This document shows, in pieces, positions 1 to 64,000 of a stretch of DNA of 64,000 bases. The stretch is from Fibrobacter sp. UWT2. GTDB lineage: Bacteria > Fibrobacterota > Fibrobacteria > Fibrobacterales > Fibrobacteraceae. The translations under genes were made by a program, and so were the position numbers. Within the stretch, counting starts at the first letter, position 1. Each line of letters opens with the position of its first letter. The DNA lies in NCBI RefSeq assembly GCF_900142545.1, contig NZ_FRBF01000002.1:62001-126000 (forward strand). The letters are read 5' to 3'. The notes beneath the pieces are model-generated. The model was not told the origin of the DNA. It did not search any database and saw only the letters and a list, made by a program, of their open reading frames with translations.

Positions 1-2
1 CG

Positions 3-107
3 AGCGAAAAAGCCGGCTTTATCACCGGCGAAAACATTTGCATTGATGGCGGCATGACCCGCCAGATGATTTACCACAACGATTGCGGCTGGAAATTGGA
101 AGGGTAA
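3..107 (+). CDS. short-chain dehydrogenase/reductase, C-terminal fragment
   Basis: Only the last 34 codons are in the window, reading in frame from base 3 to TAA at 105-107. The fragment contains ITGENICIDGGMTRQM, which matches the end of NAD(P)-dependent Rossmann-fold SDR enzymes, where a 'G-x-x-(I/L)-x-V-D-G-G' segment closes the fold. The catalytic residues and cofactor-binding motif lie upstream, outside the window, so the substrate cannot be inferred. It is convergent with the FISUMP lipoprotein gene, with only 7 bases between the stops. Confidence 0.7.
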   Translation, partial: SEKAGFITGENICIDGGMTRQMIYHNDCGWKLEG

Positions 108-114
108 ATAAAGG

Positions 115-1053
115 TTACATGTCCTTTATACAGCGGATAGAGAAAGATCCTTTTTTGGAATTTGCTCCCAAATGTCCAGCATCATTTTCCATTACATAAG
201 CTGCATCAAAGACCGTTTCTGTGCTTCCCTCGTCCCATTCGTCGGTGCATATAAAGAATGCCCTCTCGCCCTGGCCCTTGCCTTTAGCATTTTCGTCAAG
301 TAAAGGGAATCCTGCGGGAATAACAGAAAATCCGTAATCATCTGTGCCTGTGTGAATACCAAGCCACCCCTTGCTTGACTTTAATACTTTGCCGGCAACA
401 TCTTCTCCAACAGCGTCATGCAGATCCCACCATTCGTCAAAGGATGGCAAATGCCAGCCTTCAGGGCAAATGCCTCGTATCGTGTCATCAGATAGAATGC
501 ACGATGCCCCGTACCCGCAAGTTCGTGGATTTTCTTCGTCATTGGCCAAAGCAACGGAATCTATTGCCGCCGCCCAAGTGTAAAAGCGTCCGACGATATC
601 GCATTTTGCTTCGTCATTATCGATGCACCAGTTATTTCCTTTAATACTTGGCGTTAAATTGGTGTCGGCGTAATTCAGGTTTTCCGCCATCCAAGTTTGA
701 TCCCCGATTTTTACCGTCTTGTATTTTTTTCCGTCGCGTTCATCCGTTATTTCTCCATATTCAATATCTGGATTAAGGTAAGCCGTCTTAGGGAGGCTCC
801 AGTCAAATTCATTGTTACTGCTGGAACTTTTCGCTTGACTGCTGCTTGAATTTTCTGTTTCGCTGCTACTTGAACTTTTGGCTTCGCTGCAACTAGAAAC
901 GGTGGATTTGCTATCGCTAGATGTTAAGTTGCCGGATTTGTGGGACGAATTGTCTTCGTCGCTATATTCTTCAACAGCTGGCCCTGACGCTTCCTGCGAA
1001 CAAGCCCAGCAAAGAATAAGGGAAAAACAGACTAAAAGTTTTTTGTACATCAT
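115..1053 (-). CDS. FISUMP-domain lipoprotein
   Basis: A 312-aa outer-envelope lipoprotein. The N-terminus is a lipoprotein signal peptide with a lipobox ending in C (LCWAC, Cys about residue 19). A Ser-rich linker follows (about residues 35-85, runs of SSSS broken by K/E). From about residue 98 comes the Fibrobacter major paralogous domain: KTVKIGDQTWMAENLNY, then RFYTWAAAIDS, CPEGWHLPS and a final FSIRCIKD. The family is named from F. succinogenes; its function is unknown. The start is ATG-ATG behind a strong AAGGAGGTG Shine-Dalgarno site on the minus strand, so either Met works. It appears monocistronic and is convergent with the SDR gene. Confidence 0.9.
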   Translation of the reverse strand: MMYKKLLVCFSLILCWACSQEASGPAVEEYSDEDNSSHKSGNLTSSDSKSTVSSCSEAKSSSSSETENSSSSQAKSSSSNNEFDWSLPKTAYLNPDIEYGEITDERDGKKYKTVKIGDQTWMAENLNYADTNLTPSIKGNNWCIDNDEAKCDIVGRFYTWAAAIDSVALANDEENPRTCGYGASCILSDDTIRGICPEGWHLPSFDEWWDLHDAVGEDVAGKVLKSSKGWLGIHTGTDDYGFSVIPAGFPLLDENAKGKGQGERAFFICTDEWDEGSTETVFDAAYVMENDAGHLGANSKKGSFSIRCIKDM

Positions 1054-1115
1054 ATGACACCTCCTTATAGAAAATAACTAAAAATGTGCCAAAACGCATA
1101 GATTACGTAAAAAAA

Positions 1116-1145
1116 TTGAGAAAAGTGCTTTTATTTGGTTATATT
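1116..1145 (+). promoter_or_regulatory. promoter of the PH-domain gene
   Basis: TTGAGA at 1116-1121 and TATATT at 1140-1145 are separated by 18 bases. The implied transcript starts near 1152, leaving a leader of about 25 bases before the PH-domain gene. The pattern resembles the other promoters recognised in this window. Confidence 0.45.
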
Positions 1146-1174
1146 AAAAGGGGAATGTTTACGCGTTTTGAGAT

Positions 1175-1813
1175 GTGGCTATGGACAACGAATTGACGCT
1201 TTTGATAGGGAAGGGGGAAAAGATCCTTTATGCCGGAAAGCCGGACAAAAGGTGTTTCATTTTCGAATGCATTTTCAATCCGCTGCTCGCGTTTGCTCTC
1301 GTCTGGGGACTTTTTGACATGTTCTTTATCGGGGCGGCTTTCTCTTCGGACAAGGCGGACGAGGCGGCCTTCTTTATCATCCCGTTCATGGCGCTGCACA
1401 TGATGCCGGTTTGGCTTTACCTGGGCGGGGCGCTCCTTTCGTTCAGGCGGTACCGCAACACGGCCTACATCGTCACCGACAAGGGAATCTACGCCTCTGG
1501 CGGTATCTTTGGGAGAACTTACAAGTCAAAGCCGTTCGCGGAACTTTCCCATGTGGACCTGCATCGCGGCATTTTCGATCAGTGGTTTGGCGTGGGCGAC
1601 ATCATTACGACCTCTGCTCAGGCTAATCCCGCTACAATGAACGGCCGCAGGACTTCTACCAACGCGGGCATTTCCATTGACAGCATTGCCAATTACGCAG
1701 AAGTGTACAAGCTTGTGAAGCAACTGCAAGAGGACATCTACACCGACGTGATGTACCCCAATGACCTTCGTCCCTCCGAAAATCACGGGTATAAGTCGAA
1801 GTATAAAGGCTAG
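1175..1813 (+). CDS. membrane protein with bacterial PH domain (bPH2/YdbS-like)
   Basis: About 210 aa. Two hydrophobic segments (about residues 30-55 and 68-92) are followed by a C-terminal bacterial pleckstrin-homology-like domain. Its typical core is YRNTAYIVTDKGIYASGG, then KPFAELSHVDLHRGIFDQWFG and GDIITTSA. This fits the YdbS/bPH2 family of small membrane proteins, whose role is poorly defined. An in-frame stop at 1169 limits the start to GTG 1175 or ATG 1181; neither has a clear nearby Shine-Dalgarno site. The last codons overlap those of the convergent L,D-transpeptidase gene, with the stops interleaved at 1810-1813. Confidence 0.8.
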   Translation: MAMDNELTLLIGKGEKILYAGKPDKRCFIFECIFNPLLAFALVWGLFDMFFIGAAFSSDKADEAAFFIIPFMALHMMPVWLYLGGALLSFRRYRNTAYIVTDKGIYASGGIFGRTYKSKPFAELSHVDLHRGIFDQWFGVGDIITTSAQANPATMNGRRTSTNAGISIDSIANYAEVYKLVKQLQEDIYTDVMYPNDLRPSENHGYKSKYKG

Positions 1814-2250
1814 GGCTTGATGGTTATCGGTGTTCCGTCTTTGACGGCGTCGTAGATTTCTTCGATTTCGTCGTTCGTGACGGCGATACAGCCGGCGGTC
1901 CAGTCTTTCCACCGGTGCCAGAATTTAAAGAGGAATGCCGGAACTTTGTTCGGGTAGCCGTGAATCATGATGTCGCCCCCAGGCTCGTAATAGCCTTCTT
2001 TCGCGGCCTTGATTTGCTCCGCGTTCGGGTACGAAATCTTCAGCGATAAATGAAACTTGCTTTTGGGGTTGTGAAGCACGATGGTGTAGTCGCCTTCGGG
2101 CGTCTTGTTGTCACCTGACTTGACCTTCGCTCCCACGGGATTCTTGCCAAGCGAAATCCTGTACGTCTTGACAACGCTATCGCCGTTGCGCAAGTGCATT
2201 TGGCGCTTCGCCTTTTCTACGAGGATGTTGTCGATGGGTGAGGAGAGCAT
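1810..2250 (-). CDS. L,D-transpeptidase (YkuD) domain protein
   Basis: YkuD-fold catalytic domain of about 146 aa. Visible motifs are the family's early KTPEGDY, an HG histidine (IMIHGYPN) and a catalytic cysteine in DWTAGCIAVT. These enzymes make 3-3 peptidoglycan cross-links or attach proteins to peptidoglycan in the periplasm. The open frame extends upstream to a TTG at 2292, but the extension (SFAANSKKTTFQP) is not a signal peptide. ATG 2250 is the first ATG, although it has no good Shine-Dalgarno site. The lack of an export signal is odd for this enzyme class. It could be a cytoplasmic variant, or have an unrecognised start. Confidence 0.85.
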   Translation of the reverse strand: MLSSPIDNILVEKAKRQMHLRNGDSVVKTYRISLGKNPVGAKVKSGDNKTPEGDYTIVLHNPKSKFHLSLKISYPNAEQIKAAKEGYYEPGGDIMIHGYPNKVPAFLFKFWHRWKDWTAGCIAVTNDEIEEIYDAVKDGTPITIKP

Positions 2251-2272
2251 GGGTTGAAATGTAGTTTTTTTA

Positions 2273-2355
2273 GAATTCGCCGCAAAACTCAAGGCCGAGT
2301 TGGTGTAGGGTGGGGTTGCGTGCTAAAGTTCATTGCTCGTAAAGAGCGACTATAA
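2273..2355. repeat. dispersed ~75-bp repeat, copy A
   Basis: Matches copy B (3530-3605) over about 70 bases with scattered differences. The best-conserved blocks are CTCAAGGCCGAG, GTGTAGGGT and GCTCGTAAAGAGC, the last being a short inverted repeat. It lies just 3' of the truncated Fic gene. Its end, through GACTATA, also matches copy C. Not a recognised insertion sequence. Confidence 0.6.
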
Positions 2356-2403
2356 GACCTACTTTTGAATATTTCTTTAGTTATGCGGGCTCGCAAGCAG
2401 CTT

Positions 2404-2784
2404 TTATGTTGTCACGAACTTAATCAATTCCGTATAATTCCCCGAATCTGCGGCATGAAGTGCATCAATATACTTCTTTCGTAAATCCGTAATGTCGGTC
2501 AAGCTGGCATCTCCCCAATAGAGCCGCGGTTCGCCAAGTTGCTGCATAAGCAGGTCCGCCATCAGTCGCGAAATTCTACCATTGCCGTTAGGGAACGGGT
2601 GGATTAAAACAAGCCTGTGGTGAAGCCGGACGGCTATTTCCAAGTTGGGGAATGTATGGTTCTCCATCCAGAATTTCACATCATCGAACAACGTCTTCAA
2701 TTTGACGGGAATTTGGTATGGCGCGACCCCAATGTTTCTTTCCGTCGTTCGGTATTCACCGGCCCATTTCCACACTTGACCGAA
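2404..2784 (-). pseudogene. mobile mystery protein B (Fic/DOC family), 5'-truncated
   Basis: The frame encodes about 126 residues of a Fic-fold protein closest to the mobile mystery protein B family. It has VWKWAGEYRTTERNIGV, then the intact active-site motif HPFPNGNGRISR. Fic enzymes transfer AMP or another nucleotide phosphate to target proteins. Family members have roughly 60-70 more N-terminal residues. Here similarity starts at FGQVWKWAG, an in-frame TAG (2785-2787) lies directly upstream, and only about 75 bases separate this from the mmpA stop, too little to hold the missing part in any frame. The only available starts are GTG 2775 or internal codons, without a Shine-Dalgarno site. It is probably a decayed toxin next to an intact HTH partner. 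Confidence 0.75.
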
Positions 2785-2820
2785 CTATATCGGCCATACC
2801 CAAAATATAAATTATGGGCA

Positions 2821-2835
2821 TGTCATAAAATGACA
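2821..2835. promoter_or_regulatory. small palindrome between mmpA and the Fic remnant
   Basis: TGTCAT-aaa-ATGACA is a perfect inverted repeat with 6-base arms in the junction between the HTH gene and the truncated Fic gene. It could be an operator for the HTH protein or a scar of the deletion that removed the Fic N-terminus. Nothing in the sequence distinguishes these. Confidence 0.25.
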
Positions 2836-2857
2836 AAATGACGAATGGGGAAAATTT

Positions 2858-3301
2858 TTACTTGTCCCAAATGCGCCTTATGTTCTTGGCTATCATCTCA
2901 TCGGCCATGTCCGTCAGGATATGCGGATCATCGGCAAGTTGATTTTCCAATGCCATGTTCGTGTTGACGCTCGATAGGATTGCTTCGGCTTTTTTGTGGG
3001 CCTGTCGTTTAATCGTCTCCTGCAGGCTGCTCTTGGGGATAAAACCGTAAACGAAATCGCAGTCAAGGCCTTCCGCGATTTTTTTCATGGTCGAAATCTT
3101 GAGGTTGTTTTCGTTGAGTTCCATCTTGGCGATGCGCGGCTGAGAAAGCCCGACGCGTTCCGCAAGTTGTTTTGCGGTCATTCCGAGAGCCCGACGAACG
3201 GCGGAAATCCACCCTTGCTTGGGAGGTTGGGCGTCGCGAAGCTGGGCGAGGTTTCCCGTCTTATGGGCAAGAGCCCTGAGCAAAATCAGCCTTTGGTTCA
3301 T
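2858..3301 (-). CDS. mobile mystery protein A, XRE-type HTH regulator
   Basis: 147 aa. The segment GWISAVRRALGMTAKQLAERVGLSQPRIAKME is a Cro/C1-type helix-turn-helix (about residues 30-62). It is followed by the family's KISTMKKIAEGLDCDF and a C-terminal helix with NMALENQLADD. This combination is characteristic of mobile mystery protein A, normally encoded directly before the Fic-like protein B. By analogy with HTH-Fic pairs it probably represses the locus and may antagonise B. Length is normal for the family, so this half of the pair looks intact. The upstream region is very AT-rich. Confidence 0.8.
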   Translation of the reverse strand: MNQRLILLRALAHKTGNLAQLRDAQPPKQGWISAVRRALGMTAKQLAERVGLSQPRIAKMELNENNLKISTMKKIAEGLDCDFVYGFIPKSSLQETIKRQAHKKAEAILSSVNTNMALENQLADDPHILTDMADEMIAKNIRRIWDK

Positions 3302-3529
3302 AAAATAATCTATTTGTTATAATCTGCTTGATAAATATAATAAATATGTTGTAGAATTTCAATAAAATATAACTTTTTTATTGTAAATTGAAGTTTAACT
3401 CCGGAAATTCCCCAAAAAACAATTTGAAGTCTAGGATGAAAACTGCTAATATATCGGCGCTTTTGATAGAATTTAAGAGGGATTCGCCAATATTTGAGCA
3501 TGTGTGTGGATTTTGGGGCTTGATTTTAA

Positions 3530-3605
3530 GAACTAGCCGCAAAGCTCAAGGCCGAGATTGTGTAGGGTATGGGGCCGCGCTGAAGTTCTTAGCTCGTAAA
3601 GAGCC
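3530..3605. repeat. dispersed ~75-bp repeat, copy B
   Basis: Second long copy of the repeat at 2273-2355, same orientation, just 3' of the 82-aa gene. Copies A and B bracket mmpA and the Fic remnant. The rest of 3302-3529 is AT-rich, with no supported gene. Confidence 0.6.
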
Positions 3606-3611
3606 TAAAAA

Positions 3612-3860
3612 TCAGTAATCGTCGCCGAGGATTTCTTCGAATCTTTTATCTCGGAATTCCCAGTCAATTTTTATGCTATCGTGAAACGGAGTGTGCCGAT
3701 TGTATGACATTGCATGAAGACGGAAAAGGTCCGGGTCCAGGAAATCCTTGAGGTCAGGTTTAATCTTTACCGGATTTTTTCTAACGCGTTCTACAGCACG
3801 ACGGATTTCTTCCTCGTCCTTACGCAAGAATTCCTCAAGTTCATCCATCGTGTACGGCAT
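3612..3860 (-). CDS. hypothetical 82-aa charged protein
   Basis: Not recognised. The protein is highly charged (MDELEEFLRKDEEEIRRAVERVRKN) with a predicted helical N-terminal half and a C-terminus ending IDWEFRDKRFEEILGDDY. The frame is preceded by CAGAGGT about 11 bases before ATG, a usable Shine-Dalgarno site. Size, charge and position in an accessory island beside an HTH-Fic pair would fit an antitoxin-like or regulatory protein, but nothing specific supports this. The partial repeat copy C lies immediately upstream. Confidence 0.55.
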   Translation of the reverse strand: MPYTMDELEEFLRKDEEEIRRAVERVRKNPVKIKPDLKDFLDPDLFRLHAMSYNRHTPFHDSIKIDWEFRDKRFEEILGDDY

Positions 3861-3874
3861 ATTAGTTTTACCTC

Positions 3875-3896
3875 TGCTCGTAAAGAGTGACTATAG
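3875..3896. repeat. dispersed repeat, partial copy C
   Basis: About 22 bases (TGCTCGTAAAGAG then TGACTATA) match one end of copy A; the remainder of the repeat is absent. It sits between the 82-aa gene and the GIY-YIG gene, so all three minus-strand units of the island end in the same sequence. Confidence 0.45.
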
Positions 3897-3920
3897 ACTC
3901 ATTTTGTCTATCTTATTTTT

Positions 3921-4697
3921 TTATTTATTTCCATTTGCGAAATAGGACTGTTTTATTAATTCCATAATGTCAGCAATCTTTGATTTTTCTGAAAGATATA
4001 CTCTATAATCGCCATTACCCCAATGACCAATATCTGAAACATCTTGTGCTATTCCATTGGGATCGACTAGAGTACCCTTGGACATATTGATGAAAATCTT
4101 CAGGTTATTTTTTTGAATTTCTACATCAGTGAAATTTTTTGGAGATTTGAACGCAATGTAAAGTTTCTTTGGCTCAACAACCACGTTGTCAAGTTTCTTT
4201 ATCTCTTTTTTTAGTTCTTGATAAAGTAGAATGGTTTCTTTGTTTCCTTTGGAAAGTAAACTATCCTCTGTATACAACACTGAATTTTCAACTTCTTCTG
4301 CCATTTTTTCGTCAATGATTTCGTGACCTTCCGGTGAAACTTTGTGCAATCTTTGGACTGTTCCACTGACGGTTGCAATCGTCTGAAGAATTGCATAAGC
4401 ATCATCGGCAGACATTGCATAGAACTCTTTTTTTCTCTTTTTACCATCAAAAGTTTCAATAGCTCGCAGGTTTGGATTGATGCTGTCTATCATATTATGG
4501 AGAGCCAAATCCTGAAGGCGCTCATTAACTTCATAGATGGCGAACACTCTGAAAGCATAAGGAATGCACTCGCTTCGATTAAGTTCCTTTAAGCGTTTCT
4601 GTAAATTATCCGCATATCCAATTTTCACATATTCAGGAAAGCTCGGATTAGTAAGGATATATACAACGCCTTGACCTTTGTTATTTTTCTTGTTCAT
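3921..4697 (-). CDS. GIY-YIG nuclease-like protein with DUF5655 domain
   Basis: 258 aa. The N-terminal half matches the T5orf172/GIY-YIG fold: GVVYILTNPSFPEYVKIGYA, then LQKRLKELNRS and a later FYAMSADDAYAIL. The C-terminal half (from about residue 150; LYIAFKSPKNFTDVEIQKNN, then DVSDIGHWGNGDYRVYL) resembles DUF5655. This pairing recurs in accessory proteins, sometimes near restriction-modification or phage-related genes. The classical GIY is relaxed to VYI...VKIG, as in T5orf172 members. A Shine-Dalgarno AGGT lies 8 bases before ATG. The likely role is DNA binding or cleavage in defence or a mobile context; the substrate is unknown. Confidence 0.75.
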   Translation of the reverse strand: MNKKNNKGQGVVYILTNPSFPEYVKIGYADNLQKRLKELNRSECIPYAFRVFAIYEVNERLQDLALHNMIDSINPNLRAIETFDGKKRKKEFYAMSADDAYAILQTIATVSGTVQRLHKVSPEGHEIIDEKMAEEVENSVLYTEDSLLSKGNKETILLYQELKKEIKKLDNVVVEPKKLYIAFKSPKNFTDVEIQKNNLKIFINMSKGTLVDPNGIAQDVSDIGHWGNGDYRVYLSEKSKIADIMELIKQSYFANGNK

Positions 4698-4841
4698 TAT
4701 GCTTTACCTGTAAATGTGGCTCTTCTTTGTATGGTGGTTGTAACGCGACGCTTAAAGTATCCATATAAAAATATATCATATTTTTTGTTATCTCGCAAGC
4801 ATTTAGGGCAGAACGTTTATTTTTATGTGCTCGCAATACTC

Positions 4842-4876
4842 AAAAAACGCCCAGGCTTTTAACCTGGACGTTTTCT
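4842..4876 (-). terminator. rho-independent terminator of leuCD
   Basis: The stem ACGCCCAGG/CCTGGACGT (one G-T pair) with a 7-base loop is followed, on the minus strand, by a run of six T. It sits about 40 bases beyond the leuD stop. Confidence 0.75.
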
Positions 4877-4915
4877 AAAAGGAGGTCCCGGCTCGGAGGC
4901 GGGGAAGGCATCCTA

Positions 4916-5518
4916 TTACTTCAAGAACTGCATGTACGGCAGCTTGCTTGCAAGTTCCTGCACCTTGTCGGCGTTGGCCATGAGGGCGGAACGTGCGTGC
5001 CAGGAACCGTCGAGGAACTGACCGCGGGGGCCGTCGGCAAGCGTGAGCTCGATGGTTTCGTCACCCATCTTGAGCGTGCGGCTTTCGGTGCTCGTCACGA
5101 GTTCTTCGCTCGGGTGTGCTTCGATCCAGGCGAGAATCTTGTCTGCAACTTCGTGGCTCACCTTGTAGCAAGGCACGCCAATGGCCACGCAGTTACCGAA
5201 GAAGATTTCGGAGTAGCTTTCGGCGATGATGGCGCGGATGCCCCAGCGCTTGAGAGCCTGCGGAGCGTGTTCACGGCTGGAACCGCAACCGAAGTTCTGG
5301 TTAGAAACGAGGATGGAGCCGTTCTTGTAGGCCGGATCGCGGAACGGGTGGACCTTGCCCTGAGCGGCGAGGCCAGCGATATCGTCGGCAAAGGCGTTTG
5401 CGCCGAGGCCTTCGAAAGTCACGCACTTGAGGAAGCGTGCCGGGATGATACGGTCAGTGTCGATGTCGTTGCCGCGTACAGGAACGCCGGAACCTTTAAC
5501 AATGTCGATAGAATTCAT
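4916..5518 (-). CDS. leuD: 3-isopropylmalate dehydratase small subunit
   Basis: 200 aa, full length for LeuD. With LeuC it isomerises 2-isopropylmalate to 3-isopropylmalate in leucine biosynthesis in the cytoplasm. The N-terminus VPVRGNDIDTDRIIPARFLK and the loop NFGCGSSREHAPQAL are diagnostic of aconitase-superfamily swivel domains, and ESYSEIFFGNCVAIGVPC follows as expected. A Shine-Dalgarno AAGGAG precedes ATG, 18 bases after the leuC stop, so the pair forms one operon ended by the terminator at 4842-4876. Other leu genes are not in the window. Confidence 0.96.
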   Translation of the reverse strand: MNSIDIVKGSGVPVRGNDIDTDRIIPARFLKCVTFEGLGANAFADDIAGLAAQGKVHPFRDPAYKNGSILVSNQNFGCGSSREHAPQALKRWGIRAIIAESYSEIFFGNCVAIGVPCYKVSHEVADKILAWIEAHPSEELVTSTESRTLKMGDETIELTLADGPRGQFLDGSWHARSALMANADKVQELASKLPYMQFLK

Positions 5519-5536
5519 TTTTTAAATCTCCTTGCG

Positions 5537-6946
5537 TTACTTGATGTACTTGCGGACGTCGGTGACCTTGCCTTCGATGGCGGCGGCAGCCACCATGGCG
5601 GGGCTCATGAGGATGGTGCGGCCCGTCGGGCTGCCCTGACGGCCCTTGAAGTTACGGTTGCTGGAGCTTGCGCTCACCTGGCGGTCCTTGAGCTTATCCG
5701 GGTTCATGGCGAGGCAGAGCGAGCAGCCTGCTTCGCGCCATTCGGCACCGGCTTCCTTGAAAATCTTGTCGAGACCGAGAGCTTCGGCTTCCACCTTGAT
5801 CTTCATGGAGCCCGGAACGACCCACATCTTTACGGTCGGGGCGACCTTGTGGCCCTTGATGATTTCGGCGGCGGCCTGCAAGTCGCTGAGGCGGCCGTTG
5901 GTGCAGCTACCCACGAAGGCGATGTCAATCGGGCGGCCAATCATCTGGCTGCCTTCTTCCCAGCCCATGTATTCATAAGCTTCGGAGATGACCTTCTTTT
6001 CGCTGCCTTCGAATTCGCTGATCTTCGGCATGTTGCCGTTGAGCGGAATGGCCTGGGCCGGAGTGATACCCCAGGTAACCATCGGTTCGAGGTTGTCGCA
6101 GTTGATTTCGACTTCGTCGTCAAACTGGGCGTCGGCGTCGGTAGCCACGGACTTCCAGTAAGCAACGGCTTCGTCCCACTTGTCAGCCTTCGGGGCGTAC
6201 GGACGGCCCTTGAGGTATTCAAAAGTCTTTTCGTCGGGGTTGCAGTAACCGACGCGGGCGCCACCTTCGATAGCCATGTTGCAGACCGTCATACGGCCTT
6301 CCATGCCCATTTCTTCGATGACCGGACCGGCAAATTCGTAAGCGTAGCCAACGCCACCGTTCACGCCGAGCTTGGCGATGTAGGCGAGGGCAACGTCCTT
6401 GGCGGTCACACCCGGCTTGAGCTTGCCGGTGAACTTGATGCGGCGAGTCTTGAGCGGGCTCATGGCGAGCGTCTGGGTAGCGAGAACGTCGGCCACCTGG
6501 CTTGTACCGATACCGAATGCGATAGCACCGAAGGCACCGTGCGTTGCCGTGTGAGAGTCACCGCAAGCAACGGTCATACCCGGCTGGGTCACGCCTTCTT
6601 CGGGGCCCACGATGTGGATAACGCCCTGTTCGGCGGTGGCGGGGCCAAAGAACTTGATGCCGTTGTTCTTGGTGTTGTTTTCAATGTGGGAGAACATCTC
6701 TTCGGAAATGCCGTCCTTGAGCGGGCGGTTGCGTTCCGGGAAGGTGGTCGGGATAATGTGGTCGACCGTGGCGAAGGTGCGTTCCGGGAACAGAACCTTC
6801 TGGCCTTCTTCGCGGAGCTGCGCAAAAGCCTGCGGGCTCGTGACTTCGTGGCAGAGGTGGAGCCCGATAAAGAGCTGGCACTGGCCGCTCGGGAGCTTTG
6901 CTACCGTGTGGCTTTCAAAAATCTTCTGATAGAGTGATTTTCCCAT
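5537..6946 (-). CDS. leuC: 3-isopropylmalate dehydratase large subunit
   Basis: 469 aa, the usual LeuC length. It carries the [4Fe-4S] cluster of isopropylmalate isomerase: one cysteine in VGSCTNGR, two in the pair [10 protein letters not shown]. Other markers are [26 protein letters not shown] and the C-terminal [12 protein letters not shown]. It is first in the leuCD unit. No leucine-rich leader peptide or T-box was found between here and the divergent endoglucanase gene. The codon usage is strongly biased, which leaves a long artefactual open frame on the opposite strand. Confidence 0.96.
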
Positions 6947-7060
6947 GATTTTGTCTCTTTTTTATGCCTTTTCGATTTATTCTCCAAGGCTGATTAATTG
7001 CGGCGTAAATATAGTAAAATCGGCAAGGGAAGGGGATACCGCTGTAAACACTTATTGCTT

Positions 7061-7077
7061 TTCAGGGTATACCTGAA
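7061..7077. promoter_or_regulatory. inverted repeat between leuC and the GH5 gene
   Basis: TTCAGG-gtata-CCTGAA, 6-base arms with a 5-base centre, in the 189-base divergent region. Size and position suit a dimeric repressor or activator site for either gene. No second copy and no clear promoter was identified here. Confidence 0.3.
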
Positions 7078-7135
7078 GGGGGTCTTGCAATCTATTTTTC
7101 AAAATAGGGAAGTGTGTCTTTTTTTGAGGTTGGAT

Positions 7136-9547
7136 ATGAAAAAGAAATTTTTAGGAGCACGCTTACTTGCGTCTACCGCTGCGTTAATCTTGCTGGCATC
7201 CTGCTCGGATGACGGTTCTTCAGGTTCTACCAATGGCGCCGAAGTTCTTCCGGATCAGTCTACCGAAGCCCCCGTAAGTCCCGAAAATACTGAAAATCCT
7301 GTAATTGAAGGCTCTGAAGAGGGTTCCAGTAGCGAGGTTCTCACGCCCGAAGAAGTGGCCAACGAACCAATTACAGAAGAAGATTTGAAGGATGACGGTA
7401 CGGCTTCTGTGACGACCCTCACAGTCGGTGTCTCGGGCGTTGCTGAAATAGGCCCGTTTGCAGAAGGCGCTACGGTTTCCTTGAGTGGTGTCGATGTCAA
7501 GACCATGACTCTGTCGGGCTCCGCCTTGAGTGGCAAGGTGTCTTCCAACTTGGGCGCTTTCACGGTTTCGGGCGATATCAGCTCTGCTGTCGCTAGCATC
7601 GAAGTCAAGGGCGATTATGTGAATTTCACATCCGAAGAACGCTATGTTGCCTCGGGCATCAAGGCGCTTTCGGATCTTCGCGAACGTAACAAGGTCAATG
7701 TGAACGTGCTGACTCGCCTTGAATATGACCGTGTGCAGTATCTGGTGACTGAAATGGGACTCAGCTTTACGGCGGCCAAGACCCGTGCCGAAAAAGAAGT
7801 GCTTGCCGCTCTCGGTCTAAAGCAAGATTCCACCTTATTCGAAGATATCTCGCTATACGATCATACTCAGGCTGCCGCGAACTTGCTCGCGGTAACAGCT
7901 GCTTTGCTTGAAGAACGCTCCGCTGGTGATGTAGATGCGGCCTTGTCGGCAATCGCTGCTGACATTGCTCCGGATGGCACCTGGGATGATCCTGCGCTCA
8001 AGGCGTCCGTGGGCGATATTGCCTATTCTCTCAATACAGGCTATCCGAGCTCCGTCTTGTCCGATTTGAATGGCGGTGCAAGCATTGAATACTTTAGCGT
8101 GTGGGTGGAACATATCTGGGCCGCTCAATACGGCTTGGGTTCTTGTGGCGCATCTAACCAAAATCAAGTAAAACCCAATGCAAATGCTGCTAGCGTCAAT
8201 GCGTCTATGCAGTTCGTTTGCCAAGACACCTTGTGGTCTATGGCTACCGAAGCTATTCTCTTGAATTTGGCAGCCGCTGCACTTTTCGGTGAATGTTCCG
8301 ATGCCAATGTGGGGCAAATGAAGGCCAATGATGAGGGCAAGTACTTCGTTTGCAGAAAGAACGCCTGGAAGGTTGCCGGAGATGAAGACCTTGCCAATAT
8401 GAAGGTGGCTGAACAGAATGGGGCTTGCACCTCGGCGAACGAGGGCACTCTCGCATCCTACGAATCCGACTATTACGTGTGCGTTTCGAATTTCTGGTCC
8501 AAGACCAAGAATGTTCCCGTCGATTATTCCAAGGGCCGTGCCATGAACAAGCGCCTTGGCCGCGGTATCAATATGGGTAATGCCTGGGAATCTACGGGTA
8601 ATGGGGCTACGGCTGATTGTGGCTGGAACAACTGCATTCAAGATGGCTACTTCAAGATTGTCAAGGACGCTGGCTTCAATTCTGTACGTATTCCTGTGCG
8701 CTGGAACCAAGATGCTTCCAATAGCTCTCCTTACTCGCTCGATGCAGGTCGTCTTTCTGGCGTCAAGGCAGATATTGATCTTGCCCTTGCCCAAGGACTT
8801 GCCGTTATCGTGAATTTCCACCATTACACGACTTTGAACGATGCAGCAGCAGGGTACACCTCGAACAAAAGCAAGTATGAAAGTGAAAAGGCTCGTTTCC
8901 TTGGTATGTGGGAACAGGTGGCTAAAGAAATGAACGCCTATCCGGATAGCTTGCTCGTCCTTGAAATCTTCAATGAACCTCATGACATGAAGGTGGAACA
9001 GGTAAACGATATCATGAATTCCGCATACGAAGTGATTCGTAAGAATGCTCCGGGCAAAACGATTATGTTCGAAGCGGGTGCTTATTCCAAATTCGGTCAG
9101 ATCCCGAAACTGACTCTCCCTGCCGACGGAAACATTATTGTGAGCGGTCATTATTACGAACCCTACACCTTTACGCATCAGGGACATGGCTACGATTGCA
9201 ATAATTCCTTGTCCGACAAGACGGTCGCTTCGATTGATGGCGAATTCAAGGGCTACGCCGATGCGATTGCGGAATATTTCCCCGATATCAAGGGTGGTTC
9301 CGTGCCGATGAACATGGGCGAGTTCGGCGTGTCAGGCCAACATGGCTCTTCTTGTGGCGGAAATGGCGTTTCTGACGATCTGCGCGCCAAGTGGACCGAT
9401 GCTGCCATTGCCGCTGCCGAAAAGTATGGCATGTCCTGGCACTACTGGGGCTTTGTGGGCGTAGGCGGCTTCGAAGCCTACGACAAGGGCGCCGGTCAGT
9501 GGTACTCGGAACTGTTGCAGGTCTTTACAAAATACACATCCAAGTAA
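7136..9547 (+). CDS. GH5 endoglucanase lipoprotein with Cys/Trp repeats
   Basis: 803 aa from ATG 7136 (GAGG 7 bases upstream); the frame stays open further upstream, but the lipoprotein signal begins here (lipobox LLASC, Cys about 23). After an acidic linker and a β-rich region (about 95-200) and a helical region come three short repeats (about 335-455) of the form C-x-n-(Y/F)-x-(V/F)-C-x-n-W. The catalytic domain (about 466-803) is glycoside hydrolase family 5: INMGNAWES, SVRIPVRWNQ, VNFHHY, acid/base Glu614 in IFNEPHD and nucleophile Glu729 in MNMGEFGVSG. It should hydrolyse β-1,4-glucan or a related β-glycan at the outer surface. The C-terminal repeats link it to the FISUMP lipoproteins at 40.5-45.4 kb. 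It ends at a strong terminator. Confidence 0.92.
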   Translation: MKKKFLGARLLASTAALILLASCSDDGSSGSTNGAEVLPDQSTEAPVSPENTENPVIEGSEEGSSSEVLTPEEVANEPITEEDLKDDGTASVTTLTVGVSGVAEIGPFAEGATVSLSGVDVKTMTLSGSALSGKVSSNLGAFTVSGDISSAVASIEVKGDYVNFTSEERYVASGIKALSDLRERNKVNVNVLTRLEYDRVQYLVTEMGLSFTAAKTRAEKEVLAALGLKQDSTLFEDISLYDHTQAAANLLAVTAALLEERSAGDVDAALSAIAADIAPDGTWDDPALKASVGDIAYSLNTGYPSSVLSDLNGGASIEYFSVWVEHIWAAQYGLGSCGASNQNQVKPNANAASVNASMQFVCQDTLWSMATEAILLNLAAAALFGECSDANVGQMKANDEGKYFVCRKNAWKVAGDEDLANMKVAEQNGACTSANEGTLASYESDYYVCVSNFWSKTKNVPVDYSKGRAMNKRLGRGINMGNAWESTGNGATADCGWNNCIQDGYFKIVKDAGFNSVRIPVRWNQDASNSSPYSLDAGRLSGVKADIDLALAQGLAVIVNFHHYTTLNDAAAGYTSNKSKYESEKARFLGMWEQVAKEMNAYPDSLLVLEIFNEPHDMKVEQVNDIMNSAYEVIRKNAPGKTIMFEAGAYSKFGQIPKLTLPADGNIIVSGHYYEPYTFTHQGHGYDCNNSLSDKTVASIDGEFKGYADAIAEYFPDIKGGSVPMNMGEFGVSGQHGSSCGGNGVSDDLRAKWTDAAIAAAEKYGMSWHYWGFVGVGGFEAYDKGAGQWYSELLQVFTKYTSK

Positions 9548-9572
9548 AATATCCCCAAAACACAAACCATGC

Positions 9573-9610
9573 AAAAAGCCCTGCGGAAAATTCCGCAGGA
9601 CTTTTTATTT
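9573..9610. terminator. bidirectional terminator
   Basis: CCTGCGGAA-aa-TTCCGCAGG flanked by A-runs and T-runs lies between the convergent GH5 gene and the small lipoprotein gene. It can serve both strands. Confidence 0.85.
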
Positions 9611-9634
9611 ACCGAAGAAAAACTTTGCTGAATA

Positions 9635-10084
9635 TTAGAACTGTTCAACCTGAGTGTCGAACTGGTACTTTTCGTGGTAGTAGGCGAGCATTTCGCTTGT
9701 GCTGGTGAAGGCGCCTGCGCGGATAGCGTTGCGGACTTCAGGATCGTTGCGGGACATTTCGATGATCTTTGCGTCTATGTCCTTGAACAGCAACTTGTTA
9801 GATGCGATTGCAACGTGATTCTGGTTGTAGTCCAGGTGATAGTTGCGTTCGAGCATCTGGAAAAGTTCGGACTGGCACTGATTTTCAGGCGGATGCTTCT
9901 TGGCGACCGGCATGTAGCACTTGTTGATGTAATCGGTCTTGTAGGCGACGATCATTTCGTCAATGGCGGGGATATTGTGAGCCGAGTCGTGGCTAGCTAC
10001 TTGAACAGTGGGAGTGACGACACCGGAGCATCCGGTAAGGAGGGCTGCGGTAATGGTTGCAAGAGCTAGAACTCTAAACTTCAT
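9635..10084 (-). CDS. hypothetical lipoprotein, 149 aa
   Basis: Signal peptide MKFRVLALATITAALLTGC with a clear lipobox (LTGC, Cys 19). The mature part is a helical domain of about 130 residues with no family I recognise; it has a cysteine pair in CYMPVAKKHPPENQC that could form a disulfide. It is convergent with the GH5 gene and shares its terminator. The 168-base region upstream contains no further gene. Likely periplasmic or outer-membrane anchored; function unknown. Confidence 0.75.
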   Translation of the reverse strand: MKFRVLALATITAALLTGCSGVVTPTVQVASHDSAHNIPAIDEMIVAYKTDYINKCYMPVAKKHPPENQCQSELFQMLERNYHLDYNQNHVAIASNKLLFKDIDAKIIEMSRNDPEVRNAIRAGAFTSTSEMLAYYHEKYQFDTQVEQF

Positions 10085-10252
10085 TTGTTTTTATCCTTTT
10101 TTCTTTGTTGATTCCAAATCCCTAATTCCAGTTTAAAAGTTATTTAAAACGGGGTGTTTTGGCGAGGCCGAAAATGTAACAAATAGCTTACAACGGCTCT
10201 AAAAAAACGTTTAGAGAACACTTTTTGGTAGCCTTTGTGATGGGGGTCACTT

Positions 10253-11788
10253 TTACTGTCTGCCACCCACTGCTTCGGCAGTAGGTTTGAACATGTAGAA
10301 CCACTTAATCGGGTCAATTACTTTGTATCTAACATTGCCGATAACTTTGTTACCGTTTTTCGAGATGAGCCCAGTAACTACGTGGGCGTGCGGGCCAGTG
10401 GTGTGTCCGGTAAGACCCACGGTTGCAATGGGGTCTCCTGCCATAACTTCTTGTCCATCAAGGTATAGCAGCTGGTCACAATGCATGAAAATCACGACGT
10501 CTTTTTGGCGGACAAGTCCAATGACAATTCCGCCGCGTTCGTCGCGTGCTGTCCAAGCTTTTGCGGCGAAGGGCGCGAGTATGCGTGCACCCTGTCGGCT
10601 TGCTACGTCGATACCGTTATGTTGTCTAAAATTGGCGGTGGCCACTTCGTGGTAAAATTCCGTCAAGTAGGTGACACTATCCGATACGATCGATGTCCAG
10701 TACTTCCAGGCGGCGCCAATGGAATCCGATGCGGTGGTTCCGATGTAGTCAGGGCGCGAGAACTTGATGACGGTTCCTTCGGGCGGAATATTCTTTTTGT
10801 TGTTTTCCCAGGAATTGGTGGGGTAACCGTTTTCTTCGAGTGTAACCTTGATGTACTGCTGCACCATTTTTTCGTTGGTGATCAATGCACTAAAACGGCC
10901 TATGGCGTAGCGTCCGATGCGCTGCATCGATTCCTTGCCGTCGAAGGTGTATTCAAACGATGGCGCCACCGAAAGTTTGTCGCGTTCGTGAATGCGGTCG
11001 CGCATGTTCGAAATGCTCGGATCCGTCTTGGTCACGAAGAAAAACGGGAGCGCGATGGCGAGCAAGAACAAAAGCGGGAAAATGGTTCTGAAAACCTTTG
11101 AGGTTCCGTCCAACGGGTTCTTTTCAAGAATCGAAAACTTGTGCAGGTTCTCAATAATCTTGGCGAATGCTTCGGGATTCTTTTTCCAGTCGCACTGGCG
11201 GATTTCCTTGAAGAAGGAATGGCTACGGCGTACCGCCCTGTAGGCGTGGTAAAATTTCTTCTTGTCAGGCTTTTGCGGGAAAAGCCAAAGCAGGTTCGAT
11301 TTGTTGAAATGGGGGAGGTCTTCCAAAAATGCAGACGCTTCCGCGGCACTTTCGCCGTCGATCACAATCAGTCTTGAAACGAGCTTGGCGTAATAGGCTT
11401 CCTGGTCGCTAATTTCCAGGGGGAGTATGGCTACAATCTGCGCGGTCGTCTTCTTGAGCTGCTGCAGGTTGTGGTAGAGGTTTCTGAACTGGTCGTCGTT
11501 TTGCGGAAAGCCTCTTGAGCCCGTAATGGTCCAGTTGCTTTCGGAGGAATTGAGCTCGTTCAGAACTTCTTGGGTGAGCTTTTGCTCAAAAAGGTCGCAT
11601 GCAGAAACGGGGGCGTTACCCTTGAGACTATTTTTGCCGGAAAAATCAATCACTAAAAAACGCGCGCCGGCGTTTAGCGCCAGCGCAAGGTTCTGCAAGG
11701 GTTCAAGCGGAATCTCGGTTTCGCCCGGAAAAGCAAAAAAGGTGATTCCGCCCTGCCTGTACAGGTCATTTAAGACCTTGTGCTGCAT
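10253..11788 (-). CDS. M23 family (LytM-like) peptidase with cytoplasmic N-domain
   Basis: 511 aa. About 230 residues of predicted cytoplasmic α/β domain (LALALNAGARFLVIDFSG suggests a STAS-like or crotonase-like fold, uncertain) are followed by one membrane segment (about 233-252, FPLLFLLAIALPFFF). A periplasmic region then ends in an M23 endopeptidase domain. Zn ligands visible are H and D in HNGIDVASRQG and the HAH of GPHAHVVTG. The family cleaves peptidoglycan cross-bridges or regulates amidases. The 12208 gene lies upstream with 9 bases between the frames, so they are co-transcribed. Its large cytoplasmic domain is unusual for M23 enzymes and suggests an inside-out control step. Confidence 0.85.
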   Translation of the reverse strand: MQHKVLNDLYRQGGITFFAFPGETEIPLEPLQNLALALNAGARFLVIDFSGKNSLKGNAPVSACDLFEQKLTQEVLNELNSSESNWTITGSRGFPQNDDQFRNLYHNLQQLKKTTAQIVAILPLEISDQEAYYAKLVSRLIVIDGESAAEASAFLEDLPHFNKSNLLWLFPQKPDKKKFYHAYRAVRRSHSFFKEIRQCDWKKNPEAFAKIIENLHKFSILEKNPLDGTSKVFRTIFPLLFLLAIALPFFFVTKTDPSISNMRDRIHERDKLSVAPSFEYTFDGKESMQRIGRYAIGRFSALITNEKMVQQYIKVTLEENGYPTNSWENNKKNIPPEGTVIKFSRPDYIGTTASDSIGAAWKYWTSIVSDSVTYLTEFYHEVATANFRQHNGIDVASRQGARILAPFAAKAWTARDERGGIVIGLVRQKDVVIFMHCDQLLYLDGQEVMAGDPIATVGLTGHTTGPHAHVVTGLISKNGNKVIGNVRYKVIDPIKWFYMFKPTAEAVGGRQ

Positions 11789-11797
11789 GTCCCTTAA

Positions 11798-12208
11798 TTA
11801 GGCCTTCTGAGTGCCACGGGGGTAGGTGAAACCTGCCGGCGGAGCTGCCACGAACTTGTCCACCTGGAGATAGAGTTCTTCGGCGGTAGCGCTCGGGTTG
11901 AAATAGATTTCCTGGTTGCGGTTCTGGGTGCGGCCCTTGAGCGGTTCGCTACGGCGAGAACGGCTTACGATGCCCAGCGGGAGCACTTCCAAGAGCGGAA
12001 GCAGGCCAAAGTAGCGGAACAGGCTGAAGTTCTTCTGCCAAGTGGTACGTTCGGCGAGCACGGCGAAGGTGCCTTCGAAAATGGACTTGGTCTGGAGCAG
12101 TTCGTCGCTAGTCATGGTCACCAGTTCGTGATTGGTGGGGAAGTTGTTCACGAAGTTGACCATGTCGCCCTTGAGGTAGTTGGCGTCGCAGAGAAATACG
12201 AATTTCAT
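11798..12208 (-). CDS. hypothetical 136-aa protein, operon with M23 peptidase
   Basis: Starts at ATG 12208 with AGG 8 bases upstream; a longer frame to 12241 adds only a hydrophilic leader. The sequence begins MKFVFLCDANYLKGDMVNF and has an α/β look, a central hydrophobic patch (FGLLPLLEVLPLGIVS) and a basic segment (SRSRRSEPLKGR). I do not recognise the family. Its position 9 bases before the M23 gene argues for a shared role, perhaps in cell-wall control. Confidence 0.6.
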   Translation of the reverse strand: MKFVFLCDANYLKGDMVNFVNNFPTNHELVTMTSDELLQTKSIFEGTFAVLAERTTWQKNFSLFRYFGLLPLLEVLPLGIVSRSRRSEPLKGRTQNRNQEIYFNPSATAEELYLQVDKFVAAPPAGFTYPRGTQKA

Positions 12209-12411
12209 GTTTTTACCTGTTTTTGATTGTTGTTTTGACACAAAATAGTTTTTTGGTATTACACTGTCATTTGCAAAAAGGGCGAAAACGAATACTTTCG
12301 GAACTTTTTGTTCCGGTTGAATGTAAATTCTTTGTAAAATCCTGAGAAACCTCCCAAAATACGAAAAAATTGTTTTTTGGACTTCTTGAAGCGGCTCTTT
12401 GGAGGATATTC

Positions 12412-12548
12412 CGTAAGTCGTTGAGTATCAACGAGTTACGTTAGCGAATTGCCCAAATTTGCTCAAAAACGGCAATTTGTTGGTTATTCAAAATTTACTT
12501 TTTGGGGATTTTTTTCGAAAATGTGCGTTTCATCACGTTTAAAAACGT
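12412..12548 (+). promoter_or_regulatory. structured upstream region of the giant Ig-like gene
   Basis: Within the 409-base gap 12242-12650 I see no gene. There are, in order: a hairpin at 12412-12440 (CGTAA-gt-CGTTGA-gta-TCAACG-ag-TTACG), a second pair AATTGCC/GGCAATT (12446-12476) and a palindrome ACGTTTAAAAACGT (12535-12548). None is followed by a T-run, so these are not ordinary terminators. They may be an mRNA leader structure and an operator. No convincing -35/-10 pair was found for the gene. Confidence 0.35.
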
Positions 12549-12650
12549 TATATTTGACCTCGTAAAATCGCGCTCGGACTAGCGGGGGCGGTACGTTTTT
12601 TGTGAAAGCAAAAGGTGTAATTGGAAGAAGAAATTTATGGGAGATCATAA

Positions 12651-15600
12651 ATGAAACGAAAAAATTGGTCTGTAGCTGCCCTATTGGCGTCAGTCAGTAT
12701 TCTGGCATCTGTAGGTATTGCTCAGGAGGAAAATAGTGCTCCTTCGGTTATGGGTATTCCAGGTGAATCCATTGACGAAGGCAAGAAGTTTGCTCCGATT
12801 AAGTTGGACAAGTATGTTACTGATGAGGACAAGGCTGAAAAAATCAAGTGGTCCGTGTCTGGAAACAAGCAACTTAAGGTATCCATTTCGCCCGATCGCG
12901 TAGCAACGATTGAAATCCCGAGCAAGTACTGGAACGGTTCTGAAGATATCACCTTTATCGCAACCGACACCAAGGGTGCCTCGGGTTCCGAAACGATCAA
13001 CTTTAGTGTTGAATCCGTGAACAACCCGCCCGAAGTCAAGCAGATCCCTGACCAGACTATTGACGAAGGCAAGACTTTCACAAAGATCAAACTCGATGAT
13101 TTCGTCACTGACCCGGACCACCCGAAGAACCAGATTTTGTGGGAATTCGACATCCAACCGGTGGGCAAGGATCAGGCTGAAGGCGACCTGAATGTGGAAA
13201 TCGATCCGAACCGCGTCGCTTCCGTGATTATCCCGGACCAGAACTGGTACGGTTCCGCCAAGATCAAGTTTACGGCCACCGACGGCGAATACGCCAGCGC
13301 TTCTACGACCGCAAACTTCGTGGTGAAGCCCATTAACGACGCTCCGGTGATCAAGAAGATTCCGGACCAGACGATCGAAGAAAAGAACGAATTCGAATCC
13401 ATTAGCCTCTCTGACTACGTGACTGACGTCGATGACGATGTCATGAAGCTCAAGTGGAGCATTTCGGGCAACAAGGACCTCAAGTTCGATATCGACAAGT
13501 ACGGTTCTGCCAATATCAAGATCCCGAATGAATTCTGGAACGGCTCTGAAACCGTGACTTTCACGGCAACCGATGCTGCCGGTGCTTCTGCTAAGGCTAC
13601 TGCCAAGTTCACCGTCAAGTCCGTGAACGATGCTCCTGAATTTGTGCAGGACGTCCAGGACCAGACGATCGAAGAAAAGCAGGAATTCAAGCCCATCGAA
13701 CTGGACAAGCTGGTCAAGGATCCCGACCATCCTTTCGAACAACTTAAGTGGTCTGTTTCCGGTAACAAGGATCTTGCTGTGAACATTGCCGGCAAGACCG
13801 CTACCATCAAGATCCCGTCCAAGATGTGGAACGGCTCTGAATCCATCAAGTTCAAGGTTTGCGACCCGGCCGGCGCTTGCGCTGAATCCGAAAACAGCTT
13901 CACGGTGAACTCCGTGAACGATGTGCCGCAGCTCGTGAAGCAGATTCCGAACCAGAACATCGACGAAAAGAAGACCTTTGCTAAGATCAAGCTCGATGAA
14001 TACGTGAAGGACGCCGACCACAAGAATTCTGAACTTTCTTGGGAAGCCGACGTGAAGCACCAGGGCAAGGAACCGCAGTCCGGTACTTTGTCTGTAAACA
14101 TCGGTGATGACCACGTTGCTTCTATCGAAATTCCGGACCCGAGCTGGAACGGTACCGCTGTGGCAACCTTTACCGTGACTGACCCGGAAGGTGCTTCTGC
14201 CAAGCAGCAGGTGACATTTACTGTCAAGTCTATCAACGATATTCCGGTGTTCAAGAAGATTCCTGACCAGACTATCGAAGAAAAGAATGAATTCTCTTCT
14301 ATCATGCTTGATGACTATCTCTCCGATGCCGACCACGATCTCTCCCAGTTGAAGATCGACATCGCAGGTAACAAGGACATCAAGGTTAACCTGAATAACA
14401 AGACTCGCGAAATTTCTTTCAAGACTCCGTCCGAACTCTGGAACGGTTCCGAAACCATTACCCTTACTGCAACTGACCCCGAAGGCGGCAAGGCTTCTAC
14501 TCAGTTCAAGCTCGCTATCAAGTCCATCAACGACCCGCCGGTCATGAAGGACATTGCTGAACAGACCATCAAGGAAAAGGGTTCCTTCAAGCCGGTTGAA
14601 CTCGACAAGTATGTCGAAGACCTCGACCACTCCAAGGACAAGCTGAAGTGGACTGTTACGGGTAACCGCGAACTCAAGGTGACTCTCGAAGGCCGCGTGA
14701 TGAAGGTGACTCCGCCGAGCCCGCAGTGGAACGGTTCTGAAACCCTCACCATCAAGGTGACTGACCCGGAAGGTGCAACGGATGAACGCACTGTCGCATA
14801 CACGGTTGAATCCGTGAACGACATTCCGGAATTCACGAAGCAGGTTGCTCCGCAGACCATCAAGGAAAAGGAACAGTTCAAGCCGATCAAGCTCGGCGAA
14901 ATGGTTCGTGACCTCGATAACAAGCTCTCTGACCTTCAGTTCACTGTCGACGTGAAGTCCGCTAGCGGCAAGAACGCTGGCCTCACGGTTGAAATTGATG
15001 CCCAGCATGTGGCCACCATCAAGATTCCGAACAAGTACTGGAACGGTGCTGACGAAATCACCTTCACGGTTACCGACCCCGAAGGTGCCAAGGCTACCTC
15101 CAAGGCTCTCTTCACGGTGCAGTCTGTAAACGACGTGCCGACCCTGAAGAAGATTCCGGACCAGATGATCGAAGAAAAGCATGAATTTGCTTCTATCAAG
15201 CTCACCGACTACGCTTCCGATCCGGACCACAAGTTCGAACAGCTGAAGTGGAGTGTTGCTGGCAATAAGCAGTTGAAGATTGATATTGCCGGTGGTGTTG
15301 CCACCATCAAGATGCCGACCAAGAACTGGAACGGTTCTGAAAAGGTGACCTTCACGGTGACCGACCCGGAAGGCGCTTCTGCAAAGTCTGACGCCGTGTT
15401 CACGGTGAAGTCCATCAACGACGCTCCGGTCATGAAGGACATTGCTAACCAGACCATCAAGGAAAAGGGCGAATTCAAGCCTATCGAACTTGACAAGTTT
15501 GTGAGCGACGAAGACCATGACAACTCCAAGCTCAAGTGGACTGTTTCTGGTAACAAGGACCTGAAGGTCGTTATCGACCCGAAGCATGTCGCTACCATTA

Positions 15601-18600
15601 CGACTCCGAACAAGTACTGGAACGGTACTGAAAAGATTACCTTCACTGTCACTGACCCGGAAGGTGCTTCCGACAAGCGTACGGTGACCTTCAAGGTTGA
15701 ATCCGTGAACGATATTCCGGAATTCGTGAAGCCGATCAAGGATCAGAGCATTCCTGAAAAGCGCGAATTCGCAATCATCAACCTGAACGATATCGTGAAG
15801 GATGCCGACCACAAGCTCGATCAGCTCACTTGGAGCTTCGACGTGAAGCCGGCTAAGGGTGCCCCGAAGGGTTACACTCCGAAGCTGAAGGTGTCCGTTG
15901 ATGGCCAGCGTATGGCCAAGATCGTGATTCCGGACAAGTACTGGAACGGTTCTGAAGAAATCACCTTCAAGGTGGAAGACCCGGATGGTGGCAAGGCTCA
16001 TAGCACCGCTACCTTCACCGTGCAGTCCGTGAACGATGCTCCGACCATCGGCAAGATCGATGACCAGAACGTCAGGGAAAAGGAACAGTTCAAGTCCTTC
16101 AACCTCAAGCAGCTCGTCAAAGATCCGGACCATCCGTATGGCCGCCTCAAGATCGAAGTTACTGGCAACAAGGACCTCAAGGTTAATATTGACAACGAAG
16201 GCGTCGTGTCTATCAAGACTCCGAGCCCGATGTGGAACGGTAAGGAAACTTTGACCTTCACCGTGACCGACCCGGAAGGCGCTTCTGCTAAGGCTACGGC
16301 AGCCTTCTCCGTGCAGTCCATCAACGACCCGCCGATCATGAAGGATATTGCTAGCCAGACCATTAAGGAAAAGGGTAGCTTCAAGTCTATCGCTCTCGAT
16401 AACTATGTCGAAGACCTCGATCACCCGAAGGCTAAGCTGAAGTGGAAGATCGAAGGTGCCAAGGAACTCAAGGTTGCTATGGACGCCAGCCACAATGTGT
16501 CTGTGCTGCCGCCGAACCCGTACTGGCACGGTTCTGAAACCGTCAAGTTCACTGTGACTGACCCGGAAGGCGCTTCTGATAGCCGCTCCGTGACCTTCAC
16601 TGTTGAATCTGTGAACGATGCTCCGCAGTTCGTTCGCGAACTCAAGGATCAGTCCATCGACGAAAAGAGACAGTTCCAGCAGATCAAGCTCGACGATCTC
16701 GTGAAGGACCCGGACCACAAGAATTCCGAACTCAAGTGGACCTTCGATGTGAAGGCTAAGTCCGCTGCCGCTCCTGCCGCCAAGGGCAAGAAGGGCGCTG
16801 CTGCTGCCGAACCGGCAAGCAACAAGCCTGGCCTGAGCGTCAAGGTGGACCACAACCACGTTGCTACTATCGCTATTCCGGACAAGTACTGGAACGGTGC
16901 TGCCGACATTACCTTCACGGTCACTGACCCGGAAGGCGCAAAGGCTTCCAAGACCGCCCATTACGAAGTCCGTTCTATCAATGACCCGCCGGTTATTTCT
17001 TCTAGCGCTCCGCGTGGTGAATCCATCCGCGAAAACGGCGTCTTCAGAACGATTGACCTCACGAACCTTGCTTCTGACCCGGATCACAAGGCTTCTCAGC
17101 TCAAGTGGTCTGTCTCTGGCAACAAGTTCCTCAAGGTGACCATGCTCAAGGACAACACCGTGAAGGTGGCTGTGCCTGATGCTCAGTGGAACGGCAAGGA
17201 AACGGTGACCTTCACCGTGACCGACCCGGAAGGCGCTTCTGCCAACCACAAGATGCTCTTCGAAGTGTCTCGCGTGAACGATCCTCCTGTCATCTCCAAG
17301 AAGATTCCTGACCAGAAGATCAAGGAAAAGGAACTCTTCAAGCAGATCAAGCTTGACGAATACGTGAAGGACCCGGATAACAAGCCGAGCGAACTGAAGT
17401 GGACCGTTTCTGGCAACCGTCAGCTCAAGGCTGAAATTTCTCCGAGCCGCGTGCTCACCGTTTCTGCTCCGGATAAGAACTTCTGGTGCGCTCCGGAAAC
17501 CATGGTCCTCATCGTGAAGGACCCGGATGGTGCTGAATCTTCTCAGACGGTGACCTTCGAAATCACTTCTGTGAACGATGCTCCGGTGCTCAAGAATATT
17601 CCGGACCAGAGAATCAAGGAAAAGGGTACGTTCAAGGAAATCGACCTGAACAAGTTCGTGAACGATCCTGACCACAAGCTTTCTGAACTCACTTGGTCCG
17701 TCAAGGTTGCCAAGGTGGGTGCCGCTCCTGCTCCGAAGCCGGCTAAGAAGCCTGCCAAGAAGGGCAAGAAGGGCAAGGAAGAAAAGGCTGAAGAACCGGC
17801 ACCGGTTCCGGCTGACGAATTCCAGATCGAAATCGATAGCCGCAACATTGCTCGCGTGAAGATTGACAACAAGTACTGGAATGGCGAACGCAACGTGACC
17901 TTCACCGTGAAGGACCCGGAAGGCGCTTCTGATTCCAAGACTGTGAACTTCAAGGTTGAATCTGTGAACGACGCTCCGGAAATCAAGCCGATTCCTATCC
18001 AGAGCATCCAGGAAAAGGAACACTTCAAGCCGCTCGATCTCGCTCAGTTTATCTCTGACCCGGATCATCCGCTCTCCGCTTTGAAGATTGAAGTTGCTCC
18101 GGCCCGTTCTCTCAAGGCCTTCGTGAACGCCAAGAAGGAACTCGTCGTTACGACTCCGGACAAGTTCTGGAGCGGTACCGAAAAGATCAAGATCGACGTG
18201 TATGACCCGGAAGGTTCTCGTGCTTCTCAGCAGATTACCTACGAAGTCGTACCTGTGAACGATCCTCCGGTTGTGAAGCATATCGCTGGCCAGAGAGTCA
18301 AGGAAAAGGAACGCTTCGAAATTGTGGACCTCTCCAAGGTTGCCGAAGACCCGGATAACAAGCCGAATGAACTCCGTTGGACTGTTACTGGCAATAAGGA
18401 CTTGAAGGTTGATATCAAGGGTAGCCGTGCCCAGATCCTGACTCCGAACCCGAACTGGTTCGGTAAGGAAACCCTCACCTTCACGGTGAAGGATATCGCC
18501 GGTGCCTCTGCTTCTACGCAGGCTACCTTCGAAGTGGTTGCCGTGAACGATCCTCCGACTCTCAAGCCGGTGCAGCCGTTCGTGATCGAAGAAAAGAAAA

Positions 18601-19907
18601 CCTTCGCTCCGTTCGACTTCAGCAAGGTCGTTAGCGATCCGGATAACAAGCTCGATGAACTTGTGTGGACTCTCGACAACGAAGTTCCGGCCCTTAAGGG
18701 TAAGAAGGCTGGCAAGAACGGCCCGGCTGTGAAGCATGAAATCAACTTCTCTATCGACGAGAAGGGCGTGCTCCATGCTGAAACTCCGAACCCGTACTGG
18801 AACGGTATGGAAGTTGTGACTGTGAACGTGTTTGACCCGGCTGGCGAAAGCGCCTCTATCCAGGTGAAGTACACGGTGAAGCCCGTGAACGACCCGCCGA
18901 TCGTGAAGGAAATTCCTGGCCAGGAAACCCTGCAGGGCACTACCTTCAAGCCGATCAAGCTCGACAACTATGTGTCTGACCCTGACCATAAGGTTAGCGA
19001 AATCCGTTGGGGCGTGACTGGCGCCAAGAACCTCGCTGTGCAGATTAACGGCAACCGCGAAGCTGTCGTGAAGCCGAAGAAGCCGGATTGGTTCGGTGAC
19101 GAAACCCTCATCTTCACTGCTAAGGACCCGGCCGGCGCCTCTGATAAGGCTATGGTGAAGTTCGTGGTGAAGCATGTGAATGCCGCTCCGATTATGCGCG
19201 ATATTCCTGACCACACGATCAAGGAAGACGACAACAACGGTGTGATCGCCGTGATCAAGCTCGACCAGTTTGCCCGCGATAAGGACAACCGCTTCGACGA
19301 ACTCAAGTGGACCTTCACTGGCAACAAGTACTTGACCGTGAAGTATGACAAGTTCAAGAAGACCGCTACGGTTGCTCAGCCGCACCCGAACTGGAACGGC
19401 AAGCCGGAAAAGATCACCTTCACGGTGACCGACCCGGATGGCGCCAAGGCTTCTAAGTCTGCTCTCTTCACCGTGATTGCAGTGAACGACGCTCCTGTGG
19501 CTAACCCCCAGACTTACATGACTCAGGAAGGCGAAGAACTCAAGGTCTCTGCTTCTGAAGGTCTGATGTCCGGTGTGGTTGACCCGGATGGTGAAAAGCC
19601 GGTGTCTGTACAGCTGGTGATGAAGCCGCGCAACGGTAAGATCAACCTGAACGAACGTGACGGTTCCTTCACCTACATGCCGAACAAGGGCTTCAGCGGC
19701 CTTGACGAATTCAGCTTCAAGGTTCGTGACCCGGCTGGCCTCGCTTCTCAGGTGACTACTGCCGAAGTGAACGTCTCCTTCAAGATGAAGGACCTCCGCG
19801 GTGGTGATACCAAGAAGGCTGAAAAGAAGCCTGAAGTGAAGGAAGAACCGAAGGAAGAAGAAAAGGCTCCGGCTGCAGGCAAGAAAAAGCGCCGCAAGAG
19901 AAAGTAA
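12651..19907 (+). CDS. giant secreted protein of 23 tandem Ig/cadherin-like domains
   Basis: 2418 aa with signal peptide (MKRKNWSVAALLASVSILAS, cut near AQEENS). I count 23 domains of about 95-110 aa bounded by (V/I)N(D)-x-(A/P)P, each with DQTIxEK near its start, a central LKWSVSGNK and WNGSE-x-(I/V)TFTVTDPEGAS. These are tandem-95/cadherin-like β-sandwich repeats known from large adhesins; Asp/Glu at the domain borders would suit Ca2+ binding. Domains 14, 17 and 20 have Lys/Ala/Pro-rich inserts at the same internal loop (for example KPAKKPAKKGKKGK). The last domain differs (VNDAPVANPQTYMTQ). The tail is basic (GKKKRRKRK). Shine-Dalgarno GGGAG precedes ATG. Strong codon bias suggests high expression. 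Probable surface or periplasm-spanning structural protein or adhesin. Confidence 0.9.
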   Translation: MKRKNWSVAALLASVSILASVGIAQEENSAPSVMGIPGESIDEGKKFAPIKLDKYVTDEDKAEKIKWSVSGNKQLKVSISPDRVATIEIPSKYWNGSEDITFIATDTKGASGSETINFSVESVNNPPEVKQIPDQTIDEGKTFTKIKLDDFVTDPDHPKNQILWEFDIQPVGKDQAEGDLNVEIDPNRVASVIIPDQNWYGSAKIKFTATDGEYASASTTANFVVKPINDAPVIKKIPDQTIEEKNEFESISLSDYVTDVDDDVMKLKWSISGNKDLKFDIDKYGSANIKIPNEFWNGSETVTFTATDAAGASAKATAKFTVKSVNDAPEFVQDVQDQTIEEKQEFKPIELDKLVKDPDHPFEQLKWSVSGNKDLAVNIAGKTATIKIPSKMWNGSESIKFKVCDPAGACAESENSFTVNSVNDVPQLVKQIPNQNIDEKKTFAKIKLDEYVKDADHKNSELSWEADVKHQGKEPQSGTLSVNIGDDHVASIEIPDPSWNGTAVATFTVTDPEGASAKQQVTFTVKSINDIPVFKKIPDQTIEEKNEFSSIMLDDYLSDADHDLSQLKIDIAGNKDIKVNLNNKTREISFKTPSELWNGSETITLTATDPEGGKASTQFKLAIKSINDPPVMKDIAEQTIKEKGSFKPVELDKYVEDLDHSKDKLKWTVTGNRELKVTLEGRVMKVTPPSPQWNGSETLTIKVTDPEGATDERTVAYTVESVNDIPEFTKQVAPQTIKEKEQFKPIKLGEMVRDLDNKLSDLQFTVDVKSASGKNAGLTVEIDAQHVATIKIPNKYWNGADEITFTVTDPEGAKATSKALFTVQSVNDVPTLKKIPDQMIEEKHEFASIKLTDYASDPDHKFEQLKWSVAGNKQLKIDIAGGVATIKMPTKNWNGSEKVTFTVTDPEGASAKSDAVFTVKSINDAPVMKDIANQTIKEKGEFKPIELDKFVSDEDHDNSKLKWTVSGNKDLKVVIDPKHVATITTPNKYWNGTEKITFTVTDPEGASDKRTVTFKVESVNDIPEFVKPIKDQSIPEKREFAIINLNDIVKDADHKLDQLTWSFDVKPAKGAPKGYTPKLKVSVDGQRMAKIVIPDKYWNGSEEITFKVEDPDGGKAHSTATFTVQSVNDAPTIGKIDDQNVREKEQFKSFNLKQLVKDPDHPYGRLKIEVTGNKDLKVNIDNEGVVSIKTPSPMWNGKETLTFTVTDPEGASAKATAAFSVQSINDPPIMKDIASQTIKEKGSFKSIALDNYVEDLDHPKAKLKWKIEGAKELKVAMDASHNVSVLPPNPYWHGSETVKFTVTDPEGASDSRSVTFTVESVNDAPQFVRELKDQSIDEKRQFQQIKLDDLVKDPDHKNSELKWTFDVKAKSAAAPAAKGKKGAAAAEPASNKPGLSVKVDHNHVATIAIPDKYWNGAADITFTVTDPEGAKASKTAHYEVRSINDPPVISSSAPRGESIRENGVFRTIDLTNLASDPDHKASQLKWSVSGNKFLKVTMLKDNTVKVAVPDAQWNGKETVTFTVTDPEGASANHKMLFEVSRVNDPPVISKKIPDQKIKEKELFKQIKLDEYVKDPDNKPSELKWTVSGNRQLKAEISPSRVLTVSAPDKNFWCAPETMVLIVKDPDGAESSQTVTFEITSVNDAPVLKNIPDQRIKEKGTFKEIDLNKFVNDPDHKLSELTWSVKVAKVGAAPAPKPAKKPAKKGKKGKEEKAEEPAPVPADEFQIEIDSRNIARVKIDNKYWNGERNVTFTVKDPEGASDSKTVNFKVESVNDAPEIKPIPIQSIQEKEHFKPLDLAQFISDPDHPLSALKIEVAPARSLKAFVNAKKELVVTTPDKFWSGTEKIKIDVYDPEGSRASQQITYEVVPVNDPPVVKHIAGQRVKEKERFEIVDLSKVAEDPDNKPNELRWTVTGNKDLKVDIKGSRAQILTPNPNWFGKETLTFTVKDIAGASASTQATFEVVAVNDPPTLKPVQPFVIEEKKTFAPFDFSKVVSDPDNKLDELVWTLDNEVPALKGKKAGKNGPAVKHEINFSIDEKGVLHAETPNPYWNGMEVVTVNVFDPAGESASIQVKYTVKPVNDPPIVKEIPGQETLQGTTFKPIKLDNYVSDPDHKVSEIRWGVTGAKNLAVQINGNREAVVKPKKPDWFGDETLIFTAKDPAGASDKAMVKFVVKHVNAAPIMRDIPDHTIKEDDNNGVIAVIKLDQFARDKDNRFDELKWTFTGNKYLTVKYDKFKKTATVAQPHPNWNGKPEKITFTVTDPDGAKASKSALFTVIAVNDAPVANPQTYMTQEGEELKVSASEGLMSGVVDPDGEKPVSVQLVMKPRNGKINLNERDGSFTYMPNKGFSGLDEFSFKVRDPAGLASQVTTAEVNVSFKMKDLRGGDTKKAEKKPEVKEEPKEEEKAPAAGKKKRRKRK

Positions 19908-19933
19908 TTCCTTAAAAAGGATTGAATAATTTG

Positions 19934-19963
19934 AAAATCCCGCTCGTTGAGCGGGATTTTTTG
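19934..19963. terminator. terminator after the giant Ig-like gene
   Basis: AAATCCCGCTC-gtt-GAGCGGGATTT followed by further T residues, 27 bases after the stop. The A-run before the stem lets it also serve the convergent methyltransferase gene. Confidence 0.85.
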
Positions 19964-19977
19964 TTGAGGGAAAATCT

Positions 19978-21381
19978 CTAGAGGCTTGCGATGAATGCGT
20001 TTAAGCTGAAGCCGCCGTGGCTTGTGGCAATGCACTTGGCATTTGCGTTGCGGGTGGGCGATAGCTCGGGGCATTCACGCAGCAGGTTTGCGGTGCAGGT
20101 GTAATGCGAGCCAGGGCGGCTGTCGTCTTTAGGTGCAAGGATTGCGACGGTTAGGGACTTGCCGAGCGGCTTGAGGGCGCGGGCGAGCTCGGCGAGTCGG
20201 CGGCCGATTTGAGTGTAAAGCTTAGGAGCGTCAAAGTCGAGGCGTTTGCCGTAGGGCGGATTCAGTACGATGATGGGGGCGATTTCGCCTGGGCAGGCTT
20301 CGGCAATTTCATTAGCGGTGTAGCTGAAGAAATCCTTGACTTGTGACGTAATCGGAGCTTGTTCGATGCTTGCAAGCGGCGAGCACTCTACATTGTGCTG
20401 AATGATTTCGGTCGCCTTAGGCGAAATGTCACTCGTGACGATTTTGAGAATGTTGCATTCATTCTCTCGTCTCTCGCCTTTAGTCTCTCGTCTAACCAAA
20501 AAATTCCACGTCGCTTCCTTAAAGGCGGGCTGATGTTTTAAGGCGAAATCGCGGCATTTGCCCGGAATGAGGCCGTTAGTCATGTATGCGGCTTCTAGGC
20601 TGAAGGTGCCGCTGCCTGCCATAAGATCGAGTAGACAGTAGGAAGTAGGAAGTAGACAGGATGGTGATTGTAGTGAACATGCTTCGAGAATCATTGCGGC
20701 GGCAATGGTTTCTTTGAGAGGAGCGTCGTTGACGAACCGTTCGTGGCCACGCTTGTAAAGTTCTTCGCCGGCAAGGTCCAGCCAAATGGTGCAGCGGTCG
20801 TCAATCAGTGTGATGTATAAGTGCTGTGTATTTGAGTGAGAATGCTGATTCCGGCCTACGCCGGAATGACTGTCGGCAGGTGAGTTGGTATGCTGATTCC
20901 GGCCTTCGCCGGAATGACTGTCGGCGAGGGAATGAATGACGTTGTGTAGGCGTTCTGCGATGGCGTCGCTGTGGTACAGGCGCGAATGCTTGCAGGTAAC
21001 GTGAATGTTGATTCCTCTTTCGTCTCTCGTCTGTAGGGCGTTGCCCGTTCTCTTGTCTAAGTACAGTTCCCAAGGGATTTCGGCGGCTTTCTTTTCGAGT
21101 TCGCGGAAGTTTTCTGCCTTGAAGTCGGCGAGGTGCATAAGGATGCGGTTTGCGACGCGGCTGTAGGCGACAGCCTTCCATGCTTCGGTAATTTTGGCAA
21201 AAAATTCGATTTTCCCGTCGCCGGTTATATGCGGCGCACTTTCTTCGTCTGGAAATTCAAGCCCGAAAAGCGACAACTCGTAGGCGAGTGTAGCCTCGAA
21301 ACCGAGGGGGGCTATCGCCAAAAAACGGTGCGGCTTTCCGATGACTTGCCGCTTGAGGCGCTTTTCTAGGTTTTCGTTCAC
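19978..21381 (-). CDS. THUMP-type 23S rRNA/RNA (guanine-N2) methyltransferase, RlmL-like
   Basis: 467 aa. N-terminal FLAIAPLGFEATLAYEL and a THUMP-like region, then a Rossmann methyltransferase with DLMAGSGTFSLEAAYM (SAM site) and NPPYGKRLDF (catalytic NPPY), as in the UPF0020/RlmL N-terminal family that modifies rRNA guanine. The gene is peppered with repeat-derived, in-frame insertions. These are two copies of ADSHSGEGRNQH-like sequence (20842-20925), a PSCLLPTSYCLL segment (about 20633-20660), an ETKGERRENE segment (about 20460-20496) and TRDERG (about 21017-21034). Core motifs are intact, so it is probably functional, with the inserts in surface loops. Confidence 0.85.
   Translation of the reverse strand: MNENLEKRLKRQVIGKPHRFLAIAPLGFEATLAYELSLFGLEFPDEESAPHITGDGKIEFFAKITEAWKAVAYSRVANRILMHLADFKAENFRELEKKAAEIPWELYLDKRTGNALQTRDERGINIHVTCKHSRLYHSDAIAERLHNVIHSLADSHSGEGRNQHTNSPADSHSGVGRNQHSHSNTQHLYITLIDDRCTIWLDLAGEELYKRGHERFVNDAPLKETIAAAMILEACSLQSPSCLLPTSYCLLDLMAGSGTFSLEAAYMTNGLIPGKCRDFALKHQPAFKEATWNFLVRRETKGERRENECNILKIVTSDISPKATEIIQHNVECSPLASIEQAPITSQVKDFFSYTANEIAEACPGEIAPIIVLNPPYGKRLDFDAPKLYTQIGRRLAELARALKPLGKSLTVAILAPKDDSRPGSHYTCTANLLRECPELSPTRNANAKCIATSHGGFSLNAFIASL
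20842..20925 (-). repeat. two in-frame palindromic (REP-like) elements, 48-bp period
   Basis: The block containing ATTCCGGC-nnn-GCCGGAAT and flanking TGACTGTCGGC occurs at 20842-20877 and again at 20890-20925. The copies are 48 bases apart, exactly 16 codons, so the reading frame is kept. Each core can fold into a hairpin. They encode ADSHSGEGRNQHTNSP and ADSHSGVGRNQH inside the methyltransferase. Such palindromes are normally intergenic. Confidence 0.75.
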
Positions 21382-21464
21382 GTCGTATTATTCTGGTTTC
21401 TATTACGGCAGGAATATAGAAAAAAGAAGAAAACTTAACTAAACTTTACTATATTTGGCACGCA

Positions 21465-23306
21465 ATGATTCGATTTAAACATAAGCGTATTGACCGCAGC
21501 GAGTCGAAGTACAAGAGACTGAGCCGCATCTATTATAACCGCATGTTCCCTAAAAGGCAAGATGCGCTTAAGGTGGCTGGTTCGGTTGCTGCAGGCGTTT
21601 TTATTGGTATTTGGCCGACCATTGGTGTTGCGATTATTTTGACGGTGGCTTTTTGCGCCTTGTTCAGGCTCCCGAAGGTGCCGGGTATTGTGTCTTCTTT
21701 CGTGGCAAACCCGCTCACTCAGTTCGGTTTCTTTTACCCGTCGGGCTACGCTATCGGTTGTTGGCTTTTAAAGCCTGAAAAGATCAATTTTGATTTTCTT
21801 TCGGAGTTCGAAGGCCTTTCTTTTAAGAATTGCATATCGTTGATTACGCATCTTTGGCAGGATGCTTCCGGGCATTTGATCGCCTTTTTGGTGGGAATCA
21901 CGATTGTAGCGGCTATTGGCGGCATTATATTCTTTTTCCTGGCCTATTTTATTGTAAATTATCGCAAGAAAAAGTGGCTGGATGCAAAGACAAGTTACAT
22001 CCAGAGCTTGATTGCCGAAGACGAAGCTTTAATTAAAGCAGCACACAAAGGAAAACACCCTATGATGCACATTTACCCGTTCAAGGCGCTGCGCCCGGTG
22101 AATCCGGCCGAAGCCGAAACGATTTCCGCCCTCCCGTACGACGTGATGAACCGCGCCGAAGCAAAGGCCATGGCCGAAGGGCTCCCGCATTCCTACCTGC
22201 GCGTGACCCGTGCCGAACTGGAACTTCCTGATTCCGTGGATGCCTACGACCCGAAGGTTTACGCTCATGCTCGCGAAAACCTGGACAAGATGATTGCCGA
22301 CGGCGTGATCGCTTACGACAAGAAGCCTTGCCTCTACGTTTATCGTCAGACCATGAACGGTCGCGAACAGTACGGTCTCGTTTGCTGCGTGCCCGCTGCT
22401 GACTATTTCAACGGCATTATCAAGAAGCACGAACTCACTCGCGCCGACAAGGAAGAAGACCGTCTGCGCCATGTGCTCGCTACTAACGCCAACACCGGTC
22501 CGGTGTTCCTGACCTACCGCGATCAGGGCCAGTTCGATGTGTTCGGTGCAGTGACCAAGCGTAAGCCCGTGTATGACTTCGTGAGCAAGGGTGACGGCTT
22601 TGGCCACACGGTTTGGATTATCGACGATGACGCCGAAATCGAAGCCATTCGCAAGTCTTTCGAAGCCGTTCCGGTAAGCTATATTGCCGACGGTCACCAC
22701 CGCAGTGCTGCCGGTGCCCGCGCCGCCAGCTTCCGCGCTGAACAGAACCCGAACAACACCGGCGACGAAGAATACAACCGTTACCTCGCCATTCTCTTCC
22801 CGAGCACCCAGCTCAAGATCCTCGACTACAACCGCGTACTCAAGGACCTGAACGGCCGTACTCCGGAACAGCTCATGGACGAAATGAAGAAGGTGTTCGA
22901 TATCGAAGCCCTCGACAAGATGCAGAGCCCGGCTAAGCAGAACCAGGTGAACTTCTACATGGGCGGCAAGTGGTATGCTTGCACGTTCAAGGCTGAATAC
23001 CTCAAGAACCTCGGCCCGGTCGACAGCCTCGACGTGGCTCTCCTCCAGAAGCTTATCCTCAAGCCGCTCTTCGACATTGACGATCCGCGTACTTCCAAGC
23101 GCATCGACTTCGTCGGTGGCATCCGCGGTCTCGGCGAACTCGTGAAGCGCGTCGACAGCGGTGAATGCGCCTGTGCCTTCGCTATGTATCCGACGACTCT
23201 CGATCAGCTCATGAATATCGCCGACGCTGGCGAAATCATGCCGCCGAAGAGCACCTGGTTTGAACCCAAGCTCCGCGACGGTCTGCTGGTTCACTCGCTG
23301 GACTAA
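21465..23306 (+). CDS. DUF2062-DUF1015 fusion (or two merged genes)
   Basis: 613 aa in one frame. Residues 1-180 are a DUF2062 membrane protein (KVAGSVAAGVFIGIWPTIG, then FVANPLTQFGFFYPSGYAIG, two to three membrane helices). From residue 200 (MMHIYPFKALRPVN) follows a complete cytoplasmic DUF1015 protein with its hallmark DGHHRSAAGARAA. Function of both families is unknown. The join is suspicious: AAGGA lies 9 bases before ATG 22062, the expected start of a stand-alone DUF1015, and codon usage shifts abruptly from mixed to strongly biased. A separate 414-aa product from ATG 22062 is therefore likely even if the fusion is made. The upstream ATG 21465 has no Shine-Dalgarno site; TATATT lies 9 bases before it. 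Confidence 0.8.
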   Translation: MIRFKHKRIDRSESKYKRLSRIYYNRMFPKRQDALKVAGSVAAGVFIGIWPTIGVAIILTVAFCALFRLPKVPGIVSSFVANPLTQFGFFYPSGYAIGCWLLKPEKINFDFLSEFEGLSFKNCISLITHLWQDASGHLIAFLVGITIVAAIGGIIFFFLAYFIVNYRKKKWLDAKTSYIQSLIAEDEALIKAAHKGKHPMMHIYPFKALRPVNPAEAETISALPYDVMNRAEAKAMAEGLPHSYLRVTRAELELPDSVDAYDPKVYAHARENLDKMIADGVIAYDKKPCLYVYRQTMNGREQYGLVCCVPAADYFNGIIKKHELTRADKEEDRLRHVLATNANTGPVFLTYRDQGQFDVFGAVTKRKPVYDFVSKGDGFGHTVWIIDDDAEIEAIRKSFEAVPVSYIADGHHRSAAGARAASFRAEQNPNNTGDEEYNRYLAILFPSTQLKILDYNRVLKDLNGRTPEQLMDEMKKVFDIEALDKMQSPAKQNQVNFYMGGKWYACTFKAEYLKNLGPVDSLDVALLQKLILKPLFDIDDPRTSKRIDFVGGIRGLGELVKRVDSGECACAFAMYPTTLDQLMNIADAGEIMPPKSTWFEPKLRDGLLVHSLD

Positions 23307-23380
23307 TTGCTTAACAGGTTTGAGCGATGAGCTCGGAGCTAAAGCTCCTTTGAGTCCGTTTCGCTCAGAACTTAAAAAAT

Positions 23381-23413
23381 GAGCCATAAGGTTTTACGCC
23401 TTATGGTTCTTTT
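23381..23413. terminator. bidirectional terminator
   Basis: GAGCCATAAGG-ttttacg-CCTTATGGTTC with T-rich flanks on both sides, between the convergent DUF1015 and signal peptidase-like genes. Confidence 0.75.
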
Positions 23414-24546
23414 CACTCCTCTTCTTCTTCTGGAGCTAGAAGCGAAAGTGCGTAGTCAATTGCCATCTTGGCGTAACGCTGAATGGGATAGATGACTTTT
23501 ACCTTTAAGCGGTCGGGCCATTCCATGTAGAGCCCGATAAAGTCCTTGTGCGTAAAGTAGCCGAGTTCGCGGGAATCGGGGCAGTTGGAGCCCTTCAAGC
23601 AAGTCAGGTAATAGCAGTCTTCTTCGATCACAATCTTGTTCAGAGGCTCATCCAGATACTGTTCCGGTTCTTCTTCTTTTGCAGGGGCAGGCTTTGCCGG
23701 TGCTGCGACAGCAGAATCTTTTTTTGTGGTATCTTTTTGCGTCGTGTCGGCCTTTGCGGCTTTAACAGTATCTGCCTTAATGGAATCACCTACGGTAGAA
23801 TCTGCAGAAGATGTGGGCGGGGGAGTGAGCTCAAGCTTGGCAGGCTTTAAGCGGAACAGTTCGCGCTTGATTTTGATGGGAGCGTTGCCCGGTTCGGCTT
23901 GACGGATCTGGAGCTCAATCAGGTAGCGGTCCTGCCACGGCAAGAAGTCGACTTCTTTAAGGCTCACCTGACGGTTTGCAATCTTGGTCGCACCCACGCG
24001 GTCAATGTTGATTTCGCGGTCACCTTGCCAGAGCGAAGACTTGATGGCAATCTTTTCGCCGTGCGTATGCAAGTAGGCGAGAATGTAGTCTTGCTCTACT
24101 TCGTTCAATTTGTCGAAATAAAGCGTGTCTCCGGCCTTGGGTACATAAATGGTCTTGCTCTGGATAAACGCATCTTCGCCTTTCCATTTGAAATTGCGGT
24201 GAGGCGTACGCACATACCCCTTGTCGGTAATTTCGATGGAATCACCCGGCATGGCAAGAACCTTGCGCACCATAGTCTCGCCGCTTTTGAGCGTGAGCCA
24301 TACGATGTCTTGATCCTTGACTTGTGTCAGACACTGGGGGAGTTTGCACATCCAGTGAATGGACTGCTCCTTGAACTTGGGTGTCATAGACGCATCCATA
24401 ATTTTGACGGGCGCAATGGCGTAAATGCGAGCGACAAAAGAGACTCCAACAACAATCAGCAAGAACAGGAACAACAGAAAGACATGGCTCTGCGAATTCT
24501 TTCGCTGAAGCCTTTTAACCTTTCTGGAAAGTCCTGACAAGAACAA
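23413..24546 (-). CDS. signal peptidase I-like protein (S26 family), enlarged
   Basis: 377 aa. One N-terminal membrane segment (about 23-43), then S26 boxes: the catalytic Ser in DASMTP, the catalytic Lys in MVRKVLAMPGDSIEI, and at the far end the SRELGYFTHKDFIG box. Between these lie about 150 extra residues with an Ala/Lys/Asp/Thr-rich linker (KADTTQKDTTKKDS). Signal peptidase I removes Sec signal peptides at the periplasmic face. The larger size and divergent boxes may mean altered specificity. The start is TTG 24546, with GGAG six bases upstream, one base after the lepA stop, so it is translationally coupled to lepA. Confidence 0.85.
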   Translation of the reverse strand: MFLSGLSRKVKRLQRKNSQSHVFLLFLFLLIVVGVSFVARIYAIAPVKIMDASMTPKFKEQSIHWMCKLPQCLTQVKDQDIVWLTLKSGETMVRKVLAMPGDSIEITDKGYVRTPHRNFKWKGEDAFIQSKTIYVPKAGDTLYFDKLNEVEQDYILAYLHTHGEKIAIKSSLWQGDREINIDRVGATKIANRQVSLKEVDFLPWQDRYLIELQIRQAEPGNAPIKIKRELFRLKPAKLELTPPPTSSADSTVGDSIKADTVKAAKADTTQKDTTKKDSAVAAPAKPAPAKEEEPEQYLDEPLNKIVIEEDCYYLTCLKGSNCPDSRELGYFTHKDFIGLYMEWPDRLKVKVIYPIQRYAKMAIDYALSLLAPEEEEE

Positions 24547-24547
24547 A

Positions 24548-26368
24548 TTAATCTCCGTTGTTGGTGGAGTTGTCGCTTAAAGAAAGTACGGCGAGGAATG
24601 CCTTCTGCGGCACTTCCACCGAGCCGATACTCTTCATGCGCTTCTTACCTTCTTTCTGCTTTTCAAGGAGCTTGCGCTTACGGGTAATGTCACCGCCATA
24701 GCACTTGGCAAGCACGTCCTTACGCACGGCCTTCACGGTCGAACGGCTAATGATCTTGCCGCCGATAGCACCCTGAATAGCCACGTCAAACTGCTGGCGC
24801 GGAATAAGGTCTTTAAGCTTCACGCAGATGGCGTTGGCATAAGTGTGAGCCTTGTCCTTGTGGATAATCACCGAGAAGGCATCCACCGGGTCGCCGTTCA
24901 AGAGAATATCAAGCTTCACCAAGTTGTTGCGTCTGTATTCGCTCGGGGCGTAGTCGAGGCCTGCATAGCCGCGGCTCACGGACTTGAGACGATCGTAGAA
25001 GTCAAACATGATTTCGGCGAGCGGCAGGTTGTACTTGAGAATCACCTTTTCTTCGTCGAGGTATTCCATCGTCTCGAATTCGCCGCGCTTTTCTTCGCAG
25101 AGCGTCATGAGCGCACCCACGAATTCCTTCGGCGTAAAGATCTGCGCCTTCACATAAGGTTCTTCGATGTGGTCGTAGCGGCTTGCATCCGGGAGCTTGG
25201 AGGGGCTTTCGATCTTCACCATCGTGCCGTCGCTCATGTACACGTGGTATTCCACGTTCGGTACGGTCGTGATGATGTCTACGTTGAATTCGCGGTCCAG
25301 ACGTTCCTGCACGATTTCCATGTGCAAGAGTCCGAGGAAGCCCGTACGGAAACCGAAGCCGAGTGCTTCGGAAGTTTCCGGTTCCCAGCTCAAGGCCGAG
25401 TCGTTCAGGCGGAGCTTTTCCAGAGCTTCACGTAAGTCCTTATAATCTTCCGGATTGATGGGGTAGATACCGGAATAGATCATCGGCAGAATGTCTTTGT
25501 AGCCCGGGAGCGGTTCTGCGGCCGGGTTAGCGGAATCGGTGAGCGTGTCACCGATTTTCACATCGCTAATCGTCTTGACGTTTGCAAGAACGTAGCCCAC
25601 CATGCCTTCCGAAAGTTCGGGACGCGGATCGCGGCGCATGCTGAAGGTTCCGACTTCGGTCACCATGTATTCGCCGCCGGTCTTCATCATCTTGATTTTC
25701 ATGCCGGCCTTGAGGGTGCCTTCGACAATGCGGATGTAATTGATCACGCCGCGGTAGGAATCGTAAACGGAATCAAAGATAAGAGCCTTGAGAGGCTTTC
25801 CGCTGTCGCCCTTGGGGGCGGGAATTTCGTCGACGATCTTGTCCAGCACCTGTTCAACGTTCAGGCCGGTCTTTGCAGAAATGCGGGGAATCTTGTCGGG
25901 GTCGTAACCCAGGAGGTCGCCCACCAGCTGTGCAATGTGGTCGGGCTGGGCACCCGGCAGGTCTACCTTGTTCAGCACCGGAATGATTTCCAGGTCGTTT
26001 TCCAAGGCCAGATACAAGTTAGAAAGAGTCTGGGCTTCGATGCCCTGGCTTGCGTCCACCACCAGGATTGCACCTTCGCAAGCGGCCAGGGAGCGGCTAA
26101 CTTCGTAAGTGAAGTCTACGTGCCCCGGCGTATCGATCATGTTCAGGATGTATTCCTTGCCGTCTTTTTCGTACACCATGCGAATGGCGTGTGCCTTGAT
26201 GGTAATGCCACGTTCGCGTTCAAGATCCATGTCGTCCAAGAGCTGGTTCATCATCTCGTTCTTGGAGACGGTCTTGGTCAGTTCGATCATGCGGTCGGCA
26301 AGGGTTGATTTGCCGTGGTCAATATGGGCGATAATGCTGAAATTTCTGATGTTGTCGTTTTGCGGCAT
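24548..26368 (-). CDS. lepA: elongation factor 4 (LepA GTPase)
   Basis: 606 aa, the normal length. G1 motif [10 protein letters not shown]3 DTPGHVDF, G4 NKVDLPGA, and the LepA-specific C-terminal domain ([20 protein letters not shown], then [17 protein letters not shown]). LepA acts on stalled or mis-translocated ribosomes. It is followed, with coupling, by the signal peptidase I-like gene, the classical lepA-lepB arrangement. Confidence 0.97.
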
Positions 26369-26438
26369 AGGTGCGATAAAATTATCGGGTGAATACTGCT
26401 ATTTTTCGGGCTAAATATAGAAAATGCGCAAATGGGCT

Positions 26439-26467
26439 TTGACAAAAAAAGCTATATTAACGATATA
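26439..26467 (+). promoter_or_regulatory. promoter of the cyclophilin operon
   Basis: A consensus TTGACA (26439-26444) and GATATA (26462-26467), 17 bases apart, place the transcript start near 26474. This excludes the upstream in-frame ATG 26432 as the start of the cyclophilin. The same -35/spacer/-10 pattern precedes the tmRNA. Confidence 0.65.
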
Positions 26468-26491
26468 AAACAAAGAAGTGCACCATCAATC

Positions 26492-27040
26492 ATGGTTGTT
26501 ATGAAAAGACCTTTAGTTCTTGTCGCCCTTGTTTCTGCTCTTGTACTTGGCTTCTTCAGTTTTGGATTTGCCGAAGGAAAGGTGTTCAACAAGGATTATT
26601 CCGGTATTAAGTCTATTGAAGCTACTATTGAAACTCACGAAGGCAAAATCGTGCTGGCGCTTGATTTCAAGGCGGCTCCGAATACGGTTGCCAATTTTGT
26701 GGATTTGGCGAACAAGGGTTTTTATAACGGTTTGACTTTTCACCGTGTTATTCCGGGCTTCATGATTCAGGGTGGCGACCCCGAAGGCAATGGCTCGGGC
26801 GGTCCCGGCTATACCATCGATGACGAAATCAGTACGTTGAAGCACGAAGCTGGTGTCATTTCGATGGCCAATCGCGGCCCGAACACGAATGGTTCGCAGT
26901 TTTTCATTACGCAGGCCCCGCAACCGCACCTAGATGGAAAGCATACGGTTTTCGGTAAGGTCCTTGAAGGCGAAGATGTGGTTTGCCGCATCGAGGCCAA
27001 TGATAAAATTATTAACATCTCTATCGTGGAAAAGAAGTAA
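26492..27040 (+). CDS. peptidyl-prolyl cis-trans isomerase, cyclophilin type, exported
   Basis: About 182 aa from ATG 26492 (ATG 26501 also possible). A signal peptide ([23 protein letters not shown]) precedes a small bacterial cyclophilin domain: [39 protein letters not shown] and [14 protein letters not shown]. These carry the catalytic Arg of FHRV and the Gln/Phe residues of SQFFIT. It should catalyse prolyl isomerisation in periplasmic protein folding. The next gene starts 4 bases after the stop, so the two form an operon under the promoter at 26439-26467. Confidence 0.93.
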
Positions 27041-27043
27041 TCT

Positions 27044-28153
27044 ATGAGTTCTAAAAAAGCACCGTCCAAAGCAGCCAAGGCTCCGGCAAAGAAACCCGCA
27101 GCTAAGCCTGCAAAGAAGACAGCTCCTGCCAAACCCGCAGCCAAGGCTCCTGCAAAGGCAAAGCCCGCTGCCAAGCCTGCAAAGAAGGCTGCCCCGGCAA
27201 AGCCCGCCAAGGCTCCGGCAAAGAAGCCTGCCGCTAAGCCCGCAAAACCGGCCGCCAAGGCTCCGGTTAAGGCAAAGCCCGCTGCTGCTCCGAAGGCAAA
27301 GGACTCTAAGAAACCTGCCGCTAAGCCCGCTGCAAAGCCGGTCGCAAAGCAGGCTCCGAAGGCTGCCGCCAAGCCCGTTGTTAAGGCTGCTCCGAAGGCC
27401 GCTCCGGCAAAGCCCGCTAAGGCTGCTCCGGCTGCCAAGGCTGAACCGAAGGCTGCCAAGCAGGCTCCCAAGGTTGCCGCTAAGCCCGAACCGAAGGCTG
27501 CTAAGAAACCCGCCGAAAAGTCTGTTGCCGTGAAGGCCGAAAAGGTTGAAAAGGTGGCAAAGCCCGCCAAGGTCGAAGCTAAGCCTGTGGAAGTTGCCGA
27601 ACCGGTTGATACTTCGGCCACCGACAACAAACCCTCCAAGAAACCGGGTCCTGACTACGCCTACGCCGTGCTCCTGCAGGGTGTGAAGCGTCTTTCGAAG
27701 ACCATCATGTTCGTGAAGGTCGACGAATCTGAAGACCGTTCCAACAAGAAGAAGATGTCCAGCGATGTCAAGAACCTTGACATGAAGCCGACCTCTGCAA
27801 TCCGCCACAAGTCGTCCCTTGCCGAAGAAACGCAGGAAGAACTGACGGAACGCATCCTTAAGGAACTCGAAGAACAGAACAAGATGTTCGAACGCGAAGC
27901 CGCCACGCAGATGTGCACGCGCTGCAACCGCAACCTCGTGTCTCCGGAATTCTGGGTCGACAAGCACCTCGGCTTCTGCGAAGAATGCGCCGCCATCCTC
28001 AAGCTCGGTCAGTCCAAGGAAGCCCGCAAGGTGGAATACCAGCTCGGTGCCATGGACGGCGACTCCCTGGATGAAGAAGATGACGATATTATCGGACCGG
28101 ACGCAGACGACCTGAAGGAAGCTGAAGAAGATCTCGCCGAAATGGAAGATTAA
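27044..28153 (+). CDS. histone H1-like Lys/Ala/Pro-rich protein with DksA/TraR-type zinc finger
   Basis: 369 aa. Residues 1-205 are low-complexity K/A/P (AKKPAAKPAKKTAPAK-type units), like bacterial histone H1-like proteins. Residues 215-280 have mixed composition with FVKVDESEDRSNKKKM. Residues 285-330 hold a zinc finger C-x2-C-x17-C-x2-C (CTRCNRNLV...GFCEEC), the spacing of DksA. The C-terminus is very acidic (DEEDDDIIGPDADD). DksA-family proteins bind RNA polymerase; the basic tail could bind DNA or RNA. It lacks the family's usual long coiled coil with an acidic tip, so a DksA-like role is not assured. It is co-transcribed with an exported cyclophilin, but has no signal peptide itself. 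Confidence 0.8.
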   Translation: MSSKKAPSKAAKAPAKKPAAKPAKKTAPAKPAAKAPAKAKPAAKPAKKAAPAKPAKAPAKKPAAKPAKPAAKAPVKAKPAAAPKAKDSKKPAAKPAAKPVAKQAPKAAAKPVVKAAPKAAPAKPAKAAPAAKAEPKAAKQAPKVAAKPEPKAAKKPAEKSVAVKAEKVEKVAKPAKVEAKPVEVAEPVDTSATDNKPSKKPGPDYAYAVLLQGVKRLSKTIMFVKVDESEDRSNKKKMSSDVKNLDMKPTSAIRHKSSLAEETQEELTERILKELEEQNKMFEREAATQMCTRCNRNLVSPEFWVDKHLGFCEECAAILKLGQSKEARKVEYQLGAMDGDSLDEEDDDIIGPDADDLKEAEEDLAEMED

Positions 28154-28178
28154 TTCCTTTCGGACAAAGTCAGAAATT

Positions 28179-28218
28179 AAAAATCCGCTCCCGGTTCGAC
28201 CGAGGGCGGATTTCTTTT
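28179..28218. terminator. terminator
   Basis: Outer stem AAATCCGC/GCGGATTT with an inner CGGT-tcg-ACCG stem and a T-rich tail, 26 bases after the zinc-finger gene and upstream of the convergent lexA stop. Confidence 0.75.
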
Positions 28219-28272
28219 ATAAGCGAGTTTTCGAGTGGCAGGCGAGGGCGCCGCGGTTGGCGCGGCCTCTAG

Positions 28273-28923
28273 TTAGTTCACCTTGCGCATGACGCCGATG
28301 AGCTTGCCAGCGATGGAGAAGTGCTTGTCCTTCTTGACAATGATCGGGCGGTAACGCGGGTTGGCCGGACGCAGTTCGATATGGTCTGCGGCAGGGTGGT
28401 AATACTTGACGGTTGCTTCGTTGTCGACCTGGGCCACGATGATTTCGCCACGGTCGGCAGTCTTCTGCTGGCGAGCGAAAATCAAGTCACCGTCGAGAAT
28501 GCCGGCGTTGATCATGGAGTCGCCCTTGACGCGGAGCGCAAAGACATCGGAACGGCAAGCGAGGAAGTCGCGGTCGATGGTGACGGTGCCTTCGAGGTTC
28601 TGCACGGCGAGAATCGGCGTACCGGCAGCGACGCGGCCCACGATAGGAATTTCAATGGTATTTGCCGGTGCTTCCGAAGCTTCAGAATTGCCGCTGTCGA
28701 CCACTTCGATGCCGCGGCTGAGTCTGGGGGAGCGGTTGATATAGCCCTTCTTGATGAGGGCGGCGAGAATGGAACGGACGCCGTTCGTCGAAGAAATCTC
28801 GAAATGGTTGCCGATTTCGCGGACCGTAGGCGGCATGCGATTTTCCTTGGAATACTTCTTGATGTATTCCAGGATCTCTTCTTGACGGGTGGTTAGCTCC
28901 TTGCGTTTGCTGTTGTTTTCCAT
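28273..28923 (-). CDS. lexA: LexA repressor
   Basis: 216 aa from ATG 28923, preceded by GAGG with a 7-base gap; a longer open frame runs through the promoter and is not used. Winged-helix domain: [20 protein letters not shown], then [19 protein letters not shown]. Self-cleavage site Ala100-Gly101 in GRVAAGTPI; catalytic Ser136 in KGDSMINAG and Lys173 in EATVKYY. It represses SOS genes and autocleaves with RecA. The promoter contains a LexA site, so it is autoregulated. Confidence 0.97.
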
Positions 28924-28956
28924 GTATAAACCTCGCTTTAATAAATTACATACACA

Positions 28957-28985
28957 AATATAATGCACAATTGGGCAATTGTCAA
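28957..28985 (-). promoter_or_regulatory. lexA promoter with LexA operator in the spacer
   Basis: On the minus strand TTGACA (28985-28980) and TATATT (28962-28957) are 17 bases apart. The spacer contains TGCCCAATTGTGCA (28977-28964), a perfect match to TGCNC-N4-GTGCA, the F. succinogenes LexA motif as I recall it from the literature. Binding would block RNA polymerase directly. Confidence 0.8.
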
Positions 28986-29122
28986 TAGGTTCACTGCACA
29001 AAATTTCATTATTTTACAAGACTCCGTCAAGCTTTTTCGTACAAAAAGCCCTTTCGAACAAAAAAAATTATATATTTTCCCCAAAAAGTCATTTTTCTTT
29101 AATGAAGTTCAGGGGGGCTTTC

Positions 29123-30892
29123 ATGAAAAATACACTTAAATACTTTTTGGGGGTAATTCTCCTATTTTCTGTTTGCGCATGGAGCAAAGCATCTGATATC
29201 CTCATCGTCGTTGACGACGAAATGATAAAAGACAACGAAATCAAGAATGCCATAGACACCTATACAGATGACATTTGGAATACTTATCAAGTAAACGCCA
29301 CTATCGTGTCTTTCAAATCCCAGAAGAATGGCGGGAAAGCCACCGACCTAAAAGAAATACTCGTAAGCAAGAAGGATTCCATTATGGGAGCCATCTTTGT
29401 TGGAGACATTCCGCGAGCTCAATTTGAATTCTACCAGAAAACTCAAGAAGGATTCCGGTACCAGCGCTGGGTAACAGACCTTTACTTCATGGACCTTGAC
29501 GGTGTTTGGAAAGACACTGCTGCCGGAGGCCCCGAAGCCTATGGCGGAAAGTTGTTTGAAACCACCACGACAACATTAAACTTTGATGTACGCGATGGTT
29601 CTCCGATACCAGGGAAAGTACCGGCGGATAGTTTTTCAATTGCATATTCCGGATACATCAAATCTCCAGTCACCGCACTTTGTTCCCTGCAACTTACCAC
29701 GGACAACGACAGGCGCCTTTGGATTAACGATTCCCTGCTCATTGACGCATGGTTCAACAACTGGGACATTCCCTATTACAGCGCTTTTCAATTCAAGAAA
29801 GACAGTCTCTACAAATTCAAACTAAACTATGCAGAGGAATATGGCACCGCTTATCTTACACTAAAATGGAAATGCGGGAATAATGCCTCCTATGAACCAA
29901 TCCCTGATTCCGTTTGGCGTCAAAATGACAAGAGCACACGCGGTCTCAACCAAACCTATTACGGAAATATTTTCATGAAAGATTCGCTCCCAGAGGAAGA
30001 CATAAAGCACCTTTGGATTTCTGGAAAATCCAATGGAGTTTTTGACGGGCACTATTCCAAAAGTGGCGCAGTTTCTGATTCCTTTGAAATATGGGTTTCT
30101 CGAATTGACCCCAACACGGCAGGTTTCTACGGTAACCCAAAAACACTTTTATTGAACTATTTCGAGAAAATCCACAACTACTATCTCGGTTTGTTCAAGA
30201 AAGCTACGCGTAGTGCCATGTTCCTAACTGAGGAAGGAGGCCTAAACAATCCTCTAGACCAGAAATTCGTTGATGGTTTGAGCCTTCTTTATTCCCCAGA
30301 CTCCCTTGATAAGTCCATCGCTGACGGGCAGGAATATCTAGACAACATTAAATCAGACAAGTATGATTGGGCCCTTTACGGTGGGCACGGAGGCCAGACT
30401 GGCCTTGGAAACGGGCTGGATATAACACGAGTGGAAAGAAACATGTGCGTGTCACCGAGATTCTTCCACTTTGCCTGCTGTGGTCCACTTACCTGCTATG
30501 ATTTCTACGGCAACGCCAATAGTGCCTCTGTTGGAAGCGAGCATATCTTTAACACGATTAACGGCGGTTTTGTAAGTATCGGTTCGTCCAAAACCAGTGG
30601 AAGCGACCAAATGGATGGTTTCATGTATTACGCCTTTGAGCACAAATTCATTGGCGAATCGTTCCGGGAATGGGTAAACGAAAGGGTAAAAAGGAACCAG
30701 TACAGTAACAAGGAAGACCTTTACGATTGGTTCTATGGAGAATCGATTATCGGAGATCCGATGCAAAAACTGGCAGTGCCAGAACAAACAACGACTCGCA
30801 TCCATAAAGTCAAAGCACAACGGATGCCACAAAAAAACGGCAAGCTGTACGACCTTTTGGGAAGAATCAAAGGCTTTTTAAACATCCAGTAA
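29123..30892 (+). CDS. secreted caspase/gingipain-like (C25-type) cysteine peptidase with PA14 domain
   Basis: 589 aa from ATG 29123 (GGGGGG Shine-Dalgarno site), with signal peptide MKNTLKYFLGVILLFSVCAWS. Residues 25-130 begin an α/β peptidase fold (DILIVVDDEMIKDNE, then IMGAIFVGDIPRA). A PA14-like β-barrel (about 139-265; CSLQLTTDNDRRLWINDSLL) is inserted. The fold then resumes to a presumed dyad of His422 in YGGHGGQTG and Cys452/Cys453 in HFACCGP, as in clan CD peptidases. PA14 usually binds carbohydrate. The C-terminus (GKLYDLLGRIKGFLNIQ) resembles a type IX secretion sorting tail. The neighbour downstream is a 40-aa peptide gene. The peptidase assignment rests on motif pattern, not on alignment. 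Confidence 0.7.
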   Translation: MKNTLKYFLGVILLFSVCAWSKASDILIVVDDEMIKDNEIKNAIDTYTDDIWNTYQVNATIVSFKSQKNGGKATDLKEILVSKKDSIMGAIFVGDIPRAQFEFYQKTQEGFRYQRWVTDLYFMDLDGVWKDTAAGGPEAYGGKLFETTTTTLNFDVRDGSPIPGKVPADSFSIAYSGYIKSPVTALCSLQLTTDNDRRLWINDSLLIDAWFNNWDIPYYSAFQFKKDSLYKFKLNYAEEYGTAYLTLKWKCGNNASYEPIPDSVWRQNDKSTRGLNQTYYGNIFMKDSLPEEDIKHLWISGKSNGVFDGHYSKSGAVSDSFEIWVSRIDPNTAGFYGNPKTLLLNYFEKIHNYYLGLFKKATRSAMFLTEEGGLNNPLDQKFVDGLSLLYSPDSLDKSIADGQEYLDNIKSDKYDWALYGGHGGQTGLGNGLDITRVERNMCVSPRFFHFACCGPLTCYDFYGNANSASVGSEHIFNTINGGFVSIGSSKTSGSDQMDGFMYYAFEHKFIGESFREWVNERVKRNQYSNKEDLYDWFYGESIIGDPMQKLAVPEQTTTRIHKVKAQRMPQKNGKLYDLLGRIKGFLNIQ

Positions 30893-30909
30893 TCAATACT
30901 GGAGGCCGA

Positions 30910-30938
30910 TTGACGTTTGTGGTGTGATTTTTTATTTT
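30910..30938 (+). promoter_or_regulatory. possible promoter of the 40-aa peptide gene
   Basis: TTGACG (30910-30915) and TATTTT (30933-30938) are 17 bases apart. The predicted start of transcription falls at or next to the ATG at 30945. This would give a leaderless mRNA, which fits the missing Shine-Dalgarno site. Confidence 0.4.
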
Positions 30939-30944
30939 ATTTAT

Positions 30945-31067
30945 ATGGAAGAAAAAAAAGAATACACCGCTCCGAAGATGAACGTATACGAACTGGATTC
31001 ACAAGCTGTTCTTTTACAGCCTACTCAACCGGATGCGGGCGAGATTTCCAATACCGAATTCGATTAA
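30945..31067 (+). CDS. YxAP-family small peptide 1 (40 aa)
   Basis: A 40-codon frame: it starts MEEKKEYTAPKMNVYELD, has LL at 23-24 and ends in NTEFD. It shares with two small frames downstream of the giant CUB gene the ungapped motif KK[ES]YxAPxM[NED]V-x8-LL and an acidic C-terminus; peptide 3 also ends in EFD. No signal peptide. It lies between the cysteine peptidase gene and a strong terminator, with its own possible promoter. Conservation of three frames across unrelated flanks is the evidence that it is translated. It resembles short Y-x-x-P...LL proteins seen in Bacteroidota, whose function I do not know. Confidence 0.75.
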   Translation: MEEKKEYTAPKMNVYELDSQAVLLQPTQPDAGEISNTEFD

Positions 31068-31095
31068 TTAGGTTGTCTAGTTTTTATAGAATTTA

Positions 31096-31130
31096 AAGTC
31101 CCTTGATTTGGTCAAGGGACTTATTTTGTT
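31096..31130 (+). terminator. terminator after peptide 1
   Basis: AAGTCCCTTG-atttggt-CAAGGGACTT followed by ATTTTGTTT. It separates peptide 1 from the giant CUB gene. The rest of 31131-31410 has no supported gene, only the promoter at 31248. Confidence 0.85.
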
Positions 31131-31247
31131 TGGGTTAGGCGGCGATTTTGTTTAATATTTTGCTGATAAAATAATTTTTACGAACGACGTATCTTATTGT
31201 CCTTCATGGACTTCTGTATGTCGTTGTCTTACAAACGTGTTATTTTA

Positions 31248-31276
31248 TTGACAAGAAAAACATATTTTTGTAACTT
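31248..31276 (+). promoter_or_regulatory. promoter of the giant CUB-repeat gene
   Basis: TTGACA (31248-31253) and TAACTT (31271-31276) with a 17-base spacer. It implies a leader of about 130 bases before ATG 31411, which has an AAGGA Shine-Dalgarno site. Confidence 0.45.
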
Positions 31277-31410
31277 TCGCCGCATGTTTGTGATTTTTGT
31301 CACATCTTTTTGGTGGTTAGTTGTCCCTGCGTTACGGGGGAGAACTGGCACTTTTTTTGCAAAAATCGCAATAAAAAACACTCCACACATAAAATTAAAG
31401 AAGGATTAGC

Positions 31411-34400
31411 ATGAAAAAGAATTTTCATGTGTTTTTCGTATTTGCCCTGCTAGCGCTTTTGGCTGCTCCGTCGGCTGCGTATACATACAAGAACATTTAC
31501 CTTTCTAGCAATGGAGAAACTGTCGTTTTGCCTTGCGACGGTACAGCTGATATCTCTGCTTCTGATATTGTGAGGAACTTTGTCATATATGATGATGGTG
31601 GTGCTAGCGGAAACTACAGCAATAACTGTAGGGGAGTTGCTCTAATTACCGCCCCTAAGGGGTATGGAATCAAGGCTTGGGGATGGATGAAGGCGGAATC
31701 CGCAGATTCCCTTCATATTAAGGATGATCGTTACAATACATATATGATTGCAAAATTTAATGGCACAGGGGTAAATTCGCAACGGGATTTTGGTCCGTAT
31801 TACTCGACTTGCGACGGGATGAATATTTCGTTTATTACAGATGGTAGTGTTGTTGGTCCTGGATTTGAACTGCATGTGGAATTTGTGCCTTTGCGTACGG
31901 TTAGTGCAAATTCGGATCAAATATGGCTCTATAGCCCATATAAATGGGGTTATTATATAACTGAGACGTGGGGATTGACGGGGTCGGGTGTGGATGCAAC
32001 TTACTCAGAAGGGATGACGGCTTCGTTTAGTTTCAATCCTAATTATAATGAAGAGCGTGTGTGGGGAGTAAAGTTGAGAAAAAAAGATGGGTCGGGCATC
32101 GTTGGATACCGGAAAAATGAGCGTAATGGTAGGTATGAGTTCGTAATGCCTTCGAGCGATGTTGGAGTTGTAACGAAACTAGATTGGGATAGTGCAGGTT
32201 ATAATATGTTTAATGATGAAAAATCGTTATTCCTGTATGGAACAAGGAAAATCAAGCTTTATGATGAAGGGGGTCCAGAAGATGATTATGCCAGTAGTTT
32301 TGATGGATGGCTAAAATTATCTACGCCCGAAGGTTTTTATTTCCAGGTAACCGGAACGGTTGAAACGGAACCGTCATCTTATGGTGGTTATGATTATTTA
32401 GAGATTTATGATGGGGAGGTGTCAAAGGGAACTTCTGCTACACCGAAATGCAAAGTGTATACACAAGGAAATAAAGCTGGAAAGGTTAATGTTCCCTCTA
32501 ATTGTGTAAGTACTGCTGAATATATGACGATTCATTTCCGTACTGATGGCTCCATTACCGCACCTGGCTTGGATTTGACGGTATCGTCTTTGTATAGAAC
32601 TTATTCTGTTAATGTCAAACAGACTTCAAATGGAAGCATCTCTAGCGATGCGTATTCTAGTCAAAAAGGTTCTAAGGTCACATTGACGGTCAAACCCAAT
32701 AGTGGTTATGTGTTAAAGGGTGTCGAAGTCGTGAATAAAACAACGGGTTTTTCCTATACTTATGGTAGTTATCAATCGAATACAGTGACATTTTCGATGC
32801 CTGCATCTGATGTAGATGTAACTCCGACTTTTGTGAAAGACACTTATAGCATCACGAAGAAATCTGCGACTGGAGGGTCTGTTACGGGACCTATTTCCGC
32901 AAAGGTTGGCTCAACTGTTGCAATGACGACAAGTACTACGAATGGATATCTATACAGTGGTGCTTCTGTTAAGGTAGATGGAAGTAGTGTGAGCGTTTTT
33001 GGCGAAAAGGGCTTTTTGGACGGAAAATTTAGCTTTACGATGCCGATTGGCGATGTGACCGTGACTCCTTCGTTTACCAACGATTGGAGTGCCGAGGGCG
33101 GCCTCTTCATCAATATGACCAAGGCGAAAAATGTTACCGCGGAGATTCCGTCAGGTGTCAAATCCTTCAAGGTTTATGACGATGGTGGCAAGTATGGGGA
33201 TTATGGCCGCAGCAACAGAGACACCCTCGTGCTTTATGTCCCGACAGGCCATGTCCTGCAGTTGTCGGGAAGTATGAATATAAATTCGTCTTCTGACTCT
33301 TTGCTCGTCTATAATGGATCAAGGGCTAACGCCTACAGTCTTCTTGGAACATACAAGGGCTCTATAGAAAATGTCCTGAGCACCAGCAACTACATGACTC
33401 TCGTGTTCCATTCAGGTACCTCCTATTATAAGGGACTTGACCTGACGGTAAAAGTTCTTTCCGTAGTCAACCAGATTACCTACAAGAACAATAATTCCGG
33501 TGGCTCCGTGACGTCGGATGCGCCTACGACAGCAAGGAATGGTTACACAGTCAATTACTCCTATTCCTATAACAGTGGCTACATGGTAAGCGATATAAAG
33601 GCAGTCGATGCCGATGGCAAAAATGTAACGGTTACCGGCGGCTGGTATAATAACAATAAAGCATCCTTCAAGATGCCTCTGTCCGCGGTGACGGTTACCT
33701 CTTCCTACACGAACAACTGGAGTGCCGAGGGCGACCTCTACATCAACATGCCCAAGGCGAGCAAGGTTACCGCGACGATTCCGTCTGGAGTCAAGTCCTT
33801 CAAGGTTTATGACGATGGCGGCAAATCCGAGAGCTATAGCGGCAGCAACAGGGATACCCTCGTGCTTAATGCCCCGGCAGGCTATGTCCTGCAGTTGTCG
33901 GGAACCAAGAAAACAGCTTCATCTAATGACTCTTTGCTCGTCTATAACGGATCAGGGGCTAATGCCAATAGCCTTCTTGAAACATACAAGAGTTATAATG
34001 AACAAACAATAAGCAATGTCGTGAGCACTGGCAGCGCCATGACTCTCGTGTTCCATACAGGATACTCCCGTGATTACGGCCTCAACCTGACGGTTAAAGT
34101 CATTCCCATAGTCCACCAGATTACTTACACGAACAGGAACTCCGGCGGTTCAGTAACTTCGGATGCGCCAAAGACGGGAACGAGAGATGCCTTCGTCAAT
34201 TTCTCCTATTCCTATAATAGTGGCTACCTGGTAAAAGAGATAAAGGCGGTCACTGCAGATGGTGACAGCGTAGCGGTTACCGGCGGCTGGTATAATGAAA
34301 AGAATGCGTCTTTCAAGATGCCTCTGGCTGCGGTGACGGTCACCTCGACCTATACGGATGACTTGACCGACGAGGGCGGTCTCTATATCAACATGCGTAA

Positions 34401-37400
34401 GAGTAGCAGGTTTACCGCAACGATTCCTGAAGGTGTCAAATCCTTCAAGGTTTATGACGATGGCGGCAACTCTGGGAACTATAGCGGCTACAACAGGGAC
34501 ACCCTCGTGCTTAAGGCCCCGGATGGCTACGTCCTGCGATTGTCGGGAAGCAAGAAAACGAATTCGTCTAGTGACTCATTGCTCGTCTATAACGGATCAG
34601 GGGCTAATGCCAATAGCCTTCTTAAAACATACAAGAGTTCATATGAACAAACTATAAGTAACGACCTGAGTAGTGGCAACTACATGACTCTCGTGTTCCA
34701 TTCAGGATACTCCAATTATTACGGCCTTGATTTGACGGTTAAAGTCATTTCTGCAGTCAATCAGATTACCTACACGAACAAGAATTCCGGCGGTTCCGTT
34801 ACATCGGATGCACCAAAGTCGGGAAAGAAAGATTCCATTGTCAGTTTCTCCTATTCCTATAATAGTGGTTATATGGTAAAAGAAATAAAGGCTGTCTCAG
34901 CAGACGGTGACAGCGTAATAGTTACCGGCGGGTGGTATAATGACAAGAAAGCGTCCTTCAAAATGCCTTTGTCTGCAGTGACGGTCACTTCGTCTTATAC
35001 TGATGACTTGAGCGCCGAAGGCGGTCTTTATGTCAATATGCGTAAGACGAGCAAGTTTACCGCGACGATTCCTGAAGGTGTCAATTCGTTCAAGGTTTAT
35101 GACGATGGCGGCAACTCTGGGAACTATAGCGGCAGCAACAGGGACACTCTCGTGCTTAAGGCTCCGGATGGCTACGTCCTGCGATTGTCGGGAAACAAGA
35201 AAACAGCTTCGTCTTATGACTCATTGCTCGTCTATAACGGATCAGGGGCTAATGCCAATAGTCTTCTTAAAACATACAAGAGTTCATATGAACAAACTAT
35301 AGGTAACGACCTGAGCAGTGGTAGCTACATGACTCTCGTGTTCCATTCTGGATCCTCCCGTGATTACGGCCTCAACCTGACGGTTCAAGTCATTTCTGCA
35401 GTCAATCAGATTACCTACACGAACAAGAATTCTGGCGGTTCCGTGACTTCGGGGGCCCCTACGACAGGGAAGGACGGTTCCACAGTCAATTACACCTATT
35501 CCTATGACAGCGGCTACATGGTAAGTGACATCACTGCAGTCGATGCCGATGGCAAAAATGTAACGGTTACTGGCGGCTGGTATAATAACAAGAGAGCGTT
35601 CTTCAAGATGCCTCTGTCTGCGGTGACGATCACCTCGTCCTATACGGATATTTGGAGCGCCGATGGCGGCCTTTACATCAACATGCTCAAGGCTAGTAAG
35701 GTTGTCGCGACGATTCCAAAAGGAGTCGAATCGTTCAAGGTTTATGACGACGGCGGCATTTCCGGGAACTATAGCGGCAACAACAGGGACACTCTCGTGC
35801 TTAAGGCTCCGGATGGCTACGTCCTGCAGTTGACGGGAACCAAAAAAACAGCTTCGTCTTATGACTCATTGCTCGTCTATAACGGATCAGGGACTAATGC
35901 CAATAGTCTTCTTAAAACATACAAGAGTTCATATGAACAAACAATAAGCAATGTCCTGAGCAGTGGCAACTACATGACTCTCGTGTTCCATTCAGGCTCC
36001 TCCCGTGATTACGGCCTCGACCTTAAGGTGACGCTTATACTTGTGGACTATGCCATTCAAGTTAATAGTGCAACAAATGGAAAGGTGTCTGCATCTAAAA
36101 CAACAGAACTCCATTTTGGTGATACGGTTTCTTTGACTGCGTCTGCTAATACTGGGTATATGCTAAAAGACGTTGTTGCCAAAGATTCGGCTGGCAATGC
36201 CGTTAAAGTCACGCAGTATTCGTTTGACGTTTCTGAGTTAATCATGCCGGCAAAGAATTTGGTTGTTACTCCGACATTTACGAATAACTTTACCGCAGCA
36301 GGCGGCTTACATCTCGATATGCGGAGGAATGCGAATGTCAAAGCGAATATTCCTTCTGGAGTTAAGTCGTTAAAGGTCTATGATAACGGCGGCAAGGATG
36401 GTGTTTATGAGGCGAGTAGTAATGACACCTTGACACTCACGGCTCCTGAAGGATACCGAATTAAATTGACGGGTAATGTTAAGACAGAAAAAGGTTGGGA
36501 TTACTTCTACGTCTTTGATGGAGAGAATGCTAGCGCTAATAATTTGTTGACGATTGCTGGCCCGGCAACCTATAATTCTCATGATAAAGATACCAGTCTT
36601 ACGGCGATATATAGCACTGGCAATCATATGACGCTCTGCTTTAAGGCTGATGGAATTTATCAATTCGAAGGCCTTGACCTTACCGTAACGCTCGAAAAGA
36701 TTAATTATACGATTACTCGTAATTCTGTTACTGGTGGAACTGTAAATGGCAAGGATGCCGATACGCTTGGTGCAGTTGTTTACCTTACTGGTTCTCCAAC
36801 AGGCTCCTATCATTTGAGCAATGTGACTGTCGTGGACGAAGGCGGAAACATCATCAAGTCGCCTATTTACTTGTTCGACCGTTCAAAATTTACTATGCCT
36901 GCAAGTAATGTGACAGTGACGCCAACATGGACGGATAACCTTACTGCAGAAGGCGGACTCCATCTTGATCTATTGAAGAACGAAAAAATTAACGAGGATA
37001 TCCCGGCTGGGGTCAAATCCTTCAATTTGTATGATAATGGTGGCGCAGGCGGTAATTATGCAAGTAATAGCAGAGATACTTTGACGCTTAATGCACCTAC
37101 GGGATTCTACCTGGTTGTGACAGGTTCTGTTACATTAGAAAAGGGCTGCGATTCTCTTTACATCTTCGATGGTGTTAATACCTCTGCTGCTCAGCTGTTT
37201 GGCTCAACAAGTGCATCAACGGGTAGTAAAACTGATATTGGAACCATTACCAGTTCTGGCCGTAGCCTCACATTCCGATTCAAGTCGGATGTTTCGAAAG
37301 AGTATTCTGGTCTTAACTTGAAGGTCTCTGTTGAACCGATTACCTACGTTATTGCGATTGCCGATGCTGCAAATGGTCGTGTTTCGAGTAGCGTAAAGAA

Positions 37401-39504
37401 GGCGGCCAAGGATTCAATTGTCAATCTGTCTTGGGTCTATACGACGGGTTATTTGATCAGGGATATTGATGTCAAGGATGCTTCCGAAAACAAGATTGTT
37501 GTCAATGGCGGCTGGTATTCGGGTGCCAAGGCAAGCTTTACAATGCCTGAAAGTCCTGTCATTGTTACCCCGACCTTTACGAATAACTTGACTGCCGAAG
37601 GCGATAATGGCCTCTACATCAATATGCCGAAGACCGGAATGGTCAATGCGACTATCCCGAATAAGGTGACTTCGTTCAAGGTGTATGATGACGGCGGTGC
37701 ATCGGGTCTTTACAGCAATGGTTGTAATGGGACGCTTGTGCTTAATGCTCCAGAAGGCTACATGTTGCAGCTAAGTGGAAGTGTTACTGTCGAAAATCCG
37801 GGTTCTTCGGGTACAATCTATGATTACTTGATTGTCTATGACGGCGCCGATAATTCCGCGACCAAGTTGGTTGACAAGAAAACGGGGTCGGCGACAATCT
37901 CAGCTGTTCGTAGCTCGGGCCGTAATTTGACCTTGTTCTTCCATTCTGACGGAAGTAACGTGAGAGATGGCCTCGACTTGACGGTGACACTTGTTCCTGT
38001 GGATTATACGGTCACGGTGGCGACTGTTACGGGTGGGTCCATGACGAGTGACAAGGAATCTGCGGTTATGGATGGCGTGGTGACATTGACGGCGGTGCCG
38101 AAAGATGGCTACCTGATTGACGGTGTTGAAGTCAAGGATGCCAATAATAATGTTGTCGCCTTGAATAATGACATTTATTGGTATTGCGGTACTAATAAGG
38201 TCTCTTTCAAAATGCCAAGTGCATCTGTTACGGTCACCCCGAAATTTTCTCCGATTAACGCGCTGTACGTGAATATGCCGAAGAAAAGTGGAGTGGGTTG
38301 TGATGTTCATATTCCAGAAAATGTAACCTCCTTTAAAATTTACGATGATGGTGGTGAAGCTGGTAACTACAGTAACAACGTCAATGGCGAACTTTGGGTG
38401 GTGTTTGATGAAAAGTCTGGTAATGCAGGTCTAAAATTATCAGGGACAGTCTCAGCACCGAAGGATGGAGCTCACTTGTATGCTACCGCTGTGACTGATG
38501 ACGCTATGGAATTGTTCTACACCAATAATGGTTCCTCAGATGGTCTTGCCGAGGATATTGGTACGTTTATTAATTCCTCGTCATTAATAATTGAATTCCG
38601 TACAGGCAATGTTGGTAGCGGTGCCGGTCTTGATTTGAAAGTTGATGTTGTCAAATCTCCGGGTGCCGGCGTAAAAGTTGTTTATGACGACGCTCATGTG
38701 ATTGGTGATGGAAAACTCAGTAGATGGGCTTCGATAACGGATGGCGACAAGACATCGGAACTCAATATCCCCGAAGATGTTGCGGTTGACACAATCACGC
38801 TCTCTCGCAATTTTAAAACGAATAACGTGTATAATACAATTCTTTTCCCGTTTGATGTAAAGGCAGATAGTCTTGACGGAGTTGTAAAGGTGCTTCGTTT
38901 CAACGGCTTCAAGCAGAAAGAAGATGAATCTTGGGTTGTTCGCATGAAACGAGTCTGGACGAAGGATTCTATTGGTCGCGATATTGATGTCAATGCTAAT
39001 ACGCCCTACTTGGTCGTGATGGATGATCCCAAAATGGTTGTCCGTGGTGGCGTGACACTGAGAAAGACTGTTGAACCCATCGCGATGGCCGAAGACTGTA
39101 ACTGGAAATTCATTGGAACGCTTTCTTATCAGGAATGGCCCGAAGGAAATCCTCTTGTCTATGGATTTAGTAACAATCAGTTTGTGAAGGCTGGTACGAA
39201 TGTGAGGGTTGGCGCATTGCGTGCATACTTGCTGAAGCCCAAGCCGAAGCTGGCTAGCGAAAGACCGAGCCTGAATGGCTCTGCGCACGCCTACGAGTAC
39301 ATTGCCCCGGTGTATATTCCTGACGAATTCGATATCGTTGAAGACGATGACGAAAATGGCGAGAATACCACCGTTATCGGGCGCTACAACACGCGTACAG
39401 GCGAATTCAGGATGCTGCCCAGCTATGACATCAAGGGTCGCAAGCTGAACGGCAAGCCCAACGTACACAAAGCTTATTATGGTAAAAAAATTATAAGGAA
39501 ATAG
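31411..39504 (+). CDS. giant secreted protein of 11 CUB-like domains alternating with InlB-B-like repeats
   Basis: 2697 aa with signal peptide (MKKNFHVFFVFALLALLAAP). I count 11 CUB-like domains, each opening with (F/I/L)K(V/I/L)YD(D/N/E)GG and containing DTLVLxAPxGYxLQLSG, DSLLVYNG and MTLVFHSG. They alternate with about 80-100-residue β modules (SGGSVTSDAP...SYSYNSGYMV...ASFKMPLSAVTVT) like divergent InlB B-repeats. Residues about 561-1546 are five near-identical units of 211-215 aa. The C-terminal part (about 2430-2697) is different and ends MLPSYDIKGRKLNGKPN...YYGKKIIRK, resembling a type IX secretion sorting domain. It is probably a surface adhesin or carbohydrate-binding scaffold. Two peptide genes follow within 200 bases, co-directional. 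Confidence 0.88.
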   Translation: MKKNFHVFFVFALLALLAAPSAAYTYKNIYLSSNGETVVLPCDGTADISASDIVRNFVIYDDGGASGNYSNNCRGVALITAPKGYGIKAWGWMKAESADSLHIKDDRYNTYMIAKFNGTGVNSQRDFGPYYSTCDGMNISFITDGSVVGPGFELHVEFVPLRTVSANSDQIWLYSPYKWGYYITETWGLTGSGVDATYSEGMTASFSFNPNYNEERVWGVKLRKKDGSGIVGYRKNERNGRYEFVMPSSDVGVVTKLDWDSAGYNMFNDEKSLFLYGTRKIKLYDEGGPEDDYASSFDGWLKLSTPEGFYFQVTGTVETEPSSYGGYDYLEIYDGEVSKGTSATPKCKVYTQGNKAGKVNVPSNCVSTAEYMTIHFRTDGSITAPGLDLTVSSLYRTYSVNVKQTSNGSISSDAYSSQKGSKVTLTVKPNSGYVLKGVEVVNKTTGFSYTYGSYQSNTVTFSMPASDVDVTPTFVKDTYSITKKSATGGSVTGPISAKVGSTVAMTTSTTNGYLYSGASVKVDGSSVSVFGEKGFLDGKFSFTMPIGDVTVTPSFTNDWSAEGGLFINMTKAKNVTAEIPSGVKSFKVYDDGGKYGDYGRSNRDTLVLYVPTGHVLQLSGSMNINSSSDSLLVYNGSRANAYSLLGTYKGSIENVLSTSNYMTLVFHSGTSYYKGLDLTVKVLSVVNQITYKNNNSGGSVTSDAPTTARNGYTVNYSYSYNSGYMVSDIKAVDADGKNVTVTGGWYNNNKASFKMPLSAVTVTSSYTNNWSAEGDLYINMPKASKVTATIPSGVKSFKVYDDGGKSESYSGSNRDTLVLNAPAGYVLQLSGTKKTASSNDSLLVYNGSGANANSLLETYKSYNEQTISNVVSTGSAMTLVFHTGYSRDYGLNLTVKVIPIVHQITYTNRNSGGSVTSDAPKTGTRDAFVNFSYSYNSGYLVKEIKAVTADGDSVAVTGGWYNEKNASFKMPLAAVTVTSTYTDDLTDEGGLYINMRKSSRFTATIPEGVKSFKVYDDGGNSGNYSGYNRDTLVLKAPDGYVLRLSGSKKTNSSSDSLLVYNGSGANANSLLKTYKSSYEQTISNDLSSGNYMTLVFHSGYSNYYGLDLTVKVISAVNQITYTNKNSGGSVTSDAPKSGKKDSIVSFSYSYNSGYMVKEIKAVSADGDSVIVTGGWYNDKKASFKMPLSAVTVTSSYTDDLSAEGGLYVNMRKTSKFTATIPEGVNSFKVYDDGGNSGNYSGSNRDTLVLKAPDGYVLRLSGNKKTASSYDSLLVYNGSGANANSLLKTYKSSYEQTIGNDLSSGSYMTLVFHSGSSRDYGLNLTVQVISAVNQITYTNKNSGGSVTSGAPTTGKDGSTVNYTYSYDSGYMVSDITAVDADGKNVTVTGGWYNNKRAFFKMPLSAVTITSSYTDIWSADGGLYINMLKASKVVATIPKGVESFKVYDDGGISGNYSGNNRDTLVLKAPDGYVLQLTGTKKTASSYDSLLVYNGSGTNANSLLKTYKSSYEQTISNVLSSGNYMTLVFHSGSSRDYGLDLKVTLILVDYAIQVNSATNGKVSASKTTELHFGDTVSLTASANTGYMLKDVVAKDSAGNAVKVTQYSFDVSELIMPAKNLVVTPTFTNNFTAAGGLHLDMRRNANVKANIPSGVKSLKVYDNGGKDGVYEASSNDTLTLTAPEGYRIKLTGNVKTEKGWDYFYVFDGENASANNLLTIAGPATYNSHDKDTSLTAIYSTGNHMTLCFKADGIYQFEGLDLTVTLEKINYTITRNSVTGGTVNGKDADTLGAVVYLTGSPTGSYHLSNVTVVDEGGNIIKSPIYLFDRSKFTMPASNVTVTPTWTDNLTAEGGLHLDLLKNEKINEDIPAGVKSFNLYDNGGAGGNYASNSRDTLTLNAPTGFYLVVTGSVTLEKGCDSLYIFDGVNTSAAQLFGSTSASTGSKTDIGTITSSGRSLTFRFKSDVSKEYSGLNLKVSVEPITYVIAIADAANGRVSSSVKKAAKDSIVNLSWVYTTGYLIRDIDVKDASENKIVVNGGWYSGAKASFTMPESPVIVTPTFTNNLTAEGDNGLYINMPKTGMVNATIPNKVTSFKVYDDGGASGLYSNGCNGTLVLNAPEGYMLQLSGSVTVENPGSSGTIYDYLIVYDGADNSATKLVDKKTGSATISAVRSSGRNLTLFFHSDGSNVRDGLDLTVTLVPVDYTVTVATVTGGSMTSDKESAVMDGVVTLTAVPKDGYLIDGVEVKDANNNVVALNNDIYWYCGTNKVSFKMPSASVTVTPKFSPINALYVNMPKKSGVGCDVHIPENVTSFKIYDDGGEAGNYSNNVNGELWVVFDEKSGNAGLKLSGTVSAPKDGAHLYATAVTDDAMELFYTNNGSSDGLAEDIGTFINSSSLIIEFRTGNVGSGAGLDLKVDVVKSPGAGVKVVYDDAHVIGDGKLSRWASITDGDKTSELNIPEDVAVDTITLSRNFKTNNVYNTILFPFDVKADSLDGVVKVLRFNGFKQKEDESWVVRMKRVWTKDSIGRDIDVNANTPYLVVMDDPKMVVRGGVTLRKTVEPIAMAEDCNWKFIGTLSYQEWPEGNPLVYGFSNNQFVKAGTNVRVGALRAYLLKPKPKLASERPSLNGSAHAYEYIAPVYIPDEFDIVEDDDENGENTTVIGRYNTRTGEFRMLPSYDIKGRKLNGKPNVHKAYYGKKIIRK
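33091..36040 (+). repeat. five tandem DNA repeats of 633-645 bp inside the CUB gene
   Basis: Unit starts at 33091, 33724, 34369, 35014 and 35659 (periods 633, 645, 645, 645), the last unit incomplete. Long stretches are identical at DNA level, for example the TATAACGGATCAGGG region. This indicates recent duplication or gene conversion and a site prone to recombination and assembly collapse. Confidence 0.9.
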
Positions 39505-39514
39505 GAAAAATCAA

Positions 39515-39685
39515 ATGAATATTCTAAAAGAAAAACTTTCTGATGTTGCCTCCAAAAAGAGCTATACGGCTCCTACGATGGAGGTGGTTGTAATGGATCA
39601 TCATATGGATTTGCTCAACGGTAGTCCTAATGAACCGTCATCTGGGGAAGACGCCCCGACGGCCATGAGCGTTGAAGAAGAATAA
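39515..39685 (+). CDS. YxAP-family small peptide 2 (56 aa)
   Basis: A 56-codon frame starting 10 bases after the giant gene's stop, with GGA 9 bases before ATG. An N-terminal extension MNILKEKLSDVAS precedes the motif KKSYTAPTMEVVVMDHHMDL, LL at 33-34 and an acidic Ser/Pro-rich tail ending VEEE. It aligns without gaps to peptides 1 and 3. No signal peptide or cysteine. It is probably co-transcribed with the giant CUB gene and peptide 3. Confidence 0.75.
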   Translation: MNILKEKLSDVASKKSYTAPTMEVVVMDHHMDLLNGSPNEPSSGEDAPTAMSVEEE

Positions 39686-39695
39686 AGGATTGATT

Positions 39696-39830
39696 ATGAA
39701 CCAGAAAAAAGAATACGTTGCTCCGGAAATGGATGTGCTTGAATACATGGTTGAAGTGTCTCTTTTGGTAGATAGTCCCAAATCCGATAATGCTGATGCT
39801 GATTCTGCTGATAATATCGAATTCGACTAA
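39696..39830 (+). CDS. YxAP-family small peptide 3 (44 aa)
   Basis: A 44-codon frame 10 bases after peptide 2, with AAAGGA before ATG. It begins MNQKKEYVAPEMDVLEYMVE, has LL at 23-24 and ends DNIEFD, very like peptide 1 (NTEFD). The tail between is strongly acidic. It is last gene of the CUB gene-peptide 2-peptide 3 unit, closed by the terminator at 39856-39886. Confidence 0.75.
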   Translation: MNQKKEYVAPEMDVLEYMVEVSLLVDSPKSDNADADSADNIEFD

Positions 39831-39855
39831 TCCATTCCATAAGTCAGTATAAAAA

Positions 39856-39886
39856 GAAAGGAACTCTTGAAGAGTTCCTTTCTTTG
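39856..39886. terminator. terminator shared by peptide 3 and tmRNA
   Basis: GAAAGGAACTCT-tga-AGAGTTCCTTTC, a 12-base perfect stem with T-rich sequence on both strands. It lies between the converging peptide unit and ssrA. Confidence 0.85.
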
Positions 39887-39889
39887 TTC

Positions 39890-40246
39890 TGGAGGTGAGG
39901 GGAGTCGAACCCCTGTCCAAAATCACGTCCATGCACGTTCCTACAAGCTTTCCCTTCGTATTTAAGGTCTCGTCTGATCTACGCCCAAGAAGGTCGGCGC
40001 GGACTTTGACCAGCCTAGTGAATCTCGGACTCTAGCCCCAGGCATGCAAGAATCCTATCCCATATTGCGTCCGGACGTACATCCCGATGGGAGCGGAATG
40101 AGGCCCGGCGTTGCCGTTAATTAGGCAGCGAGTGCGTAGTTTTCGTCAGCACTTATTTTTTTTCAGACTTTTTTACGAGTGCCCTCGTCTGAGACCTCGG
40201 CTTGCAACTAACACTTCGGTAACCCTGTCGAAACCAGAGCACCCCC
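39890..40246 (-). ncRNA. ssrA: tmRNA
   Basis: Transfer-messenger RNA of about 357 nt, which rescues stalled ribosomes and tags their products. The 5' end GGGGGTGCTCTGGTTTCGAC pairs its first seven bases with the 3' CACCTCC (one G-T pair). The T-arm GGACAGGGGTTCGACTCCCC is present. The tag frame (40150-40121 on the minus strand) reads ADENYALAA then TAA. The CCA tail is not encoded (A then GAAC), so it must be added. The discriminator is A at 39890. The gene is single-piece, not permuted. Confidence 0.97.
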
Positions 40247-40412
40247 GTGTGCTTCGCACCGGGGGTGCTCTGGTTGAGACCTGTCGATTAAACGCGACTA
40301 TAGGGAGCGTTTAAGCCCTTAAGCTCACGAAGTGAGCGCAAGGCCCCGAAGGGGTGAGAATAAAGCGAATAGCTTTATTCGAGGCAAACCAAAGCACATT
40401 CGGTGCTGTTTG
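40232..40412 (-). promoter_or_regulatory. array of six hairpins upstream of tmRNA
   Basis: Consecutive inverted repeats: 40232-40275 (perfect 15-base arms, AACCAGAGCACCCCC), 40288-40314 (TTAAACGC/GCGTTTAA), 40323-40337 (GCTCAC-gaa-GTGAGC), 40344-40354 (CCCC-gaa-GGGG), 40358-40380 (GAATAAAGC/GCTTTATTC, 9 bases perfect) and 40393-40407 (AGCAC-attcg-GTGCT, flanked by CAAAC/GTTTG). The first pairs with the mature tmRNA 5' strand. If the promoter at 40457-40429 is right, all lie in the tmRNA precursor leader of about 176 nt. Confidence 0.6.
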
Positions 40413-40428
40413 TTTACAAATATACAAA

Positions 40429-40457
40429 TATATCGCTCTTTTTCAAAGATTTGTCAA
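40429..40457 (-). promoter_or_regulatory. promoter of tmRNA
   Basis: On the minus strand TTGACA (40457-40452), 17-base spacer, GATATA (40434-40429). It is identical in form to the cyclophilin promoter. The predicted start, near 40422, is about 176 bases before the mature tmRNA 5' end. Confidence 0.6.
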
Positions 40458-40497
40458 AAATTATGCTCGCATCCCTCTTAGAAATTGTGAACTTTTT

Positions 40498-40526
40498 TTG
40501 ACAGAGCCTAGGCGTATTTCTATCTT
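40498..40526 (+). promoter_or_regulatory. promoter of the FISUMP lipoprotein operon
   Basis: TTGACA (40498-40503), 17-base spacer, TATCTT (40521-40526), giving a leader of about 20 bases before ATG 40552. It sets the start, against a longer in-frame ORF reaching back to 40354. Together with the hairpin array and the tmRNA promoter it fills the 305-base gap 40247-40551, which has no other gene. Confidence 0.65.
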
Positions 40527-40551
40527 TTGTTTACAAACGAACGAGGGTAAC

Positions 40552-43500
40552 ATGAGAGTTTTTCAAAAGGCCAAGAGTCTTTTTGCGTTTGCGTGTATGG
40601 GCATTTTGATTTGTGCCTGTGGCGATTCTGGCAGTTCCAGTACGACAGACGATCCCGAAAAGAGCGAAGACCCTGCAAAGGAAATTGAAGTAGACAACAA
40701 GGTTTCTGGTTCTACGGTCATTAGGGACAGAATCTACAATTCCAGCATCGGTTCGTACATGAACACGGTCCAGTTCGGGATTTATATCTGGCTGGAAGAC
40801 AATTCCACCGAAAGCGGCTATTCGGGCAGCTCCATGTGTTATGACGACGATCCCGAAAATTGCTATACCTATGGCCGCCTGTACAGTCCTGGTGCTTTCA
40901 AGTGTCCCAGCGGATTCTCTGTTCCGAGCCAAGATGACTGGTCGGGAACCATGCGCTACCTTGCCAAATATAGCGAATTGGATACCATTTTCGGCTTTTC
41001 GAAGGGTGGCTATTGTTTTGAAGCTTTTGGTGAACTTGCCTGTTCCGATAAAGACAAGGCGGGTTACTATTTAGCGGGCGATAGCCTGGTGGCAGTTGTC
41101 AAGGGCCGTTCCGTTTCGTTCAAGTCGACAAGCGAGGGCGGCTTTTACCAGGTCCGTTGCGTGAAGTATTCCTATATCGTTCCGACGGTAGATGACCTTC
41201 CGGCTTGCGATTCCATTAGTCAGAGAACGTTGAACCGTTTCTACGTCATGAGCAAGAAGTCGGATTACCGCTGCATCGGTACGCGCTGGGTGGACGACTT
41301 TACGAACACTTGCAGCCATGTAGAAGACGGCATGTACGGTGTCTACCACGATTCCATGTACATCTGCAAGTATAACGAATGGGCTCTTGCCGACATTTCG
41401 GATTCCAAGGACAAGTGTACTGGCGCAAATGACCATACCACTTACTTGTTCAATGGCGTTTACTATGCTTGCGAAGACAGCTCTTGGCGCGAACTGACGT
41501 CGACTGAGAAGAAACTGGGCTATTGCAAGCCCGAACTTTATGGGACTATTGATTCGACCCTTTACATGAAGGAAGATGCGTATTTTGGGTATGATTCGCT
41601 TTATAACTATTTCACTTGCGATTCTGCCGGCTGGCGTGAATCGGTTCTGAGCGACGTTGCCGGCGAATGCGATAGCTCCAGGATGTATGACGAATTTAGG
41701 TTCAAGGAAAAATCCTATGTCTGCCGCGGCGATGACTGGGAAACCTTCTCCAGTTTGGAACGGGATATCGGTATTTGCTCGCCCAAGAAGCAGGGCGTAA
41801 TCGATTCCTCTGACGGATATGGATACGTTTGCGACAGCGCCAGCTGGCGTTATGCGACAAAGGACGATTACCTGGGTGGCGATTGTACGCCCAAGCGCAA
41901 TGGTGAAATCCGTGCGTATGGTTCGGACAAGTACATTTGCCGTGATTCTGTGTGGAACAAGCTTTCGGCTCTCGAAGCTGAACTTGGACTCTGCGATGCC
42001 AAGAAGAGGGGAGTCCTTGACACGACCAAGTCGAAATCCATCTATTACTGCGATACTACCGGTTGGCGCAGCGCGAATGTGGCCGATATTGGTGGCGAAT
42101 GTAACGCATCCAATAAGTACAAGATGGTGAAGTTGAATGGCTACACCTACTATTGCTATGAAGGTTCTTGGGAATCGACGAGCAGTCTCGAAGACAAGAT
42201 TGGCGTCTGCTGGGACAAGAACAAGGGTAAGATTGATTCTGTTACGGTTAAGGGCAAGCATTATTACTGCGATGCCAACGGCTGGCGTGAACTGGATACT
42301 TATGAGGTCAAGTTCGGCATTTGTACCGCTGCCTTGGAAGGAACGACTAAGTCCATCGATGGTGCTGCCTATACTTGTAAGAACGGAAAATGGACTTATG
42401 TGAAGGCTGCCGAATACCTTGGTGAATGCGATTCCCTTGCCTGGGGTAAGGTCAAGACTTACGATGAAACGGAATATGTTTGCAAGTTCACGTCATGGGT
42501 GACGCTGACGGACTTTGACAAGAAAAACGGCGTGTGCAGTGGAAAGGCGCTTGGCACGACGGTAGTTGTCGATGGAGTCAACTATATCTGTACATCGAGC
42601 GGCTGGTCTAAAACCACGAACCCGATTGAGTCTCTCGGGGATTGCGCCTACAAGGATTCGACGGTCTACAAGACCGATGCAAACGGTATCTACTACGCTT
42701 GCCATAACTACACGTGGACAAAGGTTTCTTCGATAGAAACGGTCTTTGGAAACTGCAACTATAAAAACCAAGGAAAAGAGGTCTTATTCAATGGCGTTGG
42801 ATATGTCTGCGATTCCGTTGCTCTGGGGAAGGGCTGGCAAAAGATGACTGCAATTGATTCCCTTAGGGGTTACTGCAGCAATAAAAAGCTGGGTGACACG
42901 ATTACCTATAAGAGTAATCGTTATCTCTGCAAGACCACCTCTGTTGGGAACCGCTGGACTATGGTGGGGTATCGTGAATATATGGGCGAATGTACGGTTG
43001 CCCGTGAAGGTCACAAGATGTTTAACGGACTCAATTACGACATTTGTTCCGATGAAAAATGGGTGGCTGTCTTTACGGAATCCTTGACCGATAAGGATGG
43101 AAATAAGTATAGAATCCAAAAAATTAACGGCGTGACCTGGATGGTTGATAACTTGAGCGTTGCAACGGATTCCTCGAATTGCGTTAACGGAACAACGACT
43201 TGTGATAATAGAGGTCGTTTGTACGGCTTCAGCGCTGCAAAGACCGCTTGTCCCACTGGCTGGACATTGCCGGATACCGCAGCGTGGGGATCCATGATCC
43301 GCTACGTGAATGCCTTGGATACTGCCTATAAGAGAAAGGTGGGTGGAAACATTTTCTGGCAACCGTCCGAAGATATTTATGGCCTCGCTCTTTCTTATAC
43401 TGGTTATGAGTATTTCTTCTTGCAGAATGGTCAGGATCCGATAACGAAGCAGGGTGGTAATACCGATAAAGATTCCGCCGCCGTGTATTGGAGCTCGGAT

Positions 43501-43611
43501 GGTTCCTATCAAGATTGGGGAAAAATTTCGTTTATTACGGGTGGGGGCACCGGACAAGGTCAAGATGCCAGGATGACCAAAACGGCTGTGCGCTGCATTA
43601 AGGAGGACTAG
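40552..43611 (+). CDS. FISUMP lipoprotein with 17 Cys/Trp repeats
   Basis: 1019 aa from ATG 40552 (GAGGG upstream). Lipoprotein signal with lipobox ICAC (Cys about 23) and a short Ser/Asp linker. A divergent FISUMP-like domain (about 45-210; CPSGFSVPSQDDW, VRCVKYS) is followed by 17 repeats of about 35-45 residues with the pattern GxC-x(10-20)-(Y/V)-x-C-x(3-6)-W. A typical FISUMP domain closes the protein (YRIQKINGVTWMVDNLS, GWTLPDTAAWGSM, AVRCIKED). The paired cysteines of each repeat probably form a disulfide. Likely an outer-surface protein; function unknown. It is first gene of a two-gene operon. Confidence 0.9.
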   Translation: MRVFQKAKSLFAFACMGILICACGDSGSSSTTDDPEKSEDPAKEIEVDNKVSGSTVIRDRIYNSSIGSYMNTVQFGIYIWLEDNSTESGYSGSSMCYDDDPENCYTYGRLYSPGAFKCPSGFSVPSQDDWSGTMRYLAKYSELDTIFGFSKGGYCFEAFGELACSDKDKAGYYLAGDSLVAVVKGRSVSFKSTSEGGFYQVRCVKYSYIVPTVDDLPACDSISQRTLNRFYVMSKKSDYRCIGTRWVDDFTNTCSHVEDGMYGVYHDSMYICKYNEWALADISDSKDKCTGANDHTTYLFNGVYYACEDSSWRELTSTEKKLGYCKPELYGTIDSTLYMKEDAYFGYDSLYNYFTCDSAGWRESVLSDVAGECDSSRMYDEFRFKEKSYVCRGDDWETFSSLERDIGICSPKKQGVIDSSDGYGYVCDSASWRYATKDDYLGGDCTPKRNGEIRAYGSDKYICRDSVWNKLSALEAELGLCDAKKRGVLDTTKSKSIYYCDTTGWRSANVADIGGECNASNKYKMVKLNGYTYYCYEGSWESTSSLEDKIGVCWDKNKGKIDSVTVKGKHYYCDANGWRELDTYEVKFGICTAALEGTTKSIDGAAYTCKNGKWTYVKAAEYLGECDSLAWGKVKTYDETEYVCKFTSWVTLTDFDKKNGVCSGKALGTTVVVDGVNYICTSSGWSKTTNPIESLGDCAYKDSTVYKTDANGIYYACHNYTWTKVSSIETVFGNCNYKNQGKEVLFNGVGYVCDSVALGKGWQKMTAIDSLRGYCSNKKLGDTITYKSNRYLCKTTSVGNRWTMVGYREYMGECTVAREGHKMFNGLNYDICSDEKWVAVFTESLTDKDGNKYRIQKINGVTWMVDNLSVATDSSNCVNGTTTCDNRGRLYGFSAAKTACPTGWTLPDTAAWGSMIRYVNALDTAYKRKVGGNIFWQPSEDIYGLALSYTGYEYFFLQNGQDPITKQGGNTDKDSAAVYWSSDGSYQDWGKISFITGGGTGQGQDARMTKTAVRCIKED

Positions 43612-43614
43612 GAT

Positions 43615-45354
43615 ATGAAGGGTTTTAAGTGGTCTTTGTTTACGTTTGTCTTGATTGCAAGCCTTTTCAGCGCCTGTAGCACAACGTCTTCGTCTTCTTC
43701 GGATAATCCCGAAGACACTCCGAGTTCGGATAGTAAACTGGGCAGTAGCGGCAGCAAGAACGGGACATCTTCTAGCTCCTATAAGGCTGAAAGCGTGACG
43801 GATGCCGATCTTGTGGATGTGGAGAAGTTCGCTGGTCAAAAGGAAGATACGGTCTATGCAAAGGACGGTATCGTTTATAACACGCTCCGCGTGGGTCCGG
43901 CAATCTGGATGAACGAAAACCTGCGTTCCGAAGAACCGTTCGAGGCTAAGAGTGCTTGCTACGAATATGATGAAATCAATTGCAGCAAGTACGGTAGACT
44001 TTACTTGTATAACAAGGAAAGCAACCCCGTGGCTGCTTGCCCTGAAGACTATACATTGCCCTCTATTGGCTTGTGGAAGGAACTGTACGAAAGCGATGTG
44101 GGCTTTGAACCTGTATTTGCCGGAGCTTGCAACAAGCGCGATACGCTGGAATGCGATGGTCTGAAGAGTACGGTGAGGTACTTGGCCAATGATGACCGTG
44201 CGATTGTCTTTGACAAGGACAGTGCCGGGCATATCTCCTACAAAGTGCTGGATGCGGTTGATAACGGTTTCTATTCTGTTCGCTGTGTCAAGCCCCGTAC
44301 CATTGTCGAAAAAATGGTGGAACTTCCGATTTGCGACAATGACTTGGTAAACATGCCGAACATCTACGTGATTGAAAAGGAACGCTCTTACCATTGCGAT
44401 ACCTATGACCAGCAATGGGATGAAACGACAAGCGGCGTCTGCCTCGCTTCTGAAGAGAAGGATTTCTACTTGATGAATGGTGGCTTGCTGGTATGCCGTA
44501 ACCAGAAATGGCAAGTGGCAACTATTCGAGATGCCGGTGAAAAGTGCACGAAGGCGGAACTGTACAACGAGTATGTCTTGAATTCAACTCGTTATGTCTG
44601 CCTCGACAGCGGCTGGGTCGAGCTCAAGTTCCCGGCGTCTGTACTTGGATATTGCCGCGAAAAATTCTACGGTAAGGTGGCCAAGACCGACGAAGATGTA
44701 TCCTATACCTGCGACTCCACCGGATGGAGAAAAACGGTGGTTGAGGATGTATATGGCGAGTGCGAAGAGGATAAAGTCTACAAGACTTATGAATATGATG
44801 GTAGAAAATGGCTGTGTGATTCGACGCTCTCTTGGAGAGTTGCGAATGAGCAAGAACAAGCAATGGGCTTCTGCGTGCCAAGCCTCTTTGATTCCGTCAG
44901 AACTTATAATGGACTTTTCCATAAATGCAATTCGGTGTTCAGGTATTGGGAAACTGTAAAAGCGGTAGACTATCTAAAAACATGCGACGAATCTACGATG
45001 TGGGATACGGTACAGGTGGATTCGACGGTTTATATGTGCAACGGTAATCAGGAATGGCAGATTCTTTTTAACGGTTTAGCCTACGGTCTTTGCACCGATA
45101 AGAATCTCGGCGAAACGAAATATGACGAAGACACGAAAAAATACTACATGTGTGGCCAGTATTCCGGGCTGTCGCTGGACAATACGAGAAATATTGTAAC
45201 ATGGTCTTGGGAATTGACGATTCCTGCCGGCGTTGATTTGGGCTTGTGCGCATATGACACGACCTATTATGCTCCGCTTGATGATAAATGCTATCTCTGC
45301 ACAAGATCTTTCTGGCAATCTACTACGCTGTCGTTAGATGAATGTGTTAACTGA
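43615..45354 (+). CDS. FISUMP lipoprotein with 9 Cys/Trp repeats
   Basis: 579 aa, starting 3 bases after the preceding stop, with AAGGAGG inside the previous gene's last codons. Lipobox FSAC (Cys about 21), Ser-rich linker, one FISUMP domain (about 60-220; VGPAIWMNENLRS, CPEDYTLPSIGLW, SVRCVKPR), then nine Cys/Trp repeats of the same type as its neighbour (for example YCREKFYGKV...YTCDSTGWRK). No terminal FISUMP domain. Paralogous to the upstream gene; the two probably act together at the cell surface. Confidence 0.9.
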   Translation: MKGFKWSLFTFVLIASLFSACSTTSSSSSDNPEDTPSSDSKLGSSGSKNGTSSSSYKAESVTDADLVDVEKFAGQKEDTVYAKDGIVYNTLRVGPAIWMNENLRSEEPFEAKSACYEYDEINCSKYGRLYLYNKESNPVAACPEDYTLPSIGLWKELYESDVGFEPVFAGACNKRDTLECDGLKSTVRYLANDDRAIVFDKDSAGHISYKVLDAVDNGFYSVRCVKPRTIVEKMVELPICDNDLVNMPNIYVIEKERSYHCDTYDQQWDETTSGVCLASEEKDFYLMNGGLLVCRNQKWQVATIRDAGEKCTKAELYNEYVLNSTRYVCLDSGWVELKFPASVLGYCREKFYGKVAKTDEDVSYTCDSTGWRKTVVEDVYGECEEDKVYKTYEYDGRKWLCDSTLSWRVANEQEQAMGFCVPSLFDSVRTYNGLFHKCNSVFRYWETVKAVDYLKTCDESTMWDTVQVDSTVYMCNGNQEWQILFNGLAYGLCTDKNLGETKYDEDTKKYYMCGQYSGLSLDNTRNIVTWSWELTIPAGVDLGLCAYDTTYYAPLDDKCYLCTRSFWQSTTLSLDECVN

Positions 45355-45371
45355 TTGCTATCTTTGGCTTG

Positions 45372-48300
45372 ATGGTTGAGTCTCTTTCAGAGTTTCTTAC
45401 ATTTTCGCATTCCGAGTCGCTGAACCTTTTTAACAAGGTGGAAACCGGCGCCATTCATGTGAATGGGGCGACGGTTCCTGCGGCTTCCATGATGGTGGCG
45501 TCGCGCTTTTTAAAGAAGCCGGGCCCGATTCTGGTCGTTACGCGGGATTATAAGAGTGCGGAATCCTGGGTAGAAAACCTGGAAGGTCTGCTGACCGAAA
45601 AATTTGTCCGCTTTTTTCCCTCGATTGGGCTTAAGCCTTACGAAAAGAAAGTCCCTTTTGAAGGGGTTCTCGAAGAACGCCTCAAATTCTTCAGGGATGT
45701 AGATTCCGATAGCCCCTTTGTGACGGTGTGCCCGCTGGATGCCTTGCTGATGCGGCTTCCGGCCCCGCAATCCGTACTGAAGGAATGCAGGACACTCAAG
45801 GTGGGCGATGTGTTGGAACCCGCCTCTTTGCGCCCCTGGTTTATGGATCACGGCTTTATGGAACAGCCGGTGGTTTCGGGCGTGGGGGAGTATTCCATTC
45901 GCGGCTGCATTGTAGATGTCAACTGCCTTCTGTATCCGCATCCGATCCGTATCGAATTCTTTGGCGACGAAATCGAATCGATTCGTAGCTTCGATATTTT
46001 CACGCAGCGTTCCGTAGAACAGATGAAGTCGGTGCAGCTGTTTCCGATGGGCGAATTTACGGTGCCCGAACGTGAAGCGGCGAAGTTCAACGGCGACCTT
46101 TCGGGGCTTTGGTGGCACCGTGGCCGCTATCAGCAACTGAACTCAAGTCTACTGGATTATTTGCCGAATGCCTCGCTGGTGTTCGAGGAGTTGTCAGCCC
46201 TTTCGGAGACAGCGTCGAAGCTGTATGTGAATTACGAACGGTCTTTCCAGGAAATCCGTACGGTCGATAGCGATGTGGTGGAACCAGTGCGTACCTGGTT
46301 CAAGATGGGCGAGCTTTCGAAGAATTTCGTGGGTCGCGCCTCGATGGATTTGACCCGCGTCAAGGTCGATGACGGCAACTGGCATGAGCTGCATTGTAAG
46401 CCGCAGGCGTTTTCGTCGAGCGGTACCGATGCGGTCGCTAAAGAAATCGAAGAATTTACGGCGCAGGGGGGCATCGTTTATGTGGTGGCTCCGACGGCTG
46501 GCGCCTTGAACCGCATTAAGCAACTGCTCGAAGACCTGCCGATAGAAGATTACATTGTCGGCAACATGTCCGAAGGCTTTTGGCTCGAAGACGATAAGGT
46601 CGCCTTCCTTACCGAGACCCGCATATTCAACCGCCATTCTAACAAGACCCGCAAGCGTAAAATAGCAGGCTCCGTTTCGGGCGCGCTCCTGATTGAATCG
46701 CTGAACCGTGGCGACTTCGTGTCGCATGAAGATCATGGTGTCGGTAAGTACCTGGGACTTGTCCGCGTGAATGTGAACGGCGGCATGGTAGACTGCGCCT
46801 TGCTGGAATACGCCGGTGGAGACCGCCTCAAGTTCCCTGTCGCAGACCTTCAGAAAATTGAACGCCTGGACCAGCAGGAAACCGAACCGAAGCTTGATCG
46901 CCTCGGTAGCAAGAGCTGGGAAAATCTTAAGAAGCGTGTCAAGCAGAAGGTCATTCAGATTGCCCGCGATTTGGTGGAACTGTATGCCAAACGCGAGCTA
47001 ATTGAAGGTTACAGCTTCCCGCCCGATGGTAAGTTGCAGCACGATTTCGAAGACGCCTTTGACTACGAGCCGACTCCCGACCAGGTGAAGGCTACCGAAG
47101 ATATCAAGCGCGATATGGAAAGCCGCCGCCCGATGGATCGCCTAATCTGCGGCGACGTGGGCTTTGGTAAAACCGAAGTGGCGATGCGTGCGGCGTTTAA
47201 GTGCGTCGTGAGCAAGAAGCAAGTGGTGCTCCTGGTACCGACCACGATTCTCGCGGCGCAGCATTACGAAAACTTTATGGACCGTTTCGCGGCATTCGCC
47301 GTGAACATTGAGCTTGTCAACCGCTACAAGACCGCCAAGGAAAAGAAGGAAATCTTCAAGCGTGTGAGCGAAGGTAAAGTCGATATTCTGATTGGCACGC
47401 ACAGCCTGCTTTCTGAAAAGAATCAGTTTAAGGATTTGGGCCTTCTGATTATCGACGAAGAACAGAAATTCGGCGTGAAGCAGAAAGAGAAGCTCCGCGA
47501 GCTTCGCCTTGCTGTAGATACCTTGAGTATGAGCGCTACGCCGATTCCGCGTTCGCTACACTTGAGTATGACAGGTGTGCGCGATATTTCGCTCATCAAT
47601 ACGCCGCCGGTGAACCGCTTGCCTGTAGAAACCAAGCTGATGAAGCGTGACGACACCATTATCAAGCAGGCGATTGAAGACGAATTGGCTCGCGGTGGCC
47701 AGGTGTTTGTGGTGAATGACCGTGTTCAAAGCATTGAGACTTTGGCCGATGACATCCAGAGGATGGCTCCCGATGCGACCGTGGGCGTGGCTCATGGCCA
47801 GATGAACGACCGTGAACTTGAAAATGCCATGGAGGCGTTCCTGTCTCGAAAGTTCGATATTCTGGTAAGTACCAGCATTATTGAATCTGGGCTGGATGTG
47901 CCTAATGCGAATACCATTATCATCATGAACGCACATCACTTTGGCATTAGTCAGCTGTACCAGATGCGTGGTCGCGTTGGCCGCAGCAGTGTACTTGCAA
48001 AGGCGCTGTTGGTGATTCCGTCGTCGCATGAAATTTCGCCGGAATCCATGCGCCGCTTGAAGGCGTTGGAACAGTTTACCGATTTGGGAAGCGGCTACCA
48101 GCTTGCCATGCGCGACTTGGAAATCCGCGGAGCAGGCAACTTGCTTGGCCAGGAGCAGCATGGCTTTATTGCAGAAGTCGGCTTCGAAACTTATGTGCGC
48201 CTGGTGCGCGAGGCTGTGGACATGTTGCGTGGCGGTACTGCCGAAAAGCCGATACAGACCCGTGTGGAAATCGGCGTGGATGCTTACCTGCCGGAAGACT

Positions 48301-48734
48301 ACATCCAGGACGGCCTCACTCGAATATCGATGTACCAGCGCATTGCCCGCGTGACTCGTACCGACGAAATCGAAACGATTGCCCAGGAACTGGCGGACCG
48401 CTTTGGCCCTGTGCCCGAAGCGGCGAAGATGCTTTTGGTGGTGACCGAAATCGGTCTTTTGGCGGGGCGCTTGCGTATTCAAGGGTTGGTGCAGCGCAAG
48501 GGAATGCTTGCGGCTACGTTCGCCGAATTCCCGCCGCCGGATCCGCGCATTATCAGCGAAATGTATGCCAATACCCAGTTCCCCATGCGAATCATTAGTG
48601 GCCCGCCTCTGCAGGTGGTGATTGAACTCGGTAAGGGAAATGCTGTAGAACTAGCCGAAAAGTCCCTGAAGGAATTCCGGGCCTTTGCTGTGATTAAAGC
48701 TGATTCGGTGGTGTCCGCATCACGGACGAATTAG
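45372..48734 (+). CDS. mfd: transcription-repair coupling factor
   Basis: 1120 aa from ATG 45372. The N-terminal UvrB-homology module (VTRDYKSAESWVENL, then FFGDEIESIRSFD) is followed by the RNA-polymerase-interacting CarD-like domain (FVSHEDHGVGKYLGL), then RecG-like helicase motifs: Walker A GDVGFGKTEVAMRAAF near residue 594, DEEQ box IIDEEQKFG, SATPIPRS and QMRGRVGRS. A C-terminal TRCF domain closes it (IGVDAYLPEDYIQD). Mfd removes stalled RNA polymerase and recruits UvrA. It lies 17 bases after the FISUMP operon, possibly co-transcribed, and overlaps the convergent tatD-like gene by 15 bases. Confidence 0.97.
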   Translation: MVESLSEFLTFSHSESLNLFNKVETGAIHVNGATVPAASMMVASRFLKKPGPILVVTRDYKSAESWVENLEGLLTEKFVRFFPSIGLKPYEKKVPFEGVLEERLKFFRDVDSDSPFVTVCPLDALLMRLPAPQSVLKECRTLKVGDVLEPASLRPWFMDHGFMEQPVVSGVGEYSIRGCIVDVNCLLYPHPIRIEFFGDEIESIRSFDIFTQRSVEQMKSVQLFPMGEFTVPEREAAKFNGDLSGLWWHRGRYQQLNSSLLDYLPNASLVFEELSALSETASKLYVNYERSFQEIRTVDSDVVEPVRTWFKMGELSKNFVGRASMDLTRVKVDDGNWHELHCKPQAFSSSGTDAVAKEIEEFTAQGGIVYVVAPTAGALNRIKQLLEDLPIEDYIVGNMSEGFWLEDDKVAFLTETRIFNRHSNKTRKRKIAGSVSGALLIESLNRGDFVSHEDHGVGKYLGLVRVNVNGGMVDCALLEYAGGDRLKFPVADLQKIERLDQQETEPKLDRLGSKSWENLKKRVKQKVIQIARDLVELYAKRELIEGYSFPPDGKLQHDFEDAFDYEPTPDQVKATEDIKRDMESRRPMDRLICGDVGFGKTEVAMRAAFKCVVSKKQVVLLVPTTILAAQHYENFMDRFAAFAVNIELVNRYKTAKEKKEIFKRVSEGKVDILIGTHSLLSEKNQFKDLGLLIIDEEQKFGVKQKEKLRELRLAVDTLSMSATPIPRSLHLSMTGVRDISLINTPPVNRLPVETKLMKRDDTIIKQAIEDELARGGQVFVVNDRVQSIETLADDIQRMAPDATVGVAHGQMNDRELENAMEAFLSRKFDILVSTSIIESGLDVPNANTIIIMNAHHFGISQLYQMRGRVGRSSVLAKALLVIPSSHEISPESMRRLKALEQFTDLGSGYQLAMRDLEIRGAGNLLGQEQHGFIAEVGFETYVRLVREAVDMLRGGTAEKPIQTRVEIGVDAYLPEDYIQDGLTRISMYQRIARVTRTDEIETIAQELADRFGPVPEAAKMLLVVTEIGLLAGRLRIQGLVQRKGMLAATFAEFPPPDPRIISEMYANTQFPMRIISGPPLQVVIELGKGNAVELAEKSLKEFRAFAVIKADSVVSASRTN

Positions 48735-49448
48735 GTGTTCTGTTTCTTTTAAATGCTCGATGAGGGCTTCTGCGATTTTATCTGCAGATTCGTTCTTGAG
48801 CATGTTTGCGGCGACAAAGGTCTCGTCGGCGTCGGTTTCGAAATGCATCTGTTCCGCCGGAATTTTCGGGATGGCATCGAGGGTGCATTTCTTGTGGAAG
48901 GAATCCTGATGCAACGAGAAAATGGGATTCATTTTCTGTGCCGCCAGCACAACGGAATTGTCGCCGCCGAAGCGGTGGAATACGATGTGGGCGGGGGCAT
49001 GACCGCGTTTGGGTTTGCCGGGGAAATCGCATTCCTTCAGAATTTGCAGAATGCGGTTGTAGTCGCCTACGCAATGAACGTGCAGGTCACGGCGGAACTC
49101 GCTGGCAAGCATCACCTGACGCTTAAAAACTTGTTCTTGAAGGCCGCCCTCGGCGTAGCCGTCGTAGCGTTTGTCGAGACCGCATTCGCCGACTCCAGCA
49201 TCGGGGTAGTTGTCTAAAAGCGATTCCAGGCGTTCCCAGTCGGCTTCAGTCACGTTACCGGCCACCATCGGGTGAATGCCGTAATTGCGGGTAGAACCTT
49301 CAAAAAGGGAGGAATCCATCTTCTGCAGGATTTCCCATTCCCAGGGCTCGCAGGCGATGGCATTGAAGTGCAGCCCCTTCTTGAGAAGGGTCCTGGCGAG
49401 TGTTGCGGGCTGGGGTAACCTAGCCAAATGTAGATGGAAGTCGTACAT
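48720..49448 (-). CDS. TatD-family metal-dependent hydrolase
   Basis: 242 aa. TIM-barrel amidohydrolase signatures: YDFHLHLARL (HxH metal site), the strand-4 Glu in GVGECGLDKRY, HVHC, a later His in IVFHRF and the terminal Asp in ETDAD. The family includes 3'-5' DNases and related hydrolases in the cytoplasm. It is slightly shorter than typical TatD (about 260 aa). It is convergent with mfd, sharing the last 15 bases. No defence-system partners nearby, so a housekeeping DNase or hydrolase is the simplest reading. Confidence 0.85.
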   Translation of the reverse strand: MYDFHLHLARLPQPATLARTLLKKGLHFNAIACEPWEWEILQKMDSSLFEGSTRNYGIHPMVAGNVTEADWERLESLLDNYPDAGVGECGLDKRYDGYAEGGLQEQVFKRQVMLASEFRRDLHVHCVGDYNRILQILKECDFPGKPKRGHAPAHIVFHRFGGDNSVVLAAQKMNPIFSLHQDSFHKKCTLDAIPKIPAEQMHFETDADETFVAANMLKNESADKIAEALIEHLKETEHLIRP

Positions 49449-49532
49449 ACTACTAATATATACCCAAAAGTCCGCTTTTTACTTAAATAAATGAAAAAAC
49501 TTCTTGTTTTTTTGCTAGAAAAAGCCTAATTT

Positions 49533-49551
49533 AAGGGTATTCATTACCCTT
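49533..49551 (+). promoter_or_regulatory. inverted repeat upstream of the 65-aa gene
   Basis: AAGGGTA-ttcat-TACCCTT, 7-base arms, ending about 12 bases before the Shine-Dalgarno site of the 65-aa gene. It could be an operator or a leader hairpin. Confidence 0.35.
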
Positions 49552-49571
49552 GCATTAAAAAGGAGATTTTT

Positions 49572-49769
49572 ATGCGCGATCTTTTGGAAAAAGCCTTAAA
49601 TAAGGGCCTTGGTGTTTCTTTTACGACCGAAGGTGGTTTTGCTGTCATTCGTATCACCAAGGGAACCGAAGTGGTTGCATCCTGCAGTCTCGGTTCGGCC
49701 GACTTCCGCACCAGCGTTGAAGATTCCTTGCAGTCTCTTTTGCTCGACCTGGAACGCAAAGGCTTGTAA
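49572..49769 (+). CDS. hypothetical 65-aa protein
   Basis: Starts at ATG 49572 with a strong AAGGAG and ends at a strong terminator, so it is very likely expressed alone. Sequence MRDLLEKALNKGLGVSFTTE, then GGFAVIRITKGTEVVASCSL and a helical C-terminus (VEDSLQSLLLDLERKGL): a small α/β protein without signal peptide. I do not recognise the family. A 7-base inverted repeat lies in its leader. Confidence 0.7.
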   Translation: MRDLLEKALNKGLGVSFTTEGGFAVIRITKGTEVVASCSLGSADFRTSVEDSLQSLLLDLERKGL

Positions 49770-49792
49770 TATTCCAATTTAAATCGGAAATG

Positions 49793-49825
49793 AAAAATCC
49801 CGCGGAACTTCCGCGGGATTTTTCT
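49793..49825. terminator. bidirectional terminator
   Basis: AAAAATCCCGCGGAA-c-TTCCGCGGGATTTTT between the convergent 65-aa and porin-like genes. Confidence 0.85.
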
Positions 49826-49849
49826 TTAATATTCTGATTAAGAATAATC

Positions 49850-51562
49850 TTAATTAATACGGCCAACCAGGTTACCCGAGATCATGTAGTCCTTGGTGCA
49901 ACCGTAGTTGTGGAAACCGGCAGACAGGCTGAAGCGGCTGGTGAATGCCTTTTCCAGGTAGAGGGCGCCCAAGACGTCCTTCACGTGCTTCGGATTCTTG
50001 ATGCCGTAGAAGTCCTTGTGTTCGTGACGGTCACCCACGTATTCAGCTTCGAGAAGAATACGGTCTACAACAGGCGTGTAGATGGCGATACCGCCGGTCA
50101 CAGGAATCACCAGGTCGTCGGAGAGGTCCATGAGGGCGGCTTCGGCGAAGAGGTCAAGTCTGTTAGCAACGATGGGGAGGTTAGCCTTCAGAGAAGCGTT
50201 GTGCTTGATGTGCTGTTCAATGACGGTGGTGTCATTGGTAGCGGCGTCAACCTTTCTGATCTTGCTGCCAGCATCGTAAACGACATCGAATACGTTGCTG
50301 CGGTAGCCGAGCTGAACCTTCAGGTTGCCGAGGCCTTCGAGACCGTGGAAGTTGAACACGGCACGAACGTCACCCTTATCCAGGTTTTCGGACTTGCTGA
50401 TGAAAGCAATGTAGGCGGACATGTTGTCAGTCGGGGTGATACCGAATTGCAACTGGTTTTCCGGATCCTGAGTAGAAAGGAAGCCGGCCTTGTAACCATC
50501 GATGTAGCCACCGAAGTAGTCACCACTCTTGTCGGTGTTATCCCAACGACCGACCTTGAAGGAGAACAGGTCAGTTTCCTGCATGGCCCATGCTTCGTCC
50601 AGAGAGAAGTAGTCGCTGACGTATTCGCGAGAACCTTCGCGGAGCTGAGCTCTCTTTACCTTCTTGTCGACATTGTTGTCGTCAGCAGGCTGGAGGTCGC
50701 CCGGGTAGAAGGCAATGCCAATCTTGCCCTTGAAGTCATTAGCTTCGGCGAGGACGGCGAAGTTTGCTTCTCCATTCCAGGTTTCGAAGTTGTCGCCCAG
50801 CACATCGTCTTCGCTGGACCAGAGCACCTTGCCGGCTTCGAGTTCGAAGTCAGCGTTGATGTCAAAGTTAATCTGGTTAACAGACATCACGGCGTTTTCG
50901 ATCATTTTTTTCTTTTTGCGCTTTTTCTTCTTGGCCGGCTTCTTTTCCGGTTCAGCGGCGGCGACTTCGGCTGCAGGAGCAGCTTCTTCAGCCTTCTTCA
51001 CTTCTTCGGCCTTGGCTTCTTCCTTCGGCTGTTCTGCGGGAGCGGCTTCGGCGGTCTTAGCTTCTTCAGCTGCCGGTGCAGCGGCTTCTTCCTTCTTCAC
51101 TTCGGCAGGAGCGGCTGCGGCTTCAGCAGGCTTAGCTTCTTCGGCCTTAGCTTCAGCCTTCGGCTGTTCGGCCTTGGCTTCTGTCTTTGCCGGAGCTGCT
51201 GCGGGAGCGGGTTCAGCCTTTGCTTCTGCAGCAGGCTTGGCGGCTTCGGCCTTAGCTTCGGCCTTTGCCGGAGCTGCTGCTGCGGGCTTTGCTTCTGCCT
51301 TGGCTTCGGCCTTTGCCGGAGCTGCTGCTGCGGGCTTTGCTTCTGCCTTAGCTTCAGCCTTTGCCGGAGCTGCTGCTGCGGGCTTTGCTTCAGCCTTCGG
51401 GGCTTCAGCCTTAGCTTCTGCCTTGGCAGGAGCGGCAGCAGGGGCTGCTGCGGGTTCTGCAGCCTTGGCCGGTGCGGCAGGAGCTGCTGCAGGGGCCTTT
51501 GCTGCCGGAGCGGCAAATACGGCCGCTGCCATGATGCAAGAGGCAATAAACATTTTCTTCAT
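49850..51562 (-). CDS. outer-membrane β-barrel (porin-like) with Ala/Lys/Pro-rich N-domain
   Basis: 570 aa from ATG 51562 (AAGGAG upstream), with signal peptide MKKMFIASCIMAAAVFAAP. Residues 20-220 are low-complexity A/P/K/E repeats (AAPAKAEAKAEAKP units; DNA repeats at about 51210-51400), ending in a basic cluster KKPAKKKKRKKKK. From about residue 225 comes a β-barrel-like domain with alternating strands (INFDINADFELEAGK, FSFKVGRWDN, KVQLGYRSNVFDV, ILLEAEYVG). The linker could span the periplasm or bind peptidoglycan. The terminal residue is Asn rather than Phe. It is divergent from the 51683 gene. Confidence 0.8.
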   Translation of the reverse strand: MKKMFIASCIMAAAVFAAPAAKAPAAAPAAPAKAAEPAAAPAAAPAKAEAKAEAPKAEAKPAAAAPAKAEAKAEAKPAAAAPAKAEAKAEAKPAAAAPAKAEAKAEAAKPAAEAKAEPAPAAAPAKTEAKAEQPKAEAKAEEAKPAEAAAAPAEVKKEEAAAPAAEEAKTAEAAPAEQPKEEAKAEEVKKAEEAAPAAEVAAAEPEKKPAKKKKRKKKKMIENAVMSVNQINFDINADFELEAGKVLWSSEDDVLGDNFETWNGEANFAVLAEANDFKGKIGIAFYPGDLQPADDNNVDKKVKRAQLREGSREYVSDYFSLDEAWAMQETDLFSFKVGRWDNTDKSGDYFGGYIDGYKAGFLSTQDPENQLQFGITPTDNMSAYIAFISKSENLDKGDVRAVFNFHGLEGLGNLKVQLGYRSNVFDVVYDAGSKIRKVDAATNDTTVIEQHIKHNASLKANLPIVANRLDLFAEAALMDLSDDLVIPVTGGIAIYTPVVDRILLEAEYVGDRHEHKDFYGIKNPKHVKDVLGALYLEKAFTSRFSLSAGFHNYGCTKDYMISGNLVGRIN

Positions 51563-51682
51563 AAAAGGAACTCCTTTATATATTCCACGAAACAAATTTT
51601 AGTAAAAATTTCTTTCCCTAATCATTTTTATACCCTTTTTTCATATAAAAAGTTAACTTTACTCCCACAAAGAGGTTTTGTT

Positions 51683-52765
51683 TTGAAGAAAATCCATATT
51701 TTTGCGTTTTTAGTATCTGTCTGTTGCTCACTTTCGTTTGCTCAGGAAACTTTAACAGTTTATAAGAAAACCGCTGCCGGTATCGATGAAAATACTCCTG
51801 CTGGTTCACTTGTCTTCACTGACCAGATCAAGGAGCTTCCGCCTCCGATGGATTCTGTAAAAAAGGTAATGGTCGTTAAGGATACGATTCAAATTACAGA
51901 CCGCAAGGGCAATGTCAAAAAAGATAAGAAGGGTCGCCCCAAGATCAAGGTGAAAAAACGCCGCGTTACGATTTGGGAAAAGGTCGAACCCAAGGAACCG
52001 CCCCGCTTTGTTCCTATCCAGTGCAAGCTGGGTGAAGTTTGGGTCAAGCGCGCCGACCTCGCTAGATTCCAACAGGCATCCATGGACTTGAGCGGTGAAT
52101 ACGCCTCGTCTACCGGTAGCGTGTTCCTCAAGAAGTCTCCGACGAACCCCCGCTATTTCTCGTTTGTCATTCAGAATGGTCCTTTTGGCAACCGTGCAGA
52201 ACTCGAAGCCAGTAACCTGGAACTTCGCGAAGCTAACGGTCATGGCCGCTTGACTTATTCCGAAGATGGCTGTACGGTAGATATTGCCGTGGCAGACCGC
52301 AAGGTGAGGGTCGCTCAGCGTGGTTGTAACGAATACAATTCCGGCAAGTATAAGCTGGAAGGTGAATACAGCAACTACAAGGGTAACCGTCGCGTCGTAG
52401 AAACCTTCAACATGCCCGAACAGAGTTTCAAGTACAAGAAGTACCTGTGGTGCGGGAGCGGCTTCGACAGCTGCGAAAAAGTCAAGGACGACAACGGCGT
52501 CGTGACCATTACCTGGAGTAAGGGTGGCAACGGATTCATCGAACGTGCCGCAGGCGACGATGTTCATACTTACCGTCCGTTCGAACATGTGATTCCGCAC
52601 AAGCGTGACTTCTTCAACGGCGAAAAGCCCATTGCAATCAAGACCAAGCGCACCGATATGGCGGGCGAGTGGATGATCTGGTACTTCTATCCGAATGCCC
52701 AGCGATTCAAGATGGTTCGCGCCGGCATGCGCGAAGATATCGCCTACATGGAAATCTATGAATAA
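51683..52765 (+). CDS. hypothetical exported protein, 360 aa
   Basis: Starts at TTG 51683 behind AGAGG (7-base gap), giving signal peptide LKKIHIFAFLVSVCCSLSFA; the frame is open far upstream only as the complement of the porin gene. A Lys-rich stretch (KKDKKGRPKIKVKKRR, about 75-92) precedes a segment GEVWVKRADLARF that resembles an SH3-like binding module. The C-terminal 200 residues are β-rich with four cysteines. I do not recognise the family. It overlaps the PIN gene by 8 bases, so the two are translationally coupled. Confidence 0.7.
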   Translation: MKKIHIFAFLVSVCCSLSFAQETLTVYKKTAAGIDENTPAGSLVFTDQIKELPPPMDSVKKVMVVKDTIQITDRKGNVKKDKKGRPKIKVKKRRVTIWEKVEPKEPPRFVPIQCKLGEVWVKRADLARFQQASMDLSGEYASSTGSVFLKKSPTNPRYFSFVIQNGPFGNRAELEASNLELREANGHGRLTYSEDGCTVDIAVADRKVRVAQRGCNEYNSGKYKLEGEYSNYKGNRRVVETFNMPEQSFKYKKYLWCGSGFDSCEKVKDDNGVVTITWSKGGNGFIERAAGDDVHTYRPFEHVIPHKRDFFNGEKPIAIKTKRTDMAGEWMIWYFYPNAQRFKMVRAGMREDIAYMEIYE

Positions 52766-53195
52766 GGCGCTTGAAAAGTCGAGAGTCCTCTTTCTGGATA
52801 CAGGCGCCGTGGTGCGCTTGCTGCAGATGCACCCGGATTATTATCCGGTCGTGTCCTCGGTTCTTGACTTCGCCTACGAAAACAATGTGACCGTTTTAGT
52901 ATCGAACGTTACTTTGTTTGAACTTTCGAAGAAGGCCTTTGCCGCTGGCGAAGGCCTTTTGTCTCGTCAGTACCGCGAATTCTTTGAACATTCCCGCAAT
53001 GTCAAGGCTTGCGAGATCTCCGGTGAAATTGCGGTGAAGGCTGCTGAATTTGCCGGTGCAAAGAAGCTTGGAACCGAAGAATCCCTGCGTCTGGCAACCG
53101 CTTATGTTTGTGGAGCAGATTGCATTCTGACGGACTGTGCGGCGTTCCGTGACATGACCGACATTCCCGTTGTCACGCTCGACGAAGTAGAATAG
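52758..53195 (+). CDS. PIN-domain protein
   Basis: 145 aa from ATG 52758, overlapping the previous stop (ATGAATAA). PIN-fold acidic residues visible: D in VLFLDTGAVVRLL, E in LFELSKKAF, D in ADCILTDCAAFRD and a final VVTLDEVE. PIN domains are Mg2+-dependent RNases, often VapC toxins, but no antitoxin gene is adjacent; the upstream partner is a 360-aa exported protein. It may be a solitary VapC-like protein or an RNA-processing enzyme. Confidence 0.8.
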   Translation: MNKALEKSRVLFLDTGAVVRLLQMHPDYYPVVSSVLDFAYENNVTVLVSNVTLFELSKKAFAAGEGLLSRQYREFFEHSRNVKACEISGEIAVKAAEFAGAKKLGTEESLRLATAYVCGADCILTDCAAFRDMTDIPVVTLDEVE

Positions 53196-53200
53196 CCGCA

Positions 53201-53614
53201 TTATACTTGCGGTATTACTTGCGTTCCTTCGAAGGCATTTTTGTAATGCACGAACTGTAGCGGCTTTTGGTAGGCTCTTGCGGTCAGCACGTCAAAGCGG
53301 CAAGGCGTTTCAAATCCCTTGGGAGTTTCTTCTTTCTGTGTGACTAGAAAGTGGCATGCGGTCTTCCAAATTTTCTTTTGCTTTAAGGCGTTTACGCGTG
53401 CGGCAGGATTCCCTTGCTGGTTGTTCCATACGGATTTGACTTCTACAAAGACAATCGTTTCTCCGTCGCGAGCGACAATGTCCAATTCGCCGCCTTGGTA
53501 GGCGTAATTGCGGGCGAGAATCTGGTAGCCTTCGCGACTCAAGTATGCCGAGGCTAGAGTCTCGATGTAGTTGCCTTTGGGGCGATTCAATTTTTTAGGT
53601 GTATCTTGAAACAT
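53201..53614 (-). CDS. YraN family (UPF0102) endonuclease-like protein
   Basis: 137 aa. Restriction-endonuclease-like fold with the family signature GNYIETLASAYLSREGYQIL, then NYAYQGGELDIVARDG and the PD-(D/E)xK-type core IVFVEVKSVW. YraN proteins are putative Holliday-junction-resolvase-related nucleases of unclear role, common in bacterial chromosomes. It is convergent with the PIN gene (5 bases between stops). Confidence 0.92.
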   Translation of the reverse strand: MFQDTPKKLNRPKGNYIETLASAYLSREGYQILARNYAYQGGELDIVARDGETIVFVEVKSVWNNQQGNPAARVNALKQKKIWKTACHFLVTQKEETPKGFETPCRFDVLTARAYQKPLQFVHYKNAFEGTQVIPQV

Positions 53615-53675
53615 AGAGTTCCTTTTCTAAGGGTGTCTCTATGTATATACGCCGATTTTTGAAAAAGTGGCGATT

Positions 53676-55178
53676 TTAGGGAAGTTCCATGCCCAACAGG
53701 CGAATTTCCGAGATAGCGAAGTCTTCGTTTTCGGCTTCGTAGACGTCGTCAAGGTAGACCTTGAGTTCGCTCGTTTCCATAGCCTGGATGTTGGGGTATT
53801 GCATGCCGCGGATGTTTTCAAGCTTGACCTTCTGCTTGAATCCGTCCTTAGTTTCAAGCGTAATCATCTTGGGCTTCTTGAAAATGCGGAAGCGGTCGCC
53901 GAAGGCGTCGTCTACAGACTTCTGGTAACCGATTGCGATACCGAAGTGTGTTACGATGGCGTTGCCGTCAAAGTAGAGCGTGAGTACCGGATTCTGCGGC
54001 TTTTGCGGCATCGTGTAGAGCCACGCCGTCTTAAGGTCGTTGTCGTTTAAGTTGTCTAACGGGTAGCCACCGGAAATGTCGATTTCCAACTGCTTCGTTT
54101 CAAAATTTCCGAGAGCGTCGTTCCATTCCAGTTCGCGCAAGGTACTTTCGGGCTTGTGCGTCAGCATCAGCAAAATTAAGAGCATGATGATGAGCGGGAA
54201 AATGAAGATGGCAAGAGCCGTGAGCTTTTTTTGGAGCATGCGGGCGCGCGGCGTAATGATGTTTGCCATTTCGGCAATGGAAGCCGTGCGGCGGCGGAGC
54301 GGCGTGTGGCCCATGGTGGGGCGCTGAGCCGTCTTTTCGGTAGGGAACACTTGGTCGCAGGCGTCCAAAAATTCTTGCATGTCGTGGAAACGTTCGTTCA
54401 GTTTTTTCCTTAAGCACTTGAGAATCAACTTCGAAAGTCCGGGGGGCATGTCCTTGCGGAAAAGTTCCGGTGCAGGCGGCTGTTCCTGAACGTGCTTCAA
54501 GGCGATTTCTACCGGGCGATTGCCTTCGAAGGGGAGACGGCCGCAGGTCATTTCGAAAAGAATCACGCCCATGCTGTAAATGTCAGACTGAATGGTCACG
54601 TTATCGCCGTGGCACTGTTCAGGGCTCATGTATTCGGGCGTGCCCATAGTCATGCCCGTGCGCGTGAGTCTGTCCTTTTCCATTTCCTGGATGTAGGAAA
54701 TGCCGAAGTCCATGATGTAGACTCGGTTGTCGCGGGTAAGCATGATGTTCGAGGGTTTTACGTCGCGATGAACAATGCCCTTGCTATGAGCGTAAAGAAG
54801 TCCGCGTGCAATTTGGCGGATAATGACTTCGATTGCTTCGAACGAAAGCTGTTCCTTCTTGTGCAGAATGTCGGCAAGGTTAATGCCTTCCACATAAGTC
54901 ATGGCAATAAAGAGCTGGTTCTTTTCTTGACCGAAGTCGAATACGTGAACGATATTCTGGTGGTCCAGTTCCTTCATGGCTTGCGCTTCCATATAGAAAC
55001 GCTTGATCGCTTCTTCATCGGAAGAGGCGTCCAAAATCTTGAATGCGACTTCGCGTCCGAGCCTCTTGTCTAGGGCTTTGTAAACATTTCCCATGCCCCC
55101 CTTACCGAGGGTGCCAATGAGGTCGTAGTTTTCGTTAAAAGGACGCGGAAATACTTCAGACTTTTGCGGGGCGATCAT
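53676..55178 (-). CDS. membrane Ser/Thr protein kinase with extracytoplasmic glycan-binding-like domain
   Basis: 500 aa. Kinase domain (about 15-275): GTLGKGGMGNVYKALD, VAFKILD Lys, HRDVKPSNIML, DFGISYI and GTPEYMSPEQ, all catalytic residues present. A juxtamembrane segment with Thr/Ser (TMGHTPLRRRTAS) precedes one membrane helix (about 335-355). The outside domain (about 370-500; LDNLNDNDLKTAWLY, FGIAIGYQKS, AISEIRLLG) resembles the NADase-type glycan-binding (discoidin-like) domain. It could sense cell-wall or plant polysaccharide. The start overlaps the stop of the FHA-ABC gene by 4 bases, so the pair is coupled. Confidence 0.9.
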   Translation of the reverse strand: MIAPQKSEVFPRPFNENYDLIGTLGKGGMGNVYKALDKRLGREVAFKILDASSDEEAIKRFYMEAQAMKELDHQNIVHVFDFGQEKNQLFIAMTYVEGINLADILHKKEQLSFEAIEVIIRQIARGLLYAHSKGIVHRDVKPSNIMLTRDNRVYIMDFGISYIQEMEKDRLTRTGMTMGTPEYMSPEQCHGDNVTIQSDIYSMGVILFEMTCGRLPFEGNRPVEIALKHVQEQPPAPELFRKDMPPGLSKLILKCLRKKLNERFHDMQEFLDACDQVFPTEKTAQRPTMGHTPLRRRTASIAEMANIITPRARMLQKKLTALAIFIFPLIIMLLILLMLTHKPESTLRELEWNDALGNFETKQLEIDISGGYPLDNLNDNDLKTAWLYTMPQKPQNPVLTLYFDGNAIVTHFGIAIGYQKSVDDAFGDRFRIFKKPKMITLETKDGFKQKVKLENIRGMQYPNIQAMETSELKVYLDDVYEAENEDFAISEIRLLGMELP

Positions 55179-57268
55179 TTTGCTTTCTTAGACCAGTTTA
55201 GTTTTATTGCAACCACAATATAAAAACATAATGTGATGCCGAGGGCAAGAATTGTGTTTTCGATAGCGTCTTTGCGCTCTAGGAGCAGATTCAAAAGGCT
55301 TGCCTGGTTGTAACGGGACCAAATGACGGTTGAAAGGGCGCGGCCAATGGCTTGCATTTGGTCCAAGGGAACCAAGGCTCCTGCCAAGGCGACCTGCGGA
55401 ATAATCAGGAGCGGGAGCATGGCGTTTGCCTGTCCGGCGTTTTTGGAAAGCGAACTCACGGCAAGTCCCACGGCGACAGGCGGGAGAACCATCAGCAAAA
55501 CAACGGCCAAAAGCATCGGGGGAGTGGGCCAAATGTGTGTACGGAATCCGACAAAGGCAAATACAATCAATGTTTGTATGAAGGCGACTAAGGTGGGGAG
55601 CACCGCTTTGGCTAGGAGTGTTGAAAGAATGGGTACGCCTTTACGGAATTCGGCCTGCAAGATTTCTTTTTCCTGTACGATTTCTCGGATCGAAAGGGAG
55701 AGCGAAAGCCAGTTTGCCGAGAGGATGATGGCAAATGCCACAATCCAAAGCGATGTCAAGTTCGAGAATATCTGCGAGAAAAGGAATCCGATAATGAGGG
55801 GCTGCAAAAGGAGCGTGAGGAACTTGCCCTTGTCCCTAAACCATTGCTTCGCGGTAATCGAAAGCTTGTACAGGAACACGGGAGACAATCGGGTCTTGGG
55901 AAAATAGCTGGGAATCAGCGTTTCAAGAGCCGAGGTGCTTCTGATTGGTGCGGTAACGCGCTTTTGCTGGACCGTTTTCCACTGGGTGGCTGTTTCGTCG
56001 TTCAGATTCGTGAGGATCGTTTCGGGATCGTCACTTTCGAAGTAGTTGTAGGCTTCCTTGGGGCTTCCGAAGAAGGCCTGCTGCCCCTGGTGCAGAACGA
56101 GAATCTTGTCGGCGATTTCGAGGGCCTCGTAGCTGTGCGTCGTCAGGATAATCGTGTGTCCGAGGAAGGCGAGCTGCTTTAAGTGGGTGCAGAGAATCTT
56201 GGAATTGTAGGGATCGAGTCCCGAAAGCGGTTCGTCGAGAACAATCAGCCCCGGATTCCCCATAAGTTCCTTGGCGAGGGCGACTCGGCGGCATTCGCCG
56301 CCGCTGAGCGTGCGAATGGGGTTATCGAGTCTTGCGCTCAGCCCGAAAAGTTCGCTGAACTTTTCGAGTCGCCCCTGAGAATTCCGCCTGAAGTCAAGCT
56401 TCGACATCCCGACGCGGGCACCGTCCAAAAGCGTCTCCCTGACGGTCAAGTCGCGGCGCAGTTCCGGGTCTTGCTCCAAGAAGGCAATGTGCTTTCGGAT
56501 TTCTTCGTTGCGGTAATCGAGTTTTCCGATACTGACGAAGGAATCTTTTCCGCTCTTATGCTTGCCTTGCAGCAAACGCAAAAGGGTAGACTTGCCTTGG
56601 CCCGAGCGCCCGATAATCGCAAGAATTTCTCCGGCGTGCAGCTTGAAGTCGATGCCCTTGAGCAACTGCTTTTTTCCGGCAAAGACATCCAAGTTTTCGA
56701 CTTCTACGTCGAATCCGAGCGGCAAGTTCTTGCAGGTGAGTTCGCCTTGGGCAAAACTCATGGTACAGCCCGGAAGGCGAATCATTTTGCCTTCGTCCAG
56801 CTGGAGCAGGCGGGTAGATTTTCCTTGGATGTTGACGATCTTGTCCTTAAAGCTGATTTCTGCTTTTCCGGCATGGACTCTGGCGGAGCATCCTTCGGGA
56901 ATGTCCATGTGCAGACTGTCCAGAGTTTCCCAGTTGCCGTTCAGGCTTTTGGTCTGCACCAGGTCCCGTTCCACCGATTCCATGAGCAGTAGCTGTAGGC
57001 TTCCGTGCTTGAGGGTGGCGCGGAGCTGCAAGGGGCCAATGAGAATGGTGTCGCCGTCTTCGAGGACAGCGGATTCTACATCGTTGCCGTTCACCTGAGT
57101 CACGCTATTTTGCGTAAGGCTCTTTAAGTTCCAATGCTTGTCTTCGAATTCCAGCACCGCATGGTAGCGCGAAACCATCGGGTTGTCCAGCACCAGAGAG
57201 TTGTCTGGCTTGCGACCGATGGTAAACGGCTCGCCAATCTGCGGAGTGATGATTCTAAAAGACTGCAT
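55175..57268 (-). CDS. FHA-domain ABC-2 type transporter (ATPase-permease fusion)
   Basis: 697 aa from ATG 57268; a TTG 57370 would add 34 unlikely residues. The N-terminal FHA domain (about 10-85: FTIGRKPDNSLVLDNPMVSR) reads phosphothreonine. The ABC ATPase (about 200-420) has Walker A GRSGQGKST, signature LSGGECRR, Walker B LIVLDEPLSG and the H-loop ILTTHSY. An ABC-2 permease with about six helices occupies 480-697. This is the ABCG-like half-transporter layout with an FHA domain. The kinase encoded directly after, overlapping by 4 bases, is the obvious candidate writer for the phosphosite read by the FHA domain. Exported substrate unknown. Confidence 0.92.
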   Translation of the reverse strand: MQSFRIITPQIGEPFTIGRKPDNSLVLDNPMVSRYHAVLEFEDKHWNLKSLTQNSVTQVNGNDVESAVLEDGDTILIGPLQLRATLKHGSLQLLLMESVERDLVQTKSLNGNWETLDSLHMDIPEGCSARVHAGKAEISFKDKIVNIQGKSTRLLQLDEGKMIRLPGCTMSFAQGELTCKNLPLGFDVEVENLDVFAGKKQLLKGIDFKLHAGEILAIIGRSGQGKSTLLRLLQGKHKSGKDSFVSIGKLDYRNEEIRKHIAFLEQDPELRRDLTVRETLLDGARVGMSKLDFRRNSQGRLEKFSELFGLSARLDNPIRTLSGGECRRVALAKELMGNPGLIVLDEPLSGLDPYNSKILCTHLKQLAFLGHTIILTTHSYEALEIADKILVLHQGQQAFFGSPKEAYNYFESDDPETILTNLNDETATQWKTVQQKRVTAPIRSTSALETLIPSYFPKTRLSPVFLYKLSITAKQWFRDKGKFLTLLLQPLIIGFLFSQIFSNLTSLWIVAFAIILSANWLSLSLSIREIVQEKEILQAEFRKGVPILSTLLAKAVLPTLVAFIQTLIVFAFVGFRTHIWPTPPMLLAVVLLMVLPPVAVGLAVSSLSKNAGQANAMLPLLIIPQVALAGALVPLDQMQAIGRALSTVIWSRYNQASLLNLLLERKDAIENTILALGITLCFYIVVAIKLNWSKKAK

Positions 57269-57430
57269 AATAGAAGTGAGGTCAGGCTTCGCCTTTTGAG
57301 GTTTGAGTTCGGTCGCGAGCGCTCCCTTTGAGCTTGATAATCGCGCCCATGGCGCCAAATTTTTGCTCAAAGCCTTGCTTGCAAGGCGACCTCATTGCTC
57401 AAAGTGAGCCGAAGGCGAACGTGCTGAATG

Positions 57431-58624
57431 CTAGTTTAATTCCTTTAACCCTCCGATAAATCGGTCGCAGGCTTTCTGCAAGGTTTCGTCGCTGGCGGCA
57501 TAAGAGAATCGCACGCAGCTGTCGTCACCGAAGGCTGCACCCGGCACAATCGCAAGTCCCTGCGACTGCAGCAAGTATTCGCAGAGTTCAATAGAACCGT
57601 TGATGGTCTTGCCTTCGGGCGTCTTTTTGCCGTAGAAACTCTTGACCGGAGCGAACAGGTAGAATGCGCCTTCGGGAGCGCGGCAGGGTTCCGGCAGAAT
57701 TTCGGCGGTGCGCTTCAGCATATAGTCGCGGCGCTTGCGGAAGGCTGCTTGCATGGCGTGAACGTTGCTCTTGTCCATTTGCAAGGCACCGAGGGCGGCG
57801 TACTGAGCCACGTTGCTCGGGTGGTGCGTTGCCTGACCTTGAATCTTTCCGATAATCTTTGCGATTTCGGCAGGAGCGGCATCGTAACCGATACGCCAAC
57901 CGGTCATGCAGTGCGACTTGGAAAATCCGTTAATCACGATGGTACGTTCGGCCATGCCGGGGAGGGCTGCTGCAGAGCAGAATTCCGTGTCGTAGGTGAA
58001 GTATTCGTACACTTCGTCCGAAATGCAATAAATGTCGCCTTCGACAATCACCTTCGAAAGAGCTTCCAGTTCGGCCTTGCTGTAAACGGCTCCCGTCGGG
58101 TTGCAGGGGTTGTTCAAGAGAATTGCCTTGGTCTTTGCGGTAATGGCTGCTTTCAAGGCTTCGGGCTTAATCTTGAATCCATCTTCAATCTTGGTGTTCA
58201 CGATCACCGGCTTTCCGCCGAGCCACTTCACCAGTTCCGGGTAAGTCACCCAGTACGGAGCCGGAATAATCACTTCGTCGCCTTCGTTTACCAGGGCGGC
58301 CAGCGAATTGAATACGGCGTGCTTGGCACCGCTCGTCATGATGATTTGTTCTGGCTTATAGTCCAGACCATTTTCGACTTTCAGCTTTTCGGCCACTGCC
58401 TTGCGCACTTCGAGAATGCCTACGGGAGCGGTGTAGCGCGTCTTGCCTTCACGAATGGCGTTGACCGCAGCATCTTGAATCGGGGTCGGAGTCGGAAAAT
58501 CGGGCTCGCCGGCACCGAGGCTTACAACGTCCTTGCCATCGGCAATCATCTGCTTGGCCAATGTGTCGATAGCGACTGTTAAAGAGGCGGCGATATTAAG
58601 AGTTCTTGTGGATAAGTCTTTCAT
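57431..58624 (-). CDS. class I/II aminotransferase (aspartate aminotransferase type)
   Basis: 397 aa, standard length. PLP-dependent fold type I markers: SLGAGEPDFPTP, NNPCNPTGAVYS, SDEVYEYFTYD and the Schiff-base lysine in INGFSKSHCMTGWRIGY, then CVRFSYAASDETL near the end. Most like aspartate/prephenate aminotransferases of the AspC Iγ group. The start ATG 58624 lies inside the end of the RND-like gene (29-base overlap), so it is translated from the same message. Confidence 0.92.
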   Translation of the reverse strand: MKDLSTRTLNIAASLTVAIDTLAKQMIADGKDVVSLGAGEPDFPTPTPIQDAAVNAIREGKTRYTAPVGILEVRKAVAEKLKVENGLDYKPEQIIMTSGAKHAVFNSLAALVNEGDEVIIPAPYWVTYPELVKWLGGKPVIVNTKIEDGFKIKPEALKAAITAKTKAILLNNPCNPTGAVYSKAELEALSKVIVEGDIYCISDEVYEYFTYDTEFCSAAALPGMAERTIVINGFSKSHCMTGWRIGYDAAPAEIAKIIGKIQGQATHHPSNVAQYAALGALQMDKSNVHAMQAAFRKRRDYMLKRTAEILPEPCRAPEGAFYLFAPVKSFYGKKTPEGKTINGSIELCEYLLQSQGLAIVPGAAFGDDSCVRFSYAASDETLQKACDRFIGGLKELN

Positions 58625-61016
58625 GTCTGAGTTTAGCCTTTTTCAAAATGCGGTAGGCGTCCAAGGTGCTTGCCACCAAGGGGTAAATGGTAAAATGCGA
58701 AATAAAGATGCAAACCAGCCCGAGGGCTGCAATGAGTCCCAGGCCGTTGATTCCCGGATGCGACGAGAACAGCATGGCGATTGCGCCGATGAACGATGCT
58801 CCCTGTGCAATCATGACCGAAATCAATTTCGTCTGCAACACGCTCCAGGCGTTTCCGTTCTGCTTTTCGTAGTACGAAGACCAGAGCTGTAAAGAACCGT
58901 CCACGCTGGCGCCTATCAAAAGGACGAAGGCGATGGAACTGTAAGCCGAAATCTGGATGTTGAAAACGTGAACCAGAATAGTCACCCAGCTCATGGCGAA
59001 TAGCGACGGCAACAGCGTAAAGAAAGCCCTGCTCAGTCTGTTGTAGAACATCAGGAGAATAATCCAAAGCAGAACCGTTCCCAAGAGAATCGACTTGTTG
59101 ATGTTTCCCAGGATGGTGTCGAGGAGCGATGCTCTCAGAATGGGCGTTCCGCAAATCTTGAAAGTCTTGTCGTGGATGCCATCAATTTGCTGCAATTGCT
59201 TTGCAATATGGCGACAGGTGAGTCCGTTATTCGGGTCGGATCGAGGAATGATGAATGCGAATACGCCCGGATTGTCCCTTTTGTCTGCGAATTTACGACG
59301 AATGTTTTCGGACAGAATAAATTCCTTGATGTCGTTTTCGTAGTTGTCGAACATCTCGACAATGGCGGCGCTGTCCTTGGGGTTGAGCCTTGCCAGAACA
59401 TCGTCCGAAATCAGTTTTCTTAGGGTCTCGATTTTATGTTTCTTTTCGATGCTGATTTTAGGCAAGAACTGGTATTGTGTATAAATCTTGCCCAAATCCT
59501 TGAGTCTGCCTTTCTTTTGCAAATGCTCGAAGTTTTCGACTAGGTCGTCGTTGTAAGACGAATCGGGGAGCATGACGATAATGGGGTCGTAGGTGGAAAA
59601 GCCCGTTTCTGCAATCAGGGCTTTTGCCTCGCGTTCTTCGGTTTGCAATTCCGTCTTCTTGAAATCGTAAAGGAAGGAAAGATTCTTGCCGCTGTAGAGC
59701 CAGGCCGCCGCGCTCACGATGCTGATGGTTACGATGATAATCCAGTTCGTCTTGAACGAGAAAAGGCGCTTGCGGTGGGTGGGCGTGATGCTTTCGAATT
59801 GAATCTGGAAAGGTTTCTTGCGCTGCAGTAGCAATAAGAGCGAGGCTGTCAACAACGGACAGACAATCAGGTTGAGCACGCTTCCGATAGCGCCAAGAAT
59901 TCCGAATTCGCGAAGTCCGGGCAGGGGAACCAGAATAAAGGCGATAAACAGGCTCGCCATCACAAGCGACGATGCGGCGACAACTGGCCCGATTCCAAGC
60001 AAGGCACTTTCGATACAGAGGGCGGGGCTCAGCTTCTGTTCGCGCTCATGGAAGTATCTGGTGTAGACGTGCGTCAGAACCTGGCAGGCATGCCCAGGAA
60101 GCAAAAGTCCGAGAGAAAGCGTAAACAGGTTGATTCGTCCGAACAGCAGGTAGGCGCAGGCGAGCGTGAATAAGGTCGGAAGGGCTAGCGGAACCGCCGA
60201 AATGAAGATCAGCTGCGGCTGGCGATAGAAATTGATGATTAACAGAACGAGGATAATGAGTGCAGCCATGCCGCCGGCAAATTTTGCTTCGGGGAGGAGC
60301 GCCTTTCCGACTTTGATGGAGTCGTAGACTTTGCCGGTGTAGTAGACGTTAATCCCTTTCCCGTTTTCTTCGACAAAGCGTTCCACTTTCTTCAGCAGTT
60401 CCCTGTTGGCTTGCAAGTCCGAAACAGAGGTGGCGGGGTAGATGTCGATAACTCGGATGGACCCTTGCTGGTTGGAGAAATCCTGTTGCAGGTTTTTGAA
60501 GTATTTGGCCTCGATTTGCGAAATGATTTCGATGGTGTCACGGGTGACAGGCGTTTCTTGCTCTGTCTCGGACAAGTCTACCAGTAGAGGATTGTGTTTT
60601 TTAATCTCTTCTTCTTTGATTTTGTCCAGTTTTTCGATGACTTGATCCAAGTCGTTTTCGTTGGCGTATAGCAGTCTGTTTTTCTTGAAGAATTCCAGGT
60701 CCGTGTCGTATTCGGTGTAGTGGACTGCGGGATCTTTCTCTAGATGCTGGGCGAGATTTTGGGCAAAAGCATAGTTCGCGGCGCTATCCTTGGATTGTAT
60801 GACTACAATAAGGCTGCCGAGTCCACCGAAAGCTTTTTCGATCGTCTGGTAGTCCGCTTGAACTTCATGACCTTTAAGAGTGTCTTGCAGCTGGATTTCC
60901 CAACGAAGGTTTTCGATGGGATAAATGCTCAACAAGGTAATCGTAAGAAACAGCCCGATCATCATTTTGGGATAGTGGGCTATCTTTCGAATTAATTTGG
61001 CAAAAGCCGAAAACAT
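58596..61016 (-). CDS. RND/MMPL family membrane exporter
   Basis: 806 aa with one N-terminal helix, a large periplasmic loop (about 35-235), a bundle of helices (about 240-410), a second loop and a second bundle (about 630-790). This is the duplicated 6+6 layout of the RND superfamily. Segments such as LGLLLPGHACQVLTHVYTRY and LLIGASVDGSLQLWSSYY correspond to the GxxxD-type helix-4/10 region. By analogy with MMPL/HpnN proteins it may move lipids to the outer membrane. The next gene upstream, divergent, is an Omp85-like barrel. Confidence 0.88.
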   Translation of the reverse strand: MFSAFAKLIRKIAHYPKMMIGLFLTITLLSIYPIENLRWEIQLQDTLKGHEVQADYQTIEKAFGGLGSLIVVIQSKDSAANYAFAQNLAQHLEKDPAVHYTEYDTDLEFFKKNRLLYANENDLDQVIEKLDKIKEEEIKKHNPLLVDLSETEQETPVTRDTIEIISQIEAKYFKNLQQDFSNQQGSIRVIDIYPATSVSDLQANRELLKKVERFVEENGKGINVYYTGKVYDSIKVGKALLPEAKFAGGMAALIILVLLIINFYRQPQLIFISAVPLALPTLFTLACAYLLFGRINLFTLSLGLLLPGHACQVLTHVYTRYFHEREQKLSPALCIESALLGIGPVVAASSLVMASLFIAFILVPLPGLREFGILGAIGSVLNLIVCPLLTASLLLLLQRKKPFQIQFESITPTHRKRLFSFKTNWIIIVTISIVSAAAWLYSGKNLSFLYDFKKTELQTEEREAKALIAETGFSTYDPIIVMLPDSSYNDDLVENFEHLQKKGRLKDLGKIYTQYQFLPKISIEKKHKIETLRKLISDDVLARLNPKDSAAIVEMFDNYENDIKEFILSENIRRKFADKRDNPGVFAFIIPRSDPNNGLTCRHIAKQLQQIDGIHDKTFKICGTPILRASLLDTILGNINKSILLGTVLLWIILLMFYNRLSRAFFTLLPSLFAMSWVTILVHVFNIQISAYSSIAFVLLIGASVDGSLQLWSSYYEKQNGNAWSVLQTKLISVMIAQGASFIGAIAMLFSSHPGINGLGLIAALGLVCIFISHFTIYPLVASTLDAYRILKKAKLRHERLIHKNS

Positions 61017-61071
61017 ATAAATAATATAACTATTATATTCCTTGTTCGAATTAAAAAACTAAATTAGGGGT

Positions 61072-62541
61072 ATGGTAAAAAGGGAGTCGCGATGTCTCTT
61101 TGTTTGGGTGCTAGCTGCGCTATGGTTCTTTGGCGCTGTTTCGCTCTATGCAGAAGATGATGTTGTTGCAGATAGTACCTCTGCAGAAGCTCCCTCGAAA
61201 TCCCCTTGGATGTGGCCGGTAGAACATATCATCCAGCCCTTTTTGAATGGCCTTATTTACCCGATTGCCCAACCTGTGGACTACGCCTTGAAGAACGGCA
61301 TTATCGATAAGTCGGTTCAGTTGATTTCTTTTGGCGAAGACTACAAGATCATGGTTTACCCGAGTTTCAATTTCAAGCCGGGTTCGCGAACCATGGTGGG
61401 GGCGAATTATAGACACCGTAGCGTATTTCTCGAAAAAGACTACCTGGTCATGCAGGGAGAATACTACGCCAATGGTGACGTGGGCTTGACTGCCCGCTAT
61501 GTAAAGCATTCCCTGTTTGGAACGCGCCTGTTTGGCGGCTTCAGGTACGATATCGATCTGGACCGCGATAAACGATTCAATATTCCTGAAACCAAGGAAA
61601 GTTACCTACAGCCCGATTCCAGCTACCAGTTTACCTGGCGCTTGGGCGCTCCTATTACCAATACGGCAAATTGGAATGCGGAACTTTGGACGTCCCTGTA
61701 TTTCAGCCGGGCAAGTCACCCCGATATTCAGGATTCGGTGCTAATCAGCGATGACTTTAAAATTGAAGACCGCGGCTTGTACCAGAATGCCACCCAAGTG
61801 CCGGTGGGGCTTTCCCTGGTGTATGACAACCTTGACTTGCCCTATGCCCCTTCGCGTGGCAGCCGCGTGGTGTTGAACGGAACCTATACCTTTGTGGGCA
61901 AGTATTCCGGGGTGCGCTACGATGACTTGGGCATTTCTGTTGAAGATGGGCAAGATGAAGTTATCAAGGATGGCGGAAAGAAGCATGACTTCTATACCAC
62001 GGAGTTCATTTTCCAGCATTATTTCTTGTTGGGTTCTTCGCACCAGTACGTGCTTTCGGCAAAGGAAGCTCGTGAAAATCGCCGCTTCTATACGGACTTT
62101 TCATGGGACGAGGCGGTGCGTGTTTGGCGACCGGAAAATATGCGTAACACCCTTTTTGAACGCAGGGTGATTGCCATGCAGTACCGAATGGTTTCCCTGT
62201 GGGAAGTCGAAGAGGGGGGAGCTCCTCACGATGCCTTTATCAACCTGAATTCAAAGGCGCCTCTGCGTGGCTATGACGACAAGTGGACGACACACAACCT
62301 GATGTCTTTTAGCGTGGAATACCGCTGGCCGGTGGACCGCTTGGTAGACGGCGTAATTTTTGACGAATATGCCCTGATTGCACCCAAGATCGATAAGTGG
62401 AGCTTGGACCATTATTACAATTCGTGGGGCTTCGGTATCCGTGTTCGCCAGCCCGATCTTTATCTTTTCCGCCTGCAGTTCGGCTTCCATGGCTTGCACG
62501 GCGTGAATATGATTATGACCATCGCTCCGGAATTCAAGTAA
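61072..62541 (+). CDS. Omp85/BamA-like outer-membrane barrel protein
   Basis: 489 aa with signal peptide (CLFVWVLAALWFFGAVSLYA). After a 50-residue segment there is a β-barrel of the surface-antigen (Omp85) type. It contains the APLRGYDDKW segment corresponding to the conserved (V/L)RG(F/Y) loop of BamA/TamA/D15, and DNLDLPYAPSRGSRVVLNGT like the DNRDxPxxPxxG strand. POTRA domains are absent or very short, so it is not the main BamA. The start ATG 61072 has only a very close GGGG. Divergent from the RND-like exporter, it may be a partner in lipid or protein transfer. Confidence 0.82.
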   Translation: MVKRESRCLFVWVLAALWFFGAVSLYAEDDVVADSTSAEAPSKSPWMWPVEHIIQPFLNGLIYPIAQPVDYALKNGIIDKSVQLISFGEDYKIMVYPSFNFKPGSRTMVGANYRHRSVFLEKDYLVMQGEYYANGDVGLTARYVKHSLFGTRLFGGFRYDIDLDRDKRFNIPETKESYLQPDSSYQFTWRLGAPITNTANWNAELWTSLYFSRASHPDIQDSVLISDDFKIEDRGLYQNATQVPVGLSLVYDNLDLPYAPSRGSRVVLNGTYTFVGKYSGVRYDDLGISVEDGQDEVIKDGGKKHDFYTTEFIFQHYFLLGSSHQYVLSAKEARENRRFYTDFSWDEAVRVWRPENMRNTLFERRVIAMQYRMVSLWEVEEGGAPHDAFINLNSKAPLRGYDDKWTTHNLMSFSVEYRWPVDRLVDGVIFDEYALIAPKIDKWSLDHYYNSWGFGIRVRQPDLYLFRLQFGFHGLHGVNMIMTIAPEFK

Positions 62542-62584
62542 TTTTCTATCTTTGTCCCTGTAAAATTTCAACAAGGACAAAAAT

Positions 62585-64000
62585 ATGCGTGATCAATTTG
62601 AAAGCCCGCTCATCAAGCGTTATGCTAGCAAAGAAATGAGCTTCCTCTTCAGCCCCCAGTACAAGTTCCAGACCTGGCGCAAGCTGTGGATTTACCTCGC
62701 TGAATCCGAAATGGAACTGGGTCTCCCGATTACGCAGGAACAGGTGGACGAACTCAAGGCTCATGCCACCGATATCAACTTTGAAGTCGCCGAAGAAGAA
62801 GAAAAGCGCCGCCGTCACGACGTGATGAGCCACGTTTACGCTTACGGTGTGCAGTGCCCCAAGGCCAAGGGCATCATCCACCTCGGCGCAACTTCCGCTT
62901 TCGTGGGTGACAACACCGACCTTATCCAGATGCAGCAGGGCCTCATCATGGTCCGCAAGCGCCTTTGCCGCGTGATGGACAAACTTTCCAAGTTTGCGAT
63001 GGAATACAAGGACATGGCCCAGCTCGGTGCCACGCACTTCCAGGCCGCCCAGCTCACGACTGTGGGTAAGCGCGCTTGCCTCTGGCTCCAGGACATGCTC
63101 ATCGACCTCGAAGAATTGAATTTCCTCATCGAAGTTCTCCCGTTCCGCGGCGTGAAGGGCACGACCGGTACGCAGGCCAGCTTCATGGACTTGTTCAATG
63201 GCGACGAAGAAAAGATTATGGAACTCGACCGCCGCGTGACCGCCAAGGCTGGCTTCAAGCGCGTGCTCACTATCACCGGTCAGACTTACACCCGTAAGTG
63301 GGACAACCGCGTGAACCAGGTGCTCAGCTCCATCGCTCAGTCTCTGCACAAGTTCGCTACCGACATGCGCCTCATGCAGGGTGTGAAGGAAGTCGAAGAA
63401 CCGTTCGAAAAGACCCAGATCGGCTCCAGCGCCATGGCTTACAAGCGTAACCCGATGCGCAGCGAACGCATTTGCTCCCTGGCCCGTTTCGTGATGGCCC
63501 AGGTGAACAGCACCGCCTTCACGCAGGCAACGCAGTGGTTCGAACGTACGCTTGACGACAGCGCCAACAAGCGCCTCGCTATTCCGGAAGCATTCCTTGC
63601 CATGGATGCCATGCTCATCATCGCTGAAAACGTGACCAACGGCCTCGTGGTTTACCCGAAGGTTATCGAAAAGCGCATCATGGCTGAACTCCCGTTCATG
63701 GCTACCGAAAACATCATCATGGAAGGCGTGAAGAATGGCGGCGACCGTCAGGAACTCCACGAAGAAATCCGCGTGATGTCTATGGAAGCAGGCAAGGTCG
63801 TGAAGGAACAGGGCAAGGACAACGACTTGCTCGAACGCGTCTTGAAGAACGAAAAGTTCCAGAAGCTCGGCATCACCGAAGCGAAGCTCAAGGAAATCCT
63901 CGACCTCCGCAAGTTCGTGGGTCGCGCTCCGGGACAGGTCGTGAAGTTTGTGACCGAAGAAGTCCGCCCGGCTATTGAAGCCATCGAAGGGTGGAGCAAT
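62585..64000 (+). CDS. purB: adenylosuccinate lyase (3' end outside window)
   Basis: 472 codons in the window from ATG 62585 (AAGGA upstream), open to the last base, so only a few residues are likely missing. Fumarase-superfamily signature [15 protein letters not shown], the catalytic His regions [10 protein letters not shown] and [14 protein letters not shown], and [12 protein letters not shown]. The enzyme cleaves SAICAR and adenylosuccinate in purine synthesis. The long PurB form with [11 protein letters not shown] resembles the group also found in eukaryotes. Codon usage is strongly biased, suggesting high expression. Confidence 0.95.

Follow-up and report, generated by a model that had tools for sequence, protein, structure and literature searches.

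A gingipain-like peptidase gene and a putative LPP-like peptide system, probably unrelated, meet at a Fibrobacter locus

The 64,000-nucleotide stretch of Fibrobacter sp. UWT2 DNA analysed here (contig NZ_FRBF01000002.1; called the window) carries a gene for a gingipain-like peptidase that ends shortly before a small peptide gene. We consider it likely that two unrelated systems touch at this point: a C25 peptidase with a PA14 domain, whose gene roves among Fibrobacter genomes, and dispersed precursors of a RiPP system resembling the linear polyphosphorylated peptides (LPP), with a gene cluster of its own. On this explanation the protease–peptide pair is a coincidence, and recognizing it as such prevents a false lead. 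Fibrobacter, whose members are major degraders of cellulose in the rumen, would then produce precursor peptide families along with its surface proteins, with one apparent modification-and-export cluster to serve them.

A gingipain-like peptidase with a PA14 insert

The peptidase gene (29123..30892, + strand) encodes a 589-residue protein assigned to the C25 (gingipain) family by alignment, an AlphaFold2 model and a fold search. The Pfam match to Peptidase_C25 (PF01364; E 8e-4) reaches 19.2 bits against a gathering threshold of 23, with the domain split by an insert. A sequence-only search of the PDB with the peptidase-family profile (A2) returned no gingipain and one antibody chain, a chance match; sequence similarity to the gingipains lies near the limit of detection. 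The AlphaFold2 model (mean pLDDT 79.9, pTM 0.77) aligns to gingipain RgpB over residues 24–554 (4ief; VIA Z 29.3, 303 residues aligned), a C25 fold interrupted by the insert, and it also matches a second RgpB structure (1cvr; VIA Z 29.1) and Kgp (Z 27.7). A preliminary description of this DNA had proposed a secreted clan-CD-like peptidase split by PA14, and the alignments, the model and the fold search bear this out.

The candidate catalytic residues lie at the ends of two modelled strands, His422 (30386..30388, +) after strand 414–420 and Cys453 (30479..30481, +) after strand 447–451, which is the layout of clan CD. His422 sits in a YGGHGG motif and Cys453 in FACCG, and both are invariant in all 14 rows of one alignment and all 55 rows of a larger one. 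The adjacent Cys452, which had been put forward as an alternative nucleophile position together with Cys453, is substituted among relatives, leaving His422 and Cys453 as the conserved pair. Given the matching fold, this predicted dyad would be the equivalent of the gingipain catalytic pair.

The N terminus is hydrophobic and forms a helix at residues 2–18 in the model, as expected of the putative Sec signal peptide at about residues 1–23 (29123..29191, +). Since the C25 fold begins at about residue 24, the peptidase lacks an N-terminal prodomain. The enzyme shares with RgpB and Kgp the fold over residues 24–554 (Z 27–29), the order of His before Cys at strand ends and the secretion signal, but differs from them in having no N-terminal prodomain, in carrying PA14 inside the catalytic domain and in ending with a degenerate T9SS tail. 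As modelled, the protein has the C25 fold, a PA14 domain inserted into it and an intact predicted dyad, but no prodomain; it is most likely an active secreted cysteine endopeptidase that uses His422 and Cys453.

The PA14 domain (residues 142–272; 29546..29938, +) matches Pfam PF07691 with E 1.5e-12 and 48 bits against a cut-off of 24, and PA14 structure 6qdi with a VIA Z of 15.7. The stretch is missing from five relatives of the same family (rows L023, L024, L025, L028 and L045 of alignment A1) and is therefore a true insert. Its best match in both sequence and structure is the PA14 of RsgI-type anti-sigma factors (6qe7, 6qdi), although the host protein there is an anti-sigma factor and here is a protease. 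The insert probably holds the peptidase on a glycan, for example in the plant cell wall or a sugar of the cell's own surface.

The C terminus had been described as sorting-like; the final segment (KLYDLLGRIKGFLNIQ; 30842..30889, +) has only the first T9SS-like tail motif and lacks the GxY motif and terminal Lys that characterize the tail family described below. It is very unlikely that the enzyme is a PorU-like processing enzyme of the T9SS, or one that matures surface proteins generally across the genus. The C25 fold and a match to PorU itself (6za2; Z 14.1) would fit such a role, but the gingipains are much closer at Z 27–29, and the peptidase is missing from 50 of 67 Fibrobacter genomes whereas tail-bearing cargo occurs in 37 of 41 sampled.

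Relatives were found at 78 loci in a scan of GTDB genomes, spanning Fibrobacter metagenome-assembled genomes (MAGs), archaea, Zixiibacteriota and Bacteroidales. Several are decayed: the RGIG1550 orthologue (L055) has in-frame internal stops; the relative in G018 is split, one part containing a stop (L022 with G018 C11); and G059 retains only a C-terminal remnant (L031). A relative in a Fibrobacteraceae MAG is about twice as long, at 1110 residues (L056, 4453-7782). The second C25 protein of genome G000 (L045; C5, 247398-248471) has no PA14 and a longer CTD-like C-terminal region, and no peptide gene is found in the 176 bases between it and the contig end.

The peptidase gene occupies unrelated loci

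Near-identical peptidase orthologues (86–98% identity) are found at unrelated positions across Fibrobacter genomes. The gene adjoins lexA in the window, where lexA is the divergent upstream neighbour (28273..28926, −; Pfam LexA_DNA_bind and Peptidase_S24) and marks a locus shared with G026, G036 and G038. Judged by gene names assigned by eye, it adjoins ruvAB at L047, L049 and L007 and in the opposite orientation at L053, uvrA at L051, pdxT in G026, and other genes elsewhere; with copies by lexA, ruvA and uvrA, repair genes recur among the neighbours (names partly by eye). Control of the peptidase by the SOS response was considered and dropped, as a LexA-box pattern was present only at lexA itself (the window and L046) among 22 loci. 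On the far side of lexA, window positions 27044-28153 encode a protein whose N-terminal half, about 200 residues rich in Lys, Ala and Pro, precedes an end that by eye is zinc-finger-like and DksA-like.

Few flanks are common to the orthologues: their comparison gave ten pairs with at least 300 bases in common. The conserved unit runs from about 75–95 bases before the start codon to just past the stop (window 29020-30892), and in many genomes it is followed by a terminator-like hairpin (AACCGAAAA...TTTTCGGTT). G026 provides a natural empty site: its locus reads lepA, ppi, dksA, lexA and a short nuclease-like gene, then peptide 1, the gene for the CUB protein (2662 residues) and a further pair of peptides. 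The peptidase is absent from this locus and is encoded on another contig. In G036 the peptidase adjoins lexA in inverted orientation; peptide 3 is kept, and the CUB gene is absent along with peptides 1 and 2. These arrangements point to a single-gene unit that has its own conserved upstream region and has probably moved repeatedly around Fibrobacter genomes, in the window coming to lie between lexA and an older peptide–CUB operon.

A rival proposal makes the unit mainly a passenger on a mobile element whose basis is a dispersed inverted repeat (GGCTCTGTCAAGC/GCTTGACAGAGCC). Within 400 bp of the gene the repeat is present in 6 of 18 upstream flanks and in 7 of 18 downstream ones, compared with 4 of 472 background windows; the motif had been derived from the very flanks that were counted. 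The peptidase is also inverted in place between genomes at both lexA (window and L046) and ruvA (L047, L049, L007 and L053). Against this, many copies have no repeat and no transposase is attached, and we regard the proposal as unlikely, at perhaps one chance in a few.

Peptidase and peptide are not associated across genomes

The peptide gene next to the peptidase (peptide 1; 30945..31067, +) encodes 40 residues and is a predicted RRE-dependent precursor of what we call the YxAP family, with LLQPT in place of the LLxxS of most members. The two open reading frames are separated by 52 bases, as had been reported, and a role of the protease in maturing the peptides or the giant CUB protein had been suggested, with association outside this locus as a test. 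By that test the suggestion is not supported. For 18 near-identical Fibrobacter orthologues the sequence extends downstream of the gene, and loci where it does not were left out; a peptide follows two of the 18, a third has one on the opposite strand, and the eight more distant PA14-type relatives have none behind them. Across 67 Fibrobacter genomes, peptides are present in all 17 with a PA14-type peptidase and in 45 of the 50 without one (Fisher p 0.32, a value that overstates independence because the sampled genomes are kin).

Maturation by the C25 enzyme is accordingly highly improbable. It draws on the adjacency in the window and in the sister genome G038, and on the plausible surface relation of both products. 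However, the order is kept in only 2 of 18 orthologues, G026 has the peptide and CUB genes together with the peptidase elsewhere, and 45 of the 62 peptide-bearing genomes have no PA14-type peptidase, while the same-family genomes G004, G009 and G014 have PA14-type relatives and gave no peptide match. Moreover, the peptidase has a signal peptide and the YxAP peptides have none. For removal of their leader, a better candidate than C25 is the signal-peptidase-like enzyme of their own putative system, encoded with PqqD/RRE elsewhere in the same genome.

Most YxAP peptides follow genes for short-tail surface proteins

Downstream of peptide 1 lies the gene for a giant CUB/InlB-repeat surface protein of 2697 residues (31411..39504, +), which ends in a short T9SS-like tail (39331..39501, +; tail family A4, E 4.4e-23). 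Peptide 2 (39515..39685, +) begins 10 bases after this gene and is followed by a further family member, peptide 3 (39696..39830, +). Directly beyond this operon, on the minus strand, is a tmRNA gene (39890-40246) with the tag ADENYALAA.

The tail is shared among secreted proteins as NTRTGEFxxxxxYDLKGRKLNGKPxxKGxYYxNGKKVIVK, and most rows of family A4 have Y/F-D-x-x-G-R, GxY and a terminal Lys, corresponding to T9SS motifs B, D and E. It gave no match to the Pfam models used, and a single-sequence model of the CUB tail reached a pLDDT of 45. From its motifs it resembles the short T9SS C-terminal domains (CTDs) of Prevotella; those of P. intermedia, as given in the accessible part of PMC11969387, share Y..GR, GxY and terminal basic residues, whereas the Fibrobacter tails are followed by YxAP peptide genes and went unmatched by the Pfam models. 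The tail fits the view, stated in the accessible part of PMC6851124, that Fibrobacter uses a T9SS.

The pairing of tail gene and peptide is frequent from both directions. The genome studied here has ten YxAP peptides, nine of them behind a tail gene, with peptide 1 as the exception that has no tail gene upstream; conversely, one or two peptides stand behind every one of the six strong tail genes. In the genus as a whole, a tail gene precedes 49 of 56 distinct peptides and is missing before the other seven. When Fibrobacter tail genes were picked by the tail alone, 27 of 34 were followed by a peptide, a count from which L238 was left out because its peptide had led to its selection; duplicate peptides and tails were merged, and tail genes with less than 200–250 bases downstream were excluded. 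One of the seven without a peptide, L218, has a truncated peptide remnant; the cluster tail genes L234 and L236 also have none.

The peptides have a conserved leader, KKEYxAPxMxVVxLxxQxxLL, followed by a hypervariable, acidic C terminus, and occur in tandem copies. A Ser at Tyr+20, three residues after LL, is present in 72 of 83 distinct peptides, a set in which the YxxP count holds by construction. Peptide 1 of the window has Thr at this proposed phosphosite and its G026 relative has Ser. Neither NCBIfam nor Pfam has a family for the peptide.

A different role for the peptides would be as small adaptors or chaperones for export of the tail-bearing T9SS cargo, the PqqD cluster co-occurring with them by travelling with a tail gene. 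The gene order is indeed very tight, often with 5–20 bases between cargo and peptide, and G047, G077 and G095 have neither a tail gene nor a peptide, with PqqD kept in G077. Yet a conserved leader, a hypervariable acidic C terminus and tandem copies are precursor-like, the YxxP motif and the gene set match those of LPP, and several tail genes, including the cluster ones L234 and L236, lack a peptide, so we judge an adaptor role improbable, with something like a one-in-six chance.

A candidate maturation cluster

The contig of the window also carries, some 55 kb ahead of it, a cluster that comprises, in order, a tail gene, two peptides, an NTP_transf_5 gene, an HprK-like kinase, an archaeal-type signal peptidase, an RRE protein and an ABC exporter. 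The discrete RRE, NTP_transf_5 and the MsbA-like exporter are thus found together in one cluster. In all of the 32 loci with a related RRE, those cluster genes that lie within the locus keep this order. A tail gene lies by the cluster in all eight wide regions, and seven of the eight also have a peptide there; in G053 the cluster has no peptide and peptides are located elsewhere, which fits modification in trans. The kinase matches HprK-related models with E values of about 2e-4 to 3e-3, below the NCBIfam cut-off, and has its Walker A motif in 27 of 27 sequences where the region is covered. Likewise, the signal peptidase matches TIGR02228 (E 3e-5) below the NCBIfam cut-off, with Ser31, His69 and Asp84 present in 28 of 28 sequences where covered.

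Peptides are found in 62 of the 67 sampled Fibrobacter genomes and a PqqD/RRE gene in 61. The two are both present in 60 genomes, both absent from 4 and discordant in 3 (Fisher p 1e-4, the kinship of the genomes again overstating independence). The discordant cases are G085 and G092 (85% and 65% complete), which have peptides and gave no PqqD match, and G077, which has PqqD and no peptide. G013, the one other peptide-bearing genome in a phylum sample of 150, also has an RRE. The small peptide had been described as a possible precursor, and the leader and variable-core pattern and this co-occurrence with the RRE cluster both argue for that description.

A resemblance to LPP

According to the accessible parts of the 2026 report by Popov et al. 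(PMC13381572), LPP gene sets combine an RRE, an HprK-like kinase, an archaeal-type signal peptidase, an NTP-transferase and an MsbA-like exporter. The kinase phosphorylates Ser3 of the core, a step abolished by an S3T mutation, and the leader is cleaved off by LppS, which resembles SpI and has Ser-His-Asp; the class is described there as restricted to Bacillota. Relative to the LPP features given there, the Fibrobacter system has an apparently matching five-gene set, with the kinase and the signal peptidase as candidate assignments, a YxxP leader and a conserved Ser where the variable core begins, and its Ser three residues past LL is at the position that the LPP analogy predicts. It differs in its phylum (Fibrobacterota rather than Bacillota) and in the dispersal of its precursors behind surface-protein genes. 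The leader consensus of the report, YxxPxVLxHQxIxFETxxS, is retained in YxxP, with a Tyr–Ser spacing of 20 rather than 18 and LL in place of FET. Because the leader departs from this consensus, and two enzyme assignments lie below curated cut-offs, we have not filed the system as LPP, although by analogy it probably works like one.

Lasso peptides offer another comparison, as they too have a discrete RRE and a YxxP-type leader, a motif typical of RRE-dependent RiPPs. In contrast, no macrolactam-synthetase-like gene or B2 peptidase was evident by eye beside the Fibrobacter cluster in the open reading frame lists of L250–L253 (four of the eight regions).

Most likely, the YxAP peptides are RRE-dependent precursors of the LPP type. 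The leader KKEYxAPxMxVVxLxxQxxLL would then be bound by the single PqqD/RRE protein, the HprK-like kinase would modify the conserved Ser three residues past LL, the archaeal-type signal peptidase rather than the C25 enzyme would cut the leader, and the MsbA-like ABC transporter would export the acidic core. Peptide 1, with Thr at this position, may be a poor substrate, given the effect of S3T in LPP. Since most precursors stand directly behind genes for short-T9SS-tail surface proteins, each peptide and its surface protein are probably made together. We tentatively propose that one central LPP-like line serves these scattered precursors, each co-transcribed with such a protein, and that the phosphorylated peptide could act with that protein at the surface, for instance as its partner, its ligand or part of an anchor; we hold this to be somewhat short of an even chance.

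If the proposal holds, LPP-like RiPP biosynthesis would extend beyond Bacillota to Fibrobacter, and a modified-peptide pathway would be coupled to the cargo of type IX secretion. Because the accessible parts of PMC13381572 call LPP restricted to Bacillota, a Fibrobacter system with dispersed, cargo-linked precursors would be a new variant, and it would offer a first tangible hint of what LPP-type peptides do, namely act with secreted proteins at the surface. The peptide-modification system proposed here, with its tie to cell-surface proteins, is apparently undescribed: the open-licence PMC literature on T9SS together with RRE/RiPP, on Fibrobacter RiPPs or lasso peptides, on LPP, on C25 with PA14 and on YxxP leaders gave no account of such a pairing. 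Among the RiPP entries in the accessible part of PMC4289311, none is for the single Fibrobacteres genome included there.

Occurrence outside Fibrobacter

No peptide match came from 11 of the 12 other-genome entries searched, which leaves G164 and G013 as the basis for a spread beyond Fibrobacter. At the three Bacteroidaceae peptide loci (L237–L239), no cluster genes lie within the flanks of about 1.5 kb, where present. At one of these, L238 (about 1464-1686) in a rumen MAG from another phylum (Bacteroidaceae; the genome of L089), the tail YYDLSGRRVNGQPAEAGIYIVNGQKVMIK is followed after 32 bases by a weakly matching YxxP peptide, a sequence arrangement that suggests that the pairing of tail and peptide is wider than the genus.

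Follow-up and report, generated by a model that had tools for sequence, protein, structure and literature searches.

Short peptides beside a tail-bearing surface protein in Fibrobacter sp. UWT2 are likely precursors of an LPP-like RiPP system

Linear polyphosphorylated peptides (LPPs), encoded by lppA, K, B, S, D, and N, were described in 2026 from Bacillota only, and their role is unknown (Popov et al. 2026, PMC13381572). LppB, the RRE, binds the YxxP leader of LPP precursors; LppK phosphorylates core Ser3 and does not accept Thr; LppS, a signal-peptidase-like protease (S29, H68, D93), cuts after T-1 and so frees the core of its leader; and deleting LppN made no detectable difference (PMC13381572). 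Binding to W/Y/LxxP-type sequences is a property of several RRE classes (PMC12710340), and the affinity of PadeB1 for its leader is about 5 nM (PMC5067487). Here, we examined a window of 64,000 nucleotides from Fibrobacter sp. UWT2 (contig NZ_FRBF01000002.1, positions 62,001 to 126,000), in which three short reading frames surround the gene for a giant secreted protein. We consider it likely that these frames encode LPP-like RiPP precursors, matured in trans by an operon on the same contig and acting with the adjacent tailed surface protein. The features of the window are as follows.

30945..31067, plus strand: peptide 1 precursor, 40 aa, MEEKKEYTAPKMNVYELDSQAVLLQPTQPDAGEISNTEFD, with an ATG start at 30945; the predicted leader ends at LL and the predicted core is QPTQPDAGEISNTEFD
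31096..31122, plus strand: terminator-like hairpin 3′ of peptide 1, from the terminator scan
31411..39504, plus strand: secreted partner protein, 2697 aa, with CUB and divergent InlB repeats
39172..39501, plus strand: C-terminal tail region of the partner (model A5), ending in SYDIKGRKLNGKPNVHKAYYGKKIIRK, which marks peptide partners
39515..39685, plus strand: peptide 2 precursor, 56 aa, ATG start, predicted core NGSPNEPSSGEDAPTAMSVEEE
39696..39830, plus strand: peptide 3 precursor, 44 aa, ATG start, predicted core VDSPKSDNADADSADNIEFD
39853..39885, no strand assigned: perfect inverted repeat of 16 bp in the gap that separates peptide 3 from the tmRNA gene, from reading of the sequence

A preliminary description of this DNA had proposed frames of 40, 56, and 44 codons at 30945, 39515, and 39696, one before and two after the 2697-aa CUB/InlB-repeat protein, and this arrangement was present, each frame with an ATG. 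All three peptides carry the reported KK[ES]YxAPxM[NED]V, exactly eight residues and then LL, and peptides 1 and 3 share the EFD ending. The gapless alignment claimed for them extends from KK to LL and fails beyond, where tail lengths differ, and the tails described as acidic are mostly so. Peptides 2 and 3 are 10 bases apart (39686-39695), as stated, and the Shine-Dalgarno sites assigned to them are plausible. After peptide 3, where a strong terminator had been placed, lies the perfect inverted repeat, which the terminator scan did not list; the repeat is probably a two-way terminator, common to peptide 3 and the opposite-strand tmRNA, whose gene (39887-40246, minus strand) directly faces the end of the peptide 2/3 operon. 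A promoter-like site lies ahead of peptide 1 (30910-30938), for which we saw no obvious Shine-Dalgarno site. Farther upstream (28979-30892) is the gene for a secreted protein that contains a PA14 domain and weakly matches Peptidase_C25; this gene is not a conserved neighbor of peptide 1, as the peptide 1 orthologue in another species (locus L106) has different upstream sequence, and it was rejected as a pairing partner.

A single-sequence search found copies of the peptides on four other contigs of the same genome. A profile (A1) built from eight of these own-genome peptides returned ten from that genome, including two outside the training set (E 0.002 and 0.004). The same profile, which realizes the homologue search proposed in the preliminary description, detected peptides in 34 of 37 congeneric genomes (own included), with matches down to E 3e-20, whereas 24 genomes representing the other genera of the phylum that were searched gave no match. 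The trio and the giant protein are conserved together in the L106 species. There, the synonymous-biased change likewise suggested as a check was seen, with fewer replacement than silent changes for the trio (pooled pS 0.39, pN 0.23) and most clearly so for peptide 1 (pS 0.42, pN 0.15). Pfam and NCBIfam assigned no family to the peptides or to the partner tail; one peptide gave a weak match to the paeninodin model NF033524 (E 0.028). Every one of these genes falls below common annotation length cut-offs, as chance frames or misread sequence might. Because the profile recovers untrained own-genome peptides and congeneric matches, however, the peptides are not chance, and with a family kept across species, phyla, and positions and a conserved trio in L106, we regard that explanation as refuted for all practical purposes.

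The family also extends beyond the phylum. A scan of named genomes with the nucleotidyltransferase described below found relatives in rumen Prevotella, in Segatella, and in further Bacteroidales, with identities of about 40-48%. With the A1 profile, peptides were found in 54 of 201 genomes of the Segatella baroniae family, and members occurred in 3 of 247 evenly sampled Bacteroidales. Short Bacteroidota proteins of this type had been mentioned in the preliminary description, and the profile matches in Prevotella/Segatella-family genomes bear that out. As many as 18 peptides were counted in one genome. In a midpoint-rooted kinase tree the two phyla did not separate cleanly, 19 Prevotella-type rows falling between Fibrobacter rows, and transfer between Fibrobacterota and Bacteroidota likely occurred. 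Nucleotidyltransferases on Segatella copri plasmids lie in other gene contexts and were set aside. These searches point to many small genes in Fibrobacter and in relatives of Prevotella that are too short for the usual annotation cut-offs.

Peptide anatomy was tallied in a set of 136 unique peptides taken from the fetched loci. The conserved block is KKxYxxPxMxV followed by LL, which sits 13 residues past the Pro in 129 peptides. The residue at LL+3, a position to which the preliminary description had not drawn attention, is Ser in 116 and Cys in 8. It is the leader-type YxxP block that is most conserved, and the tails are variable; cleavage after LL would make the conserved Ser core residue 3. 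Fibrobacter tails are of two rough types. Some finish in a strand-like stretch (for example SMDVEFINRD), others in ..GLAPxxxDHLA or a close variant, an ending also seen in Prevotella (..DEKHLA). An ending of the D-x-x-[HP]-LA kind or similar is frequent in both phyla (L139, L140, L165, L170; L052, L081, L092). Window peptide 1 has Thr where relatives carry Ser; its orthologue (L106, genome G029) reads LLQAS, with Ser at that place. As Thr replaces Ser here and LppK refuses Thr, peptide 1 may be unmodified or handled differently.

Some peptides of the family lie in an operon with candidate maturation genes, likewise a feature beyond the preliminary description. In the UWT2 genome (G000), its enzymes lie on the window's contig (C2), whose position 62001 is the first of the window; the distance between them and the window is about 55 kb.

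C2:129-3188: tailed protein of the operon, preceding the operon peptides
C2:3200-3483: two operon peptides, which are the two profile matches outside the training set
C2:3529-7930: maturation operon enzymes, comprising the five genes below
C2:3529-4647: NTP_transf_5 nucleotidyltransferase (NTase)
C2:4644-5570: HprK/PEPCK-like kinase
C2:5575-6027: S24/S26 protease, 150 aa (TIGR02228/PF00717 matches)
C2:6087-6302: PqqD protein, a discrete RRE (PF05402)
C2:6308-7930: ABC exporter (ABC_membrane and ABC_tran), with no C39 domain

The genome-wide family search gave a single PF05402 match, inside this operon, and in further loci, from Fibrobacterota and Bacteroidota alike, PqqD has the equivalent position. 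Several Bacteroidota loci share the order tailed protein, peptide, NTase, kinase, S26 protease, PqqD, ABC exporter, and the NTase-kinase-protease order is kept in 61 of the 67 loci with all three genes. Catalytic motifs are nearly invariant: GxSMxP and HR in the protease (68/68), Walker A and NDD in the kinase (69/69), and GDxD in the NTase (131/132). The NTase matches PF14907 (E down to 5e-46), and its model resembles a nucleotidyltransferase-like protein; the kinase model resembles PEP carboxykinases, and the kinase scores below family cut-offs with its motifs intact. Two Fibrobacter species have kinase and protease as one open reading frame (L057 7363-8745, L074 10747-12168), which is either a natural fusion or an assembly error. 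A second NTP_transf_5 gene in the UWT2 genome (C5:201837-202580; L070 9547-10680, minus strand) has no peptide, kinase, or RRE gene adjoining.

Enzymes and peptides also go together across the genus. All 34 peptide-bearing genomes have the NTase and 32 have the kinase, single-copy in nearly all of them; the two with no kinase match are G017 and G026 (90 and 87% complete). Two of the peptide-less genomes, G001 and G013, lack NTase, kinase, and tailed protein alike. The third, G031, keeps an NTase and only a divergent relative of the machinery, a PqqD/kinase/protease group (C83; L071, about 3551-6864) close to a gene whose end resembles that of a tyrosine-rich capsule-type kinase; this may be a separate, capsule-linked LPP-like system.

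The precursor status of the peptides, one of two readings offered in the preliminary description (RiPP or export precursors), is thus well supported by relatives that share an operon with a PqqD RRE, kinase, nucleotidyltransferase, leader-peptidase-like protease, and exporter. Their maturation can be sketched by homology to LPP. The KKxYxxPxMxV leader would bind the discrete RRE, the HprK-like kinase would phosphorylate the near-invariant Ser at LL+3, and NTP_transf_5 may add to the phosphate on that Ser. The Ser/His signal-peptidase-like protease would cut after LL, leaving Ser as the third core residue, and the ABC exporter would move the core, which is acidic and variable, across the cytoplasmic membrane. 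Common genome and sequence family are the only links between the operon and the loci of the window, and one shared enzyme set most likely processes all peptides of the UWT2 genome.

The second reading in the preliminary description was that the peptides are small partners of the surface protein. The genome encodes six proteins with the A5 tail, identified by a tail-model search (C2:2859, C2:101169, which is the window protein, C4:91156, C6:109754, C14:32392, and C34:17326), and peptide genes adjoin all six. Nine of the ten own-genome peptides directly follow a tailed gene; window peptide 1 precedes one instead. Over the fetched loci, a tailed gene lies no more than 700 bp upstream for 122 of the 136 peptides (median distance 20 bp). 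Within the genus, the tail was found in 34/34 peptide-bearing genomes vs 0/3 peptide-less ones, a split with a chance of 1 in 7770 if genomes were independent, which they are not. In Bacteroidota, a good part of the fetched peptide loci lie directly behind a tailed protein, and some have no obvious tailed neighbor. Since the bodies of the partners are unrelated (CUB, InlB repeats, GLUG, and others), it is the tail that identifies a partner. Homologues do adjoin surface proteins, as had been anticipated, but the CUB or peptidase domains named in the preliminary description do not set the partner; CUB domains were rejected as the basis of pairing, the tail being the only feature that partners share. 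Peptide presence and position are tied to a tail-bearing surface protein, and the two readings, originally framed as alternatives, are supported jointly.

Peptide tails also resemble their partners. Compared with the tail region of their own partner, they scored 21.10, against 19.59 ± 0.34 for permuted partners (2,000 permutations, maximum 20.76), a figure that is indicative only because related loci are not independent. The 13 strong matches all fall on one partner strand, 59-72 residues from the partner end. For the window peptides, no match between tails and their own partner strand was upheld; the EFD of peptides 1 and 3 had been considered a copy of DEFDIV in the cargo, but the orthologous cargo reads EIDIV while its peptides keep EFD. 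Both the tail mimicry in the 13 matches and the tight pairing with a tailed gene would suit unmodified small partners, escorts or subunits of the tailed protein such as a stabilizing strand, with the operon enzymes serving other substrates. We find that account distinctly unlikely, as the most conserved part of the peptides is the leader-type YxxP block and not the tail, genes for RRE, kinase, protease, and exporter stand directly behind peptide genes in both phyla, and no peptides occur where NTase and kinase are missing.

At the C-terminus the partner tail has YxxxG[RK], KGxY, and GKKVxIK-like blocks close together, which by eye resemble motifs B, D, and E of type IX short signals of Prevotella intermedia (motif region, the last 43-55 residues; PMC11969387), with the difference that this tail type alone is tied to peptides. 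No Pfam or NCBIfam model matched the tail, and hhalign against a Por_Secre_tail protein gave Prob 61 over 29 columns. Type IX secretion has been proposed for Fibrobacter succinogenes (PMC6851124). If the tail is a type IX signal, the copied strand would immediately precede the place where the sortase is expected to act.

Gene pairing and the mimicry by some tails lead us to infer that outside the cell the core acts with the co-encoded surface protein. The exported peptides could instead be diffusible signals or antibacterials, with the surface protein as receptor, carrier, or bystander, in keeping with an ABC exporter in the operon, hypervariable cores, and a patchy distribution over two phyla. 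Such a use would contradict the cargo role but leave precursor status untouched; we rate it as possible but rather doubtful, given up to 18 precursors in a genome, each type beside a structural surface protein, and no immunity gene seen. A specific form of the cargo role, which we offer as a speculation with a small chance of being correct, is that each mature peptide helps to anchor its own cargo at the surface. Once the leader is gone, the peptide would have a free N-terminus and carry a phosphate or phospho-sugar on Ser3, and it might join or guide the tailed protein at or near the sortase site during type IX secretion; the cargo strand that some tails copy immediately precedes the place where cleavage is expected. 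If true, LPP-like RiPPs would serve surface proteins as anchors or sorting keys instead of being free natural products.

Among known RiPP systems, paeninodin-type lasso peptides (PadeA/B1/K; pseudomycoidin PsmN) share the discrete RRE, a [W/Y]xxP leader, an HprK-like kinase, and NTP_transf_5 with this system, and the YxxP leader and the weak NF033524 match would fit membership among them. They differ in their leader protease, as PF13471 (B2) was absent from all nine genomes searched, and the cores here lack a conserved lasso ring pattern. No Asn-synthetase-like macrolactam cyclase was present among the operon neighbors inspected. A lasso product is very unlikely. The kinase also shows weak likeness to HprK-related kinase A (TIGR04352; L051 E 8e-5) and to SynChlorMet ScmC (TIGR04249; L051 E 2.4e-8), far below the curated cut-offs in both cases, and the neighbors in those cassettes differ from those of this operon. 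A FibroRumin radical-SAM system was also considered and dropped, as no paper was found and no radical SAM gene was seen among the operon genes.

The closest likeness is to LPP, with which the gene set is equal: discrete RRE, HprK-like kinase, NTP transferase, signal-peptidase-like protease, and ABC exporter. The MsbA-like exporter and NTP transferase of LPP clusters are matched by the operon's ABC and NTP_transf_5 genes, and the archaeal-type signal-peptidase-like protease with catalytic Ser and His by the operon protease motifs. In both systems a cluster holds one to three short precursors, each with a variable tail behind a conserved YxxP leader, and in both a Ser lies three residues past the cut, which here is predicted. 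The LPP precursor motif YxxPxVLxHQxIxFETxxS is not matched in full, though YxxP, a frequent LxHQ, and the final Ser are present; LPP has FET before the cut where Fibrobacter and Bacteroidota peptides have LL, and the distance from YxxP to the cut is greater by two residues here. By homology, then, the system may work like LPP with an incompletely matched precursor motif. Hosts and setting differ as well. LPP hosts are Bacillota and its clusters lie beside capsule loci, whereas the peptides here belong to Fibrobacterota and Bacteroidota, each precursor is paired with a tail-bearing surface protein, and most precursors lie away from the enzymes. What is new relative to LPP is closely similar machinery in two Gram-negative phyla of the herbivore gut, scattered precursors served in trans, and pairing with surface cargo. 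This pairing is a strong genetic hint of function, in the working or sorting of surface proteins, and it gives a RiPP type without known role named partner genes and exact gene pairs.
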